A stretch of DNA of 55,348 bases from an uncultured Chloroflexus sp. (GTDB taxonomy: Bacteria; Chloroflexota; Chloroflexia; Chloroflexales; Chloroflexaceae): positions 1-55,348 of the forward strand of contig NZ_CALFBQ010000031.1 in NCBI RefSeq assembly GCF_937951745.1, in the 5' to 3' direction. Positions 1-55,348 of the stretch are shown here, piece by piece; within the stretch, counting starts at the first letter, position 1, and every line of letters starts with the position of its first letter. The position numbers and the translations under genes were made by a program. The notes beneath the pieces were generated by a model, which was not told the DNA's origin, ran no database searches, and saw only the letters and a program-made list of their open reading frames with translations.

Positions 1-732
1 TATCAATAGCATCAAGAGGAGAATTGCCCCAATTGATAAAACTAGCGTCAACCACAGCAACGCTCCGATCAGGGCCGGTTGCCAATCAATCACCTGTTTC
101 TCAAACAGCAGCGCTAATGGCGCCGTCACTAGCAACGCCCCCAGATATTGCGCCCACGTGCCGCTCAGCAGCGGCAATCCGGCGCCAAATCGTTTTTGGT
201 AAAGGGTGCCGGCAGTAGTGGCCAGCAAGGCGATAGTCGCCGCTGTCAGCGTTACCGGCGTAACCAGCGGCGGCCCGGCTACCATCAGTTTATCACTCAC
301 GACTGCCGCAACGCCAATCAGCCCAAGCGCTAACCCGAACCATTGCCGCCATGCGATCTGCTCGCCGAGCGCCCACTGGCTGATCAGTGCGGTCAAAATC
401 GGCTGCAAACTAACGATAAGCGCTGTGAGACCCGCCGGCATGCCGCCATCAATCGCAAAAAAGACCCCGCCCAAATAGCCACTATGGAGCAGAATCCCAA
501 CGATTGCGCTGTGACCGTAGGCGCTAGCTTGCGCGAGCCATGGCTGCTGAAACATCACGGTCAAGCCGCCCAGAATGATTAATACGAGGACAAAGCGGAT
601 GCTGAGGAAGGTGAACGGTTCGATGTGCGGTAACCCAAAACGTGCCCCTATAAATCCGGTGCTCCAGAGCAGCACAAAAAGGAACGGAGCAATCGTCGCG
701 AGATGGGTAGAAACGGCAATGTGGCTCTTCAT
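1..732 (-). CDS. EamA/DMT-family permease, 5' part (cut by left edge)
   Basis: A reading frame opens at an ATG at 732 and runs without a stop for 244 codons to base 1, so its C-terminus lies outside the window. The translation begins MKSHIAVSTHLATIAPFLF and consists of consecutive hydrophobic helices joined by short loops. Features such as LWSTGFIGARFGLP near the N-terminus, GGVFFAIDGGMPAGLTALI and LTALISQWALGEQ are typical of the EamA (drug/metabolite transporter) family of inner-membrane exporters. The substrate cannot be predicted. It is divergent from the auracyanin gene. An extended -10 (TGTTATACT on the minus strand, 751-759) sits just upstream and would give a leader of about 13 bases. 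The Shine-Dalgarno sequence is weak. Family call fairly sure, function open. Confidence 0.8.
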   Translation of the reverse strand, partial: MKSHIAVSTHLATIAPFLFVLLWSTGFIGARFGLPHIEPFTFLSIRFVLVLIILGGLTVMFQQPWLAQASAYGHSAIVGILLHSGYLGGVFFAIDGGMPAGLTALIVSLQPILTALISQWALGEQIAWRQWFGLALGLIGVAAVVSDKLMVAGPPLVTPVTLTAATIALLATTAGTLYQKRFGAGLPLLSGTWAQYLGALLVTAPLALLFEKQVIDWQPALIGALLWLTLVLSIGAILLLMLLI

Positions 733-750
733 GCAGAGTTGTTTTCTTTC

Positions 751-759
751 AGTATAACA
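751..759 (-). promoter_or_regulatory. extended -10 promoter element for the EamA gene
   Basis: Read on the minus strand this is TG-T-TATACT, an extended -10 element, about 19 bases before the ATG at 732. No convincing -35 hexamer lies 16-18 bases upstream, which is usual for extended -10 promoters. Inferred from sequence only. Confidence 0.4.
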
Positions 760-846
760 CCCATGTTCATCAGGTTCTCATTTTATGCTAAACTATGGTC
801 TGTGCCGAATATCACGATATCAGGCCGAATGACGAGGAGGTTCCAG

Positions 847-1578
847 ATGAGTTGGCGAGGTTCTGGATCGAGTAGTTTTCGTTCGCGCAGCAGCAGTAGT
901 AGTGGCCGCAGCAGCGGCAATGGCGGCTCAAGCTTCTCGGGTGGCAGCGCCGGCGGACCACCCCTGAGTGTGATGATCGGGTTGGCGTTTGGGCTTGGTT
1001 TCATTGCGCTAATCATTATGATCGCCTTCAACGTCAATCAGGGCGGTTTTGTCGCCGCCGGTCCCCGTCCCACCGCAACGCCGCGCCCCACCGCTACTCC
1101 CCGTCCTACTGCGGCGCCAGCCGCTACCCAGCCGACCAAAGCCCCGGCTGCGCAAGCTACCAACGCCGCTGGTGGCACTAACGTAGTGAACGAAACCCCG
1201 GCGCAAACTATCGAGATTCAGGCTGATCCGAATGCTTTGGCATTCGTCCAGACCTCTCTAACTGCCCCTGCAAACACCGTCGTTAAGCTCAATTTCGTCA
1301 ACCAAAACAACCTTGGCGTCCAGCACAACTGGGTACTGGTCAATGGCGGTGATGATGTGGCCGCCGCCGTGAACAACGCTGCGCAGGCAAACGCTGATGC
1401 CCTCTTTGTGCCGCCGCCCGATACGCCCGGCGCCTTAGCATGGACGCCGATGCTCAATGCTGGTCAAACCGGCAGCGTAACCTTCCGCACGCCCCCCCCC
1501 GGCACCTATCTCTACATTTGCACCTTCCCCGGTCACTATCTAGCTGGTATGAAGGGCACGCTGACGGTTACTCAGTGA
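847..1578 (+). CDS. auracyanin (membrane-anchored type I blue copper protein)
   Basis: A 243-residue small blue copper protein. Auracyanins are thought to carry electrons between the alternative complex III and the photosynthetic reaction centre on the outer face of the Chloroflexus membrane. The start at 847 follows GAGGAGG with 6-base spacing. Residues 1-40 are an unusual Ser/Arg/Gly-rich cytoplasmic head, 41-62 a membrane anchor, about 72-105 a Pro/Thr/Ala linker with TPRPTATPRPTA repeats, and about 110-243 the cupredoxin domain. The type I copper ligands are visible: His160 (GVQHNW), Cys225, His230 and Met235 (YICTFPGHYLAGM). The domain closely follows auracyanin B of Chloroflexus aurantiacus as I remember it, with several substitutions, which points to a different Chloroflexus species. 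It is monocistronic, with its own terminator at 1599-1639. Confidence 0.95.
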   Translation: MSWRGSGSSSFRSRSSSSSGRSSGNGGSSFSGGSAGGPPLSVMIGLAFGLGFIALIIMIAFNVNQGGFVAAGPRPTATPRPTATPRPTAAPAATQPTKAPAAQATNAAGGTNVVNETPAQTIEIQADPNALAFVQTSLTAPANTVVKLNFVNQNNLGVQHNWVLVNGGDDVAAAVNNAAQANADALFVPPPDTPGALAWTPMLNAGQTGSVTFRTPPPGTYLYICTFPGHYLAGMKGTLTVTQ

Positions 1579-1598
1579 CCGGTTAGTGGCTTGATCGC

Positions 1599-1639
1599 AA
1601 CGCCAGTAGTGCAGTAGCACTATTGGCGTTATCTTTTTT
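1599..1639 (+). terminator. Rho-independent terminator of the auracyanin gene
   Basis: A 14-bp stem (1599-1612 with 1617-1630, one G-T wobble) closes the tetraloop AGTA and is followed by ATCTTTTTT. It lies between the convergent auracyanin and methyltransferase genes. Confidence 0.85.
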
Positions 1640-1640
1640 G

Positions 1641-2834
1641 TCACTCAGCACACCGTTCTAACACGGCAATCGTCTCAACGTGCGGTGTGTGGGGAAACAT
1701 ATCGTATCCCCGCAGGCTCGTTACTCGATATGCGGTCTGTAGTAGCTGCAAATCGACAAGCTGAGTGAGCGGGTTGCACGACACATAGACAATCCGCTGC
1801 GGCCCGATCCGCAGCAGTTCATGGCAAACCTGCGGCCCTAGACCGGTACGCGGCGGATCGGCGACGATTACCGGCAAACTTCCCGCCGGCTGCGCGCGCA
1901 AGTACTCCAACGTATCGGCGCAGATCGGGTTGAAGTTGGCAACACCATTGGCGATCGCATTGCGCTGCGCACGTGCGACGCTGTCCGCCACTGCTTCAAC
2001 GCCATCGACGCTGGCAACGCGCCGGGCCAGATGCAACCCAATTGCGCCAACGCCTCCATACAGATCGGCAGTCCGCATTGTTGGCTCAACTGCCGCTGCG
2101 CTGACCGCATCGCTGATTAACCGATCCGCTAAATAAACATTGTTTTGAAAGAAGGTATTGGGGCCGACGAAACAGACCATCTCGCCAATGCGCATCGTCA
2201 GATCGGCTGCGCCCCAATGCCAGTACGGCTCGCCGAATGAGAGATCGGTCAGCGTGTCGTTGACCAACCAGTGAAAGCCTACCACCCCCGGCTGGGCCAG
2301 TGCCGTCTCCGCCAGCGCAGCCATCGTTGCTTCATCACCGCCGCCAGCCGTTACCGCTGCGATCAGCAATTCGTCATTTGGGCTGCGCCGCACCACCACA
2401 TAGCGCAAAAAGCCGGTATGGGCACGGATGTCGTAATCGGGCACACCTAACTCGCTGGCCCGCCGCCATACCGCTTGCGCCGCCGCAAACGCCATCGGCG
2501 GTATCAGGTGGCACGTTGTGAGTTCGATAATGTAATTAAACTTGCCGCGCGCTCGCAAGCCAAATCGCCCCTTCGTGGCGACGTAATCCATCCGGGTGCG
2601 GTAGGCAAACGGGTCCGGCGAGGGAACAACCTCAAACCCATCAACGCTGATCCCGCCGCTCTCGTACAGTTCGCGTAAGACGGCAGCTTTCGCTGCTACC
2701 TGATCGGCGTATGCCCGATCCTGAAACGCGCACCCGCCACATTCCCGCGCATGCGGGCATAATGGCGGCGTTGGCTGCCCGGCTAATACCCGATTAACGA
2801 TCGCCTTGCGCAGCGTCTTACTGGTAAATGTCAT
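1641..2834 (-). CDS. class I SAM-dependent RNA (uracil-C5)-methyltransferase, RlmD/TrmA family
   Basis: A 397-residue member of the TrmA/RlmCD family, which methylates C5 of a uridine in 23S rRNA or tRNA. The iron-sulfur cluster cysteines are present as C26, C32, C35 (CPHARECGGC) and C108 (TTCHLIPP). The SAM-binding Rossmann core includes DLYGGVGAIGLHLA. The signature VADPPRTGLG is followed by the catalytic cysteine in YVSCNPLTQ near residue 355. There is no N-terminal TRAM domain: the protein begins about 25 residues before the first cluster cysteine, so it is shorter than E. coli RlmD (about 430). The exact target base cannot be told from sequence. It converges on the auracyanin gene. Confidence 0.88.
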   Translation of the reverse strand: MTFTSKTLRKAIVNRVLAGQPTPPLCPHARECGGCAFQDRAYADQVAAKAAVLRELYESGGISVDGFEVVPSPDPFAYRTRMDYVATKGRFGLRARGKFNYIIELTTCHLIPPMAFAAAQAVWRRASELGVPDYDIRAHTGFLRYVVVRRSPNDELLIAAVTAGGGDEATMAALAETALAQPGVVGFHWLVNDTLTDLSFGEPYWHWGAADLTMRIGEMVCFVGPNTFFQNNVYLADRLISDAVSAAAVEPTMRTADLYGGVGAIGLHLARRVASVDGVEAVADSVARAQRNAIANGVANFNPICADTLEYLRAQPAGSLPVIVADPPRTGLGPQVCHELLRIGPQRIVYVSCNPLTQLVDLQLLQTAYRVTSLRGYDMFPHTPHVETIAVLERCAE

Positions 2835-2901
2835 AGCAGATGCTCACATTCCAGCGGCGCTGCTAACCTTCGTTTCACCATAGCCACTCGTCTTGGCCGT
2901 A

Positions 2902-3897
2902 TCAATTCAACCCATAACGCTGATTGCGGGCCAGCGTGTTCTGCTCGCTTAGCCAACGCTGCAACGCCTCTTGCGGCGATGCCGCCACTTCCAGCTCATG
3001 CAACTCAATCCCAATGTGCGTCAAGGTTAACGCCACCTGCGACGAAATACCGGTCAGCGTTACTCGACAACCCAGCAAACGCAATGAGCGCACTGTTTGA
3101 GTTAACGCATTAGCAACTGCTGTGTCGATCAATGGTACGCCAGCTACGTCGAGAATAACCAAATTAACCCGCCGTTCGTAAACGAGTTCCAATAACCGTC
3201 TGGTAATCTTGCCCGCCCGTTGGCTATCGATCCCGCCCACAAGCGGGACGAGCAAGACGCCATCGGCAATCCGCACTGCCGGTGTCTCAAGCTGGCTCAC
3301 CAGTTCGAGCAGCTCTTGCTGACGCTGATTCTGCTCGGCTAACTCGTGACGCTGCTGCTCGATCGCTGCTGCACGCTCGGCAATTTCAGCCCGTGCCGCT
3401 TCAGCTTGGGCCGCATTCCGTTCAGCCTCAATCCGAGCCGTATCGAGCGCAAGCCGAGCAGCCGCAAAGGCAACTACCTGCACAATATAGCTTGCTAATA
3501 CGCCAACATCCGCGTAGACGCTATCAAATCGACCATCGGCCAATACATCGCGACCGAGCAAGATGGCAATCATCGCCAACCCAATCCCGGCCACCCACTG
3601 CGTATTCGTAATCGCAATGGCAAACGCTAACGGCGTGAAGAGCACGATTGTCTGCCCCTCTAGTGGCAGGCCAAAGGCTACCACCAGTGCCACACCGCTT
3701 GTGGCAAACATCCGTGCCCCTTCCCAACCGCGCCAGTAAAGCCATGTAGCTATCCAGAAGATTGCCGAAACGATGAGGGTGAGAATAATCGTTGTTAATG
3801 GATCACCAAACACGATGTTCAGCAACCCGCGTACTAGCGTGTAGCCCGCCATACCGCCCATAAGGACGAGGGCTAAACTTCGTTGGTCGACTCGCAC
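2902..3897 (-). CDS. membrane STAS-domain regulator (RsbR-like)
   Basis: A 331-residue protein starting at GTG 3897, 8 bases behind GGAGG. The first about 150 residues hold several membrane helices without obvious sensor motifs. Residues about 150-198 form a charged Ala/Glu/Gln-rich coiled coil, and about 200-320 form a STAS domain with the segment VILDVAGVPLIDTAVANAL, where RsbR/RsbS-type proteins carry the phosphorylatable Ser/Thr. Such proteins act in stressosome-like partner-switching cascades. The coupling of a membrane module to STAS suggests sensing of a membrane-associated signal, but no kinase or phosphatase partner lies next to it. Neighbours are an RNA methyltransferase and threonine synthase, apparently unrelated. 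Confidence 0.8.
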   Translation of the reverse strand: MRVDQRSLALVLMGGMAGYTLVRGLLNIVFGDPLTTIILTLIVSAIFWIATWLYWRGWEGARMFATSGVALVVAFGLPLEGQTIVLFTPLAFAIAITNTQWVAGIGLAMIAILLGRDVLADGRFDSVYADVGVLASYIVQVVAFAAARLALDTARIEAERNAAQAEAARAEIAERAAAIEQQRHELAEQNQRQQELLELVSQLETPAVRIADGVLLVPLVGGIDSQRAGKITRRLLELVYERRVNLVILDVAGVPLIDTAVANALTQTVRSLRLLGCRVTLTGISSQVALTLTHIGIELHELEVAASPQEALQRWLSEQNTLARNQRYGLN

Positions 3898-3941
3898 AGG
3901 CCCTCCGTAGTTTGCAAGAATCTTCTACGTACTAGTTGGTA

Positions 3942-5276
<1,335 letters not shown>

Positions 5277-5420
5277 TCACTCCTGCATGCTGCGTTTGCC
5301 TGAAATTAGGCAGCGTGAGGTATCCTTAGTTCGCTCGGCCGATATTAGGTTGTTCTTACAAGTGTTTATCATACCATCGAATGGGTTGGGCCGCCATGCG
5401 GCGGGGGTAGGGCATACTGC

Positions 5421-5508
5421 TGTGTGCCCCTACGCGCGGGGTGTTGCCGGAGATTGAAAAGCTTCAGCAAACTGACGCGCTTGTGTGCCCCTACGCGCGG
5501 GGTGTTGC
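5421..5508. repeat. two identical 27-base direct repeats with 61-base period (CRISPR-like spacing)
   Basis: Bases 5421-5447 recur without change at 5482-5508. The 34 bases between (5448-5481) are unrelated to the repeat. Each copy contains the small dyad CCCC-TACGCGC-GGGG. Period, repeat length and the GTGTGCCCC...GGGG pattern resemble type I-E CRISPR repeats (28-29 bases with 32-33 base spacers). Against this, there are only two copies, no cas genes in the window, and the first copy is also the right half of an imperfect GTAGGG...CCCTAC palindrome, as in dispersed REP-like elements. No further copy occurs 61 bases to either side. Confidence 0.5.
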
Positions 5509-5536
5509 TTGTCGTTCAACCGTACCGCTCATACGC

Positions 5537-5542
5537 TATAAT
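5537..5542 (+). promoter_or_regulatory. -10 box TATAAT for the mltG operon
   Basis: A perfect TATAAT lies 59 bases before the mltG ATG. Seventeen bases upstream of it is GTTCAA, a poor -35. It follows directly on the direct repeat. Confidence 0.4.
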
Positions 5543-5600
5543 GACCCTATATCTTTAGCATGGTTGACTGCGCCCCTGCGGCGCAAGGGAGGTTAGCGCA

Positions 5601-6683
5601 ATGCGGCATGTCCGCGCACTGTTACTCGGCCTTTCGCTGCTGGCGTTGGTGGTTTCCTGCGCCGGTTACATCTTCCTCAGCGAATTGCGCGCGACGCCGG
5701 CAACATCCGGCACTCCGGTTGAGTTTGTGGTCGCCCCCGGCGAAACGGCCAACGATATCGCCACCCGGCTCGGCGAGGCTGGCCTGATCCGCCAACCGGC
5801 CTTGTTTCGGGCGCTGGTGCGTTGGCGCGGTCTCGATCAACAGATACAGGCCGGGCGCTATGTGCTAAGCCCGGCAATGACGATGAGCGAGATTCTGATC
5901 GTCTTGCAGAGCGGGCGCGTCGTCAACGATATTCAGATTACGATCCCTGAAGGTCTCCGTCTCGAAGAGATTGCTAGCATCATCGCCGCCGCCGGTCTGG
6001 TCAGCGAGAGCGAATTTTTGGCCGTAGCGCGCGATGGCGACCGCTTCCGCGCCGATTATTTCTTGCTCAATAGCTTGCCGGCGGGCGCAACGCTCGAAGG
6101 TTATCTTTTCCCCGACACCTATCGCTTCGCCCCTTCGGCTGATGCCGAGACCATTGTGCGCAAGCTGCTCGATCGCTTCGTTGAGCAGTACAGCACCATC
6201 GAGCGCTCGGTGCGCGTGCCGGGGGTAACAGTGCATCAGATTGTGACCATGGCTTCGATTATTCAACGTGAAGCGGCGTTGCTCAGCGAGATGCCTCAAA
6301 TCAGCGCTGTCTTCTGGAACCGGCTCAAGCCCCAGTATGCCCCAACGTTCGGCGGCGGCTTGCTCGGCGCTGACGCTACCGTCCAGTATGCCATCGGCTA
6401 TGACGCCACTGAAGGCACATGGTGGAAGCGCAACTTAACCGTGACCGATTTGGCCATCCAAAGCCCGTATAATACCCGCATCACGCCGGGCCTGCCGCCG
6501 GGTCCAATCGCTGCCCCCGGCCTTGCCGCCCTCACCGCAGCGGCCCAACCGGATGAGACATCGCCGTATCTGTTCTTTGTCGCAAGTTGCGAACGCGACG
6601 GTTCGCATAAGTTCGCGACGACCATCGAAGAGTTTCGCGTCTACGAAGCGGAGTGGTTGGCGTGCCAACAGAATCGACCCTAA
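5601..6683 (+). CDS. mltG: endolytic murein transglycosylase MltG
   Basis: A 360-residue YceG-family enzyme that cleaves nascent glycan strands inside the chain and is thought to end peptidoglycan polymerisation. The start at 5601 is preceded by GGGAGG. Residues 5-27 are a membrane anchor, and about 40-110 form a LysM-like region (VVAPGETANDIATRLGEAG). The catalytic domain has TLEGYLFPDTYRF (164-176), the catalytic Glu224 in MASIIQREA, and the C-terminal YNTRITPGLPPGPIAAPG motif. It is the first gene of an overlapping operon with aroE and a prepilin peptidase, the mltG-aroE adjacency being a translational overlap of about 20 bases. Confidence 0.93.
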   Translation: MRHVRALLLGLSLLALVVSCAGYIFLSELRATPATSGTPVEFVVAPGETANDIATRLGEAGLIRQPALFRALVRWRGLDQQIQAGRYVLSPAMTMSEILIVLQSGRVVNDIQITIPEGLRLEEIASIIAAAGLVSESEFLAVARDGDRFRADYFLLNSLPAGATLEGYLFPDTYRFAPSADAETIVRKLLDRFVEQYSTIERSVRVPGVTVHQIVTMASIIQREAALLSEMPQISAVFWNRLKPQYAPTFGGGLLGADATVQYAIGYDATEGTWWKRNLTVTDLAIQSPYNTRITPGLPPGPIAAPGLAALTAAAQPDETSPYLFFVASCERDGSHKFATTIEEFRVYEAEWLACQQNRP

Positions 6684-7519
6684 CGGCAGAGATTATCTTG
6701 ATCGGTGATCCGGTGGCCCATTCCCGTTCGCCAGCGATGCACAACGCAGCACTGGCGGCGCTCGGCATAGCTGCCCGCTACCGCGCCGTGCAGACGACTG
6801 CCGCCGACTTGCCAGCCCGTATCGCCGAGCTGCGCCAAGCACAGTTCCTTGGGGCAAATGTCACCTTGCCGCACAAGCAGGCGGTAATGCCGCTACTCGA
6901 TGAGCTTGATCCGCTGGCGGCCCGCATCGGCGCCGTCAATACCATCGTGCGCCAATCCGATGGCCGGCTGCTAGGAACCAATACCGATGCGCCGGGATTG
7001 TTGGCCGATCTGGCCACCGCTGAATGGTCGCCCACCGGTCAAGAGGTAGTTATTCTTGGCGCGTCGGGGGCGGCGCGCGCCGCCGCTTTCGCGCTAGCCG
7101 ATGCTGGCGTCGCTGGTCTCACGATCATCAACCGCAGCTTGATGCGCGCGGTTGATCTCGCCGCCGCTGCCGCCGCTAACCAACCGGCGCTGCGCGCGCG
7201 GGCGTTGGCGCTGGCCGATCCGGTCGTCGCCGAGGCTATCGCCGCCTGTACACTGCTGATCAACGCCACCTCCTTGGGTTGGCACGATGACGAAACCCCG
7301 CTGCCTGATCCGCCGGTTGGCCCGCATTGTCTGGTCTACGATATGGTCTACCGCGAGACAACCCTTTTGCGCGCTGCCGCCGCGCGCGGCGCGCGGGTGC
7401 GCGATGGCCGCGGGATGTTGGTTGAACAGGGAGCCCTCGCCTTTGAACGCTGGACGGGCCGCCCAGCACCGCGCAAGATCATGTGGCAAGCCGCGTTTGG
7501 GGTGGAGCACGGGCCATGA
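6662..7519 (+). CDS. aroE: shikimate dehydrogenase (NADP+)
   Basis: Reduces 3-dehydroshikimate to shikimate in aromatic amino acid synthesis. From GTG 6662 the product is 285 residues; GTG 6653 is also possible. I prefer 6662 because CGGAG sits 8 bases upstream, inside mltG. The substrate site SRSPAMHNAAL is at 21-31, catalytic Lys72 in NVTLPHKQAV, and the catalytic Asp in GTNTDAPG. The NADP-binding loop is VVILGASGAARA, and the C-terminal half has INATSLGW, YDMVYRETTLL and DGRGMLVEQGALAFERW. All are hallmarks of AroE. The stop overlaps the next start as ATGA, so the genes are translationally coupled. Confidence 0.94.
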   Translation: MPTESTLTAEIILIGDPVAHSRSPAMHNAALAALGIAARYRAVQTTAADLPARIAELRQAQFLGANVTLPHKQAVMPLLDELDPLAARIGAVNTIVRQSDGRLLGTNTDAPGLLADLATAEWSPTGQEVVILGASGAARAAAFALADAGVAGLTIINRSLMRAVDLAAAAAANQPALRARALALADPVVAEAIAACTLLINATSLGWHDDETPLPDPPVGPHCLVYDMVYRETTLLRAAAARGARVRDGRGMLVEQGALAFERWTGRPAPRKIMWQAAFGVEHGP

Positions 7520-8259
7520 TCAGTCTGCTCGTCATCGGTATTGGTCTAGTGCTGGGAAGTTTGCTGAATGTGCTGATTATCCGCCTGCCCCGCGAGCAAC
7601 GCCTGCTCGGCTGGCCGCGCTGCATTCGCACCGGCCAACCGCTGCAATGGTGGCAGTTGCTGCCAGTGCTGGGGTGGGTCTTACAACGCGGTAAGGCCGC
7701 CGATGGTCGCCCACTGCCGATCATCTACCCGTTGGTCGAAATCGGCAGCGCCATCTGGTTGTGGCGGTTGTACGACCTCTACGGATTTGGCCCGCTCTTC
7801 CCGTATCTGGCCTTTGTCGGCGCGGTCTTGATCGTCACCGGCGTGGTTGATTGGCTCTACCGCTGGATCTACACCGTTGTCATTCTGGGAGGGGCGCTGA
7901 TCGCCTTTATCTGGGGGTCATTAGTAGGAGCCGGCTGGCGCGAATTGCTCTTGGGCGGGTTGATCGGCGGGGTAGGGTTCCTGTTTCTCTACTTGCTGGC
8001 GCTGGTGCTGTTCCCTAGCAAATCGGCCCCGTTTGGGTTAGGCGATGTCTATCTCGCTATCTTTATTGGTGCAGCGCTCGGTTTGCGCCACCTCGGCCCA
8101 GCCCTCATCTACGGCATCTTTATGGCCGGCTTGGTCGCCGCCGGCATCCTGATTGCCCGCCGGCTTGGTCGCACGACGCCGGAATACCTGCCCTACGGCG
8201 CATACCTCTGTCTTGGGGTGTTGATCTACGTGGCCCTTGGCGGCTACTTGTCGCCATAA
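7516..8259 (+). CDS. type IV prepilin peptidase (A24 family), lacking the zinc cysteines
   Basis: A 247-residue polytopic membrane aspartyl protease that cleaves type IV prepilin-like leaders. The start at 7516 overlaps the aroE stop (ATGA). The two catalytic aspartates are D112 (VVDWLYRWIYT) and D177 in FGLGDVYL, which matches the GxGD motif. The N-terminal loop that in PilD-type enzymes carries two CxxC pairs is here WPRCIRTGQPLQWWQLLP with a single cysteine, so zinc binding and probably N-methylation support are absent. Neighbouring genes are unrelated to pili. Substrate prepilins are not in the window. Confidence 0.88.
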   Translation: MISLLVIGIGLVLGSLLNVLIIRLPREQRLLGWPRCIRTGQPLQWWQLLPVLGWVLQRGKAADGRPLPIIYPLVEIGSAIWLWRLYDLYGFGPLFPYLAFVGAVLIVTGVVDWLYRWIYTVVILGGALIAFIWGSLVGAGWRELLLGGLIGGVGFLFLYLLALVLFPSKSAPFGLGDVYLAIFIGAALGLRHLGPALIYGIFMAGLVAAGILIARRLGRTTPEYLPYGAYLCLGVLIYVALGGYLSP

Positions 8260-8376
8260 ACGGGGCGCTGCGCGATACGGGTTTTACACGCGCCGCATTG
8301 CAACAGCCAAGAACGAATGCGGCAGGCAACCTGCCACACTCCCTCTGCCTCGCATTGGGCGAGGAATCGCCCCTCA

Positions 8377-9669
8377 TCAAAACACATCCGCCACCATGAT
8401 CGTCTGATCACGTTCGGGGCCGACCGACACAATCCCCAGCCGCGCGCCAACCAATTGGCAGATGCGGGCCACATAGGTCTGCGCTGCATCGGGCAAATCG
8501 GCAAACCGGCGCACGTGGCGCGTTGATTCCATCCAACCCGGCAGCTCTTCATACACCGGCTCGACCTGCGCCAAAATGGCGGTTGTGGTCGGCGGATACT
8601 CGAGCACCGCGTCATTCAGTTTATAGCCAGTACATACTTTTAGCGTCTCGATCCCATCCAGCACATCAAGTTTCGTAATCGCCAAGGTGTCAATCCCGTT
8701 CACTTGCGCCGCATAACGGGCCATGACCGCGTCAAACCAACCCACCCGGCGCAACCGGCCAGTGGTCGTGCCAACCTCGGCCCACGGCGTGCCAATTTGG
8801 CGCAGCGCATCGGCCACCGGCCCATCAACTTCGGTCGGGAACGGCCCTTCACCGACGCGCGTAGTATAGGCCTTCACCACTCCAAGCACCGAATTGATCC
8901 GAGTAGGGCCAATGCCGCTGCCTTGGCACGCGCCGGCAGCACCGGGAGGCGAGGAGGTCACGAAGGGGTAGGTGCCGTGATCAATATCGAGTAATGCGCC
9001 TTGTGCCCCTTCCAACAACACCGGCAAATCTTTGTCAAGCGCCCGGTGAATGATGGGATGCACATCGGTAATATGGTCTACTAAGCGCCGGCCATACTCG
9101 AGATAGGTCAAGTAGGTATCGTGTAGCGAGAGCGGGCGGGCATTGTAGAGCTTGGTCAAGATCCGGTTCTTCTCTTCAAGCACGGTACGCAACCGGTTGA
9201 GCAACGTCTCTTCGTGCAACAAATCGCCCATCCTGATGCCGGAACGGCTCATCTTATCGGCATAAGCCGGCCCAATCCCGCGCCCGGTGGTGCCGATCCG
9301 CCCCTCGCCCCGCGCCTCTTCCTGCAACTGATCGAGCTGAATGTGATAAGGCATAATCACGTGAGCGCGATCGCTGACGAATAGCTTGGCGGTCGAAACG
9401 CCCCGCGCCTCGAGTTCTTCAATCTCTTTAATCAGCACCTCAGGATTAATCACCACGCCGGGGCCAATCACATTCACAATCCCCGGATCGAAGATGCCAG
9501 AGGGAACCAAATGTAATTTAAACGTGCCCAGATGGTTGACCACGGTATGGCCGGCGTTATTGCCGCCGCCGTAGCGAATCACCAACCGGGCGCGAGCGGC
9601 TAATAGATCAACCAGATGACCTTTGCCCTCATCACCCCACTGAGCGCCGATTAAGGCAAGCACAGGCAT
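8377..9669 (-). CDS. purA: adenylosuccinate synthetase
   Basis: A 430-residue GTP-dependent enzyme joining IMP and aspartate, the first committed step to AMP. The N-terminal GAQWGDEGKGHLVD (8-21) is the PurA P-loop, with His41 in GGNNAGHTVV. Also visible are IGTTGRGIGPAYADK, the switch-like LLEGAQGALLDIDHGTYPFVTSS, and the C-terminal TTTGRLRRVGWFD. Length is exactly typical. The 118 bases to the convergent prepilin peptidase gene hold only short imperfect hairpins, for example GGCAGG-CAA-CCTGCC near 8322. Confidence 0.96.
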   Translation of the reverse strand: MPVLALIGAQWGDEGKGHLVDLLAARARLVIRYGGGNNAGHTVVNHLGTFKLHLVPSGIFDPGIVNVIGPGVVINPEVLIKEIEELEARGVSTAKLFVSDRAHVIMPYHIQLDQLQEEARGEGRIGTTGRGIGPAYADKMSRSGIRMGDLLHEETLLNRLRTVLEEKNRILTKLYNARPLSLHDTYLTYLEYGRRLVDHITDVHPIIHRALDKDLPVLLEGAQGALLDIDHGTYPFVTSSPPGAAGACQGSGIGPTRINSVLGVVKAYTTRVGEGPFPTEVDGPVADALRQIGTPWAEVGTTTGRLRRVGWFDAVMARYAAQVNGIDTLAITKLDVLDGIETLKVCTGYKLNDAVLEYPPTTTAILAQVEPVYEELPGWMESTRHVRRFADLPDAAQTYVARICQLVGARLGIVSVGPERDQTIMVADVF

Positions 9670-9779
9670 TGTTATTCTCCCTGTTGGATTGCACAGCTCA
9701 CGCCGGTCTATTCTCGCTGCACCAATGCCACCGGCTTTCTATCCCCCGCCGTTCCGCCTCGCTACGTTCAGCCGCGCGC

Positions 9780-10982
9780 TCACACCCGCAACGCTGCGCG
9801 CAGACCGGCAATCGCTTCATCAACGTGCTGCGGTTCGATAATTAACGGCGGCAAGAGCCGGATCACGTCTTCCCCTGCTGTCGCCACCAACAACCCATAG
9901 CGATGGGCCGCTTCGCGCACCGCGCCCGCCGATCCGGCAATCCGCACGCCGCGCATCAACCCCCGCCCGCGCAATTCAAGCACCATATCGGGGTGCTCGG
10001 CGGCCAAATCCTGTAACGCCTCATCGAGATAATTGCTGACCTGCTGTACGTGGGCAAGAAAAGCCGGATCGCTAATCTTGCGGAAGACCGTCGCACCCAC
10101 TGCGGTCGCCAACGGATTGCCGCCGAAGGTTGTGCCATGGTCGCCGGGCTGAATCGCATCGGCCACGTGTTGACCCATCAGGATCGCACCGATCGGCAGG
10201 CCGCCGGCCAGCGGTTTGGCCACCGTCATGATGTCCGGTTGCACGCCAAGCTGTTCGTGGGCCCAAACCGTGCCGGTGCGACCCATCCCGCACTGAATCT
10301 CATCGAAGATAAGCAAGGCACCATACTGCCGGCACAGCTCGCGCGCGCCGCGCACAAAGTCAGCCTCGGCGGCGCGCAGGCCTCCTTCGCCTTGCACCGG
10401 CTCGAGCACGACTGCGCAGACATCGTGCCCCATCGTCGAAGCCAACGACGCGCGATCGTTATAGCGGGCGAAGCGCACTCCCGGCATCACCGGCATGAAT
10501 GGCTCGCGGTACTTCTCGCGGGCCGTAATCGCCACCGCTCCCATGGTGCGCCCGTGGAAGCTGCCGTCAAACGCGACAATCGTCGTTTTGCCTTCACCAA
10601 AATGGGCGCGCGCATAGCGGCGGGCAAACTTTATCGCCCCCTCAATCGCCTCGGCGCCACTGTTGCAGAAGAATGCCTTGTTGAACGCCGGACTGCTCTG
10701 CACCAGCAGCGCAGCTAATTCGACCGCCGGGCGAGTATGGTAGAGGTTAGAAACGTGGATCAAACGCGCCGCCTGCTCGTTGATCGCGTTGAGCACATCG
10801 CGATCGCCGTACCCTAGCGCATTGACGGCAATACCGGCCACAAAATCGAGATAACGCTGGCCCTCGCTGTCGTAGAGATAAACACCCTCGCCGCGTTCGA
10901 TAACGAAATCGGCGCGCACATAACTCTGCAACAGATAGTTGTGATCGGCCTGAATTAGGTCTGCGGCGCTCTCGCCGATCAT
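9780..10982 (-). CDS. argD: acetylornithine-type aminotransferase (class III)
   Basis: A 400-residue PLP aminotransferase from ATG 10982, chosen over an upstream in-frame start because AAAGGA lies 7 bases ahead. Motifs include NSGAEAIEGAIKFARRYAR, FHGRTMGAV, EPVQGEGG, IFDEIQCGMGRTG, and the PLP lysine in VAKPLAGGLPIGA. These fit ArgD, which transaminates N-acetyl-glutamate semialdehyde in arginine synthesis. Because the window also encodes a LysZ-type kinase (49727-50530), the enzyme could instead or also act on LysW-bound semialdehydes (LysJ). Sequence alone does not decide. It stands alone on the minus strand. Confidence 0.82.
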   Translation of the reverse strand: MIGESAADLIQADHNYLLQSYVRADFVIERGEGVYLYDSEGQRYLDFVAGIAVNALGYGDRDVLNAINEQAARLIHVSNLYHTRPAVELAALLVQSSPAFNKAFFCNSGAEAIEGAIKFARRYARAHFGEGKTTIVAFDGSFHGRTMGAVAITAREKYREPFMPVMPGVRFARYNDRASLASTMGHDVCAVVLEPVQGEGGLRAAEADFVRGARELCRQYGALLIFDEIQCGMGRTGTVWAHEQLGVQPDIMTVAKPLAGGLPIGAILMGQHVADAIQPGDHGTTFGGNPLATAVGATVFRKISDPAFLAHVQQVSNYLDEALQDLAAEHPDMVLELRGRGLMRGVRIAGSAGAVREAAHRYGLLVATAGEDVIRLLPPLIIEPQHVDEAIAGLRAALRV

Positions 10983-11092
10983 AGTTCGTCCTTTCCAACG
11001 CGATGTGCGAACCCTCTCACGCGCAATTATACCACCGGCGGGCGGAAGGGGCGGCATAGCTTGACATGCACCGCCGTGCGGAACTGAGATTA

Positions 11093-11101
11093 TGGTATAA
11101 C
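11093..11101 (+). promoter_or_regulatory. extended -10 promoter element for the methyltransferase-rnhB operon
   Basis: TG-G-TATAAC lies about 75 bases before the ATG at 11177. A perfect TTGACA occurs at 11061-11066, but 29 bases upstream is too far to serve as its -35. Confidence 0.35.
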
Positions 11102-11176
11102 GATAGCAGCCGCTTGTGGAGTGCGGCAGTGGATTTGCCGCCTGCTTAAACTTTGCGCCGCTCGAGTACGCATCCT

Positions 11177-11797
11177 ATGATCTCATTTTACCAGCGCCTC
11201 ATCCGCTGGCTCTTCCAGCGACTCTACCACGAATTTGCATGGAGTTACGATCTGATCGCATGGCTCGTTTCGGGCGGCTACTGGCAGCGTTGGGTGCTGG
11301 CCGCGTTGCCTGCGCTGCGCGGGCGCGTGCTGGAACTCGGCTGTGGCCCCGGTTATCTCCAACGGGCCTTGGCAGAACGGCCCGCCGTCGCCGGTCTCGA
11401 CGCCTCACCCGCCATGCTGCGTCGCGCTGCGCGTTTTACCAACCGGCTCGTGCGCGCCGATGCCCGCCGCCTGCCGTTTGCCGATACCAGTTTTGATACG
11501 GTCTGCGCCACCTTCCCCGCCGAATATATTCTTGATCCGGTCACCCATGCTGAAATACGGCGGGTACTGGCGCCGGACGGCCAATTGGTTATTGTTGATG
11601 GCGGGCGGCTGGAAGGGAGCTATGGGCAATTGATCGATGCAATCTATCGCCTGATCTGGCTGGGACGCAACCCGCCCGATCTGCCAGAGAGCATCTCATT
11701 TGGCGATTTTCGCATGCGCGTGCAGCGCGTGAGAGTCGGTCATAGCAGTGTCCTTGTGATGACCGGGAGGCCGCATGAGTCCGGATCTGAGCATTGA
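11177..11797 (+). CDS. class I SAM-dependent methyltransferase (Methyltransf_11 type)
   Basis: A 206-residue soluble methyltransferase from ATG 11177; a TTG 24 bases upstream is less likely. Motif I is [15 protein letters not shown], the acidic residue binding the SAM ribose is in [11 protein letters not shown], and motif II/III regions are [16 protein letters not shown] and [16 protein letters not shown]. This is the UbiE/small-molecule methyltransferase pattern; the substrate is unknown. Its 3' end overlaps rnhB by 23 bases, so it heads a coupled operon of four genes ending near 13.5 kb. Confidence 0.85.
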
Positions 11798-12413
11798 ACA
11801 GACCCTGCGCGCACGCGGCTATTCGGCGCTGGCCGGGATTGACGAGGCCGGACGTGGCTGTTGGGCTGGGCCGGTGGTGGCCGCCGCAGTGGTATTAGCG
11901 CCAATCGTTTACGAACAGCCGCACCTCTTGGCAGCAGTCAACGACTCGAAACAACTGAGCGCCATAGCCCGCGAACGCGCGTTTGCCACCGTCCAAACCT
12001 ACGCCCAAGGCATCGGCATCGGTATCGTGCCGGCCTTCCTCATCGACGCTTACGGCATTCTGCCCGCTACCCGCCTTGCGATGACTCAGGCGCTGCTCGC
12101 GTTGCCCTGCCCAGTTGATGCGCTGTTGATCGACGCCGAACATCTCCCCGGCCTTCGCCTGCCCCAAGAATCGTTGGTGCGCGGCGATGCCCGTTCGCTC
12201 TCGATTGCCGCCGCCTCGATCATCGCCAAAGTCACCCGCGACCAGTTGATGCGCACTGCTGATCGCTGTTACCCGGCCTATGGCTTTGCCGTGCATAAAG
12301 GGTACGGCACTGCCACGCATCGCCGCGCTTTGGCGCACTATGGCCCATCACCCATCCATCGCTATACCTTCCAGCCGGTGATAGAGTCACTCGAGCAGTT
12401 GGAACCCGCATGA
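11775..12413 (+). CDS. rnhB: ribonuclease HII
   Basis: A 212-residue endonuclease that removes ribonucleotides from RNA-DNA hybrids and misincorporated single ribonucleotides. The catalytic acids are D23 and E24 in [16 protein letters not shown]120 in [10 protein letters not shown], and the fourth acid in AKVTRD near 157. SKQLS (58-62) and [11 protein letters not shown] complete the type 2 RNase H signature. It overlaps the genes on both sides, with ATGA at the 3' end. Confidence 0.95.
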
Positions 12414-12976
12414 ATCTCCGTGAACATCTCCTTTATTCAAGCGTGCTGGCTGCCAGCTTGTACGCGCGCCAACCGGTCGCCGCTGCGCTCTTGATCGCCG
12501 GCGGTGTGCTGATCGATCTCGATCACCTCGCCCTATACGTCTGCCGCACCGGTGATTGGAGCATCAGCGGTGCGCTGCTGTACAACCGCTATCGCAACCA
12601 GTTCATTCGTCCCCATGACAACCGGCCCCGCTATGGCTCGCTGCGCTCGTGGCTGCACCAGCCGCTCTTCGTCTTGCCGCCGCTGTGGAGGCTGGCGCAG
12701 CGTTACCCATGGTTCCGTCCATTCGCCATTGGCGTCGCTTTCCATCTCTTGCTCGATCACCTGCCTCTGCCGCTGATCTGGGCAGCGTATTGGCGGGCTG
12801 GCGGACGCTGCGCGCGCTGCGGTAACCGGCAACAGATTGAGGTGTACCGCCGGCCCCGCTTCCCCGATCAGCGCATGCAGTGGGTCGCGCTCTGCCGGCA
12901 GTGCGCAAACAAGAGAATGTGGTACACTGATCATGATACGCATGCCACCACAACTTCCGCGCTGCCCAACGATTGA
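12410..12976 (+). CDS. membrane protein resembling metal-dependent hydrolases, with C-terminal zinc ribbon
   Basis: A 188-residue protein starting within the rnhB stop (ATGA). The N-terminal hydrophobic part has [13 protein letters not shown], then [13 protein letters not shown] and [14 protein letters not shown]. The spaced His/Asp residues in membrane segments resemble YdjM/DUF457-type 'membrane-bound metal-dependent hydrolases'. The C-terminal tail carries two CxxC knuckles, CARCGN and CRQCAN, about 40 residues apart, as in a zinc ribbon. The enzymatic label is a family name only, and no activity can be claimed. Its coupling to rnhB is probably genomic economy, not shared function. Confidence 0.6.
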
Positions 12977-12999
12977 ATAAACCGGAAGGAGTGTATTAA

Positions 13000-13488
13000 A
13001 TGGATCCGGATGACGAGCTAACCCCGGAAGATCCGCTGACCGAACTGAGCCGGCTGGCGAGCGAAGCCATTGACAGCCAATCGAAAGGTGCCACCTCAGC
13101 CGAGCGCCGCCGGCGTTGCGATCGCGTGCTCGAACTCGAAGCGCAAGGTTTCATCACCGACGATCGCGCCTGCTTCCTCGCCGGTTTAGTGATGATCTGC
13201 GGCGAATCGGTGGCCGATTTTCACCATGCCCACCGGTTTGCCCGTCGCGCCACCGAATTAGGTGACGAACGCGCATGGACGTTGCGCGCGATGGCATGGG
13301 ATCGGTTGTTGATCGAATTGGGCCGGCCACAACACTTCGGCACCCAGATCATCCGCATGGGCGGGCGTTGGTCGCTGGGTGAAGTCAATCCACAGGTGAC
13401 CGATTGGGAACGGGCGCTGTTCGGCGTGCCGCCGCTGTACGTGCAGTTGCAGCGGGTCGAAGAATTACAACGCTCTGAACAAGAGTGA
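13000..13488 (+). CDS. conserved hypothetical protein (DUF6624-like)
   Basis: A 162-residue soluble protein behind GGAAGGAGTG. The N-terminus is acidic (MDPDDELTPEDPLTEL), the middle is alpha-helical with TPR/SEL1-like flavour (HHAHRFARRATELGDERAW), and the C-terminal part has RLLIELGRPQHFGTQ followed by FGVPPLYVQ. The GxPQxFGTQ segment recalls the DUF6624 family, in which a conserved FGTQ/YGTQ motif ends the domain. Function is unknown. It is the last gene of the methyltransferase-rnhB operon and is closed by a hairpin at 13498-13522. Confidence 0.65.
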   Translation: MDPDDELTPEDPLTELSRLASEAIDSQSKGATSAERRRRCDRVLELEAQGFITDDRACFLAGLVMICGESVADFHHAHRFARRATELGDERAWTLRAMAWDRLLIELGRPQHFGTQIIRMGGRWSLGEVNPQVTDWERALFGVPPLYVQLQRVEELQRSEQE

Positions 13489-13497
13489 TAATGGCGA

Positions 13498-13522
13498 CGG
13501 GGCGATGGCATCGATCGCCCCG
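13498..13522 (+). terminator. hairpin terminator after the hypothetical gene
   Basis: CGGGGCGAT (13498-13506) pairs perfectly with ATCGCCCCG (13514-13522) around a 7-base loop, 10 bases after the stop codon. The following run is only moderately T-rich. Confidence 0.5.
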
Positions 13523-13742
13523 CTGTATAGCTGTCGTTCGCTATTATTAACACCTCTCACACCACAATCGTCTTTCCTCCACACCCATTTTCCTACCTGC
13601 ATTGGTCAAGCGCTTTCCAACGATACATCCTCTGTAACAATCGTGTAATCTATGCAGATTGTTCGTTGAACGCAATCAGGCGTACAGTTTCATTGTCCTA
13701 TCAGGTGTGTCTCAGGTTCAAAACAAGACAGGGGGGGAAACT

Positions 13743-14993
13743 ATGAGACGCCTTTCGTTGCGTTCACTGTTCGCTATCGGTTTCGGCACGGCCCTCGCCC
13801 TTGTACTTGCCTGTTTCACCTACGGCGCTGCTGCATCACGCGCCAGCGTCGAAATCTTTACACCGCAAGGGCAAGCCCAATGCGCCGCAACCGGCGCTCC
13901 GGCGCCGGCTATCTTCCAAACCCAGACCTTGCTCGCGCGGTTCGACTACTACCGCGTGCTCGAACCGCCGTTTGGGCCGGAACCCACTGAGGTTGATATC
14001 ACCTTCCCTGATGGGCGCATTTTTACGGTCAGTGCCGCTCAATTCCTCGACGGTGTGATCGATATGCCCACTAACGTGCAATTTGCCCGCTTTACCAACA
14101 ACGCCGGCCAACTCTCGCTCAACATTACCATTCCGGGCACATGGCCCTACGGTTGTTATCGCCTCACCGGGCGGGGGCTGGGTGTGGGTGGCGCTCACAC
14201 AGCCTCAGCCTTCTTCGTCGTTATTCCCGGCGGGCGCCCCGGCCCGACCGGCAACGCCACGCTGCGGGCAACCTTGAACGGGCAAGATACAAATGTCCTG
14301 CTGCAATGGCAAATTCTCGAGGTAGACGGGCGCAATTTCTTGGGTGGCGAGTTGGTCTCGTTCTGGCTCACCGCCCCCGATGGCACGGTCATTAACTTCC
14401 CCCCCGGCCAGCAGGTCGTGCAAGCGACGCCAAGTGGAGCAGTATCAACCTCGTTCCAGTTTGAAGGGAAGAATCCGGTGGGACGCTACACGGTAACCGC
14501 GCTCGGCAACACCAGCGGCTTTCGTGTCTTTGCCCACTTCGAGCTGAAGTCGCGGCCTGTCACCCAACGCGGCCCAGCCCGGCTTTCGGTCGTGGTACCA
14601 TTTGGTGCCGAAGCGCCACAACGTTCGATCTTCTACGCCAACGGCGATCTCTTCTTCCCCGGCGAGCGGGTTGATCTATGGCTGACGCTGCCCGATAGCT
14701 CAGTGCGCGGTTTCCCCTCAACCTTTGCCGATCCGGTGGCCGGCCAGTTTCTGGTAGAACTGTTCCTCGATGAGCGGCTACCGGTCGGATTCTACCAATT
14801 GACGGCGCAGGGAGCGGTCAGCCAGCAATTGGTCATTGCCACGTTTACTCTAACCCAAACCACTGACACGATCGCCAATCCGCAACCGGTGCCGCAAATC
14901 GGCCTTGATAACAACCCCGTAACGCCGCCCAATCTCAGCTTTATTGATCCTAACCCAGCGGACATCAACGAATACGGGAATCCTGACGAATAA
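13743..14993 (+). CDS. secreted protein with repeated Ig-like domains
   Basis: A 416-residue protein from ATG 13743, behind a run of seven G, preferred over an upstream in-frame codon because it opens a clean signal peptide (RRLSLRSLFAIGFGTALALVLACF...AAAS). Three beta-rich units of about 110-130 residues follow. Each contains a segment like FWLTAPDGTVINFP or LWLTLPDSSVRGFP and ends in PVGRYTVTALG, PVGFYQLTAQG or WPYGCYRLTGRG. This resembles macroglobulin/Ig-type modules of extracellular scaffolds. No catalytic motif or anchor is visible. The C-terminus is a Pro/Asn/Asp-rich tail. Likely exported; role unknown. The preceding 250 bases hold no gene. Confidence 0.7.
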   Translation: MRRLSLRSLFAIGFGTALALVLACFTYGAAASRASVEIFTPQGQAQCAATGAPAPAIFQTQTLLARFDYYRVLEPPFGPEPTEVDITFPDGRIFTVSAAQFLDGVIDMPTNVQFARFTNNAGQLSLNITIPGTWPYGCYRLTGRGLGVGGAHTASAFFVVIPGGRPGPTGNATLRATLNGQDTNVLLQWQILEVDGRNFLGGELVSFWLTAPDGTVINFPPGQQVVQATPSGAVSTSFQFEGKNPVGRYTVTALGNTSGFRVFAHFELKSRPVTQRGPARLSVVVPFGAEAPQRSIFYANGDLFFPGERVDLWLTLPDSSVRGFPSTFADPVAGQFLVELFLDERLPVGFYQLTAQGAVSQQLVIATFTLTQTTDTIANPQPVPQIGLDNNPVTPPNLSFIDPNPADINEYGNPDE

Positions 14994-15007
14994 ACGCTAC
15001 TGGCATC

Positions 15008-15042
15008 GGAGTAGGGGCAGAGTAGTGCTTTCCCCCTACTCC
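15008..15042. terminator. bidirectional hairpin between convergent genes
   Basis: GGAGTAGGGG (15008-15017) pairs with CCCCTACTCC (15033-15042). The right arm contains the stop codon of the minus-strand GAF gene. It can end transcription from both sides. Confidence 0.5.
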
Positions 15043-16112
15043 AGCGGCATAGCCATACTCAGAGCGAGGATTTGCTGCATCTCACGCAAGCGAGCAAGTT
15101 GGATTTCGAGCTGGTCAAGGGCCTGCATATTACCAGCGCGGGCTGCGACCAACGCAACGCTCATCTGCGCTTCAATCTCGTTGAGGAGTTTGGCGCTCTG
15201 CTTGCGGCGCGTCTCGAGATCAGCCGCATAAATCGCCAGCGCGATATGGCAAGCCACCAATTCTAACAAATTGAGATGGGAACTATCGAACCGACGACTC
15301 TGGGTCGTGGTCACAGTTAATGCGCCGAGCAAGCGCGGCCCCCATCGCAACGGCGCTGCCATCGCGCACCGCGTCGGCGCATCATACTCACGCATTCGCA
15401 ACGAGAGCCAACGCTGGTCGGCATCAGTTTCATCAATAATCAACGGCTGCCCTTCGCGTAGCACCAAACCGGCAAAACCGTGCTCGCGCACCTCGCGCGC
15501 ACGCTCAGGCGTGGCAACGTGGCCATTGCTCAACAACAACATCGGCGCGGCGCTGTTATCGAGCGGGAGCAACAGCAACGATGCCCGTTCGCCGCCTACC
15601 ATCGCCGGCACCTGTGTCGCCAATTGCAAACCCAAATGGAGCGGATCGGCCGTGGCGCCGGTCACCATCCGGCCAAACTGTAGCAACTGATCGAGGGTAT
15701 CGGCATGGGCGCGGGCTTGATTGAGATACTGGTCAAGCTGGCCTTGCAACGACGATTGCTCTAGCACAATACCGACAATCTGGCCCAATGCCGTCACCAA
15801 TTCACGGTCATCGCTATCAAATGGCGGCGTCGATCGAGTAACTTCAATCCGCCCTACCACCCGCCGGCCAATCATAATCGGCCCAACCAACATGGTCGGC
15901 GCGTGTGTGTGCAAACTGCCGGTGCCAGCCGGAACAATAATCTCAACTTTGTCGGCCAGCAACCACTCGCTGCATAGATCGCGCAACATCGGCAACGGGT
16001 CAGATTGGCGAGCAGCAGCAAAAAAGGCGCCTACCGTCATTAAGGCATTGCGCAGACGGGCAGCCCGGCGCTGGGAGGCAATCAACTGAGTAGCAACATC
16101 GGATGCGGTCAC
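15036..16112 (-). CDS. tandem GAF-domain signalling protein
   Basis: A protein of about 358 residues. I place the start at GTG 16112 because AGGAG lies 5 bases upstream; GTG 16118 is two codons longer. Residues about 15-125 form a weak first GAF domain, and about 145-300 a clearer second one (VPAMVGGERASLLLL, GFAGLVLREGQPLIID, RCAMAAPLRWGPRLLGALTVTT). A C-terminal coiled coil (about 300-358) follows. No kinase, cyclase or effector domain is attached, so it is a sensor or scaffold. The ligand is unknown. It lies downstream of clpC on the same strand but behind a hairpin. Confidence 0.75.
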   Translation of the reverse strand: MTASDVATQLIASQRRAARLRNALMTVGAFFAAARQSDPLPMLRDLCSEWLLADKVEIIVPAGTGSLHTHAPTMLVGPIMIGRRVVGRIEVTRSTPPFDSDDRELVTALGQIVGIVLEQSSLQGQLDQYLNQARAHADTLDQLLQFGRMVTGATADPLHLGLQLATQVPAMVGGERASLLLLPLDNSAAPMLLLSNGHVATPERAREVREHGFAGLVLREGQPLIIDETDADQRWLSLRMREYDAPTRCAMAAPLRWGPRLLGALTVTTTQSRRFDSSHLNLLELVACHIALAIYAADLETRRKQSAKLLNEIEAQMSVALVAARAGNMQALDQLEIQLARLREMQQILALSMAMPLE

Positions 16113-16168
16113 AACCACTCCTGATCAACAACACAAGACGCCTGTCATCCTTGATATTCGATCATACC

Positions 16169-16207
16169 ACGATGCCGGGCCGGATAAGATGACAAACCCG
16201 GCATCGT
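16169..16207 (-). terminator. hairpin terminator after clpC
   Basis: ACGATGCCGGG (16169-16179) pairs perfectly over 11 bp with CCCGGCATCGT (16197-16207), 11 bases past the clpC stop. It separates clpC from the GAF gene. Confidence 0.55.
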
Positions 16208-16217
16208 AGATTACAGT

Positions 16218-18698
16218 TCAGGCATCAAGCGGTTCGGCAGGGCGGCGCTCTGCCATCGTTAGGATGCTGCCGCGATGAAAGACGAGCTGGCCGTGCTCAA
16301 CATCCACCTCGATCTGATCACCGGCGACAAACGTGCCACGCAGCAACTCGCGCGAAATCGGCGTCTCGAGCAGGCGTTGGATAGTACGGCGCAACGGGCG
16401 CGCGCCAAAGACTGGGTTGTAGCCCTCGTTGACCAGATATTCCTTGGCCGCTTGAGTTAATGTTAAGCCAATATTCTGCTCGCGTAGCCGGTTAACCAAT
16501 TCGCCGATCTGCAATTCAACGATCTTGGTCAAATCTTCCATCGAGAGCGGATGGAAGAGAATAATCTCGTCGATCCGGTTGAGGAATTCGGGTCGGAAGG
16601 TCTGCTTGAGCGCCTCATCAACCTTCTTGCGCGCCTCGCGCAGATCGAACGCTTTGTGCGCTTTACCGCCCACGTTAAAGCCGATCCCGCCGCCTTGCAG
16701 ATGCTCGGTGCCGGCGTTACTCGTCATGATAATGATCGTATTGCGAAAATCAACCGTGCGGCCTTGGCCATCGGTCAGCCGGCCATCGTCGAGCACTTGC
16801 AGCAAAGCATTGAAAACATCGCGGTGCGCCTTCTCGATTTCGTCGAAGAGCACCACCTGATACGGGCGGCGACGAATACTTTCGGTCAATTGGCCGCCTT
16901 CGTCATAGCCGACATAACCGGGCGGCGCGCCGATCAAGCGGCTGACGGTGTGCTTCTCTTGGTACTCACTCATATCGACCCGCGTCATCGCCTCTTCGCT
17001 ATCAAACATGAACTCGGCCAAGGCGCGGGCCAGCTCGGTTTTGCCGACGCCGGTCGGGCCAACAAACAGAAATGAGCCGATCGGGCGGCGCGGATCGCGC
17101 AGGCCAGAACGGGCGCGGCGAATAGCGTCGCTCAAGGCGACAATCGCCTCGTGCTGGCCGATTACCCGCTCGTGCAGCCGTTCTTCCATGTGGATCAGCT
17201 TCTCGCGCTCGGTTTCGAGCATGCGGCTGACCGGCACCCCTGTCCAACTGGCGACAATCTGCGCAACATCTTCATCATCTACCACTTCATCGAGATTGTT
17301 GCGCGCCAGCCACTCACTGCGCTCGGTCTCAAATTCCGTTTGCAGAGCCAAATAGCGCGCGCGCAGCATCGCCGCCCGTTCGTAGTCGCGACGCGCGCCG
17401 GCTTCTTCCTCTTCGGTTTGCAGCCGCTTTAGCTCCTCTTCCTTCGCTTTCAGCTCAGGCGGCATTGAGAAGATGTCAATCCGCAGCTTGGCGCTGGCTT
17501 CGTCAATCAGGTCAATCGCCTTATCGGGCAAAAACCGGTCGTTGATATAGCGGCTCGAAAGCTGCACCGCCGCCCGCAACGCCTCATCGCTGATCGTCAG
17601 TTGATGGTGCTCTTCGTAGCGCTTGCGCAGGCCGCGCAGCATCTCAACCGTCGTCTCCGGATCAGGCTCTTCGACAAACACCGGCGAGAAGCGCCGTTCA
17701 AGCGCCGCATCCTTCTCAATGTGTTTGCGATACTCGTCGATCGTCGTGGCCCCGATCACCTGAATCTCGCCGCGCGAGAGGGCCGGCTTGAGCATATTCG
17801 AGGCATCAATGCTGCCGGTCGCGGCGCCAGCGCCAACAACTGTGTGCAGTTCATCAATGAAGAGGATAATCCGCCCCTTCGCATTGCGCACCTCGTCCAT
17901 CACCGCTTTCAGCCGCTCTTCAAACTCGCCGCGGAACTTCGATCCGGCCACCATGCCGGCCAGATCAAGCGCCAGCAACTTGCGATCGATCAATGTCGGC
18001 GGCACGTCGCCACGAGCAATGCGTTGGGCCAATCCCTCGACAATCGCCGTCTTGCCGACGCCGGTTTCACCAACCAACACCGGGTTGTTCTTGGTACGGC
18101 GGGAAAGAATGCGAATGACGCGAGTAATTTCAGCTTCGCGACCAATCACCGGATCGAGCTTGTCTTCACGAGCCAGCTCGGTCAGATCGGTGCTATACTT
18201 GGTCAGAATTTCATAGCGGCTCTCAGCCGACGGGTCATCGCTGCGTTGGCTGCCACGAATCTCCATTAACACTTGATAGATCCGCTCCTGATCGATATGA
18301 TAGCTCTGCAAGATCCGCGCTGATGGGCCATCACGCTCGCTCGCCAACCCGATGAGCAAATGATCAAGGCCGACATACTGATCGCCCAACCGGTTAGCCT
18401 CTTCTTCAGCGCGCTTAACCAACCGCTGCGTGCGCGGCGTAATGAAGACTTGACCACCAATACCGTGCGAATTCAACATCTTAGGGAGCTTTTCCAGCTC
18501 GCGCTCGATGCGCCGTTCCACCTCTTGCGGATCAACATTCAAGCGCACTAGCGCCCGCGTCGCCAGACCATCGCGCTGACGGAGCATCGCCAAAAAGAGA
18601 TGCTCAACATCAAGCTGCGAATGCTGGTGATCCTGCATAATCTCTTGGGCAATATGGAAGGCACTTTGCGCCTTTTCAGTAAATCGCTCTAGTCTCAT
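16218..18698 (-). CDS. clpC: ClpC-type AAA+ ATPase (Clp protease regulatory subunit)
   Basis: An 826-residue HSP100 chaperone that unfolds proteins and feeds them to ClpP. The N-domain (1-145) has two Clp-N repeats ([14 protein letters not shown], then [15 protein letters not shown]). The first AAA+ module has Walker A GETGVGKT at 210-217 and Walker B FIDELHT. A short middle region with a UVR-like helix ([20 protein letters not shown]) replaces the long coiled coil of ClpB, which decides for ClpC. The second module has GPTGVGKT at 547-554 and ends with [13 protein letters not shown] and [11 protein letters not shown]. Length is typical. No mcsA/mcsB/ctsR genes are nearby, unlike in Firmicutes. 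Confidence 0.93.
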
Positions 18699-18833
18699 TG
18701 CTATCCCTCGTGCGTGTCCGCCGCAAGGCAGATGGGCAGATCACAAGATTGACCTGCTTTGGTAGTATAGCACAGCAAGCCGTTGAAAATAGGGTGAGTC
18801 TATTGGATTTATGTTATCGTGCAGGGAGAATGT

Positions 18834-20765
18834 ATGGGTACCCAACCAGCCAAACTGCGTCCTGATCGGTTCGTCGCGCTCGGCCTAGCAATACTCGGCA
18901 TCGTCTGCGCTGGTCTCGCCAGCTTGCTTCCGCCAGCGGGGCGGCTCGATATTGGCACAACCTACGCCCAACCCTATATAGATGGCTTTTATGGGTTAGA
19001 ACGTAACCGGCAATTTTCGTACTCCTTCACCAAAACAAAGGCCAGCGTCTCGTTTCCCGGTATTGGGTCAAACTGGACAACGGTCGTCTTACGGGCCAAC
19101 GGTTATCGACCAGATGGCGCACCACCGGCTGAATTGGTGATTGCAACCGAGACATTACAACCGGTGCAAGTGATTTTACGGAGCGATACGGCACGTTATT
19201 ATCTGCTCGTGCCACCGGGTGACGACAATCTTAGGCTTCAGCTTACGAGTTCAACCTTTTCAACCGCAACCGATCCGCGTCAACTAGGAGTGGCTATCGA
19301 CTGGATCGAGGCGTATCAGTTGGAATACGGTTGGCCCTTTTGGCAAGCAGTTCATTTCACCCTGATCGGGGTGCTAGGTTACTGGCTGGCGCGCCGAGTA
19401 GCAGTCGCCCCATTGCCAGCAGCGGCGCTCGTCTCAACTGTGCTCATCACACTCGGCGGCTTGCTGGCCGTTTACCGCATCTGGTGGGCTATCTTTACCC
19501 CTGTGCTCTGGGGATTGCTGGCCGGGTTACACCTTGCTTTAGGGCCACTACGCGCCTTTACCCGCTTCGCCTTTGCCCGCGGCGGCGAAACCTTGCCGCC
19601 ACCCTACGAAACGTGGATCTGGCGGATCGTGCTGCTGGCAGCGTTAATCAAGATCGGTGGCGTGATCTACCCGCAAACCATTGTCTACGACGAACGTTGG
19701 CACGTGCCGCGTACCCAGATGGTGCTCGATGGCCGGTTTATTGAATTGGTCGTGCCGAGCCGGGTAACCCTGCTCGGCGATACGGTCGGCTTCGAGGGTG
19801 GTCATTTTCCCTATTCGCCATTGTGGTACCTCATCACTGCCCCCTTTGGTCTGGTAGGGATTGATCTCGGATTAGCCTCGAACGTGCTCAATACGGCCCT
19901 TGATGTATCGCGTAGCCTGCTGATCGCTTATATCGCCCTTCGCCTGTTTGGGAGACCGGTCATCGCCGTAGTCGCGGCGGGTTGTTACCATCTGCTCTTG
20001 ATGCCCTACTTCTTAATTTCGTGGGGCAATTGGCCAACCCAACTAGGATTATGGGGTGCATTAGTCCTGATCGCGGTGGTACTGGCTTATTACGATCATC
20101 CCACCGATCGGCGCGCGCTGTGGGGGGTAGCGGCGGCAGCGGCACTTGCGATCCTGACCTATACCGTCGTTGGCATTATGGCGTTTACCATGATGGGCAT
20201 CTACGCCCTCATCGAGCTGATCCGGCGTGAGAGCCACACAACGCAGCGCGGCAGGCTAACCCTGATCGGGCTGGTCATTGCGGAAGCGGCAGCGTTCCTG
20301 ATCTACCATATCTGGTATGTGCCGGTAGTCGTAGCCGAGACGGTGCCGGTCATCGCATCAGCTTTGGCGCGACGGGCAAGCCGGGCTGAGGCGCTACCCC
20401 TGCCTACCCCAGCGATTGATGGTGCGTTTATGCTCAACCATCTCACATGGGTTGGAATCGGGCTGATTTTAGGCGGTGCCGTGCTGGCTTGGTTCACAGC
20501 GCGGCGGGCACATAGCCTGCTGATCAGTTGGTGGGCAATCTTGATCCTCTATTCGCTGGTCAACTGGACAATCGCCGACATGATTCTCAAGCATGTCTTC
20601 TTTATGCTACCGCTCGCCGCAATCTGCATGGCGCTGGCGCTGGATTGGCTGTGGAAACAGGGGATCATGGGCCGTGCGGTGACCGGCTTGTCACTCCTTT
20701 ACTTGGTGATGAGCGTAGCGGTGCGCTGGTACCATTTCATCATGGAGAAGCGTCATATTGTGTAA
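18834..20765 (+). CDS. polytopic membrane protein, possible GT-C glycosyltransferase
   Basis: A 643-residue protein from ATG 18834, with AGGGAG 6-7 bases upstream; a GTG five codons earlier is less likely. After a first membrane helix comes an outward beta-rich domain of about 130 residues (VILRSDTARYYLLVPPGDDN), then at least ten hydrophobic helices. The loop IYPQTIVYDERWHVPRTQ contains an Asp-Glu pair in the place where GT-C enzymes (ArnT/PMT class) hold a catalytic acid. This makes a lipid-linked-sugar glycosyltransferase plausible but unproven. It is monocistronic. The 135 bases between it and clpC hold the divergent control region. Confidence 0.55.
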   Translation: MGTQPAKLRPDRFVALGLAILGIVCAGLASLLPPAGRLDIGTTYAQPYIDGFYGLERNRQFSYSFTKTKASVSFPGIGSNWTTVVLRANGYRPDGAPPAELVIATETLQPVQVILRSDTARYYLLVPPGDDNLRLQLTSSTFSTATDPRQLGVAIDWIEAYQLEYGWPFWQAVHFTLIGVLGYWLARRVAVAPLPAAALVSTVLITLGGLLAVYRIWWAIFTPVLWGLLAGLHLALGPLRAFTRFAFARGGETLPPPYETWIWRIVLLAALIKIGGVIYPQTIVYDERWHVPRTQMVLDGRFIELVVPSRVTLLGDTVGFEGGHFPYSPLWYLITAPFGLVGIDLGLASNVLNTALDVSRSLLIAYIALRLFGRPVIAVVAAGCYHLLLMPYFLISWGNWPTQLGLWGALVLIAVVLAYYDHPTDRRALWGVAAAAALAILTYTVVGIMAFTMMGIYALIELIRRESHTTQRGRLTLIGLVIAEAAAFLIYHIWYVPVVVAETVPVIASALARRASRAEALPLPTPAIDGAFMLNHLTWVGIGLILGGAVLAWFTARRAHSLLISWWAILILYSLVNWTIADMILKHVFFMLPLAAICMALALDWLWKQGIMGRAVTGLSLLYLVMSVAVRWYHFIMEKRHIV

Positions 20766-20952
20766 CTACACCTAACCGATATGAGCAGCATAGCGTTGCG
20801 ATCTTGTCGCATTCGAATCAGGCGCCGTCACGGTGCGCACCAATCATGATACAATAGTTAAGGCTTACTCTATATTGTGATCTACTGAGGCCTGATGAAG
20901 CGACGCATTATCGACTGCCGGCGAACCGCAAATAATCTAGCGTGAACATTCC

Positions 20953-20981
20953 TTGCTTTTAAAGCAACAACGTTGTATGAT
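20953..20981 (+). promoter_or_regulatory. sigma70-type promoter of the ccm operon, with a palindrome over the -35
   Basis: TTGCTT (20953-20958), a 17-base spacer and TATGAT (20976-20981) lie about 50 bases before ccmC. The dyad TTGCTTT-T-AAAGCAA (20953-20967) overlaps the -35 box and could be an operator. The rest of the 266 bases after the membrane-protein gene holds no gene. Confidence 0.55.
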
Positions 20982-21031
20982 GCGTCAAAGATGGATCGTT
21001 TGCAACCCTATGGGCTAGAAGGTAGGTTGTC

Positions 21032-21991
21032 ATGATGCAACGGCTTGCGCAAGCGGCAAAGATCGGCATCGGCATATGGATGGCCGGCGTGATCATTGCT
21101 ACCTTTCTGATTGTGCCGCAGTATGAAGGGCTGGGCGAAGCCGGGCGAATTGTGATCGTGCATGTACCGACAGCGTGGGTCAGTGTCATTGCCTTTACGA
21201 TCTCGGCAATCTTTAGCGGATTGTACCTCTGGCGGCGACGCGCGCAAGATGATCATCTTGCGGTGGCGGCTGCCGAAGCCGGTCTGCTCTTTACGATTCT
21301 TGCTACCGTTACCGGCATGATCTTCTCGCAAGTGGCATGGGGCATCTTCTGGAATTGGGATCCGCGCCAGACCTCGATCTTCGTGCTCTTGTTGATCTAC
21401 GCCGCTCTGTTTGCGCTGCGCGCTGCGATCGATGATGTTGACCGGCGGCGGCAACTGAGCGCCGTCTACTCACTCTTCGCCTTTGTTACCATGCCGTTCC
21501 TTTTCTTCGTCGCGCCACGCATCGCTGATAGCACGCTGCATCCTAATTGTGCGTTCATCCAAGGCAGCAACTGCGATGGCGTGGTGCTTGAGGTGGGTAA
21601 AGTCGGGCTGATTGGCGACCAAAAGGTGCAATTGCTCGGCCTCGAACGGCAAGGTAATCTGATTGTCGCCGAAGTGAAGGTCAGCACGCCGGGCTTGCAG
21701 CAAGAAGCCATCCTGTATCCGAGCTTCGACCTCGTAGATGGCGGGATGGCGGCGCGGCCTGAATTCCCCGGTTCGCGGTTCCAATTGGGCCTTGAGGAAT
21801 ACGATGCTGCTACTGGCGCAGTGCGGCTCAATATGGAAGCGCCGGGCACCCAACTCTTGGAAAATCGGCGGACGCTGTACACTTTCCTTGCCGCCAACCT
21901 TGGCTTTACCGCACTCTTCTTCTGGATGTTGCAAGTTCGTTCACTGGTGTTGAATGTGCAGTGGGCAGTAGCGCAACGCGGGAGGGCATAA
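21032..21991 (+). CDS. ccmC: cytochrome c biogenesis heme exporter protein CcmC (with enlarged outer loop)
   Basis: A 319-residue heme-handling membrane protein of System I cytochrome c maturation; CcmC loads heme onto CcmE. Helices run from residue 10 to 165, with the tryptophan-rich motif WGIFWNWDPRQT at 103-114 and candidate heme-ligand histidines H44 (VHVPTAW) and H170 (DSTLHPN). Between the penultimate and last helices is a polar segment of about 110 residues (about 171-280), including IGDQKVQLLGLERQG. Usual CcmC proteins (about 220-250 residues) lack it. First gene of the ccm operon; TAA is 2 bases before the next start. Confidence 0.88.
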   Translation: MMQRLAQAAKIGIGIWMAGVIIATFLIVPQYEGLGEAGRIVIVHVPTAWVSVIAFTISAIFSGLYLWRRRAQDDHLAVAAAEAGLLFTILATVTGMIFSQVAWGIFWNWDPRQTSIFVLLLIYAALFALRAAIDDVDRRRQLSAVYSLFAFVTMPFLFFVAPRIADSTLHPNCAFIQGSNCDGVVLEVGKVGLIGDQKVQLLGLERQGNLIVAEVKVSTPGLQQEAILYPSFDLVDGGMAARPEFPGSRFQLGLEEYDAATGAVRLNMEAPGTQLLENRRTLYTFLAANLGFTALFFWMLQVRSLVLNVQWAVAQRGRA

Positions 21992-21993
21992 CT

Positions 21994-22197
21994 ATGGATA
22001 ATGCAGCAATTTTAGTTGCAACTGCCGCAGTATTGTCGGTCTGGATTGCAATCTTTATTTACTTGTGGCGGATCGACGCCGCTGCGCGCGCGTTGCGCCG
22101 TGAATTAGAGCGTGAGCGCGAACGCAACGAAACCGCGGCGCCTGCTGCAATCGTTAGCCGAGTGCATGATTCCGGCGAACCGGTCGAGCGCCGGTAA
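21994..22197 (+). CDS. CcmD-like small membrane protein
   Basis: A 67-residue protein with GGGAGGG ahead of ATG 21994. One membrane helix (about 5-25, AAILVATAAVLSVWIAIFIYLWRID) is followed by a strongly charged helix (ARALRRELERERERNE). This layout, and the place between ccmC and ccmE, identify it as the CcmD equivalent, which stabilises the CcmC-CcmE heme complex. Sequence similarity in this family is very low, so the call rests on layout and position. Confidence 0.72.
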   Translation: MDNAAILVATAAVLSVWIAIFIYLWRIDAAARALRRELERERERNETAAPAAIVSRVHDSGEPVERR

Positions 22198-22262
22198 ACC
22201 GTAGGATCAGCGCGCGCCGCACTGGTCTAGACCTTGCATAGAAATGTGGGAAAGGTGATCGT

Positions 22263-22682
22263 ATGGCTGTCGCAACCACTCCAGTTCGCCGTGGCCTGAA
22301 TATCAAGCCGCTACACATTGTCGGGCTTGGTATCATTCTGTTGGCCGTTGTGTACGGTTTTTTCGGCTTCCAAGACGGGTTCCGCGCCTATACCACCAGC
22401 GTTGATGAGGCGATGCGCAGCACGCGCAGCGTGCAACTGGCTGGCTTCCTCGGTAGCACCGGCGAGATGGATGCCCAAGGCCGGTTTACCTTTCTGCTCC
22501 AAGATGAACATGGTAAGCTGATCAAGGTCATCTCTGACGATCCGCGCCCGGCTAATTTCGAGCAGGCGATTAGCATTGTGGCAATTGGCCGCTATGATCC
22601 GGCTGAGCAGGCATTTATGGCCGATGATCTCCTCGTCAAGTGCCCGTCGAAATATCAAGAGATGAATCAACCGAAACCGTAA
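22263..22682 (+). CDS. ccmE: heme chaperone CcmE, CxxxY variant
   Basis: A 139-residue periplasm-facing heme chaperone. One N-terminal anchor (about 17-36) is followed by an OB-fold barrel (about 55-125: SVQLAGFLGSTGEMDAQGRF, FLLQDEHGKLIKVI). In most CcmE proteins a histidine in HxxxY binds heme covalently. Here the motif is C127-P-S-K-Y131, that is CxxxY, as reported for CcmE of some archaea and sulfate reducers. GGAAAGG precedes ATG 22263. It transfers heme to apocytochromes through CcmF, encoded next. Confidence 0.92.
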   Translation: MAVATTPVRRGLNIKPLHIVGLGIILLAVVYGFFGFQDGFRAYTTSVDEAMRSTRSVQLAGFLGSTGEMDAQGRFTFLLQDEHGKLIKVISDDPRPANFEQAISIVAIGRYDPAEQAFMADDLLVKCPSKYQEMNQPKP

Positions 22683-22745
22683 GCGCTGGCCGGCCATCGC
22701 CACTGGTTACTCGGTCGTTGTCCCCGACCGCTGGAAAGAGTTGCT

Positions 22746-25139
22746 ATGTATTTCTTCGGTACGTTCTTGCTCATAGCTAGCCTTGGCATGACCTTGCTGG
22801 CTGCGATTGGCTATGGCCTCGTGCTGCGCGGGCAGCGATCTGCACTTAGCTATGCCCGGTTTGGCGTGTACGCCGCACTGGCCGGCGTCCTGATGTCATG
22901 GACGTTGCTGATAACGGTGTTTATCGCGCGCCGCTTCGATCTCGATTACGTGTACAACTATAGTTCGCGTGATCTAGAGTTCTTCTTCACCATTGCCGCC
23001 AGTTGGGCCGGACAGCCGGGCAGTTTTATGATCTGGCTGCTATGGGGGGCGATCGTAAGCGTGTTGTTGGTGCGCCGCACGAAGCACTTTGAGCCGTATG
23101 TGCTGCTGGTGGTGATGGTTATTCAAGCGGCGATTATCGGTTTTGTGCTGGTGCTCAACCCGTTCCAGCCCCTCGTCGATCCTTCGACCGGGGTAGCCCT
23201 CAATCCCAGCGATGGACGCGGCCTCAACCCGCTGCTGCACAATTTCTGGATGATTATTCATCCGCCGATCCTGTTTGTCGGCTATGCGTTGGCCATGATT
23301 CCCTTCGCGTTTGCGCTAGCGGCTCTGTGGCGGCGTGACTACGATACGTGGGTTCAGCGCGCTCTACCATGGACGCTCTCAGGATGGGCGTTTTTGGGCT
23401 TGGCCCTGCTGCTCGGCGGCTATTGGGCCTACGAAACGCTCGGTTGGGGAGGCTACTGGGGCTGGGATCCGGTCGAGAACTCCTCGCTGGTGCCGTGGCT
23501 GATTCTGACAGCGCTTATCCATGGGATGCTGGTGCAGCGTACCCACGGCGGCCTGCGCAAGACCAATCTGGTCTTGGGGGTTGCTACCTATATTACAGTT
23601 TTCTACGCGACCTTCATGACCCGCAGCGGCGTATACGCCAACTTTTCAGTCCACTCATTTGTGGCTGAAGGGATTTTTGAAGGATTGGTTGGCTTTCAGA
23701 TCGTCTTGCTTGCGCTTGCGGTCATCTCACTCCTTATGCGCTGGAACGATATTCCCTCCCGCCCGCTGAGCGAGAAGTTCTTCTCACGCGATAGCTTCTT
23801 TGTGCTGGCCATCATCACGATTGTGATAACCGCGCTGGTGGTTGGGATCGGCACTTCGATGCCGGTCATCTCGGCTATTCCCGGCGTCGGCCACACCTTG
23901 CAAGAGTGGATGGGGCGCTACTTCGAACTCGATGACGGCACCCTTATGAATCCGCAAGCCCAGCCGTTTGCAGACGGTCGCTTCTCGCTGGCGCCCACTT
24001 TCTACCAACGTACCGTGCCACCGCTTGGGGTGGTGGCAATCGTGCTCTTGATCATTGGCCCGTTGCTAGGCTGGCGCGATGCGAACCTGAGCCATTTACT
24101 GCGCGCCTTGCGCTGGCCGGCGGTATTGGCGGTAGTTGCCGCAATTGTAGCCATCATCGTTGATGTGCGCGATGTGCTTGCCTTAGCTTACGTCGCCGGC
24201 GGCGCGTTCGCTTTCGGCACCAATCTGCTGATGCTAGTGCGCACGCTTCGCAGCGGCTGGCTGCGCATCGGCGGCTATCTCGCTCACCTTGGCTTTACCG
24301 TGATGGCAATCGGTATGGTCGCTTCTTCGGCTTATGCCACCCCCGATGCGCGCCTGACCCTTGCCCCCGGCGAATCGGCCCGCCTGTTCGGCTACGAGTT
24401 TATCTTCAACGGCTATCAGCTCGACGAACAGCAACGCGGCGTGCTCGATCTGACCGTTAGCGACGGTTCGCGCACCTTCTCGGCCCAGCCCTACCTCTAT
24501 TACAATCAGCGGATGGGCGCTACTATGCAGACGCCCTCGATCCACAGCTATTTCTGGCACGATCTCTATATCTCGCCAGCCGGCTACGATCCTGAGCGTA
24601 ACCCGGTCCGCCCAGTACTCGGCGTCGACCAGAGCGTGCAGATGGGGCCTTATACGCTGATCTTCCGTGGCTTTAATATCGACCGCGATGCGATGATGCG
24701 CGGCGAAGCCAAGGTTGGCGCAAAAGTGGAGGTGCTTTACGAGGGACAAACGATCGAGGTTGAGCCACGAGTCGAGGTGGTTGTCAACCCTACCACCAAC
24801 GAGAGCGAGCTGCAATTTATCCCGGTGACGCTCCCCGGTGGCCATACCCTCTATTTGCGCGAACTTGACCCCACTAACCGCATGGTGTTGCTGGAAGGTA
24901 GCGGCCCCGGTCTCGATAACTTGCCAGTCGTGCCAGCAAAAGCGGTGATTGCCGTGAGCGTGAAACCACTCGTGGTCTTGGTGTGGGTAGGCGTCATTCT
25001 GATGGTCATCGGCGGCGCCATCGCGCTGGTACGGCGCTACCTTGAGGGCAGTCTGGCCTTGGCTGGGGTGCGCGTGCGCCTACCCAAGGCATTGCCCGAA
25101 TTGGCTGCGCAATTGGGCTGGCGCGGGATTGGACGTTAA
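22746..25139 (+). CDS. ccmF: cytochrome c heme lyase subunit CcmF
   Basis: A 797-residue polytopic protein that ligates heme from CcmE to the CxxCH cysteines of c-type cytochromes. The tryptophan-rich WGGYWGWDPVENSSLVPW lies near residues 237-254, flanked by helices with conserved histidines (MIIHPPILFVGY, VHSFVAEGIFEG). A long outer domain (about 540-735) precedes the last helix (VVLVWVGVILMVIGGAIALV), as in known CcmF. No ccmA, ccmB or ccmH gene is in the window. Confidence 0.94.
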   Translation: MYFFGTFLLIASLGMTLLAAIGYGLVLRGQRSALSYARFGVYAALAGVLMSWTLLITVFIARRFDLDYVYNYSSRDLEFFFTIAASWAGQPGSFMIWLLWGAIVSVLLVRRTKHFEPYVLLVVMVIQAAIIGFVLVLNPFQPLVDPSTGVALNPSDGRGLNPLLHNFWMIIHPPILFVGYALAMIPFAFALAALWRRDYDTWVQRALPWTLSGWAFLGLALLLGGYWAYETLGWGGYWGWDPVENSSLVPWLILTALIHGMLVQRTHGGLRKTNLVLGVATYITVFYATFMTRSGVYANFSVHSFVAEGIFEGLVGFQIVLLALAVISLLMRWNDIPSRPLSEKFFSRDSFFVLAIITIVITALVVGIGTSMPVISAIPGVGHTLQEWMGRYFELDDGTLMNPQAQPFADGRFSLAPTFYQRTVPPLGVVAIVLLIIGPLLGWRDANLSHLLRALRWPAVLAVVAAIVAIIVDVRDVLALAYVAGGAFAFGTNLLMLVRTLRSGWLRIGGYLAHLGFTVMAIGMVASSAYATPDARLTLAPGESARLFGYEFIFNGYQLDEQQRGVLDLTVSDGSRTFSAQPYLYYNQRMGATMQTPSIHSYFWHDLYISPAGYDPERNPVRPVLGVDQSVQMGPYTLIFRGFNIDRDAMMRGEAKVGAKVEVLYEGQTIEVEPRVEVVVNPTTNESELQFIPVTLPGGHTLYLRELDPTNRMVLLEGSGPGLDNLPVVPAKAVIAVSVKPLVVLVWVGVILMVIGGAIALVRRYLEGSLALAGVRVRLPKALPELAAQLGWRGIGR

Positions 25140-25226
25140 CCAAGTACCATCAGGACACGTATGATGATAGCCGGCCTTGTGGTCATGACACCTTTCTGGA
25201 CGGTTGATAGCGATAGATGATTATGG

Positions 25227-25274
25227 AACGGTCGCGGTTGGGGGCAGCCTGATTGGCTACCGATCGCGACCGTT
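25227..25274 (+). other. inverted repeat just upstream of the J-like/TPR gene
   Basis: AACGGTCGCG (25227-25236) and CGCGACCGTT (25265-25274) are perfectly complementary over 10 bp, with a 28-base loop. The right arm ends 12 bases before ATG 25287, so the stem could occlude or space the ribosome-binding site, act as an attenuator between ccmF and the J-like gene, or be a DNA operator. Confidence 0.4.
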
Positions 25275-25286
25275 GTTGTGAGAGCG

Positions 25287-26387
25287 ATGACCGATTACTA
25301 CGAGCTGCTGCAAGTTCACCCCAAAGCTGATGCTGAAGCGATCCGGGCAGCATACGAACGCTTACGCGAACGGTACGCGCCCGAACGGCTCGAGGGCGCG
25401 GCTGATGAGTTAGTTGAACTTGCACGGCGACGGCGCGACGAGATCGAACACGCCTATAGCATCTTGAGCGATCCGCAGCGACGGGCCGAGTATGACCGGC
25501 AATTGCACGAAACGCTCCGTCCGGCCCCGCCAGCGACGAGGGCCAAAGCTGCGGTGCCACCGCCGCCAATCGATGATGACGAACTAATCGATTTTCGCCC
25601 GCTGCCGCCGGCCCGCCGGCAAGAGCGCCCGCCGGGGTTTAATCCGCAACCATATCTCAGCTCGCAGCCGCGTCGCGATGCACCGCGCCGTGGGCGAACA
25701 GCGACGCAAGCACAACCGGTCTGGCTCATGCCATCGTTGATCGTGGCCGCCGCGACCTTTAGCATTGTGCTCGGCACGCTGATCAGTACGATGGTGGTAG
25801 CGCCGGTCGCCACCGCACCTAACACGCCTACAGCTACAATTGTGCCACCTACTCCTACATTGCGCGAAGTCTTGACCCAATTCGATGGGCAGGTCATTGC
25901 AGCGCAACAAGTGGTAGCACAAGTGCCTGATAATCCCAATGCGTGGATCAACCTTGGCAATGCGCTGTTTGACAGTGTCGTCTATGTGCGGGAACAGCTC
26001 GCGACTGGCGATGCCGAAACGCAACGCATCTATCAAGAGCGGTTGCCGCGCTGGCTTGAGGCGGTAGATGCCTACCGCAAGGCACTGGAATTGCAACCGG
26101 GCAATGATGTCGTGCGCGCCGATATTGCCGCCAGTTTGTGCTATTACGGCCTTGATACCGGTAATCCGGATCGTGCCCAAGAGGGGTTAGCCGAGGCCGA
26201 GCAAGCGTTGCGCGCTGCACCGCAAGATGCCCGCGTCTTGCTCTCGCACGGCATCTGCTTGATCGCCGTTGACCCGCCCCAAACCGAGCGCGCTCTGCAA
26301 CAATGGCGACTGGTGCTTTCAATTCCGGGGGTGAATCCGGGTTTACAATTGCAAGCCCAAATATTAATTAATGAACACAGTCAATAA
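25287..26387 (+). CDS. J-like domain, membrane helix and TPR protein (CcmI-like layout)
   Basis: A 366-residue protein; ATG 25287 is preferred over a GTG 9 bases upstream because it opens directly into the domain. Residues 3-70 are a DnaJ-like fold (DYYELLQVHPKADAEAIRAAY, ending in AYSILSDPQRRAEYD), but the HPD tripeptide needed to stimulate Hsp70 is APE (31-33). A Pro/Arg-rich linker follows, a membrane helix at about 147-171, a Pro/Thr linker (TPTATIVPPTPT), then TPR-like helices (about 195-366: NPNAWINLGNALF, AVDAYRKALELQPGND). Anchored TPRs placed after ccmF recall CcmI/CcmH-NrfG, which hold apocytochromes for the heme lyase. That role is inference from context. Confidence 0.75.
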   Translation: MTDYYELLQVHPKADAEAIRAAYERLRERYAPERLEGAADELVELARRRRDEIEHAYSILSDPQRRAEYDRQLHETLRPAPPATRAKAAVPPPPIDDDELIDFRPLPPARRQERPPGFNPQPYLSSQPRRDAPRRGRTATQAQPVWLMPSLIVAAATFSIVLGTLISTMVVAPVATAPNTPTATIVPPTPTLREVLTQFDGQVIAAQQVVAQVPDNPNAWINLGNALFDSVVYVREQLATGDAETQRIYQERLPRWLEAVDAYRKALELQPGNDVVRADIAASLCYYGLDTGNPDRAQEGLAEAEQALRAAPQDARVLLSHGICLIAVDPPQTERALQQWRLVLSIPGVNPGLQLQAQILINEHSQ

Positions 26388-26420
26388 GACAACAAAACAT
26401 CCCACTAAGGATATGTTACA

Positions 26421-27260
26421 ATGGCAGAGATGAACGGGCTTCATTACTATCGTCTGCTGGGGATCAATCCAGACGCCGATCAAGCAGCGATTGCGGCTGC
26501 TTACGAACAGCAACGGCAGCGGTACTCGCCCGATCGCCTTGCCGAGCTTGACGACGAATTGCAAGCGATTGCGCGCAACCGGTTGGCTGAACTCGAACGC
26601 GCCTATCAGGTGCTGAGCGACCCAGAACGCCGGCGACAGTACGATATCAGCCAAGGGTTGATCAGGCCAGCGAAACCGCTGGTGCGGCGTAGCCTTAGCC
26701 AACGCGAAGCCATCAATGCCTTCATCTTTGCCTTTCTGGCCGTTGGTCTGGTAGCTGCCGTCTGGATGTTCACCAACCGCGACACCATCCGCGGTCAGGC
26801 AATGGGTGAGGTCAACCGCCCGGCACCCAACTTTACGGCCCCCGAATTGCGTGGCGGCACCATCGAACTGGCCCAGTATCGCGGTAAGGTGGTCTTAGTC
26901 AATTTCTGGGGCACGTGGTGCGAACCATGCAAACGCGAACTGCCAGCTTTGCAACAGGCCTACGAGCAGTTTGCGGAACAGGGGTTGATGGTCATCGGTG
27001 TGAATTTGACCGATGATGAGCGCGTGCAAGGTCAAACCGTCGAAGGAGTAGCTGCATTTTTAGCCCAATATGGCGTTACCTATCCGATCGCGCTTGATGT
27101 TGATGGCAAGATCACTGAAGCCTATCGGGTATTCCCATTGCCGACCAGCTTCTTCATCACGGCTGATGGCCAGATCCGTTACGTACATATCGGTGAACTC
27201 ACCTTTACCGATATTGCCGCCCGCTTTTCTGAACTCCGGTCAGCCGGCGGCGGTCAATAA
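26421..27260 (+). CDS. J-like domain fused to a ResA/CcmG-type thioredoxin
   Basis: A 279-residue fusion. Residues 8-76 repeat the degenerate J-like fold of the preceding protein (HYYRLLGINPDADQAAI...AYQVLSDPERRRQYD), with SPD (36-38) in place of HPD. A membrane helix lies at about 98-117, then an extracytoplasmic TlpA/ResA thioredoxin domain (about 132-275) with the active site WCEPC (166-170) and the cis-proline region FPLPTSFFI. Proteins such as CcmG/ResA reduce the cysteines of apocytochrome c before heme attachment, which fits the ccm operon. The J-like domain would be cytoplasmic. Start could also be ATG 26430. The fusion itself looks unusual. Confidence 0.85.
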   Translation: MAEMNGLHYYRLLGINPDADQAAIAAAYEQQRQRYSPDRLAELDDELQAIARNRLAELERAYQVLSDPERRRQYDISQGLIRPAKPLVRRSLSQREAINAFIFAFLAVGLVAAVWMFTNRDTIRGQAMGEVNRPAPNFTAPELRGGTIELAQYRGKVVLVNFWGTWCEPCKRELPALQQAYEQFAEQGLMVIGVNLTDDERVQGQTVEGVAAFLAQYGVTYPIALDVDGKITEAYRVFPLPTSFFITADGQIRYVHIGELTFTDIAARFSELRSAGGGQ

Positions 27261-27262
27261 CA

Positions 27263-27976
27263 ATGGGTATCACTGACACCGGGGTAAACGCCATGGAGCA
27301 GCAGCAAACGATTTTAGTTGTCGATGATGACAATGGCTTGCAAGAATTGGTGCGTGTCCGGCTTGAGCAAGAAGGCTACCGGGTTCTGCAAACGACTAAC
27401 GGTCACGAAGCGATCAAGATAGTCCGCCAACAACGGCCCGACCTCGTGATCCTTGATATTATGCTGCCCGATCTTGATGGCTTGACCGTCTGCCAGCGGG
27501 TGCGCGAGTTTGCCGCTACGCCGATCCTGATGTTGACCGCCAAGACGATGCCCCAAGACATCATTACTGGCCTCGATCAAGGAGCCGATGATTATCTGAC
27601 CAAGCCATTCAACTACGATGAATTGCTGGCCCGCGTGCGGTCGCTGCTCCGACGCGTACCACCGGTCAATCGTTTGCTCACTGCCGGCAACGGCGTGCTG
27701 AGCATTGATCAGCGCAGGCGCGAGGTGCGGGTGCGCGGCGAGTTGATCGATCTGACCCCGACGGAGTATCAGTTGTTGCAAGTGCTAGCCGAACAGGTCG
27801 GCACCGTCGTGACGCACGAACAACTCTTACGCGCTGTGTGGGGCAACCAACAGGCGCGCGACAACGATTATCTCAAAGTCTATATTTGGCATTTGCGGCG
27901 CAAAATCGAGCTTGATCCGCGCCAGCCGCAACTCTTGTTGACCGAATGGGGGGTAGGGTATCGCCTCGTTCCCTAA
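27263..27976 (+). CDS. OmpR/PhoB-family response regulator
   Basis: Starts at ATG 27263, 2 bases after the thioredoxin gene, or at ATG 27293 (MEQQQTILVVDDDNG), giving 237 or 227 residues. Counting from the second start, the receiver domain has the acidic triad (DDD 11-13), phospho-acceptor D55 in LVILDIMLPDLDG, and K104 in DYLTKPF. A winged-helix DNA-binding domain follows (DLTPTEYQLLQVLAEQ, LLRAVWGNQQARDNDYLKVYIWHLRRKIE). No histidine kinase gene is adjacent, so the partner is elsewhere. Co-transcription with the ccm genes suggests, but does not prove, a link to respiratory or redox control. Confidence 0.9.
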   Translation: MGITDTGVNAMEQQQTILVVDDDNGLQELVRVRLEQEGYRVLQTTNGHEAIKIVRQQRPDLVILDIMLPDLDGLTVCQRVREFAATPILMLTAKTMPQDIITGLDQGADDYLTKPFNYDELLARVRSLLRRVPPVNRLLTAGNGVLSIDQRRREVRVRGELIDLTPTEYQLLQVLAEQVGTVVTHEQLLRAVWGNQQARDNDYLKVYIWHLRRKIELDPRQPQLLLTEWGVGYRLVP

Positions 27977-28005
27977 TTGACAGCCGGCGGCGAGCATGCT
28001 ATACT
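27977..28005 (+). promoter_or_regulatory. consensus promoter of tRNA-Gly
   Basis: TTGACA (27977-27982), a 17-base spacer and TATACT (28000-28005) form a near-perfect sigma70-type promoter. It starts at the base after the response-regulator stop, and the -10 lies 15 bases before the mature tRNA. Confidence 0.8.
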
Positions 28006-28020
28006 ATCTTTCGCTAACAA

Positions 28021-28096
28021 GCGGGAGTAACTCAGTTGGTAGAGTGTGTGCTTCCCAAGCACAATGTCGCGGGTTCGAGTCCCGTCTCCCGCTCCA
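28021..28096 (+). tRNA. tRNA-Gly (anticodon CCC), CCA encoded
   Basis: All arms fold: acceptor GCGGGAG/CTCCCGC, D stem ACTC/GAGT, anticodon stem TGTGC/GCACA with loop TTCCCAA (anticodon CCC, reads GGG), variable loop ATGTC, and T stem GCGGG/CCCGT around TTCGAGT. The discriminator is T73, and CCA is encoded in the DNA. Confidence 0.96.
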
Positions 28097-28099
28097 CTA

Positions 28100-28126
28100 C
28101 ATCCCCTGACTTATCGTCAGGGGATG
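28100..28126 (+). terminator. hairpin terminator of tRNA-Gly
   Basis: CATCCCCTGAC (28100-28110) and GTCAGGGGATG (28116-28126) form a perfect 11-bp stem with a 5-base loop, followed by TTACTTT, four bases after the tRNA. The next about 220 bases, to the GxxExxY pseudogene, hold no gene that I can recognise. Confidence 0.8.
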
Positions 28127-28346
28127 TTACTTTGCCAGATAAAACCGACCACCGGACAGCTCCGCACTATTCCACCTCACCCAACCTACCCCCGCTAAAT
28201 AAGTGGATTCCTTACAAACTGCCTCCAACTTCCTCGTTACCATCACCCTTTTCGCGCGGTATCTATAAGTAGAGCCGATTCAACAGATGCCAGCGCAACG
28301 GCAGCCATCAAGCTCACGCAGCACAGCGGCAGAGGAGCACAACGGT

Positions 28347-28823
28347 ATGTCATTATGCGTCAACGATCAACTGGGTGGTTTAACTTATGCCATTATCGGC
28401 ATGGCAATGGCAGTGCATAACGAGCTTGGCCCCGGCTACCGCAAAGCTGTTTATCACCGGGCTATGCACCAACAATTGCGCAAGCGCGGGTTCGCATCCG
28501 AGTACGAACCCCGCCTGCCAGCCTTGGATCGGCCCGGGGGTCTTGTCACCGTTTACCGGCCTGATCACCGCGTTGAACACGTGATCCCCGTGTCATACAA
28601 CGCACACTTCTCCCCCCTGACAAATGATGAGATCGCGTAGTGCCTCAAATACTTTGCCGCCTTAGACTGTAATGTGTGTCTCCTGTTTAACTTTGGCCGG
28701 CCCAGACTCGAATGGAAACGCCCTTTCCCCCCAAAAAATATTGCACCATCGTCATCGTCGACCAAAATCACAACCTTTTTGCCACTCATCTCCTCACAGC
28801 AAAATATAACCATGCACGGCTAA
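28347..28823 (+). pseudogene. GxxExxY-family gene interrupted by an in-frame amber codon
   Basis: From ATG 28347 (GAGGAG upstream) the translation begins MSLCVNDQLGGLTYAIIGMA and contains AMAVHNELGPGYRKAVYH, the N-terminal signature of GxxExxY (PDDEXK-fold) proteins. A TAG at 28638 interrupts PLTNDEIA. The same frame then continues CLKYFAALDCNVCLLFNFGRPRLEWKR, the usual family C-terminus, and runs on to TAA 28821. Where relatives have Gln (CAG) the stop is TAG, a single transition. The middle part has also drifted from the usual VYKGHxxGxYRADxxV...VELKA core. The family role is unknown; members are often found in polysaccharide or nucleic-acid loci. I read it as a decaying gene. Confidence 0.75.
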
Positions 28824-28835
28824 CCGTGCATGGTT
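28808..28835 (-). terminator. terminator of the livKHMGF operon
   Basis: AACCATGCACGG (28808-28819) and CCGTGCATGGTT (28824-28835) form a perfect 12-bp stem with a CTAA loop. On the minus strand it is followed by ATATTTT. It lies 42 bases past the livF stop and also overlaps the end of the convergent pseudogene. Confidence 0.75.
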
Positions 28836-28876
28836 CCCACTCACTTATTCGTTCCCCTATTCGTTATCGGTTGTAC

Positions 28877-29593
28877 TTATTCCAAACCCAAATATGCTTT
28901 CTGCACCATTTCATTGTCGCGCAGATTGGCGGCAGTATCTTCAAGCACAATCTCGCCGCTCTGCAACACATACCCGCGATGAGCGATGGATAGCGCCTGC
29001 AACGCATTCTGCTCCACCAACAGCACGGTGGTACCCTGCTGATTGATCGTCTGGATAATCTCAAAAATCTGCTCAACCAGCACCGGCGCTAACCCCATCG
29101 ATGGTTCGTCAAGCAGCAACACTTGCGGACGCGTCATCAAAGCGCGACCGATGGCTAGCATTTGCTGCTCACCACCCGACAACGTACCGCCTTTTTGACT
29201 CACCCGTTCGCGCAAACGGGGAAACAGCGTCAGCACCCGATCAAGATCGGCCTGATACTCTGGGCTACGCGTATTGTACAGAAACGCCCCCATTTCAAGA
29301 TTTTCCAGCACCGTTAGGCGGGGGAAAATCCGGCGCCCTTCCGGCGATTGCGCAATCCCCAATTTCACAATTTCGTGGGGCGGCAAGGTATCAATACGCT
29401 TCCCATTAAACAACACCTGCCCTTGACGTGGTTTGAGCAAGCCAGAGATCGTGCGCAACGTCGTGCTCTTACCGGCGCCGTTCGAGCCGATCAGGGTGAC
29501 GATCTCACCTTTTTCGACCGTCATCGAGATGCCCTTGAGGGCATGAATTTTACCGTAATAGGTATGAACGTTCTGCAATTCAAGCAGGGCCAT
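28877..29593 (-). CDS. livF: branched-chain amino acid ABC transporter ATP-binding protein LivF
   Basis: A 238-residue ATPase from ATG 29593 (GAGGA upstream); an in-frame start four codons earlier is less likely. Walker A is GSNGAGKST, the ABC signature LSGGEQQ, Walker B VLLLDEPSMGL, and the switch histidine region VLLVEQNA has Asn instead of His, as is usual for LivF. LivF and LivG form the cytoplasmic ATPase pair that drives uptake of Leu/Ile/Val or related compounds through LivHM. It is the last gene of the operon, followed by the hairpin at 28808-28835. Confidence 0.93.
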   Translation of the reverse strand: MALLELQNVHTYYGKIHALKGISMTVEKGEIVTLIGSNGAGKSTTLRTISGLLKPRQGQVLFNGKRIDTLPPHEIVKLGIAQSPEGRRIFPRLTVLENLEMGAFLYNTRSPEYQADLDRVLTLFPRLRERVSQKGGTLSGGEQQMLAIGRALMTRPQVLLLDEPSMGLAPVLVEQIFEIIQTINQQGTTVLLVEQNALQALSIAHRGYVLQSGEIVLEDTAANLRDNEMVQKAYLGLE

Positions 29594-29692
29594 GCATATC
29601 CTCAATCTTCCGTCGCAGCTATTGTCCCGTGTGACTGCGGCCTGACAACCGCAATGATAGGATCGATCCGGATCGATTTCAGACCTTCACCC

Positions 29693-30472
29693 TCATGCCG
29701 CGTGGCCGGCAGCACCCCTGCCAAGATACGCTTCGATCACGCGCGGATTGGTACGGATCGCCTGCACATCGCCTTCGGCGATCTTGCTGCCATAATCGAG
29801 CACTGAAATCCGTTCGGAAATCGACATAACCAGTCGCATATCGTGCTCGATCAAGATCACGGTAATGTCGCGCTCATCACGCAAGCGCCGGATCAATTGA
29901 GTCGCTTCGGCGGTTTCGTGCGGATTCATGCCGGCGGTCGGCTCATCGAGCAAGATAATCTTCGGATCGCCGGCCATCGCGCGGGCAATCTCCAGCCGGC
30001 GCTGGTCGCCGTATGGCAAGTTCTTGGCTAATTCATCACGCTTATCGGCAATACCGACAAAGCTCAGCAATTCGAGCGCCTTATTACGGGCCTTCGCCTC
30101 TTCGCGCAACATTGTGCGGCCACGGAAGATAATGCTCCAGATCGACGCATGCAAATGGACATGCATCCCGATCAACACATTTTCCAGTACCGTCATATTG
30201 CCGAAAAGGCGAATATTCTGGAAGGTACGCCGCATGCCAAGGGCAGCAATCTGATCTGACCGCCAACCGGTAATATCCTGCCCAGCAAAGACGACACGCC
30301 CCTTATCAGGTTTATAGATACCGGTCAGCACATTAAAGAAGGTGGTCTTGCCGGCACCATTAGGGCCAATCACACTCACAATACTGCCCGGCTCGACCGT
30401 AAACGTCACATCATTAACGGCCACAAGGCCACCGAAGATCTTGGTGATATTCTTAGCTTCGAGAAGCGCCAT
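29693..30472 (-). CDS. livG: branched-chain amino acid ABC transporter ATP-binding protein LivG
   Basis: A 259-residue ATPase paired with LivF. Walker A is GPNGAGKTT, the LivG-specific long loop includes MRRTFQNIRLFGNMTVLENVLIG, and Walker B is IILLDEPTAGMNP with the switch IEHDMRLV. The signature region reads PYGDQRRLEIARAM, where LivG proteins usually have LSYGxQR; this is a known LivG variant of LSGGQ. It starts 3 bases after the livM stop; the gap to livF is about 100 bases. Confidence 0.94.
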   Translation of the reverse strand: MALLEAKNITKIFGGLVAVNDVTFTVEPGSIVSVIGPNGAGKTTFFNVLTGIYKPDKGRVVFAGQDITGWRSDQIAALGMRRTFQNIRLFGNMTVLENVLIGMHVHLHASIWSIIFRGRTMLREEAKARNKALELLSFVGIADKRDELAKNLPYGDQRRLEIARAMAGDPKIILLDEPTAGMNPHETAEATQLIRRLRDERDITVILIEHDMRLVMSISERISVLDYGSKIAEGDVQAIRTNPRVIEAYLGRGAAGHAA

Positions 30473-30475
30473 GCG

Positions 30476-31825
30476 TCATCTCCCTGAATTGGGGCTGGTT
30501 GGTTTGGCGTCCTTATCCACTTCCAGTTCTTCCTCGGCAATCTCAATCTCATGCTGTTCTTCGCGCCGGCGCTCATCAGGCCACAACCCTTCCGGGCGGA
30601 AGATCATCATGACCACCAGCAGCAAACCAAACAGCAGACGCTGATACTGGGTCGGATCAAACTGGCGGGGGATCGGTGCACCGGCAGCTTGCGCCTCACG
30701 CAGCACTGCGGCAATGCGCGGCAAGATTTGCAAATCGAGCATCGTCACGATTATCGCGCCCAACATGGCACCGGGGATTGAACCCATCCCGCCGAGAATC
30801 ACCATGACCAGAATATTGATCGAGCGCAACAAGTCGAAGGTAGGCGGATTGATAAAGAGCTGCTTAGAGGCAAACACTACCCCCATCACCCCGGCAAACG
30901 ACGCCCCGATCGCAAAGGCCATTAATTTCATCCGCACCCGCGGAATTCCCTGCGCAACCGCCGCCACTTCATCTTCCCGGATCGCCTCCCATGCACGGCC
31001 AATCCGGGAATGTTTGAGGCGAGCCACGACGATCACCGTCAGCAGCACAATAATCAGTACCAAATAGTAGAAGAAGAGCTGGTACAACCGGTTGTCATCG
31101 GCCACAACCCCCAGATTACGAATCTGATCAACAATGATCAGCGGCGGGCGTTCGATTGCGCGGATACCCTGCGATCCGTTCGTGATGTTAATCGGGCGAT
31201 CGAGGTTATTCGCCACTACCCGGATCACCTCGCCGAAGCCCAGTGTCACAATCGCCAAATAGTCGCCGCGCAGCCGTAGCACTGGCAAACCAAGCAAGAC
31301 ACCGGTGATAAGACCCAGAATGAGACCGATAATGAGGAAGGGATAGAACATAACAGGATCAACCGGGCCCCACGCCGGATTGATCTGACTAATCTGCGGG
31401 GTACTAAAGATGCCCCACGCATAAGCACCGACTGCGAAGAAGGCCACATAGCCAAGGTCGAGCAGACCGGCAAAACCCACCACCACATTCAACCCCAAGG
31501 CCAGCGTGGTAAAGATGCCCGCCTGCGTCGCCACATCAATGTAGAATGGGTTCAGAGTGCCAAAGTAGGGCAATACAACGCCGAGCGCAAACACCCCCAA
31601 GATCACCTTAAACCAAGCCGCCACCCGTGATCGATACGCCACCAGCATCGACAGCAGAAAGAGCACGAAGACAACATCGGTGCTCAACTCGGTGCGCGGA
31701 TTAGTCACCAGCAGTATCGAGCACGCGAGCACGTATAAGGCCAAAAACCCATACGCTGCCGGCCCGCTGCTCAGAGGCGCCGTCACCCGTTGCCAAAGGC
31801 TTTGCGACGAAGTGCTCGTAGTCAT
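30476..31825 (-). CDS. livM: branched-chain amino acid ABC transporter permease LivM
   Basis: A 449-residue permease. The core (about 100-430) has the LivM features TLALGLNVVVGFAGLLDLGYVAFFAVGAY, GDYLAIVTLGFGEVIRVV and the coupling region IREDEVAAVAQGIPRVRMK. About 90 residues with three extra hydrophobic segments precede the core, and a charged cytoplasmic tail (EEQHEIEIAEEELEVDKD) ends the protein, so it is longer than the usual about 320-420. It lies 3 bases after livH and 3 bases before livG, indicating tight coupling. Confidence 0.93.
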   Translation of the reverse strand: MTTSTSSQSLWQRVTAPLSSGPAAYGFLALYVLACSILLVTNPRTELSTDVVFVLFLLSMLVAYRSRVAAWFKVILGVFALGVVLPYFGTLNPFYIDVATQAGIFTTLALGLNVVVGFAGLLDLGYVAFFAVGAYAWGIFSTPQISQINPAWGPVDPVMFYPFLIIGLILGLITGVLLGLPVLRLRGDYLAIVTLGFGEVIRVVANNLDRPINITNGSQGIRAIERPPLIIVDQIRNLGVVADDNRLYQLFFYYLVLIIVLLTVIVVARLKHSRIGRAWEAIREDEVAAVAQGIPRVRMKLMAFAIGASFAGVMGVVFASKQLFINPPTFDLLRSINILVMVILGGMGSIPGAMLGAIIVTMLDLQILPRIAAVLREAQAAGAPIPRQFDPTQYQRLLFGLLLVVMMIFRPEGLWPDERRREEQHEIEIAEEELEVDKDAKPTSPNSGR

Positions 31826-31828
31826 AAG

Positions 31829-32995
31829 CTACACCTTCTGCGTGGTCGCCTCACCGAGCAGACCGGAAGGCCGGAAGATCAACAGCAAGATCAGAATGCT
31901 AAACGCGGCCACATCGGCATAGGCTGCGCCAGAGAAATTACCGGCGGTGAAAATCGACAAATAGGCTGCCACAAACGCCTCAAGGAAGCCAAGCACCACC
32001 CCGCCAACCATGGCACCGGTGATGTTGCCGATCCCGCCCAACACGGCGGCGGTAAACGCCTTGAGACCGGGGATCAAGCCCATATACGGATTCACCGTCC
32101 CGATGCGCAACCCAAACAGCGCGCCAGCCGCACCGCCCAATGCGCCGCCGATCAAGAAGGTCAGCGCAACGATCCGGTTAACGTCAATCCCCATCAAGCT
32201 CGCCGTTGGCATATCTTGCGCGGTGGCGCGGATCGCCTTGCCCAACTTAGTGGCATTGACAACATAATTCAACACGACCAGCATAATGGTCGCAGCCACA
32301 ATAAAGATCAAATCGCGTGGGCTCAGGATCACCGGTACGCTCCGATCACCGAGCTGCATAGTAAACAGTTGGATTGGCTGACCAAAATTCGGGGTCTGGT
32401 AGCGGGCATTAAAACCCAGCGGCGTACTGGTCATCACCAAGCGAGCAAGGTCTTGCAAAATCAGCGACATCCCGATTGCCGAAATCAGCGGCACCAAACG
32501 CGGCGCACCACGCAACGGGCGATAAGCCACCCGTTCCACCGTGACCGCCAGCATGCCGCAAAACGCCATCGCCACTAATATGACCAGCAACACGAAGACC
32601 AGTGGCGGAATACTCTCCAGTGTGCCGGTGCTCACGAGCAAGAAGCTCACGGTTGCACCAACCACGCCACCAATCATGAAGATTTCACCGTGGGCGAAAT
32701 TGATAAACTCAAGCACGCCATAGACCATCGTGTAGCCAAGCGCGATGGTAGCGAAGAGGAACCCGCGCACCAGCCCGTCAATAATGACCTGCGGCAGGAT
32801 GATAACCACCCGCTGCATAATATCAGGCTGAGTGGGAGAGAGGATAAAGGCGAGCACAACCACGATCAGTGCTAGACTGACGGCGCTCCCGACAATGAAT
32901 GCCAACAACTGACCGACCGGACCAAACACAACCCCAAGCACTTCACCGAGCGAGCGGCGAGCAGTCGTGGGGGCAACCGTTGCATCGACAGCCAT
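31829..32995 (-). CDS. livH: branched-chain amino acid ABC transporter permease LivH
   Basis: A 388-residue permease from ATG 32995 (GGAG upstream); a farther in-frame start at 33064 lacks a ribosome-binding site. An N-terminal extension of about 75 residues with one extra membrane helix precedes the canonical core (DGLVRGFLFATIALGYTMVYGVLEFINFAHGE), followed by the coupling helix region AIRATAQDMPTASLMGIDV and GLKAFTAAVLGGIGNITGAMVGG. LivH and LivM form the transmembrane channel. The reading order livK-livH-livM-livG-livF is the classical operon order. Confidence 0.92.
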   Translation of the reverse strand: MAVDATVAPTTARRSLGEVLGVVFGPVGQLLAFIVGSAVSLALIVVVLAFILSPTQPDIMQRVVIILPQVIIDGLVRGFLFATIALGYTMVYGVLEFINFAHGEIFMIGGVVGATVSFLLVSTGTLESIPPLVFVLLVILVAMAFCGMLAVTVERVAYRPLRGAPRLVPLISAIGMSLILQDLARLVMTSTPLGFNARYQTPNFGQPIQLFTMQLGDRSVPVILSPRDLIFIVAATIMLVVLNYVVNATKLGKAIRATAQDMPTASLMGIDVNRIVALTFLIGGALGGAAGALFGLRIGTVNPYMGLIPGLKAFTAAVLGGIGNITGAMVGGVVLGFLEAFVAAYLSIFTAGNFSGAAYADVAAFSILILLLIFRPSGLLGEATTQKV

Positions 32996-33073
32996 GCATG
33001 CTCCGAACAGAGTAGTGAGCACATACGCAAGAGCCAACCTCTCGCGTATGTGCAGTACGGACAACCGAACGCC

Positions 33074-35330
33074 TTATTGCGGCGGCGCAATATCGAGGCG
33101 GCTGATCAACTCGTTCTGATTCCAGTCAGCCGCGTTGACACGCAACACAAAGTAGGTCGCCGTGGTTGGATCACCCTTCGCGTTGAACTTGAACGTACCA
33201 GTAATACCGGGGAAGGGCGGCAGGTTGCGGATCGCCTCGAGTACCTGCGCGCGGGTCGGCTTGCCGCCAGCGGTAATGGCCGCCGACAGAATGCCAGCCG
33301 CACAGATATTCGCGGCATCGAAGGCCTGCGCCGAGAAGGGCGGCGCGCCTTCGCCATACGCGGCCTGATAGTCAGTCGCATACTTCGCCGCCTTGGGGAA
33401 CTGGCTCACCGGCGCGGCCACCGAGGTGTAATACATCTTATCCACCGCATCACCGGCCAGCTTCACCAGCTCATCCGAATCGAGACCATCGGGGCCCATG
33501 AACTGGGCGGTGATGCCGCGATCACGAGCCTGCCGGAAGAGCGGGCCGGCCTGATCGTAGATGCCGCCGAAGAAGATCAGGTCGGGGTTGGCCGCCAAGA
33601 TTGGGGTTAGAATGGCCGAGAAGTCACTCTTCTCTTCGGTGCCTTCGAAGCCCAACACCTGAATCCCGTTGGCTTCAGCCGCCTTGCGGAAGAACTCGGC
33701 CACGCCCTGCCCGTAGGCGGTGGTGTCGTGGATGATGTAGACCGACTTGACCTTTAGCTCTTCGCGGGCGAACTTCTCGGCCACCGAGCCTTGCACGTCG
33801 TCGCGACCGACCACGCGGAAGGCCACTTCATAGCCGCCCTCGGTGATATTCGGGTTTGTATTGGCCGGCGAGACCATCGGCAGGCGGGCATTCTTGTAGT
33901 CAGGCAACGAGGCCAACGCCACACCCGAATTCAGGTGCCCAACCACACAGAGAATGTCCTGATCCGAGACGATATTCTTGGCGTTGGCCGAACCGACTTC
34001 CGGCTTCGCCTGATCATCGAACGGCACCACCTCGAACTTAACGCCCAGCGGCGACAATTGCGCATTGAGCTGCTCAATTGCCAACTCAACGGCGTTCTTC
34101 ATACCGGTGCCGAGCGCCGCTTGGCCGCCCGACAGTGGGCCTTGGGTCGCAATTTTGACCGTGCCGAGCCGGCTGGCCACCGCACCCAACTGGGCCGCTA
34201 GCGCCGCCAGATCGAACTCGGCTGCGCTGCCGGTGGCAGCCTCGCCGGGAGGCGCAATCTCAAGCCGGGTCACTAGCTTGTTGTCGTTCCAATTCGCCGC
34301 ATTCACCTGCAACACGAAGTAGGTCGCCGGATTGGGGTCACCCTTCTCATTGAAGGTATAGGTACCAGTTATACCCTCGTAACCCTTCAGCGCCTTGACC
34401 GCCGCCAGCACCTGCGCGCGGGTCGGCTTGCCGCCAGCCGCCTTTGCCGCATCAGCGATGGCAGTCAGACAGATGCCGGTTGCATCATACGCTTGCGCCG
34501 AGAAGGGCGGCGCGCCTTCACCATACGCTGTCTGATAATCTTGGGCGAACTTTGCAGCATTGGGGAACTGGCTCACCGGCGCGGCCACCGAGGTGTAATA
34601 CATCTTATCCACCGCATCGCCAGCCAGCTTCACCAACTCATCCGAGTCAAGGCCGTCGGGGCCCATGAACTGGGCGGTGATGCCGCGATCACGAGCCTGC
34701 CGGAAGAGCGGGCCAGCCTGATCGTAAATACCACCGAAGAAGATCAGATCCGGGTTAGCGGCCAAGATCGGGGTCAAAATGGCCGAGAAGTCACTCTTCT
34801 CTTCAGTACCCTCAAATCCGAGCACCTGCAAACCGTTGGCGATAGCATTCTGCCGGAAGAACTCGGCCACACCCTGTCCGTAAGCGGTGGTGTCGTGAAT
34901 AATGTAAACTGACTTAACCTTCAGTTCTTCACGGGCGAACTTCTCGGCCACGGCACCCTGCACATCGTCGCGACCGACCACGCGGAAGGCCACTTCATAG
35001 CCGCCCTCGGTAATGTTCGGGTTGGTGTTGGCCGGCGAGACCATTGCCAAGCGGGCATTCTTGTAGTCAGGCAAGGCGGCTAGCGCTACACCCGAATTCA
35101 AGTGCCCGACTACGCAGAGGATGTCTTGATCCGACACAATGTTCTTGGCGTTAGCCGAACCGACTTCCGGCTTCGCCTGATCGTCGAACGGAGCCAACTC
35201 AACCTTAAACCCTAACTCGGCGAGCGGACCCGACAATTGTTGCACTGCCAACTCGGCTGCATTCTTCATGCCGGTACCGAGCGCCGCTTGGCCGCCCGAC
35301 AACGGGCTTTGGGTCGCAATCTTGATCACC
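33074..35330. repeat. head-to-tail intragenic duplication in livK (period about 1167 bp)
   Basis: The two halves align at DNA level with an offset of 1167 bases (389 codons). For example the stretch starting at 33401 is identical for about 50 bases to that starting at 34568. Long exact runs show a fairly recent duplication or continuing gene conversion. Confidence 0.85.
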
Positions 35331-35503
35331 TGCGTGGGGGCTGCCGTCGTCGGCTGCATAGCTTCCGTCGGCGCGGGGGCCGCGGTCGCCTGCGTCGCCG
35401 GCTGCGGCGTCGGGGTCGGCTGAGCCTGCTGGCCGCCACCACAAGCGGCGAGCATCGAGGCCAGCATACCGACCAGCAACAGGAAACTGATCGAACGCTT
35501 CAT
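33074..35503 (-). CDS. livK: double-domain branched-chain amino acid-binding lipoprotein (two fused LivK units)
   Basis: An 809-residue lipoprotein from ATG 35503, with AAGGAG upstream. The signal ends in the lipobox LAAC (C21), followed by a Pro/Thr/Gln/Ala linker. Two Peripla_BP_6 (LivK-type) domains follow, about 59-420 and about 447-809, joined by an Ala-rich linker of about 26 residues. They are nearly identical: both carry SGGQAALGTGMKNA, PANTNPNITEGGYEVAFRVV, IIHDTTAYGQGVAEFF and MGPDGLDSDELVKLAGDAV. Normal LivK is about 370-400 residues. The protein captures the substrate outside the membrane and delivers it to LivHM. Having both sites on one chain may raise local concentration or allow two affinities. 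The residues lining the clefts are mostly conserved between the halves. Confidence 0.9.
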   Translation of the reverse strand: MKRSISFLLLVGMLASMLAACGGGQQAQPTPTPQPATQATAAPAPTEAMQPTTAAPTQVIKIATQSPLSGGQAALGTGMKNAAELAVQQLSGPLAELGFKVELAPFDDQAKPEVGSANAKNIVSDQDILCVVGHLNSGVALAALPDYKNARLAMVSPANTNPNITEGGYEVAFRVVGRDDVQGAVAEKFAREELKVKSVYIIHDTTAYGQGVAEFFRQNAIANGLQVLGFEGTEEKSDFSAILTPILAANPDLIFFGGIYDQAGPLFRQARDRGITAQFMGPDGLDSDELVKLAGDAVDKMYYTSVAAPVSQFPNAAKFAQDYQTAYGEGAPPFSAQAYDATGICLTAIADAAKAAGGKPTRAQVLAAVKALKGYEGITGTYTFNEKGDPNPATYFVLQVNAANWNDNKLVTRLEIAPPGEAATGSAAEFDLAALAAQLGAVASRLGTVKIATQGPLSGGQAALGTGMKNAVELAIEQLNAQLSPLGVKFEVVPFDDQAKPEVGSANAKNIVSDQDILCVVGHLNSGVALASLPDYKNARLPMVSPANTNPNITEGGYEVAFRVVGRDDVQGSVAEKFAREELKVKSVYIIHDTTAYGQGVAEFFRKAAEANGIQVLGFEGTEEKSDFSAILTPILAANPDLIFFGGIYDQAGPLFRQARDRGITAQFMGPDGLDSDELVKLAGDAVDKMYYTSVAAPVSQFPKAAKYATDYQAAYGEGAPPFSAQAFDAANICAAGILSAAITAGGKPTRAQVLEAIRNLPPFPGITGTFKFNAKGDPTTATYFVLRVNAADWNQNELISRLDIAPPQ

Positions 35504-35648
35504 AACCGATTTCTCCTTAACTTCAAACCGGTAATCTGCCGTCTCCAGCGGTTGGCTGAACGTAACGCAACGGTGCTGAATCGGGAGCGAGTCAGCGGGA
35601 CGCATCATTGCGTTGCGAACAGTTAACCACAATGGATGACAGTAGGCG

Positions 35649-35677
35649 AATATACGCGATCCGTGCCAGTTTGTCAA
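35649..35677 (-). promoter_or_regulatory. promoter of the livKHMGF operon
   Basis: On the minus strand: TTGACA (35677-35672), 17-base spacer, TATATT (35654-35649). It predicts a transcript with a leader of about 140 bases before livK. I saw no recognisable riboswitch or leader peptide in that leader. Confidence 0.7.
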
Positions 35678-35699
35678 GCTTGCCGGCTAAAGCTACAAT
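35671..35699 (+). promoter_or_regulatory. divergent promoter overlapping the liv promoter
   Basis: TTGTCA (35671-35676), 17-base spacer, TACAAT (35694-35699), facing the gene at 35789. The two divergent -35 boxes occupy almost the same bases (TTGTCAA), so polymerase can use only one at a time. Confidence 0.6.
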
Positions 35700-35788
35700 A
35701 AGGGGAGGATAACGCAGAGGAATTTCCCGGTTGGATCAACGCATGGGCGGCTCCAACCGGGAGCAACCAACGTAAAGAGACGGCGGCG

Positions 35789-36373
35789 ATGTACGACGAT
35801 TCACCGCCCATTCCGTTTTGGGCAATTGGCCTCTTGGGCGCAATCTTTCTGATCGGGATTAGCATCTTTATGCAGCAATCGCGATCAGCGGCCTTGATCG
35901 AGCAATTCGCCCGCCAACCGACGCCGGCACTACCTTTGCCCGCGCTCCCGCAGCTCGAGATGCAGAATCTGGCGCCGGAAGCGCAAGCAGCGGCCCGCGC
36001 CATTTGGCAACAGATCGCGACCGGCAATCGCAGCCAGCCGATCGATCCGGTCGCGAGCAGCCAGCGGGTGCGGGTAGCGATTGACGTGATCGAACCGACC
36101 GCCGATGGGGTGCGGATTAAGGGGACAGTGACGAATCTGACCAATGCCGATCTGCTGGTGCCGATTAGGGCGTTTGAGCTGCGCGACAGCACCGGCGAGA
36201 GCTATCGCTCACCTAGCTCGACGATGGCCAACTTGCCGCCGGGCGGTTCGACGCCGCTGGAATTGAGCGTGCCCTTGCCGGAAGGGCGCGGTCTGCTGTT
36301 GATCACCCATTTGCCGCCCGACCCGCCGATCGAGCAACGCTTGCTGATCGATGTGCGAGGAGCGCGACCATGA
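35789..36373 (+). CDS. membrane-anchored hypothetical protein
   Basis: A 194-residue protein with one N-terminal membrane helix (about 9-29, PFWAIGLLGAIFLIGISIFM) and an outer beta-rich domain (about 88-190). The latter reads RVRVAIDVIEPTADGVRIKG, TNLTNADLLVPIRAFELRD and LPPGGSTPLELSVPLP, as in DUF4352-like or FxLYD-like Ig folds that sense or bind at the surface. No specific function can be assigned. It is translationally coupled to the YggS gene by ATGA (36370-36373) and transcribed from the promoter that shares its -35 with liv. Confidence 0.6.
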   Translation: MYDDSPPIPFWAIGLLGAIFLIGISIFMQQSRSAALIEQFARQPTPALPLPALPQLEMQNLAPEAQAAARAIWQQIATGNRSQPIDPVASSQRVRVAIDVIEPTADGVRIKGTVTNLTNADLLVPIRAFELRDSTGESYRSPSSTMANLPPGGSTPLELSVPLPEGRGLLLITHLPPDPPIEQRLLIDVRGARP

Positions 36374-37104
36374 ATACCGAGTTGAGCCAACGACTGGCTG
36401 CGGTACAGGCGCAGATTGCCGCTGCGGCAGCGGCGGCTGGACGCAGCGCGGCAGACGTGCAACTAATTGCGGTCAGCAAGACCCATCCGCCAGAGGTGGT
36501 GGCGGCAGCGGTAGCCGCCGGCGTAACCGATTTGGGTGAAAATCGGGTGCAAGAAGCACACCAAAAGATCAGCGCGTTGCACACTCTGCGCCCACGGCCA
36601 CGCTGGCATTTGATCGGCCACCTACAACGCAATAAAGCCAAGCTGGCCGTCGAACTGTTCGATCTCATCCATTCAGTTGACAGTCTGCGGCTCGCCGAAA
36701 CGCTCGACCGGCATGCCCGCGAGCGTGACCGGCAGTTGCCGATTCTGTTGCAGATCAATGTCAGCGGCGAAGCGAGTAAAGAAGGGTTCTGGGTGCCGGG
36801 CGGCCTGAAGAATAGCGACGCCTATAGCGTATTGCTGCGCGATATTGAAACGATCTTGTCGCTGCCAGCACTTGAGGTGCGCGGCCTGATGACGATCGCG
36901 CCGATTGTGGCCCACCCTGATGAAGCGCGACCTGTCTTTGCCGCGTTGCGCGAACTGCGCGATGATTTGGCTCGCCGCTACCCGCAGGCCAATTGGCGCG
37001 AGTTGTCGATGGGGATGAGCGATGATTTGGCGGCAGCGATCGCTGAAGGGGCGACAATGGTACGGATCGGGCGTGCGATCTTTGGCGAGCGGCAGGCGGG
37101 ATGA
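36370..37104 (+). CDS. YggS/PLPBP-family pyridoxal-phosphate homeostasis protein
   Basis: A 244-residue single-domain PLP-binding protein that buffers PLP and affects amino-acid metabolism, without known catalysis. The PLP lysine lies in [13 protein letters not shown] (residue about 37). Other family signatures are [52 protein letters not shown] and [23 protein letters not shown]. Length is typical. The ATG overlaps the stop of the preceding gene. Confidence 0.93.
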
Positions 37105-37230
37105 GGTTTGCACCTCCGCTCTCGGCGGCAATGGCCGCGGACTAGTCAATCCACAGCCTTGCCCGAACCCACCCTCGTTATGACCTTGGCCAGCAATGAC
37201 GTGTATTATGACAACTTAAGAGTTCTTGGT

Positions 37231-38289
37231 ATGAACCAACTTCCAGACGACTTTACCATTTTGGCGCTTGAAACATCGTGCGACGAGACAGCCGCCGCGG
37301 TGGTGCGCGGTGGGCGCACGGTGGTCAGCAATATTGTCGCGTCACAAATGGCGACGCACGAACGGTATGGCGGTGTGGTACCCGAAATCGCTTCGCGCCA
37401 GCACATTCTCAGCTTGGCACCGGTGGTGCGAGCGGCGCTCGCGGCCCTGCCAAACGGGTGGAACGACGTGCATGCGGTAGCGGCCACCCAAGGTCCCGGC
37501 CTTAGCGGCGCATTGCTGACAGGTCTGAATGCGGCTAAGGCGATGGCATGGCAGCGTGGGTTGCCGTTTGTGGCGGTCAATCATCTTGAAGCGCATCTGT
37601 ACGCAGGCTGGCTGGGCAGCGATCCGCCGCCGCCGTTCCCGCTGGTGGCCCTGCTGGTCAGCGGCGGCCATACGCTACTGGCGCTCATTCGCGACCACGG
37701 CCAGTATGTATTGCTAGGGCAGACTCGTGATGACGCCGCCGGCGAAGCGTTCGACAAAGTTGCGCGCATTTTGGGGCTGGGCTATCCGGGTGGGCCGGCG
37801 ATACAGGCTGCGGCAGCGCAGGCGACTTCCGGCGGGGTATTGCCACGGGCATGGCTGCGCGACAGCTACGACTTCTCGTTTAGCGGTCTCAAGACGGCGG
37901 TCTTGCACCGGGTGCAAGACCGGCTAGCGCAAGCGGCGCGACTCAGTGGGCGTAAAGGCGGCAACGAGCCGGCGCAACTCGATGCGCCATTTGTGGCTCA
38001 GATGGCCTACGCCTTCCAAGAGTCGGTAGTGGATGTATTGGTCAGCAAAACGGTTGACGCGGCCCGCCGGCACGGCGCGCAGGCGATACTGCTGGCCGGC
38101 GGGGTGGCGGCCAACCGGCGCTTGCGCGAAGAGCTGATCCGACGTGCGCATGTGCCGGTGCATCTCCCGGCGCTCGATCTTTGCACCGATAACGCGGCGA
38201 TGGTAGCGGCAGCGGCGTTTTACCGCTTCCACACCGGGGTACAACACGGTTGGGATGTAGATGTGACGGCGAATTTGCCGTTAGCGTAA
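37231..38289 (+). CDS. tsaD: tRNA threonylcarbamoyladenosine transferase TsaD
   Basis: A 352-residue protein from ATG 37231 (AAGAG 8 bases ahead). An in-frame ATG at 37180 would add 17 residues that match nothing in the family. TsaD with TsaB and TsaE transfers threonylcarbamoyl to A37 of ANN-reading tRNAs. Signatures: ILALETSCDETAAAVV, the metal-binding VNHLEAHLYAGW, LLVSGGHTLL, GEAFDKVARILGLGYPGGP, FSFSGLKTAV and the C-terminal LCTDNAAMVAAAA. TsaB and TsaE are not in the window. Confidence 0.95.
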   Translation: MNQLPDDFTILALETSCDETAAAVVRGGRTVVSNIVASQMATHERYGGVVPEIASRQHILSLAPVVRAALAALPNGWNDVHAVAATQGPGLSGALLTGLNAAKAMAWQRGLPFVAVNHLEAHLYAGWLGSDPPPPFPLVALLVSGGHTLLALIRDHGQYVLLGQTRDDAAGEAFDKVARILGLGYPGGPAIQAAAAQATSGGVLPRAWLRDSYDFSFSGLKTAVLHRVQDRLAQAARLSGRKGGNEPAQLDAPFVAQMAYAFQESVVDVLVSKTVDAARRHGAQAILLAGGVAANRRLREELIRRAHVPVHLPALDLCTDNAAMVAAAAFYRFHTGVQHGWDVDVTANLPLA

Positions 38290-38308
38290 AGCATCGCGGC
38301 GTGATGCC

Positions 38309-38944
38309 CTACGCCAACGGCACCGCCAACATTTGATTTGCAATCCGGGCAATCGCCTCGCCGTAATTATGGCCGGGGCTGGCCCAACCAGCCCCCTGCG
38401 CCCCTAGCGGGTTGTGGACGCGGCCTAGTTGCTTGATCGTCTGGGCGCTGCCACGAAAAGCACGCGGGAAGGGCCGATAGCTCAACGCCTTGGCGATCAG
38501 TTCGCGCTGAGGCGGCGTTTCGCTTCCTTCGCGCAGCGCGTATGCCAGCAACCGCCCAATTTGGGCCGGGATCGCATCATCAGCCCACGTCGCAAAACTC
38601 ACCCCCGCCTCCCAACGTTGGCGTTGGGGATTGTAGGCCCAGCCGCTCGGATTCGCCGGCTGGTGCGTCTGCCACTGGCCGGTCACCCCGATTCCGGCGG
38701 GATTCCGCCGGGGGCGCTGGCTCCAGAAACTGGTCAAATTGCCGGTTTCGTGGATCATCTGCGCCACTGCCAGTACCGGGTCAACCCCCACCGGCAAACA
38801 GATGCGCACATACGCCGGAATGATGACATCGGCAATATCCTTCTCGGTATACTCGCCGTGCGGGCGGCTGAGAATATAGCGACTCATCTGATCCATCGCG
38901 GCGGTCTGCGGCCCAAGGATGGGGCTATCGGCGGTATACATCAC
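38309..38944 (-). CDS. glucosaminidase-domain protein (lysozyme-like)
   Basis: A 211-residue protein without a visible signal peptide. The segment VDPVLAVAQMIHETGNLTSFW contains the catalytic Glu of the glucosaminidase/lysozyme (GH73-like) fold, and RNPAGIGVTG the conserved floor of the cleft. The rest (GWAYNPQRQRWEAGVSF, FATWADDAIPAQIGRLLAYAL) is as in bacterial proteins annotated as N-acetylglucosaminidase or amidase. A missing export signal is odd for a wall hydrolase; phage-like release or a non-classical route is possible. It is 12 bases downstream of the HD phosphohydrolase gene. Confidence 0.7.
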   Translation of the reverse strand: MMYTADSPILGPQTAAMDQMSRYILSRPHGEYTEKDIADVIIPAYVRICLPVGVDPVLAVAQMIHETGNLTSFWSQRPRRNPAGIGVTGQWQTHQPANPSGWAYNPQRQRWEAGVSFATWADDAIPAQIGRLLAYALREGSETPPQRELIAKALSYRPFPRAFRGSAQTIKQLGRVHNPLGAQGAGWASPGHNYGEAIARIANQMLAVPLA

Positions 38945-38956
38945 GGCAATGCTCCT

Positions 38957-41134
38957 TCAGACGCGAACGATTGGCGGCGCATAGTCAACCCGTGGGTGAT
39001 AGATAGATTGTAACGTGTTGACAAATACCGTCTTAATTTGGCCCAACTCACGCATAGTCAACGGCGCATCGCTGAGTTCGCCTTCGCGCACGCGGGCATC
39101 AATGATTGACTGCACCAACTCATCGAGAGTAACAGCGCCATTCGCTGATCGTTCACCCGGCTCGCCGTTGCGTTTCGCGATCAATTTGCCGTGTTGCGCT
39201 TTCGAACGAACGGTTGCCTCAACCGAGTCGGCCAGCATCAAGATCGCCTGCTCGCGGGTATAGGGCCGGGGGCCGGGGTAGCGAAAATCGCGTTCATCGA
39301 TATTGTCGTAGCGTTGGAGGGCCTGCTGATAGAAATGGCGCACTAAGCCGGTGCCATGATGGGTTGCGATAAAATCGACGATCTGCTCGGGCAAACCGGC
39401 AGCGCGGGCCATCTTGATCCCCTCGCGCACGTGGTCGATGATTATCTGCGCACTGATATAAGGATCGAGATCGTCATGCACATTCTCGCGCCCCATCTGG
39501 TTATCGGTAAAGAAAGCGGGGCGAATCGTCTTGCCAATATCGTGATAATAAGCGGCCACCCGCAACAAGAGCGCATCGGCGCCGATCGCCTCGGCAGCGG
39601 CCTCGGCCAGATTCCCAACCGCCACGCTATGGTAATACGTCCCCGGTGCTTCGCGGATCAACTTGCGCAACAGCGGGCGCGACGGATGGGCCAGCTCCAT
39701 CAACTGCAACGCCGTCACCTGCCCGGCCAGCCGGCCAATCATGTTAAACAGACCAAATGAGAGAATCGTCGTCAGACCGCCATTGGCAATTGCGCTAAGA
39801 ACCGTGGTAAGCATCCAGTCGCTAAAGCCAGAGAGGGTAAAGATCGCCTGTTGGCTGAGCCAGAAGGTGAGTTCCAGCGCCACAACGGTAGCCGTTACCC
39901 CCAGACCGGCGATCAAAAACGAACGCAACCGTTCAGCGGAGCGCACCAGCAAGATCGCGCTAGTAGAACTCGCAAACAGGGTCACGGCCAGCGTCAGATC
40001 ATTCCCTTCCATCACGCTAATCACAATCGCGGCCAGCAAACTGGCGGCAAAACCGATCTGGCCGGTGAAGACCACCGTTACCACCACAGCCAGCATCGCC
40101 AGCGGGAAAAAGACTGGGCGCGCATCGTAGATCAGCAACCCAATACGGGCGAGGATCAACGTGACCAAAATGGTGCCCACCAAGACAAAGAGAGACCGAG
40201 CTTGTTCGGTGAGGTTGGGCTGAAAGACGCGCAAATAGCCAAACAGACCGGCGCTAAGCAGGGCAGCCAGCAACCCGAAGCCAAGCAATTCCGGCCAGCC
40301 GAGCGGGCGCGGCATTGCGCCGGTAGCCTGCAGCTTCTCAACATGGGCCGGGGTGACAATCTCACCAGCGCGAATGATCATCTCGCCGGCCAACACCTTC
40401 ACCTCAACCGGCGCCACCTGCGCCGCCGCATTCGCCCGCCGTTCTTCGGTCGCAACCGTATCAAGGGTACGGTTCACCCGTAAAAAGGCAGCGATGATCG
40501 TTTGGGCCAACTCGCGTTGGGCAGGATCAAGGGTGGTTGTCGCCAGCCAAAAACTCAACCACCGATCGCGCAGTTGGTTAAGCGCCCGCTCGTCAACCGC
40601 ATAATCATACCGTTCAATAGCGCGATCGTACAAACTCAAGATCGTGGTGCGCAACAGCGACCACGCTTCATCATCGAGTGAGAGTATCAACCGCGCCTGT
40701 TCGGCAGACAACTGCACATCGGCGCTGGGCAATTCGCGCAGCGCGCGCAACCGGCCCGCTTCATCGAGGGTCGGATCGCTGCGCACCCGCCCGATCAATT
40801 CGAGAAGGCTAAACAGATTGCGGCGCTGTTCGATCGGGATCTGCGGATCGTTGAAATAGACCAGATTATCAGGGTTATTAGCCGCCTGTTTGCGCCGTTC
40901 GGCTGTCAGCACCTCGCTGGTATAGATCACCTCGGTGGGTGCAGTAATACTGAGCGGGCTAGGCTGGCCGACCTGCAACCCACTGGCGCTGGGGAGACGA
41001 AAGGTGAGCACAGCCCAGATCCCAGCCCAGAGTAAGAGCACCGCCAGCACCAACCGCGCCTGTGCGCGCGACAGCGCCAACATTTGCGGTTGGACTAGCC
41101 AACGGGAGAGCCGGTGGCGCGAAAGGGCCTTCAT
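38957..41134 (-). CDS. 7TM-HD family phosphohydrolase (PgpH-type)
   Basis: A 725-residue protein. One N-terminal helix, an extracytoplasmic region of about 240 residues (7TMR-HDED type), seven membrane helices (about 280-470) and a cytoplasmic HD domain with AAYYHDIGK (HD at 531-532) and FIATHHGTGLVRHFY. This is the architecture of PgpH, which hydrolyses cyclic di-AMP in Firmicutes. No c-di-AMP cyclase gene is in the window, so the substrate is inferred from the family. Between gatB/yqeY-like and glucosaminidase-like genes on the same strand, with gaps of 22 and 12 bases: likely one operon with gmk. Confidence 0.88.
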   Translation of the reverse strand: MKALSRHRLSRWLVQPQMLALSRAQARLVLAVLLLWAGIWAVLTFRLPSASGLQVGQPSPLSITAPTEVIYTSEVLTAERRKQAANNPDNLVYFNDPQIPIEQRRNLFSLLELIGRVRSDPTLDEAGRLRALRELPSADVQLSAEQARLILSLDDEAWSLLRTTILSLYDRAIERYDYAVDERALNQLRDRWLSFWLATTTLDPAQRELAQTIIAAFLRVNRTLDTVATEERRANAAAQVAPVEVKVLAGEMIIRAGEIVTPAHVEKLQATGAMPRPLGWPELLGFGLLAALLSAGLFGYLRVFQPNLTEQARSLFVLVGTILVTLILARIGLLIYDARPVFFPLAMLAVVVTVVFTGQIGFAASLLAAIVISVMEGNDLTLAVTLFASSTSAILLVRSAERLRSFLIAGLGVTATVVALELTFWLSQQAIFTLSGFSDWMLTTVLSAIANGGLTTILSFGLFNMIGRLAGQVTALQLMELAHPSRPLLRKLIREAPGTYYHSVAVGNLAEAAAEAIGADALLLRVAAYYHDIGKTIRPAFFTDNQMGRENVHDDLDPYISAQIIIDHVREGIKMARAAGLPEQIVDFIATHHGTGLVRHFYQQALQRYDNIDERDFRYPGPRPYTREQAILMLADSVEATVRSKAQHGKLIAKRNGEPGERSANGAVTLDELVQSIIDARVREGELSDAPLTMRELGQIKTVFVNTLQSIYHPRVDYAPPIVRV

Positions 41135-41156
41135 AGGCGTCTCTGGATGCGAGAAG

Positions 41157-41708
41157 TTACGACGCGCTCAACAGGTCACGCGCGACCTGACTCAGGGTGC
41201 GATTGTCCGCTTTCCCCTTAAACCGTTCAAGCAAGACCGGCATCACTTTACCCATGGCAGCAGGGCCACTCACGCCAAGTTCGGCGATCACGGCAGCCAC
41301 CAGCGGACGTACTTCTTCAGGGCTAAGCATCTTAGGCAAATATTCGCTCAACACTGCGATTTCAGCCTCTTCGGCTGCCGCCAAATCGGTTCGGCCAGCC
41401 TTATAATAAATATCCGCAGCATCACGCCGACGCTTAATTTCACGGGCAATGACAGCCTCTTGCTCTGCCTCGCTAAGCGCAGCGTGGCTATCAACCGAAA
41501 TGGTGGCTTTGGCCGCCTCAATCGCCGCCGGATCGCCGGCGTGCTCAGCCTCGATCGCCGCAACGGCCGCGTCAAATCGCTGCTTTGCGGCCTCGAGTTG
41601 GGCCGCTTGCAGTGCAGCACGAGCGGCACGAATCGCATTCACGCGCACTTTGTCACCGGCGCGCATTGCTGCTTTCAGATCGTTGGCAAGACGTTCTTGG
41701 ATGGTCAT
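41157..41708 (-). CDS. GatB/YqeY-domain protein with an internal insertion
   Basis: A 183-residue protein; typical YqeY is about 148. The N-terminal helix (ERLANDLKAAMRAGDKVRVNAIR) and the C-terminal part (RRRDAADIYYKAGRTDLAAAEEAEIAVLSEYLPKMLS...AMGKVMPVL) are canonical. About 35 Ala-rich residues (about 42-77, QRFDAAVAAIEAEHAGDPAA) are inserted in the first helical hairpin. The family is related to the tail domain of the GatB amidotransferase subunit and may bind tRNA; its role is unsettled. Confidence 0.85.
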   Translation of the reverse strand: MTIQERLANDLKAAMRAGDKVRVNAIRAARAALQAAQLEAAKQRFDAAVAAIEAEHAGDPAAIEAAKATISVDSHAALSEAEQEAVIAREIKRRRDAADIYYKAGRTDLAAAEEAEIAVLSEYLPKMLSPEEVRPLVAAVIAELGVSGPAAMGKVMPVLLERFKGKADNRTLSQVARDLLSAS

Positions 41709-41794
41709 ACGTTCTTCTCCCCCATGATTAGTGTACGGGCTACAGCGTCACCATGGTCCAACTACAGCCATAGCCCTGCTGTAGCCCTACAGGG

Positions 41795-42424
41795 TTACAA
41801 GGTTACCCGGCGCGGATAGACGCGAGCTTTTTCAGCGCTGATAATGGCCCGAATCTGGCCAACCGCTTCATCAAGCCGGTCGGCATGGTTGATCACCACG
41901 TAATCAAAGTTGGGCAACTGGGCCAACTCGTCGGCCACCATCGCCAACCGGCGCTCAACCTCGGCGGGTGATTCGGTGCGGCGCAGCATCAGCCGGTGGC
42001 GCAGCTCATCGAGCGAAGCCGGCGCAAGGAAGATAAACACCGCTTCAGGCGCGAGCCGCTTGATCGTCGCTGCGCCATCGACATTGATCCGTAAAATAAC
42101 ATCGCGCCCGCTGGCCATTGCCTGCCGGATCTCGAATTTAGGAATGCCCTTATACTGGCCGTATACTTCAGCCCATTCGAGCAGCTCGTCGTTATCGATC
42201 ATCTCACGAAAGCGCTCGGTAGAAACAAAATGGTAATCAACGCCGTCGATCTCACCGGGCCGTTGTGGCCGGCTGTTCGCAGTCACGACAAAATGGAAGG
42301 GGAATCCCAACTCGCGCATCCGCATCAGCACCGAGTCTTTGCCGACGCCAGACGGGCCTGAGATCACTACGAGTAGCGGTTGCGGCGGCTTACCTTGCAA
42401 CACTGGATTAAGAACCTGTTCCAT
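41795..42424 (-). CDS. gmk: guanylate kinase
   Basis: A 209-residue kinase converting GMP to GDP. ATG 42424 was chosen over an upstream in-frame ATG because the latter would add 37 unrelated residues overlapping the divergent gene. The P-loop is SGPSGVGKDSVL (K29), with Asp where most have Ser/Thr, as in some GMP kinases. The GMP-binding region is TANSRPQRPGEIDGVDYHFVS and EWAEVYGQYKG, and the lid contains RRTESPAEVERRL. It shares a 59-base divergent control region with the Rqc2 homologue. Confidence 0.94.
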   Translation of the reverse strand: MEQVLNPVLQGKPPQPLLVVISGPSGVGKDSVLMRMRELGFPFHFVVTANSRPQRPGEIDGVDYHFVSTERFREMIDNDELLEWAEVYGQYKGIPKFEIRQAMASGRDVILRINVDGAATIKRLAPEAVFIFLAPASLDELRHRLMLRRTESPAEVERRLAMVADELAQLPNFDYVVINHADRLDEAVGQIRAIISAEKARVYPRRVTL

Positions 42425-42483
42425 GCCTACGCTCGTCTTGTGGTATCCTGCCGGCGATAGGGCTGACACCGTATGGTGCAACG

Positions 42484-44232
42484 ATGTATTTTGATGCTCT
42501 AACGTTAACGGCTGTCGTCGAAGAACTGCGTGCAACGCTCCTCTTTGGGCGGATCCAGCGCGTGGTCTTGGTTAGGCCGCTCGTCATCGGCCTAGAGGTC
42601 TACGCCCATGGCCAGCGCCGTTATCTGTTAGCGTCGGCCGAAGCACAAGCAGCGCGGATTCATCTGGTGAGCCAGCGCCTCAGCCGGGGCGTTGACGGCG
42701 AACCGCCCTTTCTGCTCTTAATGCGTAAATATCTGCTCGGCGGTCGCATTGTAGGCATTGAGCAACCGCCATCCGAGCGGATCGTTTTGTTCAGTATAAC
42801 GAAAGCGGCGGAGTCGTGCAAACCACCGGTGAGCGCCGATGAACTAGCCGATGACGAGCTAGATGATGATGAGACGGCGGATGAGGCGGCATTGTTGCGC
42901 TGCGATCTGATCGTCGAACCGCAAGATCGGCGCAGCAACATCATCTTGGTTGATGATAACAACTTGATTCTCGATGCGATCAAGCGGGTGACGCCGCGCA
43001 TGAGCAGCCGGGTAATCATGCCGCGACGGGTGTATGAATTGCCGCCAACGCCAGCCAAGCGTGATCCATTGCGGGCTACTGCCGCCGAGATCGAAGTAAT
43101 ACTAGGGCCGGGTGATCCGGTCAAGGCATTGGTGAACGCTTACCGCGGCATCTCGCCACAGGCTGCGCGCGAAGTGTTGGCGCGGGCTTGCGGCGCAGTA
43201 CCGGCGACCGGGCAAGGCTTACCGGCCTACACCATCGCAGCCCGGCTGCGTGAAATCGTGGCCGAGCCGCCGGCCCCGCATCTGGTGAGCGATGCGAACG
43301 GGCCGATCGCCTACGCGCCATACCGGCCATTACACCTGCCCGGTGCCGTGGCGATGCCGAGCATGAACGCGGCGCTAGAGGCATTTTACGCCACCCACCA
43401 GCAACCGTTGGGGCGCGACCAGCGCCGGGCCGACCTCGCGGCGCGCTTGCAAGCCAGCCGCGAGCAACTGGAGCGGCAACGCGAACAGATTGTGGCTGAA
43501 CTTGCCCGCGCCAACGAGCTGGATCGGCTGCGCTGGGAAGGCGAGATGATCTTCGCCTTTCTACATCAATTGCCACGAGGCGCAACCGAGCTGGTGGTGG
43601 AAGGGGAGCGAATTGCGCTCGATCCCAACCGTCCGCCGGTCGAACAGGCGCAAGAGCGGTTCAAGGCGTATGACAAAGCCAAAAGTGCCTGTGCCATCTT
43701 GCCCGCACGATTAGCCGAGACCGAAGCGCGGTTAGCCGGATTAGATCAATTATTGGCGCTATTGGCAGTCGCCGATGACGCCACCCAAATCGACTTGATC
43801 GCCGCCGAAGCAGAAGAGGCCGGCTACCTGCGCCCGTCACCCACCCGGCGTCGCTCGCCGCGATCACGCCCGTTGCAGGTGCGTTCGAGCGATGGCTTGC
43901 CGATCTACATCGGGCGCACTGCCCGCCAGAACGAAGAAGTGACCTTTCGCATCGCCCGCCCCACCGATCTCTGGTTGCACGCGCGCAACATCCACGGCGC
44001 ACACGTGATCATCCGGGCCGAACATCCTCCCGAACGGACGATTGCCGAGGCTGCGGCCCTAGCGGCCTATTACAGCCAAGCGCGCGACGATGCAGCGGTT
44101 GAGGTTGACCTCTGCCGGCGCCGGGCCGTGCGCAAAATTCCCGGCGGGCCAACCGGGTTGGTCAGCTACCACCCTGAACGGACATTGCGAGTGAAGCCAC
44201 AACCTTGCGGCGAAGTGGTACAAAAGTGGTAG
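42484..44232 (+). CDS. Rqc2/RqcH-family (NFACT) ribosome quality-control protein
   Basis: A 582-residue protein. The N-terminal NFACT-N domain begins [16 protein letters not shown] and has [13 protein letters not shown]. The family motif around the Asp-Arg pair is [17 protein letters not shown] coiled coil (about 310-440, [31 protein letters not shown]) and the C-terminal NFACT-R domain ([36 protein letters not shown]) follow. RqcH recruits tRNA-Ala to stalled 50S subunits and adds alanine tails. The start lacks a Shine-Dalgarno sequence, and TATGGT 6 bases upstream would fit a leaderless transcript. Confidence 0.92.
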
Positions 44233-44314
44233 ACAGCGGCCCATGGTCTGTAGTAGTCTGAACTCAAACAACCACCGCGCGGGAAACCGCAGTGCCGATA
44301 GGAAGGAGCTGTCT

Positions 44315-44551
44315 GTGCCATACGTTATCACAGAGCCGTGTATTGGAACGAAGGATGCCTCGTGCGTCGCCGTCTGCCCGGTCGATTGCATCTACGAGGG
44401 CGAAGATCAGTACTACATCAACCCGGATGAGTGTATCGACTGCGGCGCATGCGAGCCGGAGTGCCCGGTCGAAGCGATTTTCGCCGACGACTCGGTGCCC
44501 GAGCAGTGGAAGAGCTATATCGAGAAGAACCGCAAGTTCTTCGGCGCGTAA
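44315..44551 (+). CDS. 7Fe-type ferredoxin
   Basis: A 78-residue ferredoxin starting at GTG 44315, 7 bases behind AAGGAG. Two cysteine clusters: C9, C17, C21, C25 (the C-x7-C-x3-C-P-x2-C pattern of seven-iron ferredoxins) and C40, C43, C46, C50 ([11 protein letters not shown]). It probably holds [3Fe-4S] and [4Fe-4S] centres, like the ferredoxins of Thermus and Bacillus, and serves as a low-potential electron carrier. Own terminator at 44562-44594. Confidence 0.94.
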
Positions 44552-44561
44552 GCAAGGGAGG

Positions 44562-44594
44562 GCGAAGGGGCCGATCGGTGCTCGGCCCCTTCGC
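44562..44594 (+). terminator. hairpin terminator of the ferredoxin gene
   Basis: GCGAAGGGGCCGA (44562-44574) pairs perfectly over 13 bp with TCGGCCCCTTCGC (44582-44594) around a 7-base loop, 10 bases after the stop. It is GC-rich, but no strong T-run follows. Confidence 0.65.
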
Positions 44595-44618
44595 TACCGC
44601 TCGTAAACATACACACCA

Positions 44619-44909
44619 ATGAACAAACCATCCGTTACTGGCGCCAGCCTACTCGACGCGCTGCGGCTACCGCTCCCACGCTTGAGGGCGAATCAACCAC
44701 CGACGACGGCAACCACACCGGCGTGGCAGCGTCAATTGCAAGCCATCGCTGAGGTGCAACTCGCCCGCTTTCCGTTTTTGATCCAAATGCGGGCTATCTG
44801 GCGGCTGCTACGCGAAGAACGGCCAGATTGGGCGTGGCTATTGCCGCTACTGGTAATCGTCTTCGTCCGCACTTACCGCCGGGAACGAGAGCGGATGCAG
44901 CAGCGATAA
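44619..44909 (+). CDS. small membrane protein of unknown function
   Basis: A 96-residue protein. A polar N-terminal half (MNKPSVTGASLLDALRLP) is followed by an amphipathic helix (AIAEVQLARFPFLIQMRAIWRLLREE), a C-terminal membrane helix (about 72-86, AWLLPLLVIVFVR) and a basic tail. No ribosome-binding site is convincing and no family was recognised. It ends at the base next to the stop of the convergent apaG. Coding bias looks like that of the neighbours, so I accept it with caution. Confidence 0.5.
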   Translation: MNKPSVTGASLLDALRLPLPRLRANQPPTTATTPAWQRQLQAIAEVQLARFPFLIQMRAIWRLLREERPDWAWLLPLLVIVFVRTYRRERERMQQR

Positions 44910-45317
44910 TCACTCTTCGTCATTGATCCATTCGGGGTCGGCAACCAAATCGAAGCGCGGGATGATCGCCGTGAAATAGGCATTGTCCATCGTGCGAAAA
45001 TAGTACTCTCCTTCCATCCAGCCGCGCGGCGACTTGAGAACACAAAAGCTCTGGTATTCATGCACCTCGCCGGAGTTGAGTAGTGGTTGCAAGCCAACCA
45101 CGCCATCCCCCACCACCTCCAGTTCCTCACCAATCGAATCGTAAATCGTCCAACGCCGGCTCATCAACTGAGCGGCGCGGCGACTGATATTCTCGATCCG
45201 CACATCGTAGGCGAAGACAAAGCGTTGCAGCGGCGGAAACGAATGGCCCGGCAGATAGTGCGGGCGCACGCTAATGCGCATGCCTTCACTGAGACGGTAG
45301 TAAAAGGGTCGTCGCAT
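44910..45317 (-). CDS. apaG: ApaG-domain protein
   Basis: A 135-residue beta-sandwich protein (ATG 45317; a TTG two codons upstream is possible). Signatures: FVFAYDVRIENIS, AQLMSRRWTIYDSIG, VVGLQPLLNSGEVHEYQSF and GWMEGEYYFR. These match ApaG, linked in enterobacteria to cobalt/magnesium tolerance and related to the C-terminal domain of F-box proteins. The biochemical role is not established. It ends immediately beside the convergent small membrane protein gene. Confidence 0.9.
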   Translation of the reverse strand: MRRPFYYRLSEGMRISVRPHYLPGHSFPPLQRFVFAYDVRIENISRRAAQLMSRRWTIYDSIGEELEVVGDGVVGLQPLLNSGEVHEYQSFCVLKSPRGWMEGEYYFRTMDNAYFTAIIPRFDLVADPEWINDEE

Positions 45318-45393
45318 AAGCAAACTGCAATGATAGTATGGCAGCAGAGGAACGGGATTGAAACCCGTTCCTCTATCATAGATACGGCCTTAC

Positions 45394-47772
45394 CTACTTC
45401 AAATGAGTACGGAACCAGCTAATCTGCTCTTGAGCGGCATAAAGCTGGTTTTCCTGCAACCCTAGACCGTGCCCCTCAAAAATAAAGCGTACCATGCGCG
45501 CCGGAACACCGCGATTGACTAGTTGCAGATGTAAGTTCTCATTCTGCACGATCGGCAAGAAATCTTCGGTGCCATGGAAGGTCAACACCGCAGCTTTGAC
45601 CTTATCGGCGCCGTAGCTCGGTGAGTCTTTCACATACTCGTTGAGCGCTTTGAACGGCGGCAACCCTTCGAGATACGGAGGCAGAATGACCGAGCCGAGC
45701 TTCCATTCGCTGATCACATCAATAAATGCACACTGCGGATTCGCAGCGGCATAAAGGTCTGGATGGCGCACAACACTCTGCAACGTGAAGTAGCCGCCAT
45801 ACGAACAGCCGGTAATGCCCACCTTGCCTTTAGATGTCCAGCCTCGGCTTATCGCCTGTTGGACGATCTCGGCCTGCTCGTCAATGTCGATCTGACCGAA
45901 ATTCGCACTATCAACCAGCGAATTGTAGACCGCTGGTGTATAGCCATGGCGTCCGGCAACGGGTGTAATGAGCAGCGCAAAGCCGAACGAAGGCAACAAG
46001 GCATACGGGTTCTCGACGTTGGTCATCCACTGATTGATCATCGGCACGTTCGGCCCACCTTCCTGCCAAACGATCATACGCACATTCTTGGGTGGGAAGG
46101 GAGCATCAGCCGCTTGGATGAGCGTACCAACCCGAACTTGCCCATTACGGAGCGTAAACGTCACCGGGTCTTGACGCAGGTTGGCCTCAACCCGCAATTC
46201 TTCGTTTTGCCATGTGAGCCGCGCCAGCGCAGTGCCGTCCCAGCGCAGGCGGTAGATGTCAGGCGGATCGGTATACGAGGTGTAGGTAAAGACGATTTGG
46301 CGGGTGCTGCTGCTGGTCGCAACCACGTTAAAGTACGAGCCAGCGCGGTCAGCGAGATTGCGCAACTCGCCTGAGACACGGTTGTAGTAATAGGGATGGC
46401 GGTTACTTCCAACAACGCCACGCACGATAAGCTCATCGGGGCTAACAAAATCGGCAATACTGCGATAAACAACATCACCACCTGAGAGCATTGGATGCTC
46501 AAAGGTTTTGCTGAGGCGGAACTGGCCACTATTATCGCGGTCGTAGAACCGGAAGCTGGTGCGCGAAGAGAAGCGCGGGAGATAGACTGGATGGGTACGT
46601 CCCTTGAGGTACGCTGGATGGTGAGCTTTGATCAGCAACGATTGCCCACCGGGCGCCCAGTCGTGCGCTTCGAGGATCGGCGCACCGACTGTAGCGTCAG
46701 GCCGAATCACCTGTGTCTGGCCGCTAGCGAAGTCGATCACATACGTATTGTTATTCTGGATAATCGGATTTTGGCGCGGCGGCAGATTGCCGGTTGAGTC
46801 GCGATAAATCTCTTCGGAGAAAAGAGCACCGACATAGGAGCTGCGTCCTTCGGCATCAGGCACACCGAAAAACGACACGGCGGCAAAGGCCGAATCGCTC
46901 GTCCACGTCGCATTCAGCAAAGCCGAGGCGTAAGGAATGCTCGTCACGTAGCGTTCTTCACCGGTTGTAGCGTCGTAGAGAAAGAGGTTATACGGCTCGC
47001 GCGTCGCTTCAATTGCAGTACCATCGTTCTGTTGCTGGAAGAGAAAGCGATTCAGCAGATCAGGCCGGCGCTGGCGCAACTGATCGACCCGACGCTGGAG
47101 ACGAGCCGGCAGCGTGAACTGATGCTCGCGAGTGGCGAACGGGATCGGTAAACCTATTGTGTAGCGTTTGGTGAACGGCTTGAATTCTGCCGACGACGAT
47201 TCCTCGGCTGTAGGCGGCTCGCGCACGATGAGCCAATTGGTAAGATTGGGCGCAATCGAGACAATGCCAAGGTTCTCATCAGGCAGACCGACTTGAAAGG
47301 CATTAACTTCACCGCTAAATCGGTTGATGAACAGAGCCACAAACGCATCTTCAAGGCCTGTGGCGAAAAAGTTAACCGCCAGCACACCAAGCGTGCTCTC
47401 ATCTTGCCAACTGAAGCTACCAACCCCAAAGAAGGGAAGTGGGACGAAGAAATCGAATGCCTCAGCGGCAATCGGCACGGTGTCGCCGGTGGTAATATCA
47501 AGGAACGCGAACCCTTCGTTCGAACTGATCAACACAGCGGCATCGTCAGGACTGATATCGCTGCGTGGAACTGGATATGAGACGTCGTTTTGTAAGCGAT
47601 CGATCTTCGCAATCTCATCATCGCTGAGCAAATTGGGCGGCAGGTCTTTCTCATCACCGAACTGATTAACATTGACAATGTTGTTACGAATAGGCGCCGC
47701 AGTCACAGGTGCAACGAGACCAACTAGAGCGACCAAAACACCGATCCACCAGAGCCAGCGCGACCGTCGCAT
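45394..47772 (-). CDS. exported S9 (prolyl oligopeptidase-family) peptidase
   Basis: A 792-residue secreted serine peptidase from ATG 47772 (AAGGAG 8 bases ahead); six residues upstream in frame is a weaker start. A signal peptide (RRSRWLWWIGVLVALVGL...TAAP) is followed by a beta-propeller-like region (about 60-560) and an alpha/beta-hydrolase domain. The nucleophile is in GITGCSYGGYF (Ser near residue 656), the Asp is in FHGTEDFLPIV, and the His is in IFEGHGLG. Substrates are probably short peptides outside the cell. It diverges from the LCP gene across a 266-base spacer that holds no gene. An extended -10 (TGGTATACT, 47844-47852, plus strand) faces the LCP gene. Confidence 0.9.
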   Translation of the reverse strand: MRRSRWLWWIGVLVALVGLVAPVTAAPIRNNIVNVNQFGDEKDLPPNLLSDDEIAKIDRLQNDVSYPVPRSDISPDDAAVLISSNEGFAFLDITTGDTVPIAAEAFDFFVPLPFFGVGSFSWQDESTLGVLAVNFFATGLEDAFVALFINRFSGEVNAFQVGLPDENLGIVSIAPNLTNWLIVREPPTAEESSSAEFKPFTKRYTIGLPIPFATREHQFTLPARLQRRVDQLRQRRPDLLNRFLFQQQNDGTAIEATREPYNLFLYDATTGEERYVTSIPYASALLNATWTSDSAFAAVSFFGVPDAEGRSSYVGALFSEEIYRDSTGNLPPRQNPIIQNNNTYVIDFASGQTQVIRPDATVGAPILEAHDWAPGGQSLLIKAHHPAYLKGRTHPVYLPRFSSRTSFRFYDRDNSGQFRLSKTFEHPMLSGGDVVYRSIADFVSPDELIVRGVVGSNRHPYYYNRVSGELRNLADRAGSYFNVVATSSSTRQIVFTYTSYTDPPDIYRLRWDGTALARLTWQNEELRVEANLRQDPVTFTLRNGQVRVGTLIQAADAPFPPKNVRMIVWQEGGPNVPMINQWMTNVENPYALLPSFGFALLITPVAGRHGYTPAVYNSLVDSANFGQIDIDEQAEIVQQAISRGWTSKGKVGITGCSYGGYFTLQSVVRHPDLYAAANPQCAFIDVISEWKLGSVILPPYLEGLPPFKALNEYVKDSPSYGADKVKAAVLTFHGTEDFLPIVQNENLHLQLVNRGVPARMVRFIFEGHGLGLQENQLYAAQEQISWFRTHLK

Positions 47773-48038
47773 AGACGTACTCCTTACCATTGCAAAAAGG
47801 TGAAGACGCTACGTTTTGTATCATAGCAGATGGAAAGCCAAAATGGTATACTACAAAGTACTATATTCTTGCTGTAATAGTCACTTTGCTCGCGGTTGTG
47901 GTCACTGGTGCAGGATTGCTGAACGTTCGTATAGCAACCCGCTTGCGATAGGATGCGACAAGACAATTGCCGCACTTCTGAGTCGGGGTTGCAACTCATG
48001 CCGCAATCTATTATGACCGGTGATCGAATGGCACTCGT

Positions 48039-49406
48039 ATGAACTGTAGTGAAGCACGCGCGCTGCTTGCCGCCGGCATCCGGCCCGGTTCGGGGTCAAC
48101 AACCCAAGCGCTTCTGCACGATCATCTAGCCCAGTGCGCCACTTGCCGCGCGCTGGCCGAAGGAAGCGATCAGGCACTATTAGCAGCATTGCTCGCGACG
48201 CCGCTACCAGAACGTCCTCCAACGCGCAACTGGTCGATCCACCATCTCCTCTTTCTCCTGCTCGCCTTGCTCGCCGGCTGGCTTGGCTTTCAAACTGGCA
48301 GAGTAGTATTAGCAGGAATCACAATTAGCCAGAACATGACTGCAATGCAATTGCCCTCGCCAGCTATCACGGTAACGCCAGCAATGATGGCCATCGCAAC
48401 ACCGCTGCCAACCCCCATTCCCTCACCCTTACTATCGCTAGATCAACCCACGACAACCAGCGAAGCGATCGCTGTGGACGCCTCACCAACGCCAGCAGCG
48501 TTGGAGATAGCCGTTGCCGCATCGATAACGCCAATCCGTTTGCCGGCAATTGATGGCCGCGTGCCGGTGCCGACGCTGATGCCAACCGTTGGCGTTCGTC
48601 TGCCGGAGGACGATGCGATTCACATTCTGTTGCTGGGCAGCGACCGACGACCCGGTGAGAGTTGGGCCACGCGATCTGACGCCGTGATGCTAGTGCGGAT
48701 CGAGCCATCGCAGCGACGGGTAGCACTGCTTTCGTTACCGCGTGATCTGATGGTTGACATTCCGGGATACGGGTATGGGCGAATTAACAGCGCGACGGTC
48801 TATGGTGAAATGAACCCAGCCATTGGCGGGGCTGAACTCGCCCGGCGGACAGTAACGAATCTGCTCGGACTACCGATTGATCATATCGTGTGGGTTGATT
48901 TTACCGGCTTTACCGCGGCAGTTGACGCCATCGGTGGGATTGAGGTTGAGCTTGAGCAGGCGATCTACGATCCGGCCTACCCGACGATGGATTACGGGAT
49001 TACAACGGTCTACTTCCCGGCGGGGAAACAATGGATCGATGGCGCACAGGCGTTGATCTTGAGCCGTACTCGCCACGCCGACAGTGCCTATGCTCGTGAA
49101 GAACGCCAGCAGATGATTGCGTTGGCGATTGCCCGTCGAATTCGCGAACACGATCCGGTAAGGCAGGTTGAGCTGGCCGCGCACGTGACCACTGCGCTGC
49201 GCCCGCACATCCGCACCGATCTGAGCGCCGACGAGCTGTTAGGGTTGGCATGGTCGTTGCGCGAGGTTGACTTAGGCGCAATCGAGCGATTCGCACTAGG
49301 GCCGGACGACGTGTACGAAGGATTGATTGAAGGCGATCCATACGCATTAACGCCTCGTCCCGGTGCGATTGCGGCGCTGGTGCGGGATTTTGTGAACGGG
49401 AAGTAG
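48039..49406 (+). CDS. LCP-family protein with N-terminal anti-sigma-type zinc finger
   Basis: A 455-residue fusion. Residues 1-40 form a zf-HC2/ZAS motif, H29-x3-C33-x2-C36 with C3 (MNCSEARALL...HLAQCATCRAL), the hallmark of anti-sigma factors and their relatives. A membrane helix (about 67-90) follows, then a Pro/Thr linker and an LCP (LytR-CpsA-Psr) domain (about 190-410). The LCP part has HILLLGSDRRPGE, MLVRIEPSQRRVALLSLPRDLMVDIPG, INSATVYGE, VDAIGGIEVEL and ALILSRTRHADSAYAREERQQ, including the arginines that bind the polyprenyl-pyrophosphate. LCP enzymes attach polymers to the wall outside the membrane. No sigma factor gene is adjacent. Confidence 0.88.
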   Translation: MNCSEARALLAAGIRPGSGSTTQALLHDHLAQCATCRALAEGSDQALLAALLATPLPERPPTRNWSIHHLLFLLLALLAGWLGFQTGRVVLAGITISQNMTAMQLPSPAITVTPAMMAIATPLPTPIPSPLLSLDQPTTTSEAIAVDASPTPAALEIAVAASITPIRLPAIDGRVPVPTLMPTVGVRLPEDDAIHILLLGSDRRPGESWATRSDAVMLVRIEPSQRRVALLSLPRDLMVDIPGYGYGRINSATVYGEMNPAIGGAELARRTVTNLLGLPIDHIVWVDFTGFTAAVDAIGGIEVELEQAIYDPAYPTMDYGITTVYFPAGKQWIDGAQALILSRTRHADSAYAREERQQMIALAIARRIREHDPVRQVELAAHVTTALRPHIRTDLSADELLGLAWSLREVDLGAIERFALGPDDVYEGLIEGDPYALTPRPGAIAALVRDFVNGK

Positions 49407-49726
49407 AGGTAGCGGCTGAGATTAAGAGCCACTAAAAGACACAAAAAGTGATAGCGAGATAACCCTCACCCCAGCCCCTCTCCCGCCACGCGGGAGAGGG
49501 ATGCGGTTTGCAGCACCAACGCAACGCGGGAGCGATGACGGCGCATTGCTCTTAAACACAGCAGTGTAGCAGCGAAATAGCCGCATTCCCGAAGGGTCGG
49601 CAGCACCCACTACCCCGCTCTTGCAACACGGGAGCAGGGTGCGGTTTGAAACAACAGGGCATGGATTACGGCGCATTGCTCTTAAACACAGCAGTGCGGC
49701 AGTAGAACTGCCACATTCCCGAAGGT
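49407..49726. repeat. intergenic pair of imperfect repeats of about 130 bases
   Basis: The 320 bases between the LCP gene and lysZ hold two related units, about 49476-49594 and about 49612-49725. Each starts with a hairpin (first unit: CCCTCTCCCG / CGGGAGAGGG, 49476-49485 with 49491-49500; second less perfect) and contains GCGGTTTG (49503 and 49641). Each then has an identical 29-base block (49538-49566 and 49668-49696) and ends ATTCCCGAAGG. The second copy runs to the stop codon of lysZ. No coding potential was seen. It looks like a dispersed non-coding repeat or MITE-like element. Confidence 0.7.
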
Positions 49727-50530
49727 TTAGGCGATATGAGTGCCGCCGCCGGCCAGCGCGTGGCTAATGCACGATGGAATACGGGCATCGGCAAGAATGA
49801 CGCGCTGCACTCCGCCGGCCAATGCCTCTTGCGCGCCGAGCAGTTTCTTCTTCATCCGCCCGGCGGCGTAGTCCATATTGGCTGCGAGTTCGGTGCGCGG
49901 GATGTTGGTAATCAGCGACGCCTCATCGGGAAAGTTGCGCAGCAAGCCGGGCACATTCGAGAGCAGGATCAGCGTCTGCGCGCCGAGCGCGGCGGCGATG
50001 GCGGCGGCAGCACGATCACCATCAACATTGACCGCTTCGCCAACTGTGGAACAGGCAATCGGCGCCACCACCGGCAAATAGCCGGCGTCGAGCAGCATGC
50101 GCAAGAGCGGCGCATTGACCTGCTCGATCGTACCAGTCCAATCATCGCGCAAGATCATCTGGCGACCCTGCTCGATCACTCTGATGGTCGATTTCCGTTT
50201 GCCCTCCAACAAACGGCCATCAAGGCCGCTCAGGCCCAACGCCATTACTCCGCGCATTTGCAACCGCTCAACCAATTGTTTGTTGATCAAGCCAGCAGTC
50301 GCCATCAGAAAGATTTCGAGCGTGCGCCGGTCGGTATAGCGGCTCGTATGGCCGCCCGGCGAGGTAACAAACCGGGGTGGATGGCCGAGCGCCTCGGCCA
50401 ACCGATTGGTCTGATCCGAGCCGCCGTGAACGAGTACCAGCCGCTCGCCAGCTTGCCAGCGCGCAGCCACATCGTCACAGAGTGCGTCGTAGTCGTTGCC
50501 GGCGCTGCCACCCACCTTAACCACTAACAT
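49727..50530 (-). CDS. lysZ: LysZ-type amino-acid kinase ([LysW]-aminoadipate/glutamate kinase)
   Basis: A 267-residue member of the acetylglutamate kinase family. Visible motifs: MLVVKVGGSAGND, LVHGGSDQTNRLAEALG, RYTDRRTLEIFLMATAGLINKQLVERL and NVDGDRAAAAIAAALGA, with GRMKKKLLGAQEAL near the end. The stretch GHTSRYTDRRTLEIF fits LysZ, which phosphorylates aminoadipate or glutamate held on the LysW carrier, better than classical ArgB. So it probably serves LysW-dependent arginine or lysine synthesis. LysW, LysX and LysY are not in the window. A classical acetylglutamate kinase remains possible. Confidence 0.82.
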   Translation of the reverse strand: MLVVKVGGSAGNDYDALCDDVAARWQAGERLVLVHGGSDQTNRLAEALGHPPRFVTSPGGHTSRYTDRRTLEIFLMATAGLINKQLVERLQMRGVMALGLSGLDGRLLEGKRKSTIRVIEQGRQMILRDDWTGTIEQVNAPLLRMLLDAGYLPVVAPIACSTVGEAVNVDGDRAAAAIAAALGAQTLILLSNVPGLLRNFPDEASLITNIPRTELAANMDYAAGRMKKKLLGAQEALAGGVQRVILADARIPSCISHALAGGGTHIA

Positions 50531-50630
50531 CGCAGCTTCCTCCTTATTGCCGCATGCAAAGACAGAATCTCGCGGATAGCCGCATTCTCCGATTTCTCAG
50601 CAATTTCTCTGACAACTATCGTCGCAGAAA

Positions 50631-50639
50631 TGGTATGAT
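50631..50639 (+). promoter_or_regulatory. extended -10 promoter of the amidase gene (leaderless transcript likely)
   Basis: TG-G-TATGAT (50631-50639) ends 6 bases before ATG 50646. The expected transcription start therefore falls on or beside the A of the ATG, with no room for a Shine-Dalgarno sequence. CTGACA lies 19 bases upstream of the -10. Confidence 0.5.
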
Positions 50640-50645
50640 GCGCCT

Positions 50646-51794
50646 ATGCGATTGATAGCTTGCCTTATTCTACTTCACTTCTTCATCCTCGCTGCTTGTG
50701 CGCCCGCACCGGCAGCAACGCCGACAGGAATAGCGACGCGCGAGGTCGTTAGCGCGCCTACGACAACCCCGTTACCGCTGCCTTCACCGACCCTACCGCC
50801 AGTGCCAACGGTGACACCGGCGCGGGCGGCGCAAGCCGTGCCGCCACCGGTGAGTGATACTGTAGCGGAAGCAGCGCCGCCAGCGCCAACCGCGATCCCA
50901 AGCACGCCGTCAACCCCCACACCGCGCCCGACCGGCACACCGCTGCGGGTTGGCATTCAGATCGGGCACTTACGTTCACATGAATTGCCTGACGAACAGG
51001 CGCACTTGCGCACCTCAACCGGCGCGCGCTGGAATGGGATCACGGAAGCGCAGGTGAACGAAGCAATTGCAGTGCGTGTTCGTGACATACTGGTCGTGGC
51101 GGGGGTGGAAGTTGATCTGCTGCCAGCCACTATACCGCCGGCGTATGATGCTGATGCATTCGTGGCAATCCATGCCGATGGTTCAGCGGAAGGGGCGCGG
51201 GGATGGAAGATCGCTACGCCGTGGCGCGCATCGGCAGCGAGCCGTGCATTACTCGCAGCAGTCGCCGCAACCTATGGCGTCGTGACCGGACTACCGGAAG
51301 ATCGCAATGGCATTACCGTCAATATGCGCGGGTACTACGCCTTTAATTATCGTCGTCACACCCACGCGATTGCACGCACCACCCCGGCCATCATTATTGA
51401 GACAGGATTTCTGACCAATGCCGCTGACCGCGAGATTATCGTGGCACGTCCTGAGGTGGCAGCGCGCGGGATTGCCGAAGGGATTTTGCAATATTTGAAC
51501 CAGCGCGATCCTAACGATGGCGCAGCATTGCTACCACCCGAATGGCCGATCCTCTACACCAGCGCTGAGACGATGGTGCGCGCCGGGCCAGCTGATACAG
51601 CAAAGCTGGTAGCGCGCGTACCGGCTGATAGCCGCATCTTTGTCTTCAATCAGGCAGGCGAGTGGTATGAAGCAATGGTGCGCGCCGGAAACGCGCGATA
51701 CGTAGGTTGGGTGCGGGTCGATCAGACCCGCCCGGCGACAGCCAACGACAACCCAGCGCCGCCGCCCGCCGAACCGCCAGCGACGAATCCCTAA
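50646..51794 (+). CDS. N-acetylmuramoyl-L-alanine amidase lipoprotein (Amidase_3)
   Basis: A 382-residue zinc amidase that cuts the bond between muramic acid and the peptide stem. The lipobox is LAAC (C18), then a Pro/Thr/Ala-rich linker of about 80 residues. The catalytic domain (about 100-290) has the zinc-site pattern VGIQIGHLR (His), GITEAQVNEAIA (Glu), FVAIHADGS (His) and the catalytic Glu in AIIIETGFLTNAADR. A short SH3-like C-terminal domain follows (about 297-360, YTSAETMVRAGPADTAKLV), ending in a Pro/Ala tail. Outer surface, wall turnover. It converges with the C25 gene, 10 bases apart; a small dyad (51792-51807) covers both stop codons. Confidence 0.88.
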   Translation: MRLIACLILLHFFILAACAPAPAATPTGIATREVVSAPTTTPLPLPSPTLPPVPTVTPARAAQAVPPPVSDTVAEAAPPAPTAIPSTPSTPTPRPTGTPLRVGIQIGHLRSHELPDEQAHLRTSTGARWNGITEAQVNEAIAVRVRDILVVAGVEVDLLPATIPPAYDADAFVAIHADGSAEGARGWKIATPWRASAASRALLAAVAATYGVVTGLPEDRNGITVNMRGYYAFNYRRHTHAIARTTPAIIIETGFLTNAADREIIVARPEVAARGIAEGILQYLNQRDPNDGAALLPPEWPILYTSAETMVRAGPADTAKLVARVPADSRIFVFNQAGEWYEAMVRAGNARYVGWVRVDQTRPATANDNPAPPPAEPPATNP

Positions 51795-51804
51795 CGCACG
51801 CGCG

Positions 51805-54450
51805 TTACCGCTGTACGATTGGCACATTCACCTGATACAACGGGCGGGCAGCGACCGGCGTCAGCGGATCACCCAGCACAAGAAACGTCCGTAACGACTC
51901 AGGAGCTTCGCCACTGGCGGCGAGATTAGCATAGCCGGCAGCCACAAGGTGGCCAAGCGGAGGGTACGGTTCAGCCGCCCAAAGCGCCTTGATAAAGCCA
52001 AGCAGCAACTGGCGATGACCGTAAGCAACACCGAAGCCGCTCGAACTCCACGTGGCAATCGCACCGCCGGCTGGGTTCAACAGCAATGCTTCATCGATTG
52101 TCGTACCACGGAAGGACGGATGCTGAAACGCACCGGTCAAACACGTCATACTCAGCACCACCGGCAGCGCCGGCGCGTTGCGTAGATCAGTCGCCGTATC
52201 AACGTGCAAAAGAAACGGATCAGTTATGCCAATCTGGGTAAACGCCCACTGAAACTGCAAGCCATGCCCGGCATAGACGAGCAAACCGGCTCCTTGGTTA
52301 AAGGCAGCAAACGCCTGCTCACGTGCTGTCGCAGCATCAGCAATACGCCCTACTGACCCAGCCGGATCGTAATAGATGCGCGTCGCACTGGTTTGGGCAG
52401 GCTGGAGAGCAATCGCTTCGTTGAGCAGGGCAGCAAAATCACCACTAGCATCAGGATTATCGGCAAGATAGACCGCGTGGCGCTGCCAAAGACCGCCACT
52501 CTGCTCGTAGGCAAGCAATTTAGCCACCACATCGCGCAATTCTGACTCAGATTTCACCGGCAAGCGGCCGATCCACAGATCGGGTTGAAACAGGCTCTCA
52601 GTAAGGGGGTCATCACCATCGAGCTGAGCAAAACAGGTCTCGCAGGCCGTTTCACCCAACCACGGATCGACCACCGCCAAGTAGGGAGGGATATGGCTCG
52701 TCCAATCATACCCCAGATAATTGCGCGGATCGGAACTGCCATCACCGACTAAGATAACCGCTTGAGGCTGGGATGGCCATGTGGCAGTCGCATAACGCAA
52801 AAACTGACGAATCGCGGTAGGATCCGGCTCGCCGCCACTCCAGCCGGCATAAATATCTTCAACCGCGATTGCAACCGGCGACCAACCTTGCGCTTGCCGG
52901 CGGGTCAACAGTGGTTGGAGCGCATCGAGAAACGCACGTGGGGCAATATAGATTGCCCGCGCATGGCGCGGCGTCGTGAGATTGATCGGCTGATGACGGA
53001 CCACTGCTGGGGTGTGAAGCGTATCAGTTCCGGTAACCAGATAACGGCGCGGCACTGGTGCGTCGTCAGCGAAGGCAGTACCGGTGAAGGACAGACGCAC
53101 CGGTTGCTGCGGGTCACTAATGTCATAGACGGCTGCGTCGGCAGCAGCGCCAGCTAACGGATAGGTGAAACGACCGGCTTGACCGCGAAAGATCGCCCCC
53201 TGTATGGAAAAGATCGGCTGGGCCGGCGCGTCGAACATCACTCGATCGAGATAGACCCGATCAACGCCGACAAGCGGGTCAAGCGTGAGCGTCATCGCAG
53301 CGGTTGGCGTAGGCAGAACGACAGTCGCGCGATACATCCCCGCTCCACTCCACTCGATAACCGTACTCCAATCGCTCGCCGTAGTAAGCAGCAACCGGTG
53401 GTCACCGTTATGTTTGACCAGCGTCGCCAATTCGAGCGTGAGGCTCATGGGGCCGCTGGCAGCGAGCGGTAGGGAAGTAGATAAAGTCACCGTCGTACTA
53501 ACCGGCGAACCGGCCACTGCATCAAGCCGGCGATGAAAGAAGCGATCGCCATCGAAACCGGCCAGTGTCGACTCGTAGATGGTTGGTGGATCGGATGGCC
53601 AGACACCGGCGACACGGATCGTAGCCGGCTGATCGCCAGCTTGCGGCTGCACAGCGCGCGTCGCCATCAACGTAGTAGCGGTTGGTTCGACCGTCAGCCA
53701 ATAGCGGTCGGTGGCCGACCAGCGCTCAGCGGGGGAAGGCGCGTAGAAGCGGAGGGCAGTCACAGTTGCGCCAATCGTAACAGCCTCCAATGGAAAGGTC
53801 AAACCGGCCCGTTGGAGACGCAAGCGATTGGGTTTAACAACGTTCAGATCAAGACCAAGCGCGCGTAGATCATCGGCGCTGATCTGCTGGACGCCTTCAG
53901 TAGTGACATCGATCGTCCATGCATCGCGCGTAGCCAACGGATCAGGCGCGGGCACACTGGCAAGCTGGACCGAGGAGCCAGCCACCGGCTTAAGCGACGC
54001 ACCGGTGATCAAGGCCGTGAGACTCAGGGCCAAACGCGGTTCATTACCGGCCAGATATTGAGGAGAAATCTCGTAGATCGCCGAGCGCACGCCGCGGAGG
54101 GAACCCTCACCAATCAGGCGGAGCGGAGCCGAAGGCGGAGCAGGCGCAAACTCCGGCAACGGCAAGCGGAGTTCACCATCAATTTCCAGCGCCGGCAGCG
54201 CCGGTGTTGGCAACGGTTCGGCCAACGGCTGATCGTGCAACGTGCGGATGACCGGCACTGCCGGCGCACCGTCAGCTAGGTAGAGCAGAAACCGCTGCGG
54301 TTCGCGAGGACTGGCCAATTGCCAGCGCACCTCAACCCCGCCGACAACTGGTTGCAACACCAAGCCAGCAACCGGCTGCGCCAGCGTCACTGGCGCAGCC
54401 GAGGCAAGCAAAGCGGCCAAGACAAGGAAGTAGAGCAGAAAGCGCCGCAT
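51805..54450 (-). CDS. exported C25 (gingipain-like) cysteine peptidase
   Basis: An 881-residue protein from ATG 54450, preferred because it opens a signal peptide (RRFLLYFLVLAALLASAAP) behind AGGAATTGGGG. The first about 480 residues are beta-rich with no catalytic motif. The C25 domain (about 480-870) holds VILVGDGSSDPRNYLGYDW, the cleft-lining CETCFAQLDGDD, catalytic His729 in LVYAGHGLQF and catalytic Cys770 in LSMTCLTG, and ends in FLVLGDPLTPVA. Gingipain-like proteases cleave after Arg or Lys; specificity here is unknown. It is 13 bases downstream of the DUF11 surface-protein gene, so the two are co-transcribed. Confidence 0.85.
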   Translation of the reverse strand: MRRFLLYFLVLAALLASAAPVTLAQPVAGLVLQPVVGGVEVRWQLASPREPQRFLLYLADGAPAVPVIRTLHDQPLAEPLPTPALPALEIDGELRLPLPEFAPAPPSAPLRLIGEGSLRGVRSAIYEISPQYLAGNEPRLALSLTALITGASLKPVAGSSVQLASVPAPDPLATRDAWTIDVTTEGVQQISADDLRALGLDLNVVKPNRLRLQRAGLTFPLEAVTIGATVTALRFYAPSPAERWSATDRYWLTVEPTATTLMATRAVQPQAGDQPATIRVAGVWPSDPPTIYESTLAGFDGDRFFHRRLDAVAGSPVSTTVTLSTSLPLAASGPMSLTLELATLVKHNGDHRLLLTTASDWSTVIEWSGAGMYRATVVLPTPTAAMTLTLDPLVGVDRVYLDRVMFDAPAQPIFSIQGAIFRGQAGRFTYPLAGAAADAAVYDISDPQQPVRLSFTGTAFADDAPVPRRYLVTGTDTLHTPAVVRHQPINLTTPRHARAIYIAPRAFLDALQPLLTRRQAQGWSPVAIAVEDIYAGWSGGEPDPTAIRQFLRYATATWPSQPQAVILVGDGSSDPRNYLGYDWTSHIPPYLAVVDPWLGETACETCFAQLDGDDPLTESLFQPDLWIGRLPVKSESELRDVVAKLLAYEQSGGLWQRHAVYLADNPDASGDFAALLNEAIALQPAQTSATRIYYDPAGSVGRIADAATAREQAFAAFNQGAGLLVYAGHGLQFQWAFTQIGITDPFLLHVDTATDLRNAPALPVVLSMTCLTGAFQHPSFRGTTIDEALLLNPAGGAIATWSSSGFGVAYGHRQLLLGFIKALWAAEPYPPLGHLVAAGYANLAASGEAPESLRTFLVLGDPLTPVAARPLYQVNVPIVQR

Positions 54451-54463
54451 TCGACCCCAATTC

Positions 54464-55348
54464 CTAATGATACGAGCGCCGTTGCAGTAGCGCACCGAGG
54501 CCAATTGCCACTAATGCCAACCCAATGAAGGCCAAGAATGGACGGACAGGATTGGCCGCAGTTTGCGGCAGGATAGACGGTGGCGGAACCGGTGGTGAAT
54601 TAATAATTACGCTGCTCGTGTTGTTATCGGTCGTAATCTCGCTGCTACTCGTGCGAACAAGAGCAGTATTGACACTATTGGACGGATTAAGCGGTGCAAC
54701 AAGCTGCGCCGTCACTTGTACTACAATCGTCTCGCCGGGAGCAAGCGACGGTGTAGAGACCGTCACCTGATTACCGTCAGTATTGATATTACCGGCAGTC
54801 GTCGTCACGCCGATTAGGCGCAATGACGGCGGCAGTGTATCGGTCAGTGTGACATCGGTTGCTGGCGCGTTGCCAATATTGCCAATGGTCAGCGTGTAAA
54901 CCACCTGATCGCCAACCTGCGCGACAGATGGTGACACCGATTTGGCAAGCGTCAGATCGGGCAGTGGTGGTTGCACCGTCGCGCTGCTCGTGTTGTTATC
55001 GGTCGTAATTTCGCTGCTGCTCGTGCGCGCCATCGCCACGTTCCGGTGATCCGGCGGCAGGGGAAGTGTAACTACAACAGCGCGGATCGTGATCGTGATC
55101 GTCTCCCCCGGCGCCACCACCGGTACGGCAACGCTGACCCGATTTCCGTCAACCTGTGCGGTGCCGACCGAAGCACTCGCCGCAAGTACGCGCGCGAAGG
55201 CCGGTAACGGATCATCAACCGTCACGTCAACCGCTGGCGCATTGCCGATATTGCGTAACGTCAACGTATACACAATCTCATCACCAATCTGCGCGACAGA
55301 AGGAGTAACCACCTTATCTAGCACAAGGTCTGCTATGGCACTCGGCGA
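54464..55348 (-). CDS. DUF11-repeat surface protein with LPxTA-type sorting signal (C-terminal part)
   Basis: The frame is open to the right edge (295 codons), so the N-terminus lies outside. Two DUF11 repeats of about 123 residues are seen, each starting with a segment like DLTLAKSVSPSVAQVGDQ and VVYTLTIGNIGNAPATDVTLTD and ending with ARTSSSEITTDNNTSS; the DNA of these ends is almost identical (about 54609-54655 and 54978-55024). The C-terminus is ILPQTAANP, a membrane segment (FLAFIGLALVAIGLGALL) and QRRSYH, the tripartite form of a sortase substrate with LPQTA instead of LPxTG. Such proteins are wall-anchored adhesin- or sheath-like fibres. Partial gene, full length unknown. Confidence 0.85.
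   Translation of the reverse strand, partial: SPSAIADLVLDKVVTPSVAQIGDEIVYTLTLRNIGNAPAVDVTVDDPLPAFARVLAASASVGTAQVDGNRVSVAVPVVAPGETITITIRAVVVTLPLPPDHRNVAMARTSSSEITTDNNTSSATVQPPLPDLTLAKSVSPSVAQVGDQVVYTLTIGNIGNAPATDVTLTDTLPPSLRLIGVTTTAGNINTDGNQVTVSTPSLAPGETIVVQVTAQLVAPLNPSNSVNTALVRTSSSEITTDNNTSSVIINSPPVPPPSILPQTAANPVRPFLAFIGLALVAIGLGALLQRRSYH

Follow-up and report, generated by a model that had tools for sequence, protein, structure and literature searches.

A ResA/CcmG-type oxidoreductase with a pseudo-J domain in the cytochrome c maturation cluster of Chloroflexus and its possible docking to a neighbouring pseudo-J/TPR protein

The window analysed here, a 55,348-nucleotide stretch of Chloroflexus DNA, encodes a protein in which a J domain without the HPD histidine is joined through a membrane helix to a thioredoxin domain. 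We hypothesize, with a probability of about 0.42, that this protein is a pseudo-J-bearing oxidoreductase of the ResA/CcmG type, which belongs to a stripped System I of cytochrome c maturation and most likely docks to the pseudo-J domain of the TPR protein encoded next to it. The fold, the domain order, the missing HPD histidine, the purifying selection, the gene order and the lack of CcmH and of ResB over the cut-off in 26 related genomes were all computed. The parts of the fusion protein are as follows.

26421..27260, forward strand: J-membrane helix-ResA fusion protein, 279 residues, ATG start (translation of the open reading frame, Pfam, AlphaFold2)
26442..26648, forward strand: pseudo-J domain, residues 8-76 (Pfam DnaJ, AlphaFold2 J topology)
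26526..26534, forward strand: SPD replacing HPD, residues 36-38 (translation)
26700..26786, forward strand: membrane helix, residues 94-122 (AlphaFold2 model)
26811..27245, forward strand: ResA-type thioredoxin domain, residues 131-275 (Pfam, NCBIfam, sequence and fold searches, AlphaFold2)
26916..26930, forward strand: WCEPC redox motif, residues 166-170 (read from the translation)

Pfam DnaJ matched residues 9-75 with 49.7 bits (E 4.1e-13, cut-off 27.8), and the AlphaFold2 model has helices at 8-13, 21-34, 45-66 and 68-77, i.e., the four-helix J topology, with pLDDT block means of 85-92 over residues 11-80. The preliminary description of this DNA had proposed a J fold at residues 8-76 and allowed that these residues might form none; a J fold was found. 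The same model, built from a 29-row alignment (mean pLDDT 86.4), continues with the membrane helix at 94-122 and a thioredoxin fold at 129-277, and Pfam AhpC-TSA matched residues 131-255 with 115.6 bits (E 1.7e-33). The change of HPD to SPD, the position of WCEPC and the fusion itself, in which a membrane helix links the J domain to a ResA-type thioredoxin, had thus been read correctly. C167 and C170 are the sole cysteines of the protein (read by eye), and neither they nor E173 vary in two alignments, one of 26 and one of 29 rows. Among solved structures, Bacillus ResA was the best match of the thioredoxin part, both by sequence and by fold. Pfam, the model and the fold search agree on a membrane-anchored thioredoxin fold with CXXC, as expected of a ResA/CcmG protein. 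The earlier label CcmG holds for the type of thioredoxin, but the name is loose, as the domain is closer to ResA and scores below both NCBIfam cut-offs (ResA NF002854, 139.6 of 170 bits; dsbE TIGR00385, 73 of 123.15 bits). The fusion shares the N-terminal membrane helix, exoplasmic thioredoxin fold and WCEPC motif with ResA of Bacillus subtilis and CcmG (DsbE), and differs from them in its additional cytoplasmic J domain of about 70 residues and in those subthreshold scores. By the positive-inside rule, judged by eye, the basic residues at 82-95, in front of the membrane helix, suggest a cytoplasmic J domain.

Pfam confirmed the cytochrome c maturation cluster that had been recognized before, upstream of the fusion gene, and matched a response regulator downstream.

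21032..21991, forward strand: CcmC-like protein (Pfam Cytochrom_C_asm over cut-off; NCBIfam ccmC 100.4 of 186 bits, below cut-off)
22263..22682, forward strand: CcmE with CPSKY, i.e., of the CXXXY type, C127 (Pfam CcmE; NCBIfam ccmE below cut-off)
22746..25139, forward strand: CcmF-like heme lyase (Pfam Cytochrom_C_asm and CcmF_C over cut-off; NCBIfam nrfE models below cut-off)
27263..27976, forward strand: OmpR-family response regulator, starting 2 bases after the stop codon of the fusion gene (Pfam)

The gene order in the window is ccmC-ccmE-ccmF-J/TPR-J/ResA-response regulator. The part from ccmC through ccmE, ccmF and TPR to ResA is common to four families of the order, and the response regulator adjoins ResA in every locus of the order that reaches that far, among the loci listed. 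CcmE has CPSKY at its end, and each of the 35 distinct CcmE proteins encoded in the loci carries this motif. None of the 26 genomes in the set of relatives matched CcmH (PF03918), and the E. coli positive control did give a match; ResB over the cut-off was likewise found in 0 of the 26, and its three weak matches fall within CcmF genes. CcmB was detected in 25 of these genomes, with scores over the cut-off in 24, and all 26 have a DsbD_TM/CcdA-like protein. With a CXXXY-type CcmE, no CcmH, no ResB over cut-off, and CcmB and a CcdA-like protein present, the pathway is therefore a stripped System I. The CcmB gene of the window's own genome lies on a different contig; ccmB is away from the cluster in genome G000 (C1:82581-83207) and in at least one other genome of the genus (G004), and in G002 and G006 it precedes the ResA gene by about 6 kb. 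Two further observations were made by eye in the window. The last membrane helix of the CcmC-like protein (21032-21991) is preceded by an insert that contains two cysteines and is some 110 residues long (about 165-275), and a ligand-binding-like protein of 867 residues at 33074-35677, which adjoins branched-chain amino acid ABC transporter-like genes, is made up of two tandem copies that closely resemble each other.

The gene between ccmF and the fusion encodes a second protein with a J domain.

25278..26387, forward strand: J-membrane helix-TPR protein (CcmI-like), 369 residues (Pfam and further sequence and structure analysis)
25293..25499, forward strand: second pseudo-J domain, residues 6-74, with APE at 34-36 replacing HPD (Pfam, alignment)
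25590..25628, forward strand: conserved segment DFRPLPPARRQER, residues 105-117, between the J domain and the membrane helix (alignments)
25860..26381, forward strand: TPR domain, residues 195-368, predicted to be exoplasmic (Pfam, fold search)

Its J domain scored 48.1 bits with Pfam DnaJ, and its membrane helix lies at residues 150-171. The nearest known counterpart of this protein is CcmI, which is held to chaperone apocytochrome c and is described as crossing the membrane with two helices and having a short region in the cytoplasm (PMC3884852). Similarly to CcmI, NrfG and the TPR part of E. coli CcmH, the TPR domain follows a membrane helix, probably on the exoplasmic side, and the gene follows ccmF; unlike CcmI, the protein has a single membrane helix plus a pseudo-J domain. 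Pfam TPR_CcmH_CycH reached 23.9 of 42 bits, below its cut-off, and the fold search returned generic TPR proteins, with no CcmI or NrfG among the 50 rows listed. The DYRPLPPA..ER segment at 25590-25628 is among the best-conserved stretches of the protein, and D105, P108, L109, A112, E116 and R117 do not vary in two alignments, one of 23 and one of 27 rows. It could be a binding peptide for some partner. Its first half survives in the J-less TPR orthologue of locus L125, which begins near this segment.

Both J domains, termed here ResA-J and TPR-J after the protein that carries them, are clear J domains with a non-conservatively replaced HPD, i.e., pseudo or type IV J domains in the terminology of a recent review (PMC13254874). 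The HPD histidine was found in 0 of 40 readable ResA-J domains (42 rows, two of them gapped at the motif) and in 0 of 42 TPR-J relatives, whereas HPD is present in all 18 aligned other J domains and in 23 of the 24 J matches outside the operon in six genomes, with L168 as the exception. At this site, 30 of 40 ResA-J domains still have P, and 33 of 40 have D or E. The basic residues R22, K26 and R27 in helix II of DnaJ face Hsp70; the mean net charge at the equivalent positions is -0.28 in ResA-J (n=40), +0.79 in TPR-J (n=42) and +2.72 in other J domains (n=18). The fusion protein itself has A25, E29 and Q30 there (by eye), while 41 of 42 TPR-J domains retain R at the position equivalent to R27. 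Some Hsp70-facing features therefore remain, namely this arginine in TPR-J and the P and acidic residue in ResA-J. Because the histidine is missing and the helix-II basic patch of ResA-J is mostly gone, it is unlikely that ResA-J recruits Hsp70, and the recruitment of a chaperone-like partner, which had been put forward in the preliminary description, is thus disfavoured. As a separate observation, the order has another J family with an intact HPD and a long helix II-III stretch (L106, L157, L158, L159, L161 and L167), of which L106 shows a membrane-helix-like segment by eye.

Despite the loss of HPD, the J domain in Chloroflexus is under purifying selection. Of the 28 pairs from eight genomes of the genus, few were usable, since a pair entered the count only if its dS lay between 0 and 1.5. 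The median dN/dS of the fusion protein was 0.047 in the J domain (7 pairs) and 0.027 in the thioredoxin domain (6), compared to 0.403 in the linker (13) and 0.149 in the membrane helix (11). The TPR protein gave 0.045 for J (9 pairs), 0.173 for the linker (6) and 0.028 for TPR (5).

The fusion beside ccmF, which had first been described for this window alone, was also seen elsewhere in Chloroflexus and in Oscillochloris, Chloroploca and other genera of Chloroflexales. As both the architecture and the gene order recur across genera, the fusion is not a chance event. It was found in 24 of 400 Chloroflexota genomes (match reaching the J part, query start <=10), all among the 40 classed as own, genus, family or order; the remaining 16 of these 40 include G026 with a degenerate J and G253 with J in another frame. 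Every match listed for genomes outside the order starts at position 64 or later, in a count where weak matches extend beyond those listed, 20 genomes are matchless and a very divergent J may escape. The closest named match in the wide genome scan was from Chloroflexus islandicus (96% identical; best 80 of 305 relatives). The J-bearing relatives among these best 80 have Chloroflexota titles or are titled as 'bacterium', Gracilibacteria or Singulisphaera; the contigs titled Gracilibacteria and Singulisphaera have these ccm genes too, and the CcmF tree places the latter among Roseiflexaceae. ResA frames of 206-284 residues elsewhere in the class (L135-L139, L142) showed no J by BLAST (E 0.01) or by eye.

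Both genes occur in 46 loci, and after exclusion of L032 and L042, where the TPR gene is cut by the contig end, 44 could be judged. Both J domains are present in 35 of them (in three of which one gene is in two frames), TPR-J only in 8, five of these in the Roseiflexus clade, and neither in one (L125, family f3); ResA-J alone was seen in 0. In G023, G029, G117 and G125 (the genus of L125), the matches start only from about position 80 in both proteins. The CcmF tree (35 rows) requires five state changes for ResA-J and one for TPR-J. The former indicates that the J domain of the reductase is dispensable in several lineages; as there is only one lineage without TPR-J, the fact that ResA-J never stands alone carries little statistical weight. 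In Oscillochloris sp. ZM17-4 (L044:7971-8713, L140:6267-7009), J and thioredoxin lie in two overlapping frames, which may reflect a frameshift or a sequencing error.

On the J tree, the 84 ccm J rows stand apart from 18 other J domains in 92% of 200 bootstrap trees; for the 102-row tree the support of this branch is 90 and its SH-aLRT 31, values obtained from few columns and a small choice of other J domains. Neither ResA-J nor TPR-J forms one clade (two changes each). The separation from the other J domains fits an origin of the two ccm J domains by duplication inside the operon. TPR proteins of the same general kind without J occur in other Chloroflexota (L174, L175, L184), which would fit the addition of J to an older TPR protein.

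We infer the redox role of the fusion, its electron donor, its topology, its docking and its docking partner as follows. In a stripped System I, the fusion would serve as the membrane-anchored ResA/CcmG-type thiol-disulfide oxidoreductase. Judging from its fold, motif and place in the cluster, the exoplasmic WCEPC domain would keep apocytochrome c ready for CcmF, with its CXXCH cysteines reduced, and would be recharged probably by the CcdA-like (CcdA/DsbD) protein. The cytoplasmic pseudo-J domain would not be expected to drive Hsp70 and may be retained as a protein-protein module. Its most likely dock is the sister pseudo-J domain of the adjacent CcmI-like TPR protein; such J-J docking would hold the reductase beside CcmF and beside the TPR domain, a putative binder of apocytochrome c by likeness to CcmI. 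Since the neighbour in the operon also bears a histidine-less J domain, the pair hints at a docking role more than at a chaperone switch. That the fusion dimerises with the neighbouring J/TPR protein had been named among the options in the preliminary description, and this is our preferred, possible mechanism, in line with ResA-J never being seen without TPR-J in the 44 loci. We regard it as a doubtful but real possibility that the two pseudo-J domains, neither of which would drive Hsp70, form a cytoplasmic clasp that assembles the redox enzyme and the TPR protein around CcmF. A pairing of this kind could be likened to Pam16 and Pam18, which are joined through a J-like and a J domain; Pam16, which has no HPD, is described as bound to Pam18 via its pseudo-J in a stable J-J complex (PMC13254874). 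The J fold with a replaced HPD is common to our proteins, the type IV J proteins and Pam16. Unlike in Pam16-Pam18, both J domains lack the histidine here, they are bacterial, they are fused to thioredoxin and to TPR, and the pairing is proposed from sequence.

The covariation of distances between ResA-J and TPR-J, run on 29 of 31 loci (L002 and L003 omitted) and then on all 31, was dropped as support for the J-J pairing. The partial r was 0.26 (p 0.03), and the signal disappeared without the long-branch group (five loci removed, r -0.14, p 0.91); a thinned set gave r 0.19 (p 0.12), and Chloroflexaceae/Oscillochloridaceae alone 0.10 (p 0.15).

It is rather unlikely, but least so among the alternatives, that the pseudo-J docks elsewhere, i.e., to itself in a reductase homodimer, to the DYRPLPP segment, to CcmF, to the CcdA-like protein or to the Sec machinery. 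The persistence of selection without the HPD histidine would fit such docking, as would the nearly invariant segment next to J in the TPR protein; the likeness of both J domains and the lack of ResA-J without TPR-J would be left unexplained, though shared descent could account for them. In another explanation, J is a leftover from an in-operon duplication of the 5' end of the TPR gene, a passenger without a partner which only stabilises or anchors the reductase. The five state changes on the CcmF tree, the degenerate ResA-J copies in L017, L020 and L126 (28, 27 and 18 bits) and the faster evolution of J compared to thioredoxin (mean identity in the genus 0.79 vs 0.88) speak for it. We nevertheless find it unlikely, as the dN/dS of J is 0.047 against 0.403 in the adjacent linker (7 and 13 of 28 pairs) and J scores of 59-86 bits are kept throughout Chloroflexaceae/Oscillochloridaceae.

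A general exoplasmic thiol reductase, placed among the ccm genes incidentally or for regulatory reasons, would account for the response regulator directly downstream and for the two further ResA-like proteins encoded in the same genome. In the archaeal CXXXY System I, deletions of ccmG and ccdA are reported to have left the level of holo-cytochrome unlowered under reducing growth conditions (PMC9084895), which weakens the case for an essential reductase. The conservation of the ccmC-ccmE-ccmF-TPR-ResA order in four families makes a role outside cytochrome c maturation very improbable. In all eight genomes of the genus, one ResA paralogue shows an in-frame TGA; the idea of a selenoprotein was rejected, TGA being the stop codon in the five examples read (three of the genus). 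The faintest chance is left to an SPD domain that still recruits DnaK or a divergent Hsp70 and so couples the export of apocytochrome c with its maturation, for while the J fold is kept, P and the acidic residue are mostly retained and a designed J-like sequence without HPD is said to be able to stimulate Hsp70 (PMC13254874), H is absent from all readable members, the helix-II basic residues of ResA-J are mostly absent and, according to the same review, replacement of H by Q or of D by N abolishes stimulation.

The docking hypothesis joins parts that are known one by one, i.e., ResA, the pseudo-J, the CXXXY System I and a CcmI-like TPR protein, and their paired combination is named in no title among the literature matches listed. 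Neither a J-ResA/CcmG fusion nor the cytochrome c maturation genes of Chloroflexus appear in any title among these matches, mostly non-subscription literature. J and thioredoxin are also found in one chain in the eukaryotic ERdj5/DNAJC10 and DNAJC16, where both domains lie in the ER lumen, and ERdj5 has HPD; unlike in these proteins, J and thioredoxin of the fusion are probably separated by the membrane, and its J domain lacks the histidine. The Chloroflexales system resembles the CXXXY System I of archaea and some bacteria in the CXXXY motif of CcmE and the lack of CcmH. The archaeal system, which is described as having no CcmH and is said to be without CcmI (PMC9084895), differs from the Chloroflexales set, which has a CcmI-like TPR protein bearing a pseudo-J.

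According to a 2026 review, it is enigmatic why HPD was lost and how the Pam16-Pam18 tandem works (PMC13254874). Our results add two pseudo-J domains on adjacent proteins of one bacterial pathway, found across most of an order, and since natural lineages without one or both J domains exist, the idea of a scaffold is directly testable. They also add a bacterial System I of the CXXXY type that is without CcmH and retains a CcmI-like protein, which bears on the minimal set of parts for cytochrome c maturation. If the proposed pairing is true, a J-fold module would have been wholly recruited as a scaffold of a membrane complex, and Chloroflexales would possess a prokaryotic counterpart of Pam16-Pam18 that works without any Hsp70.
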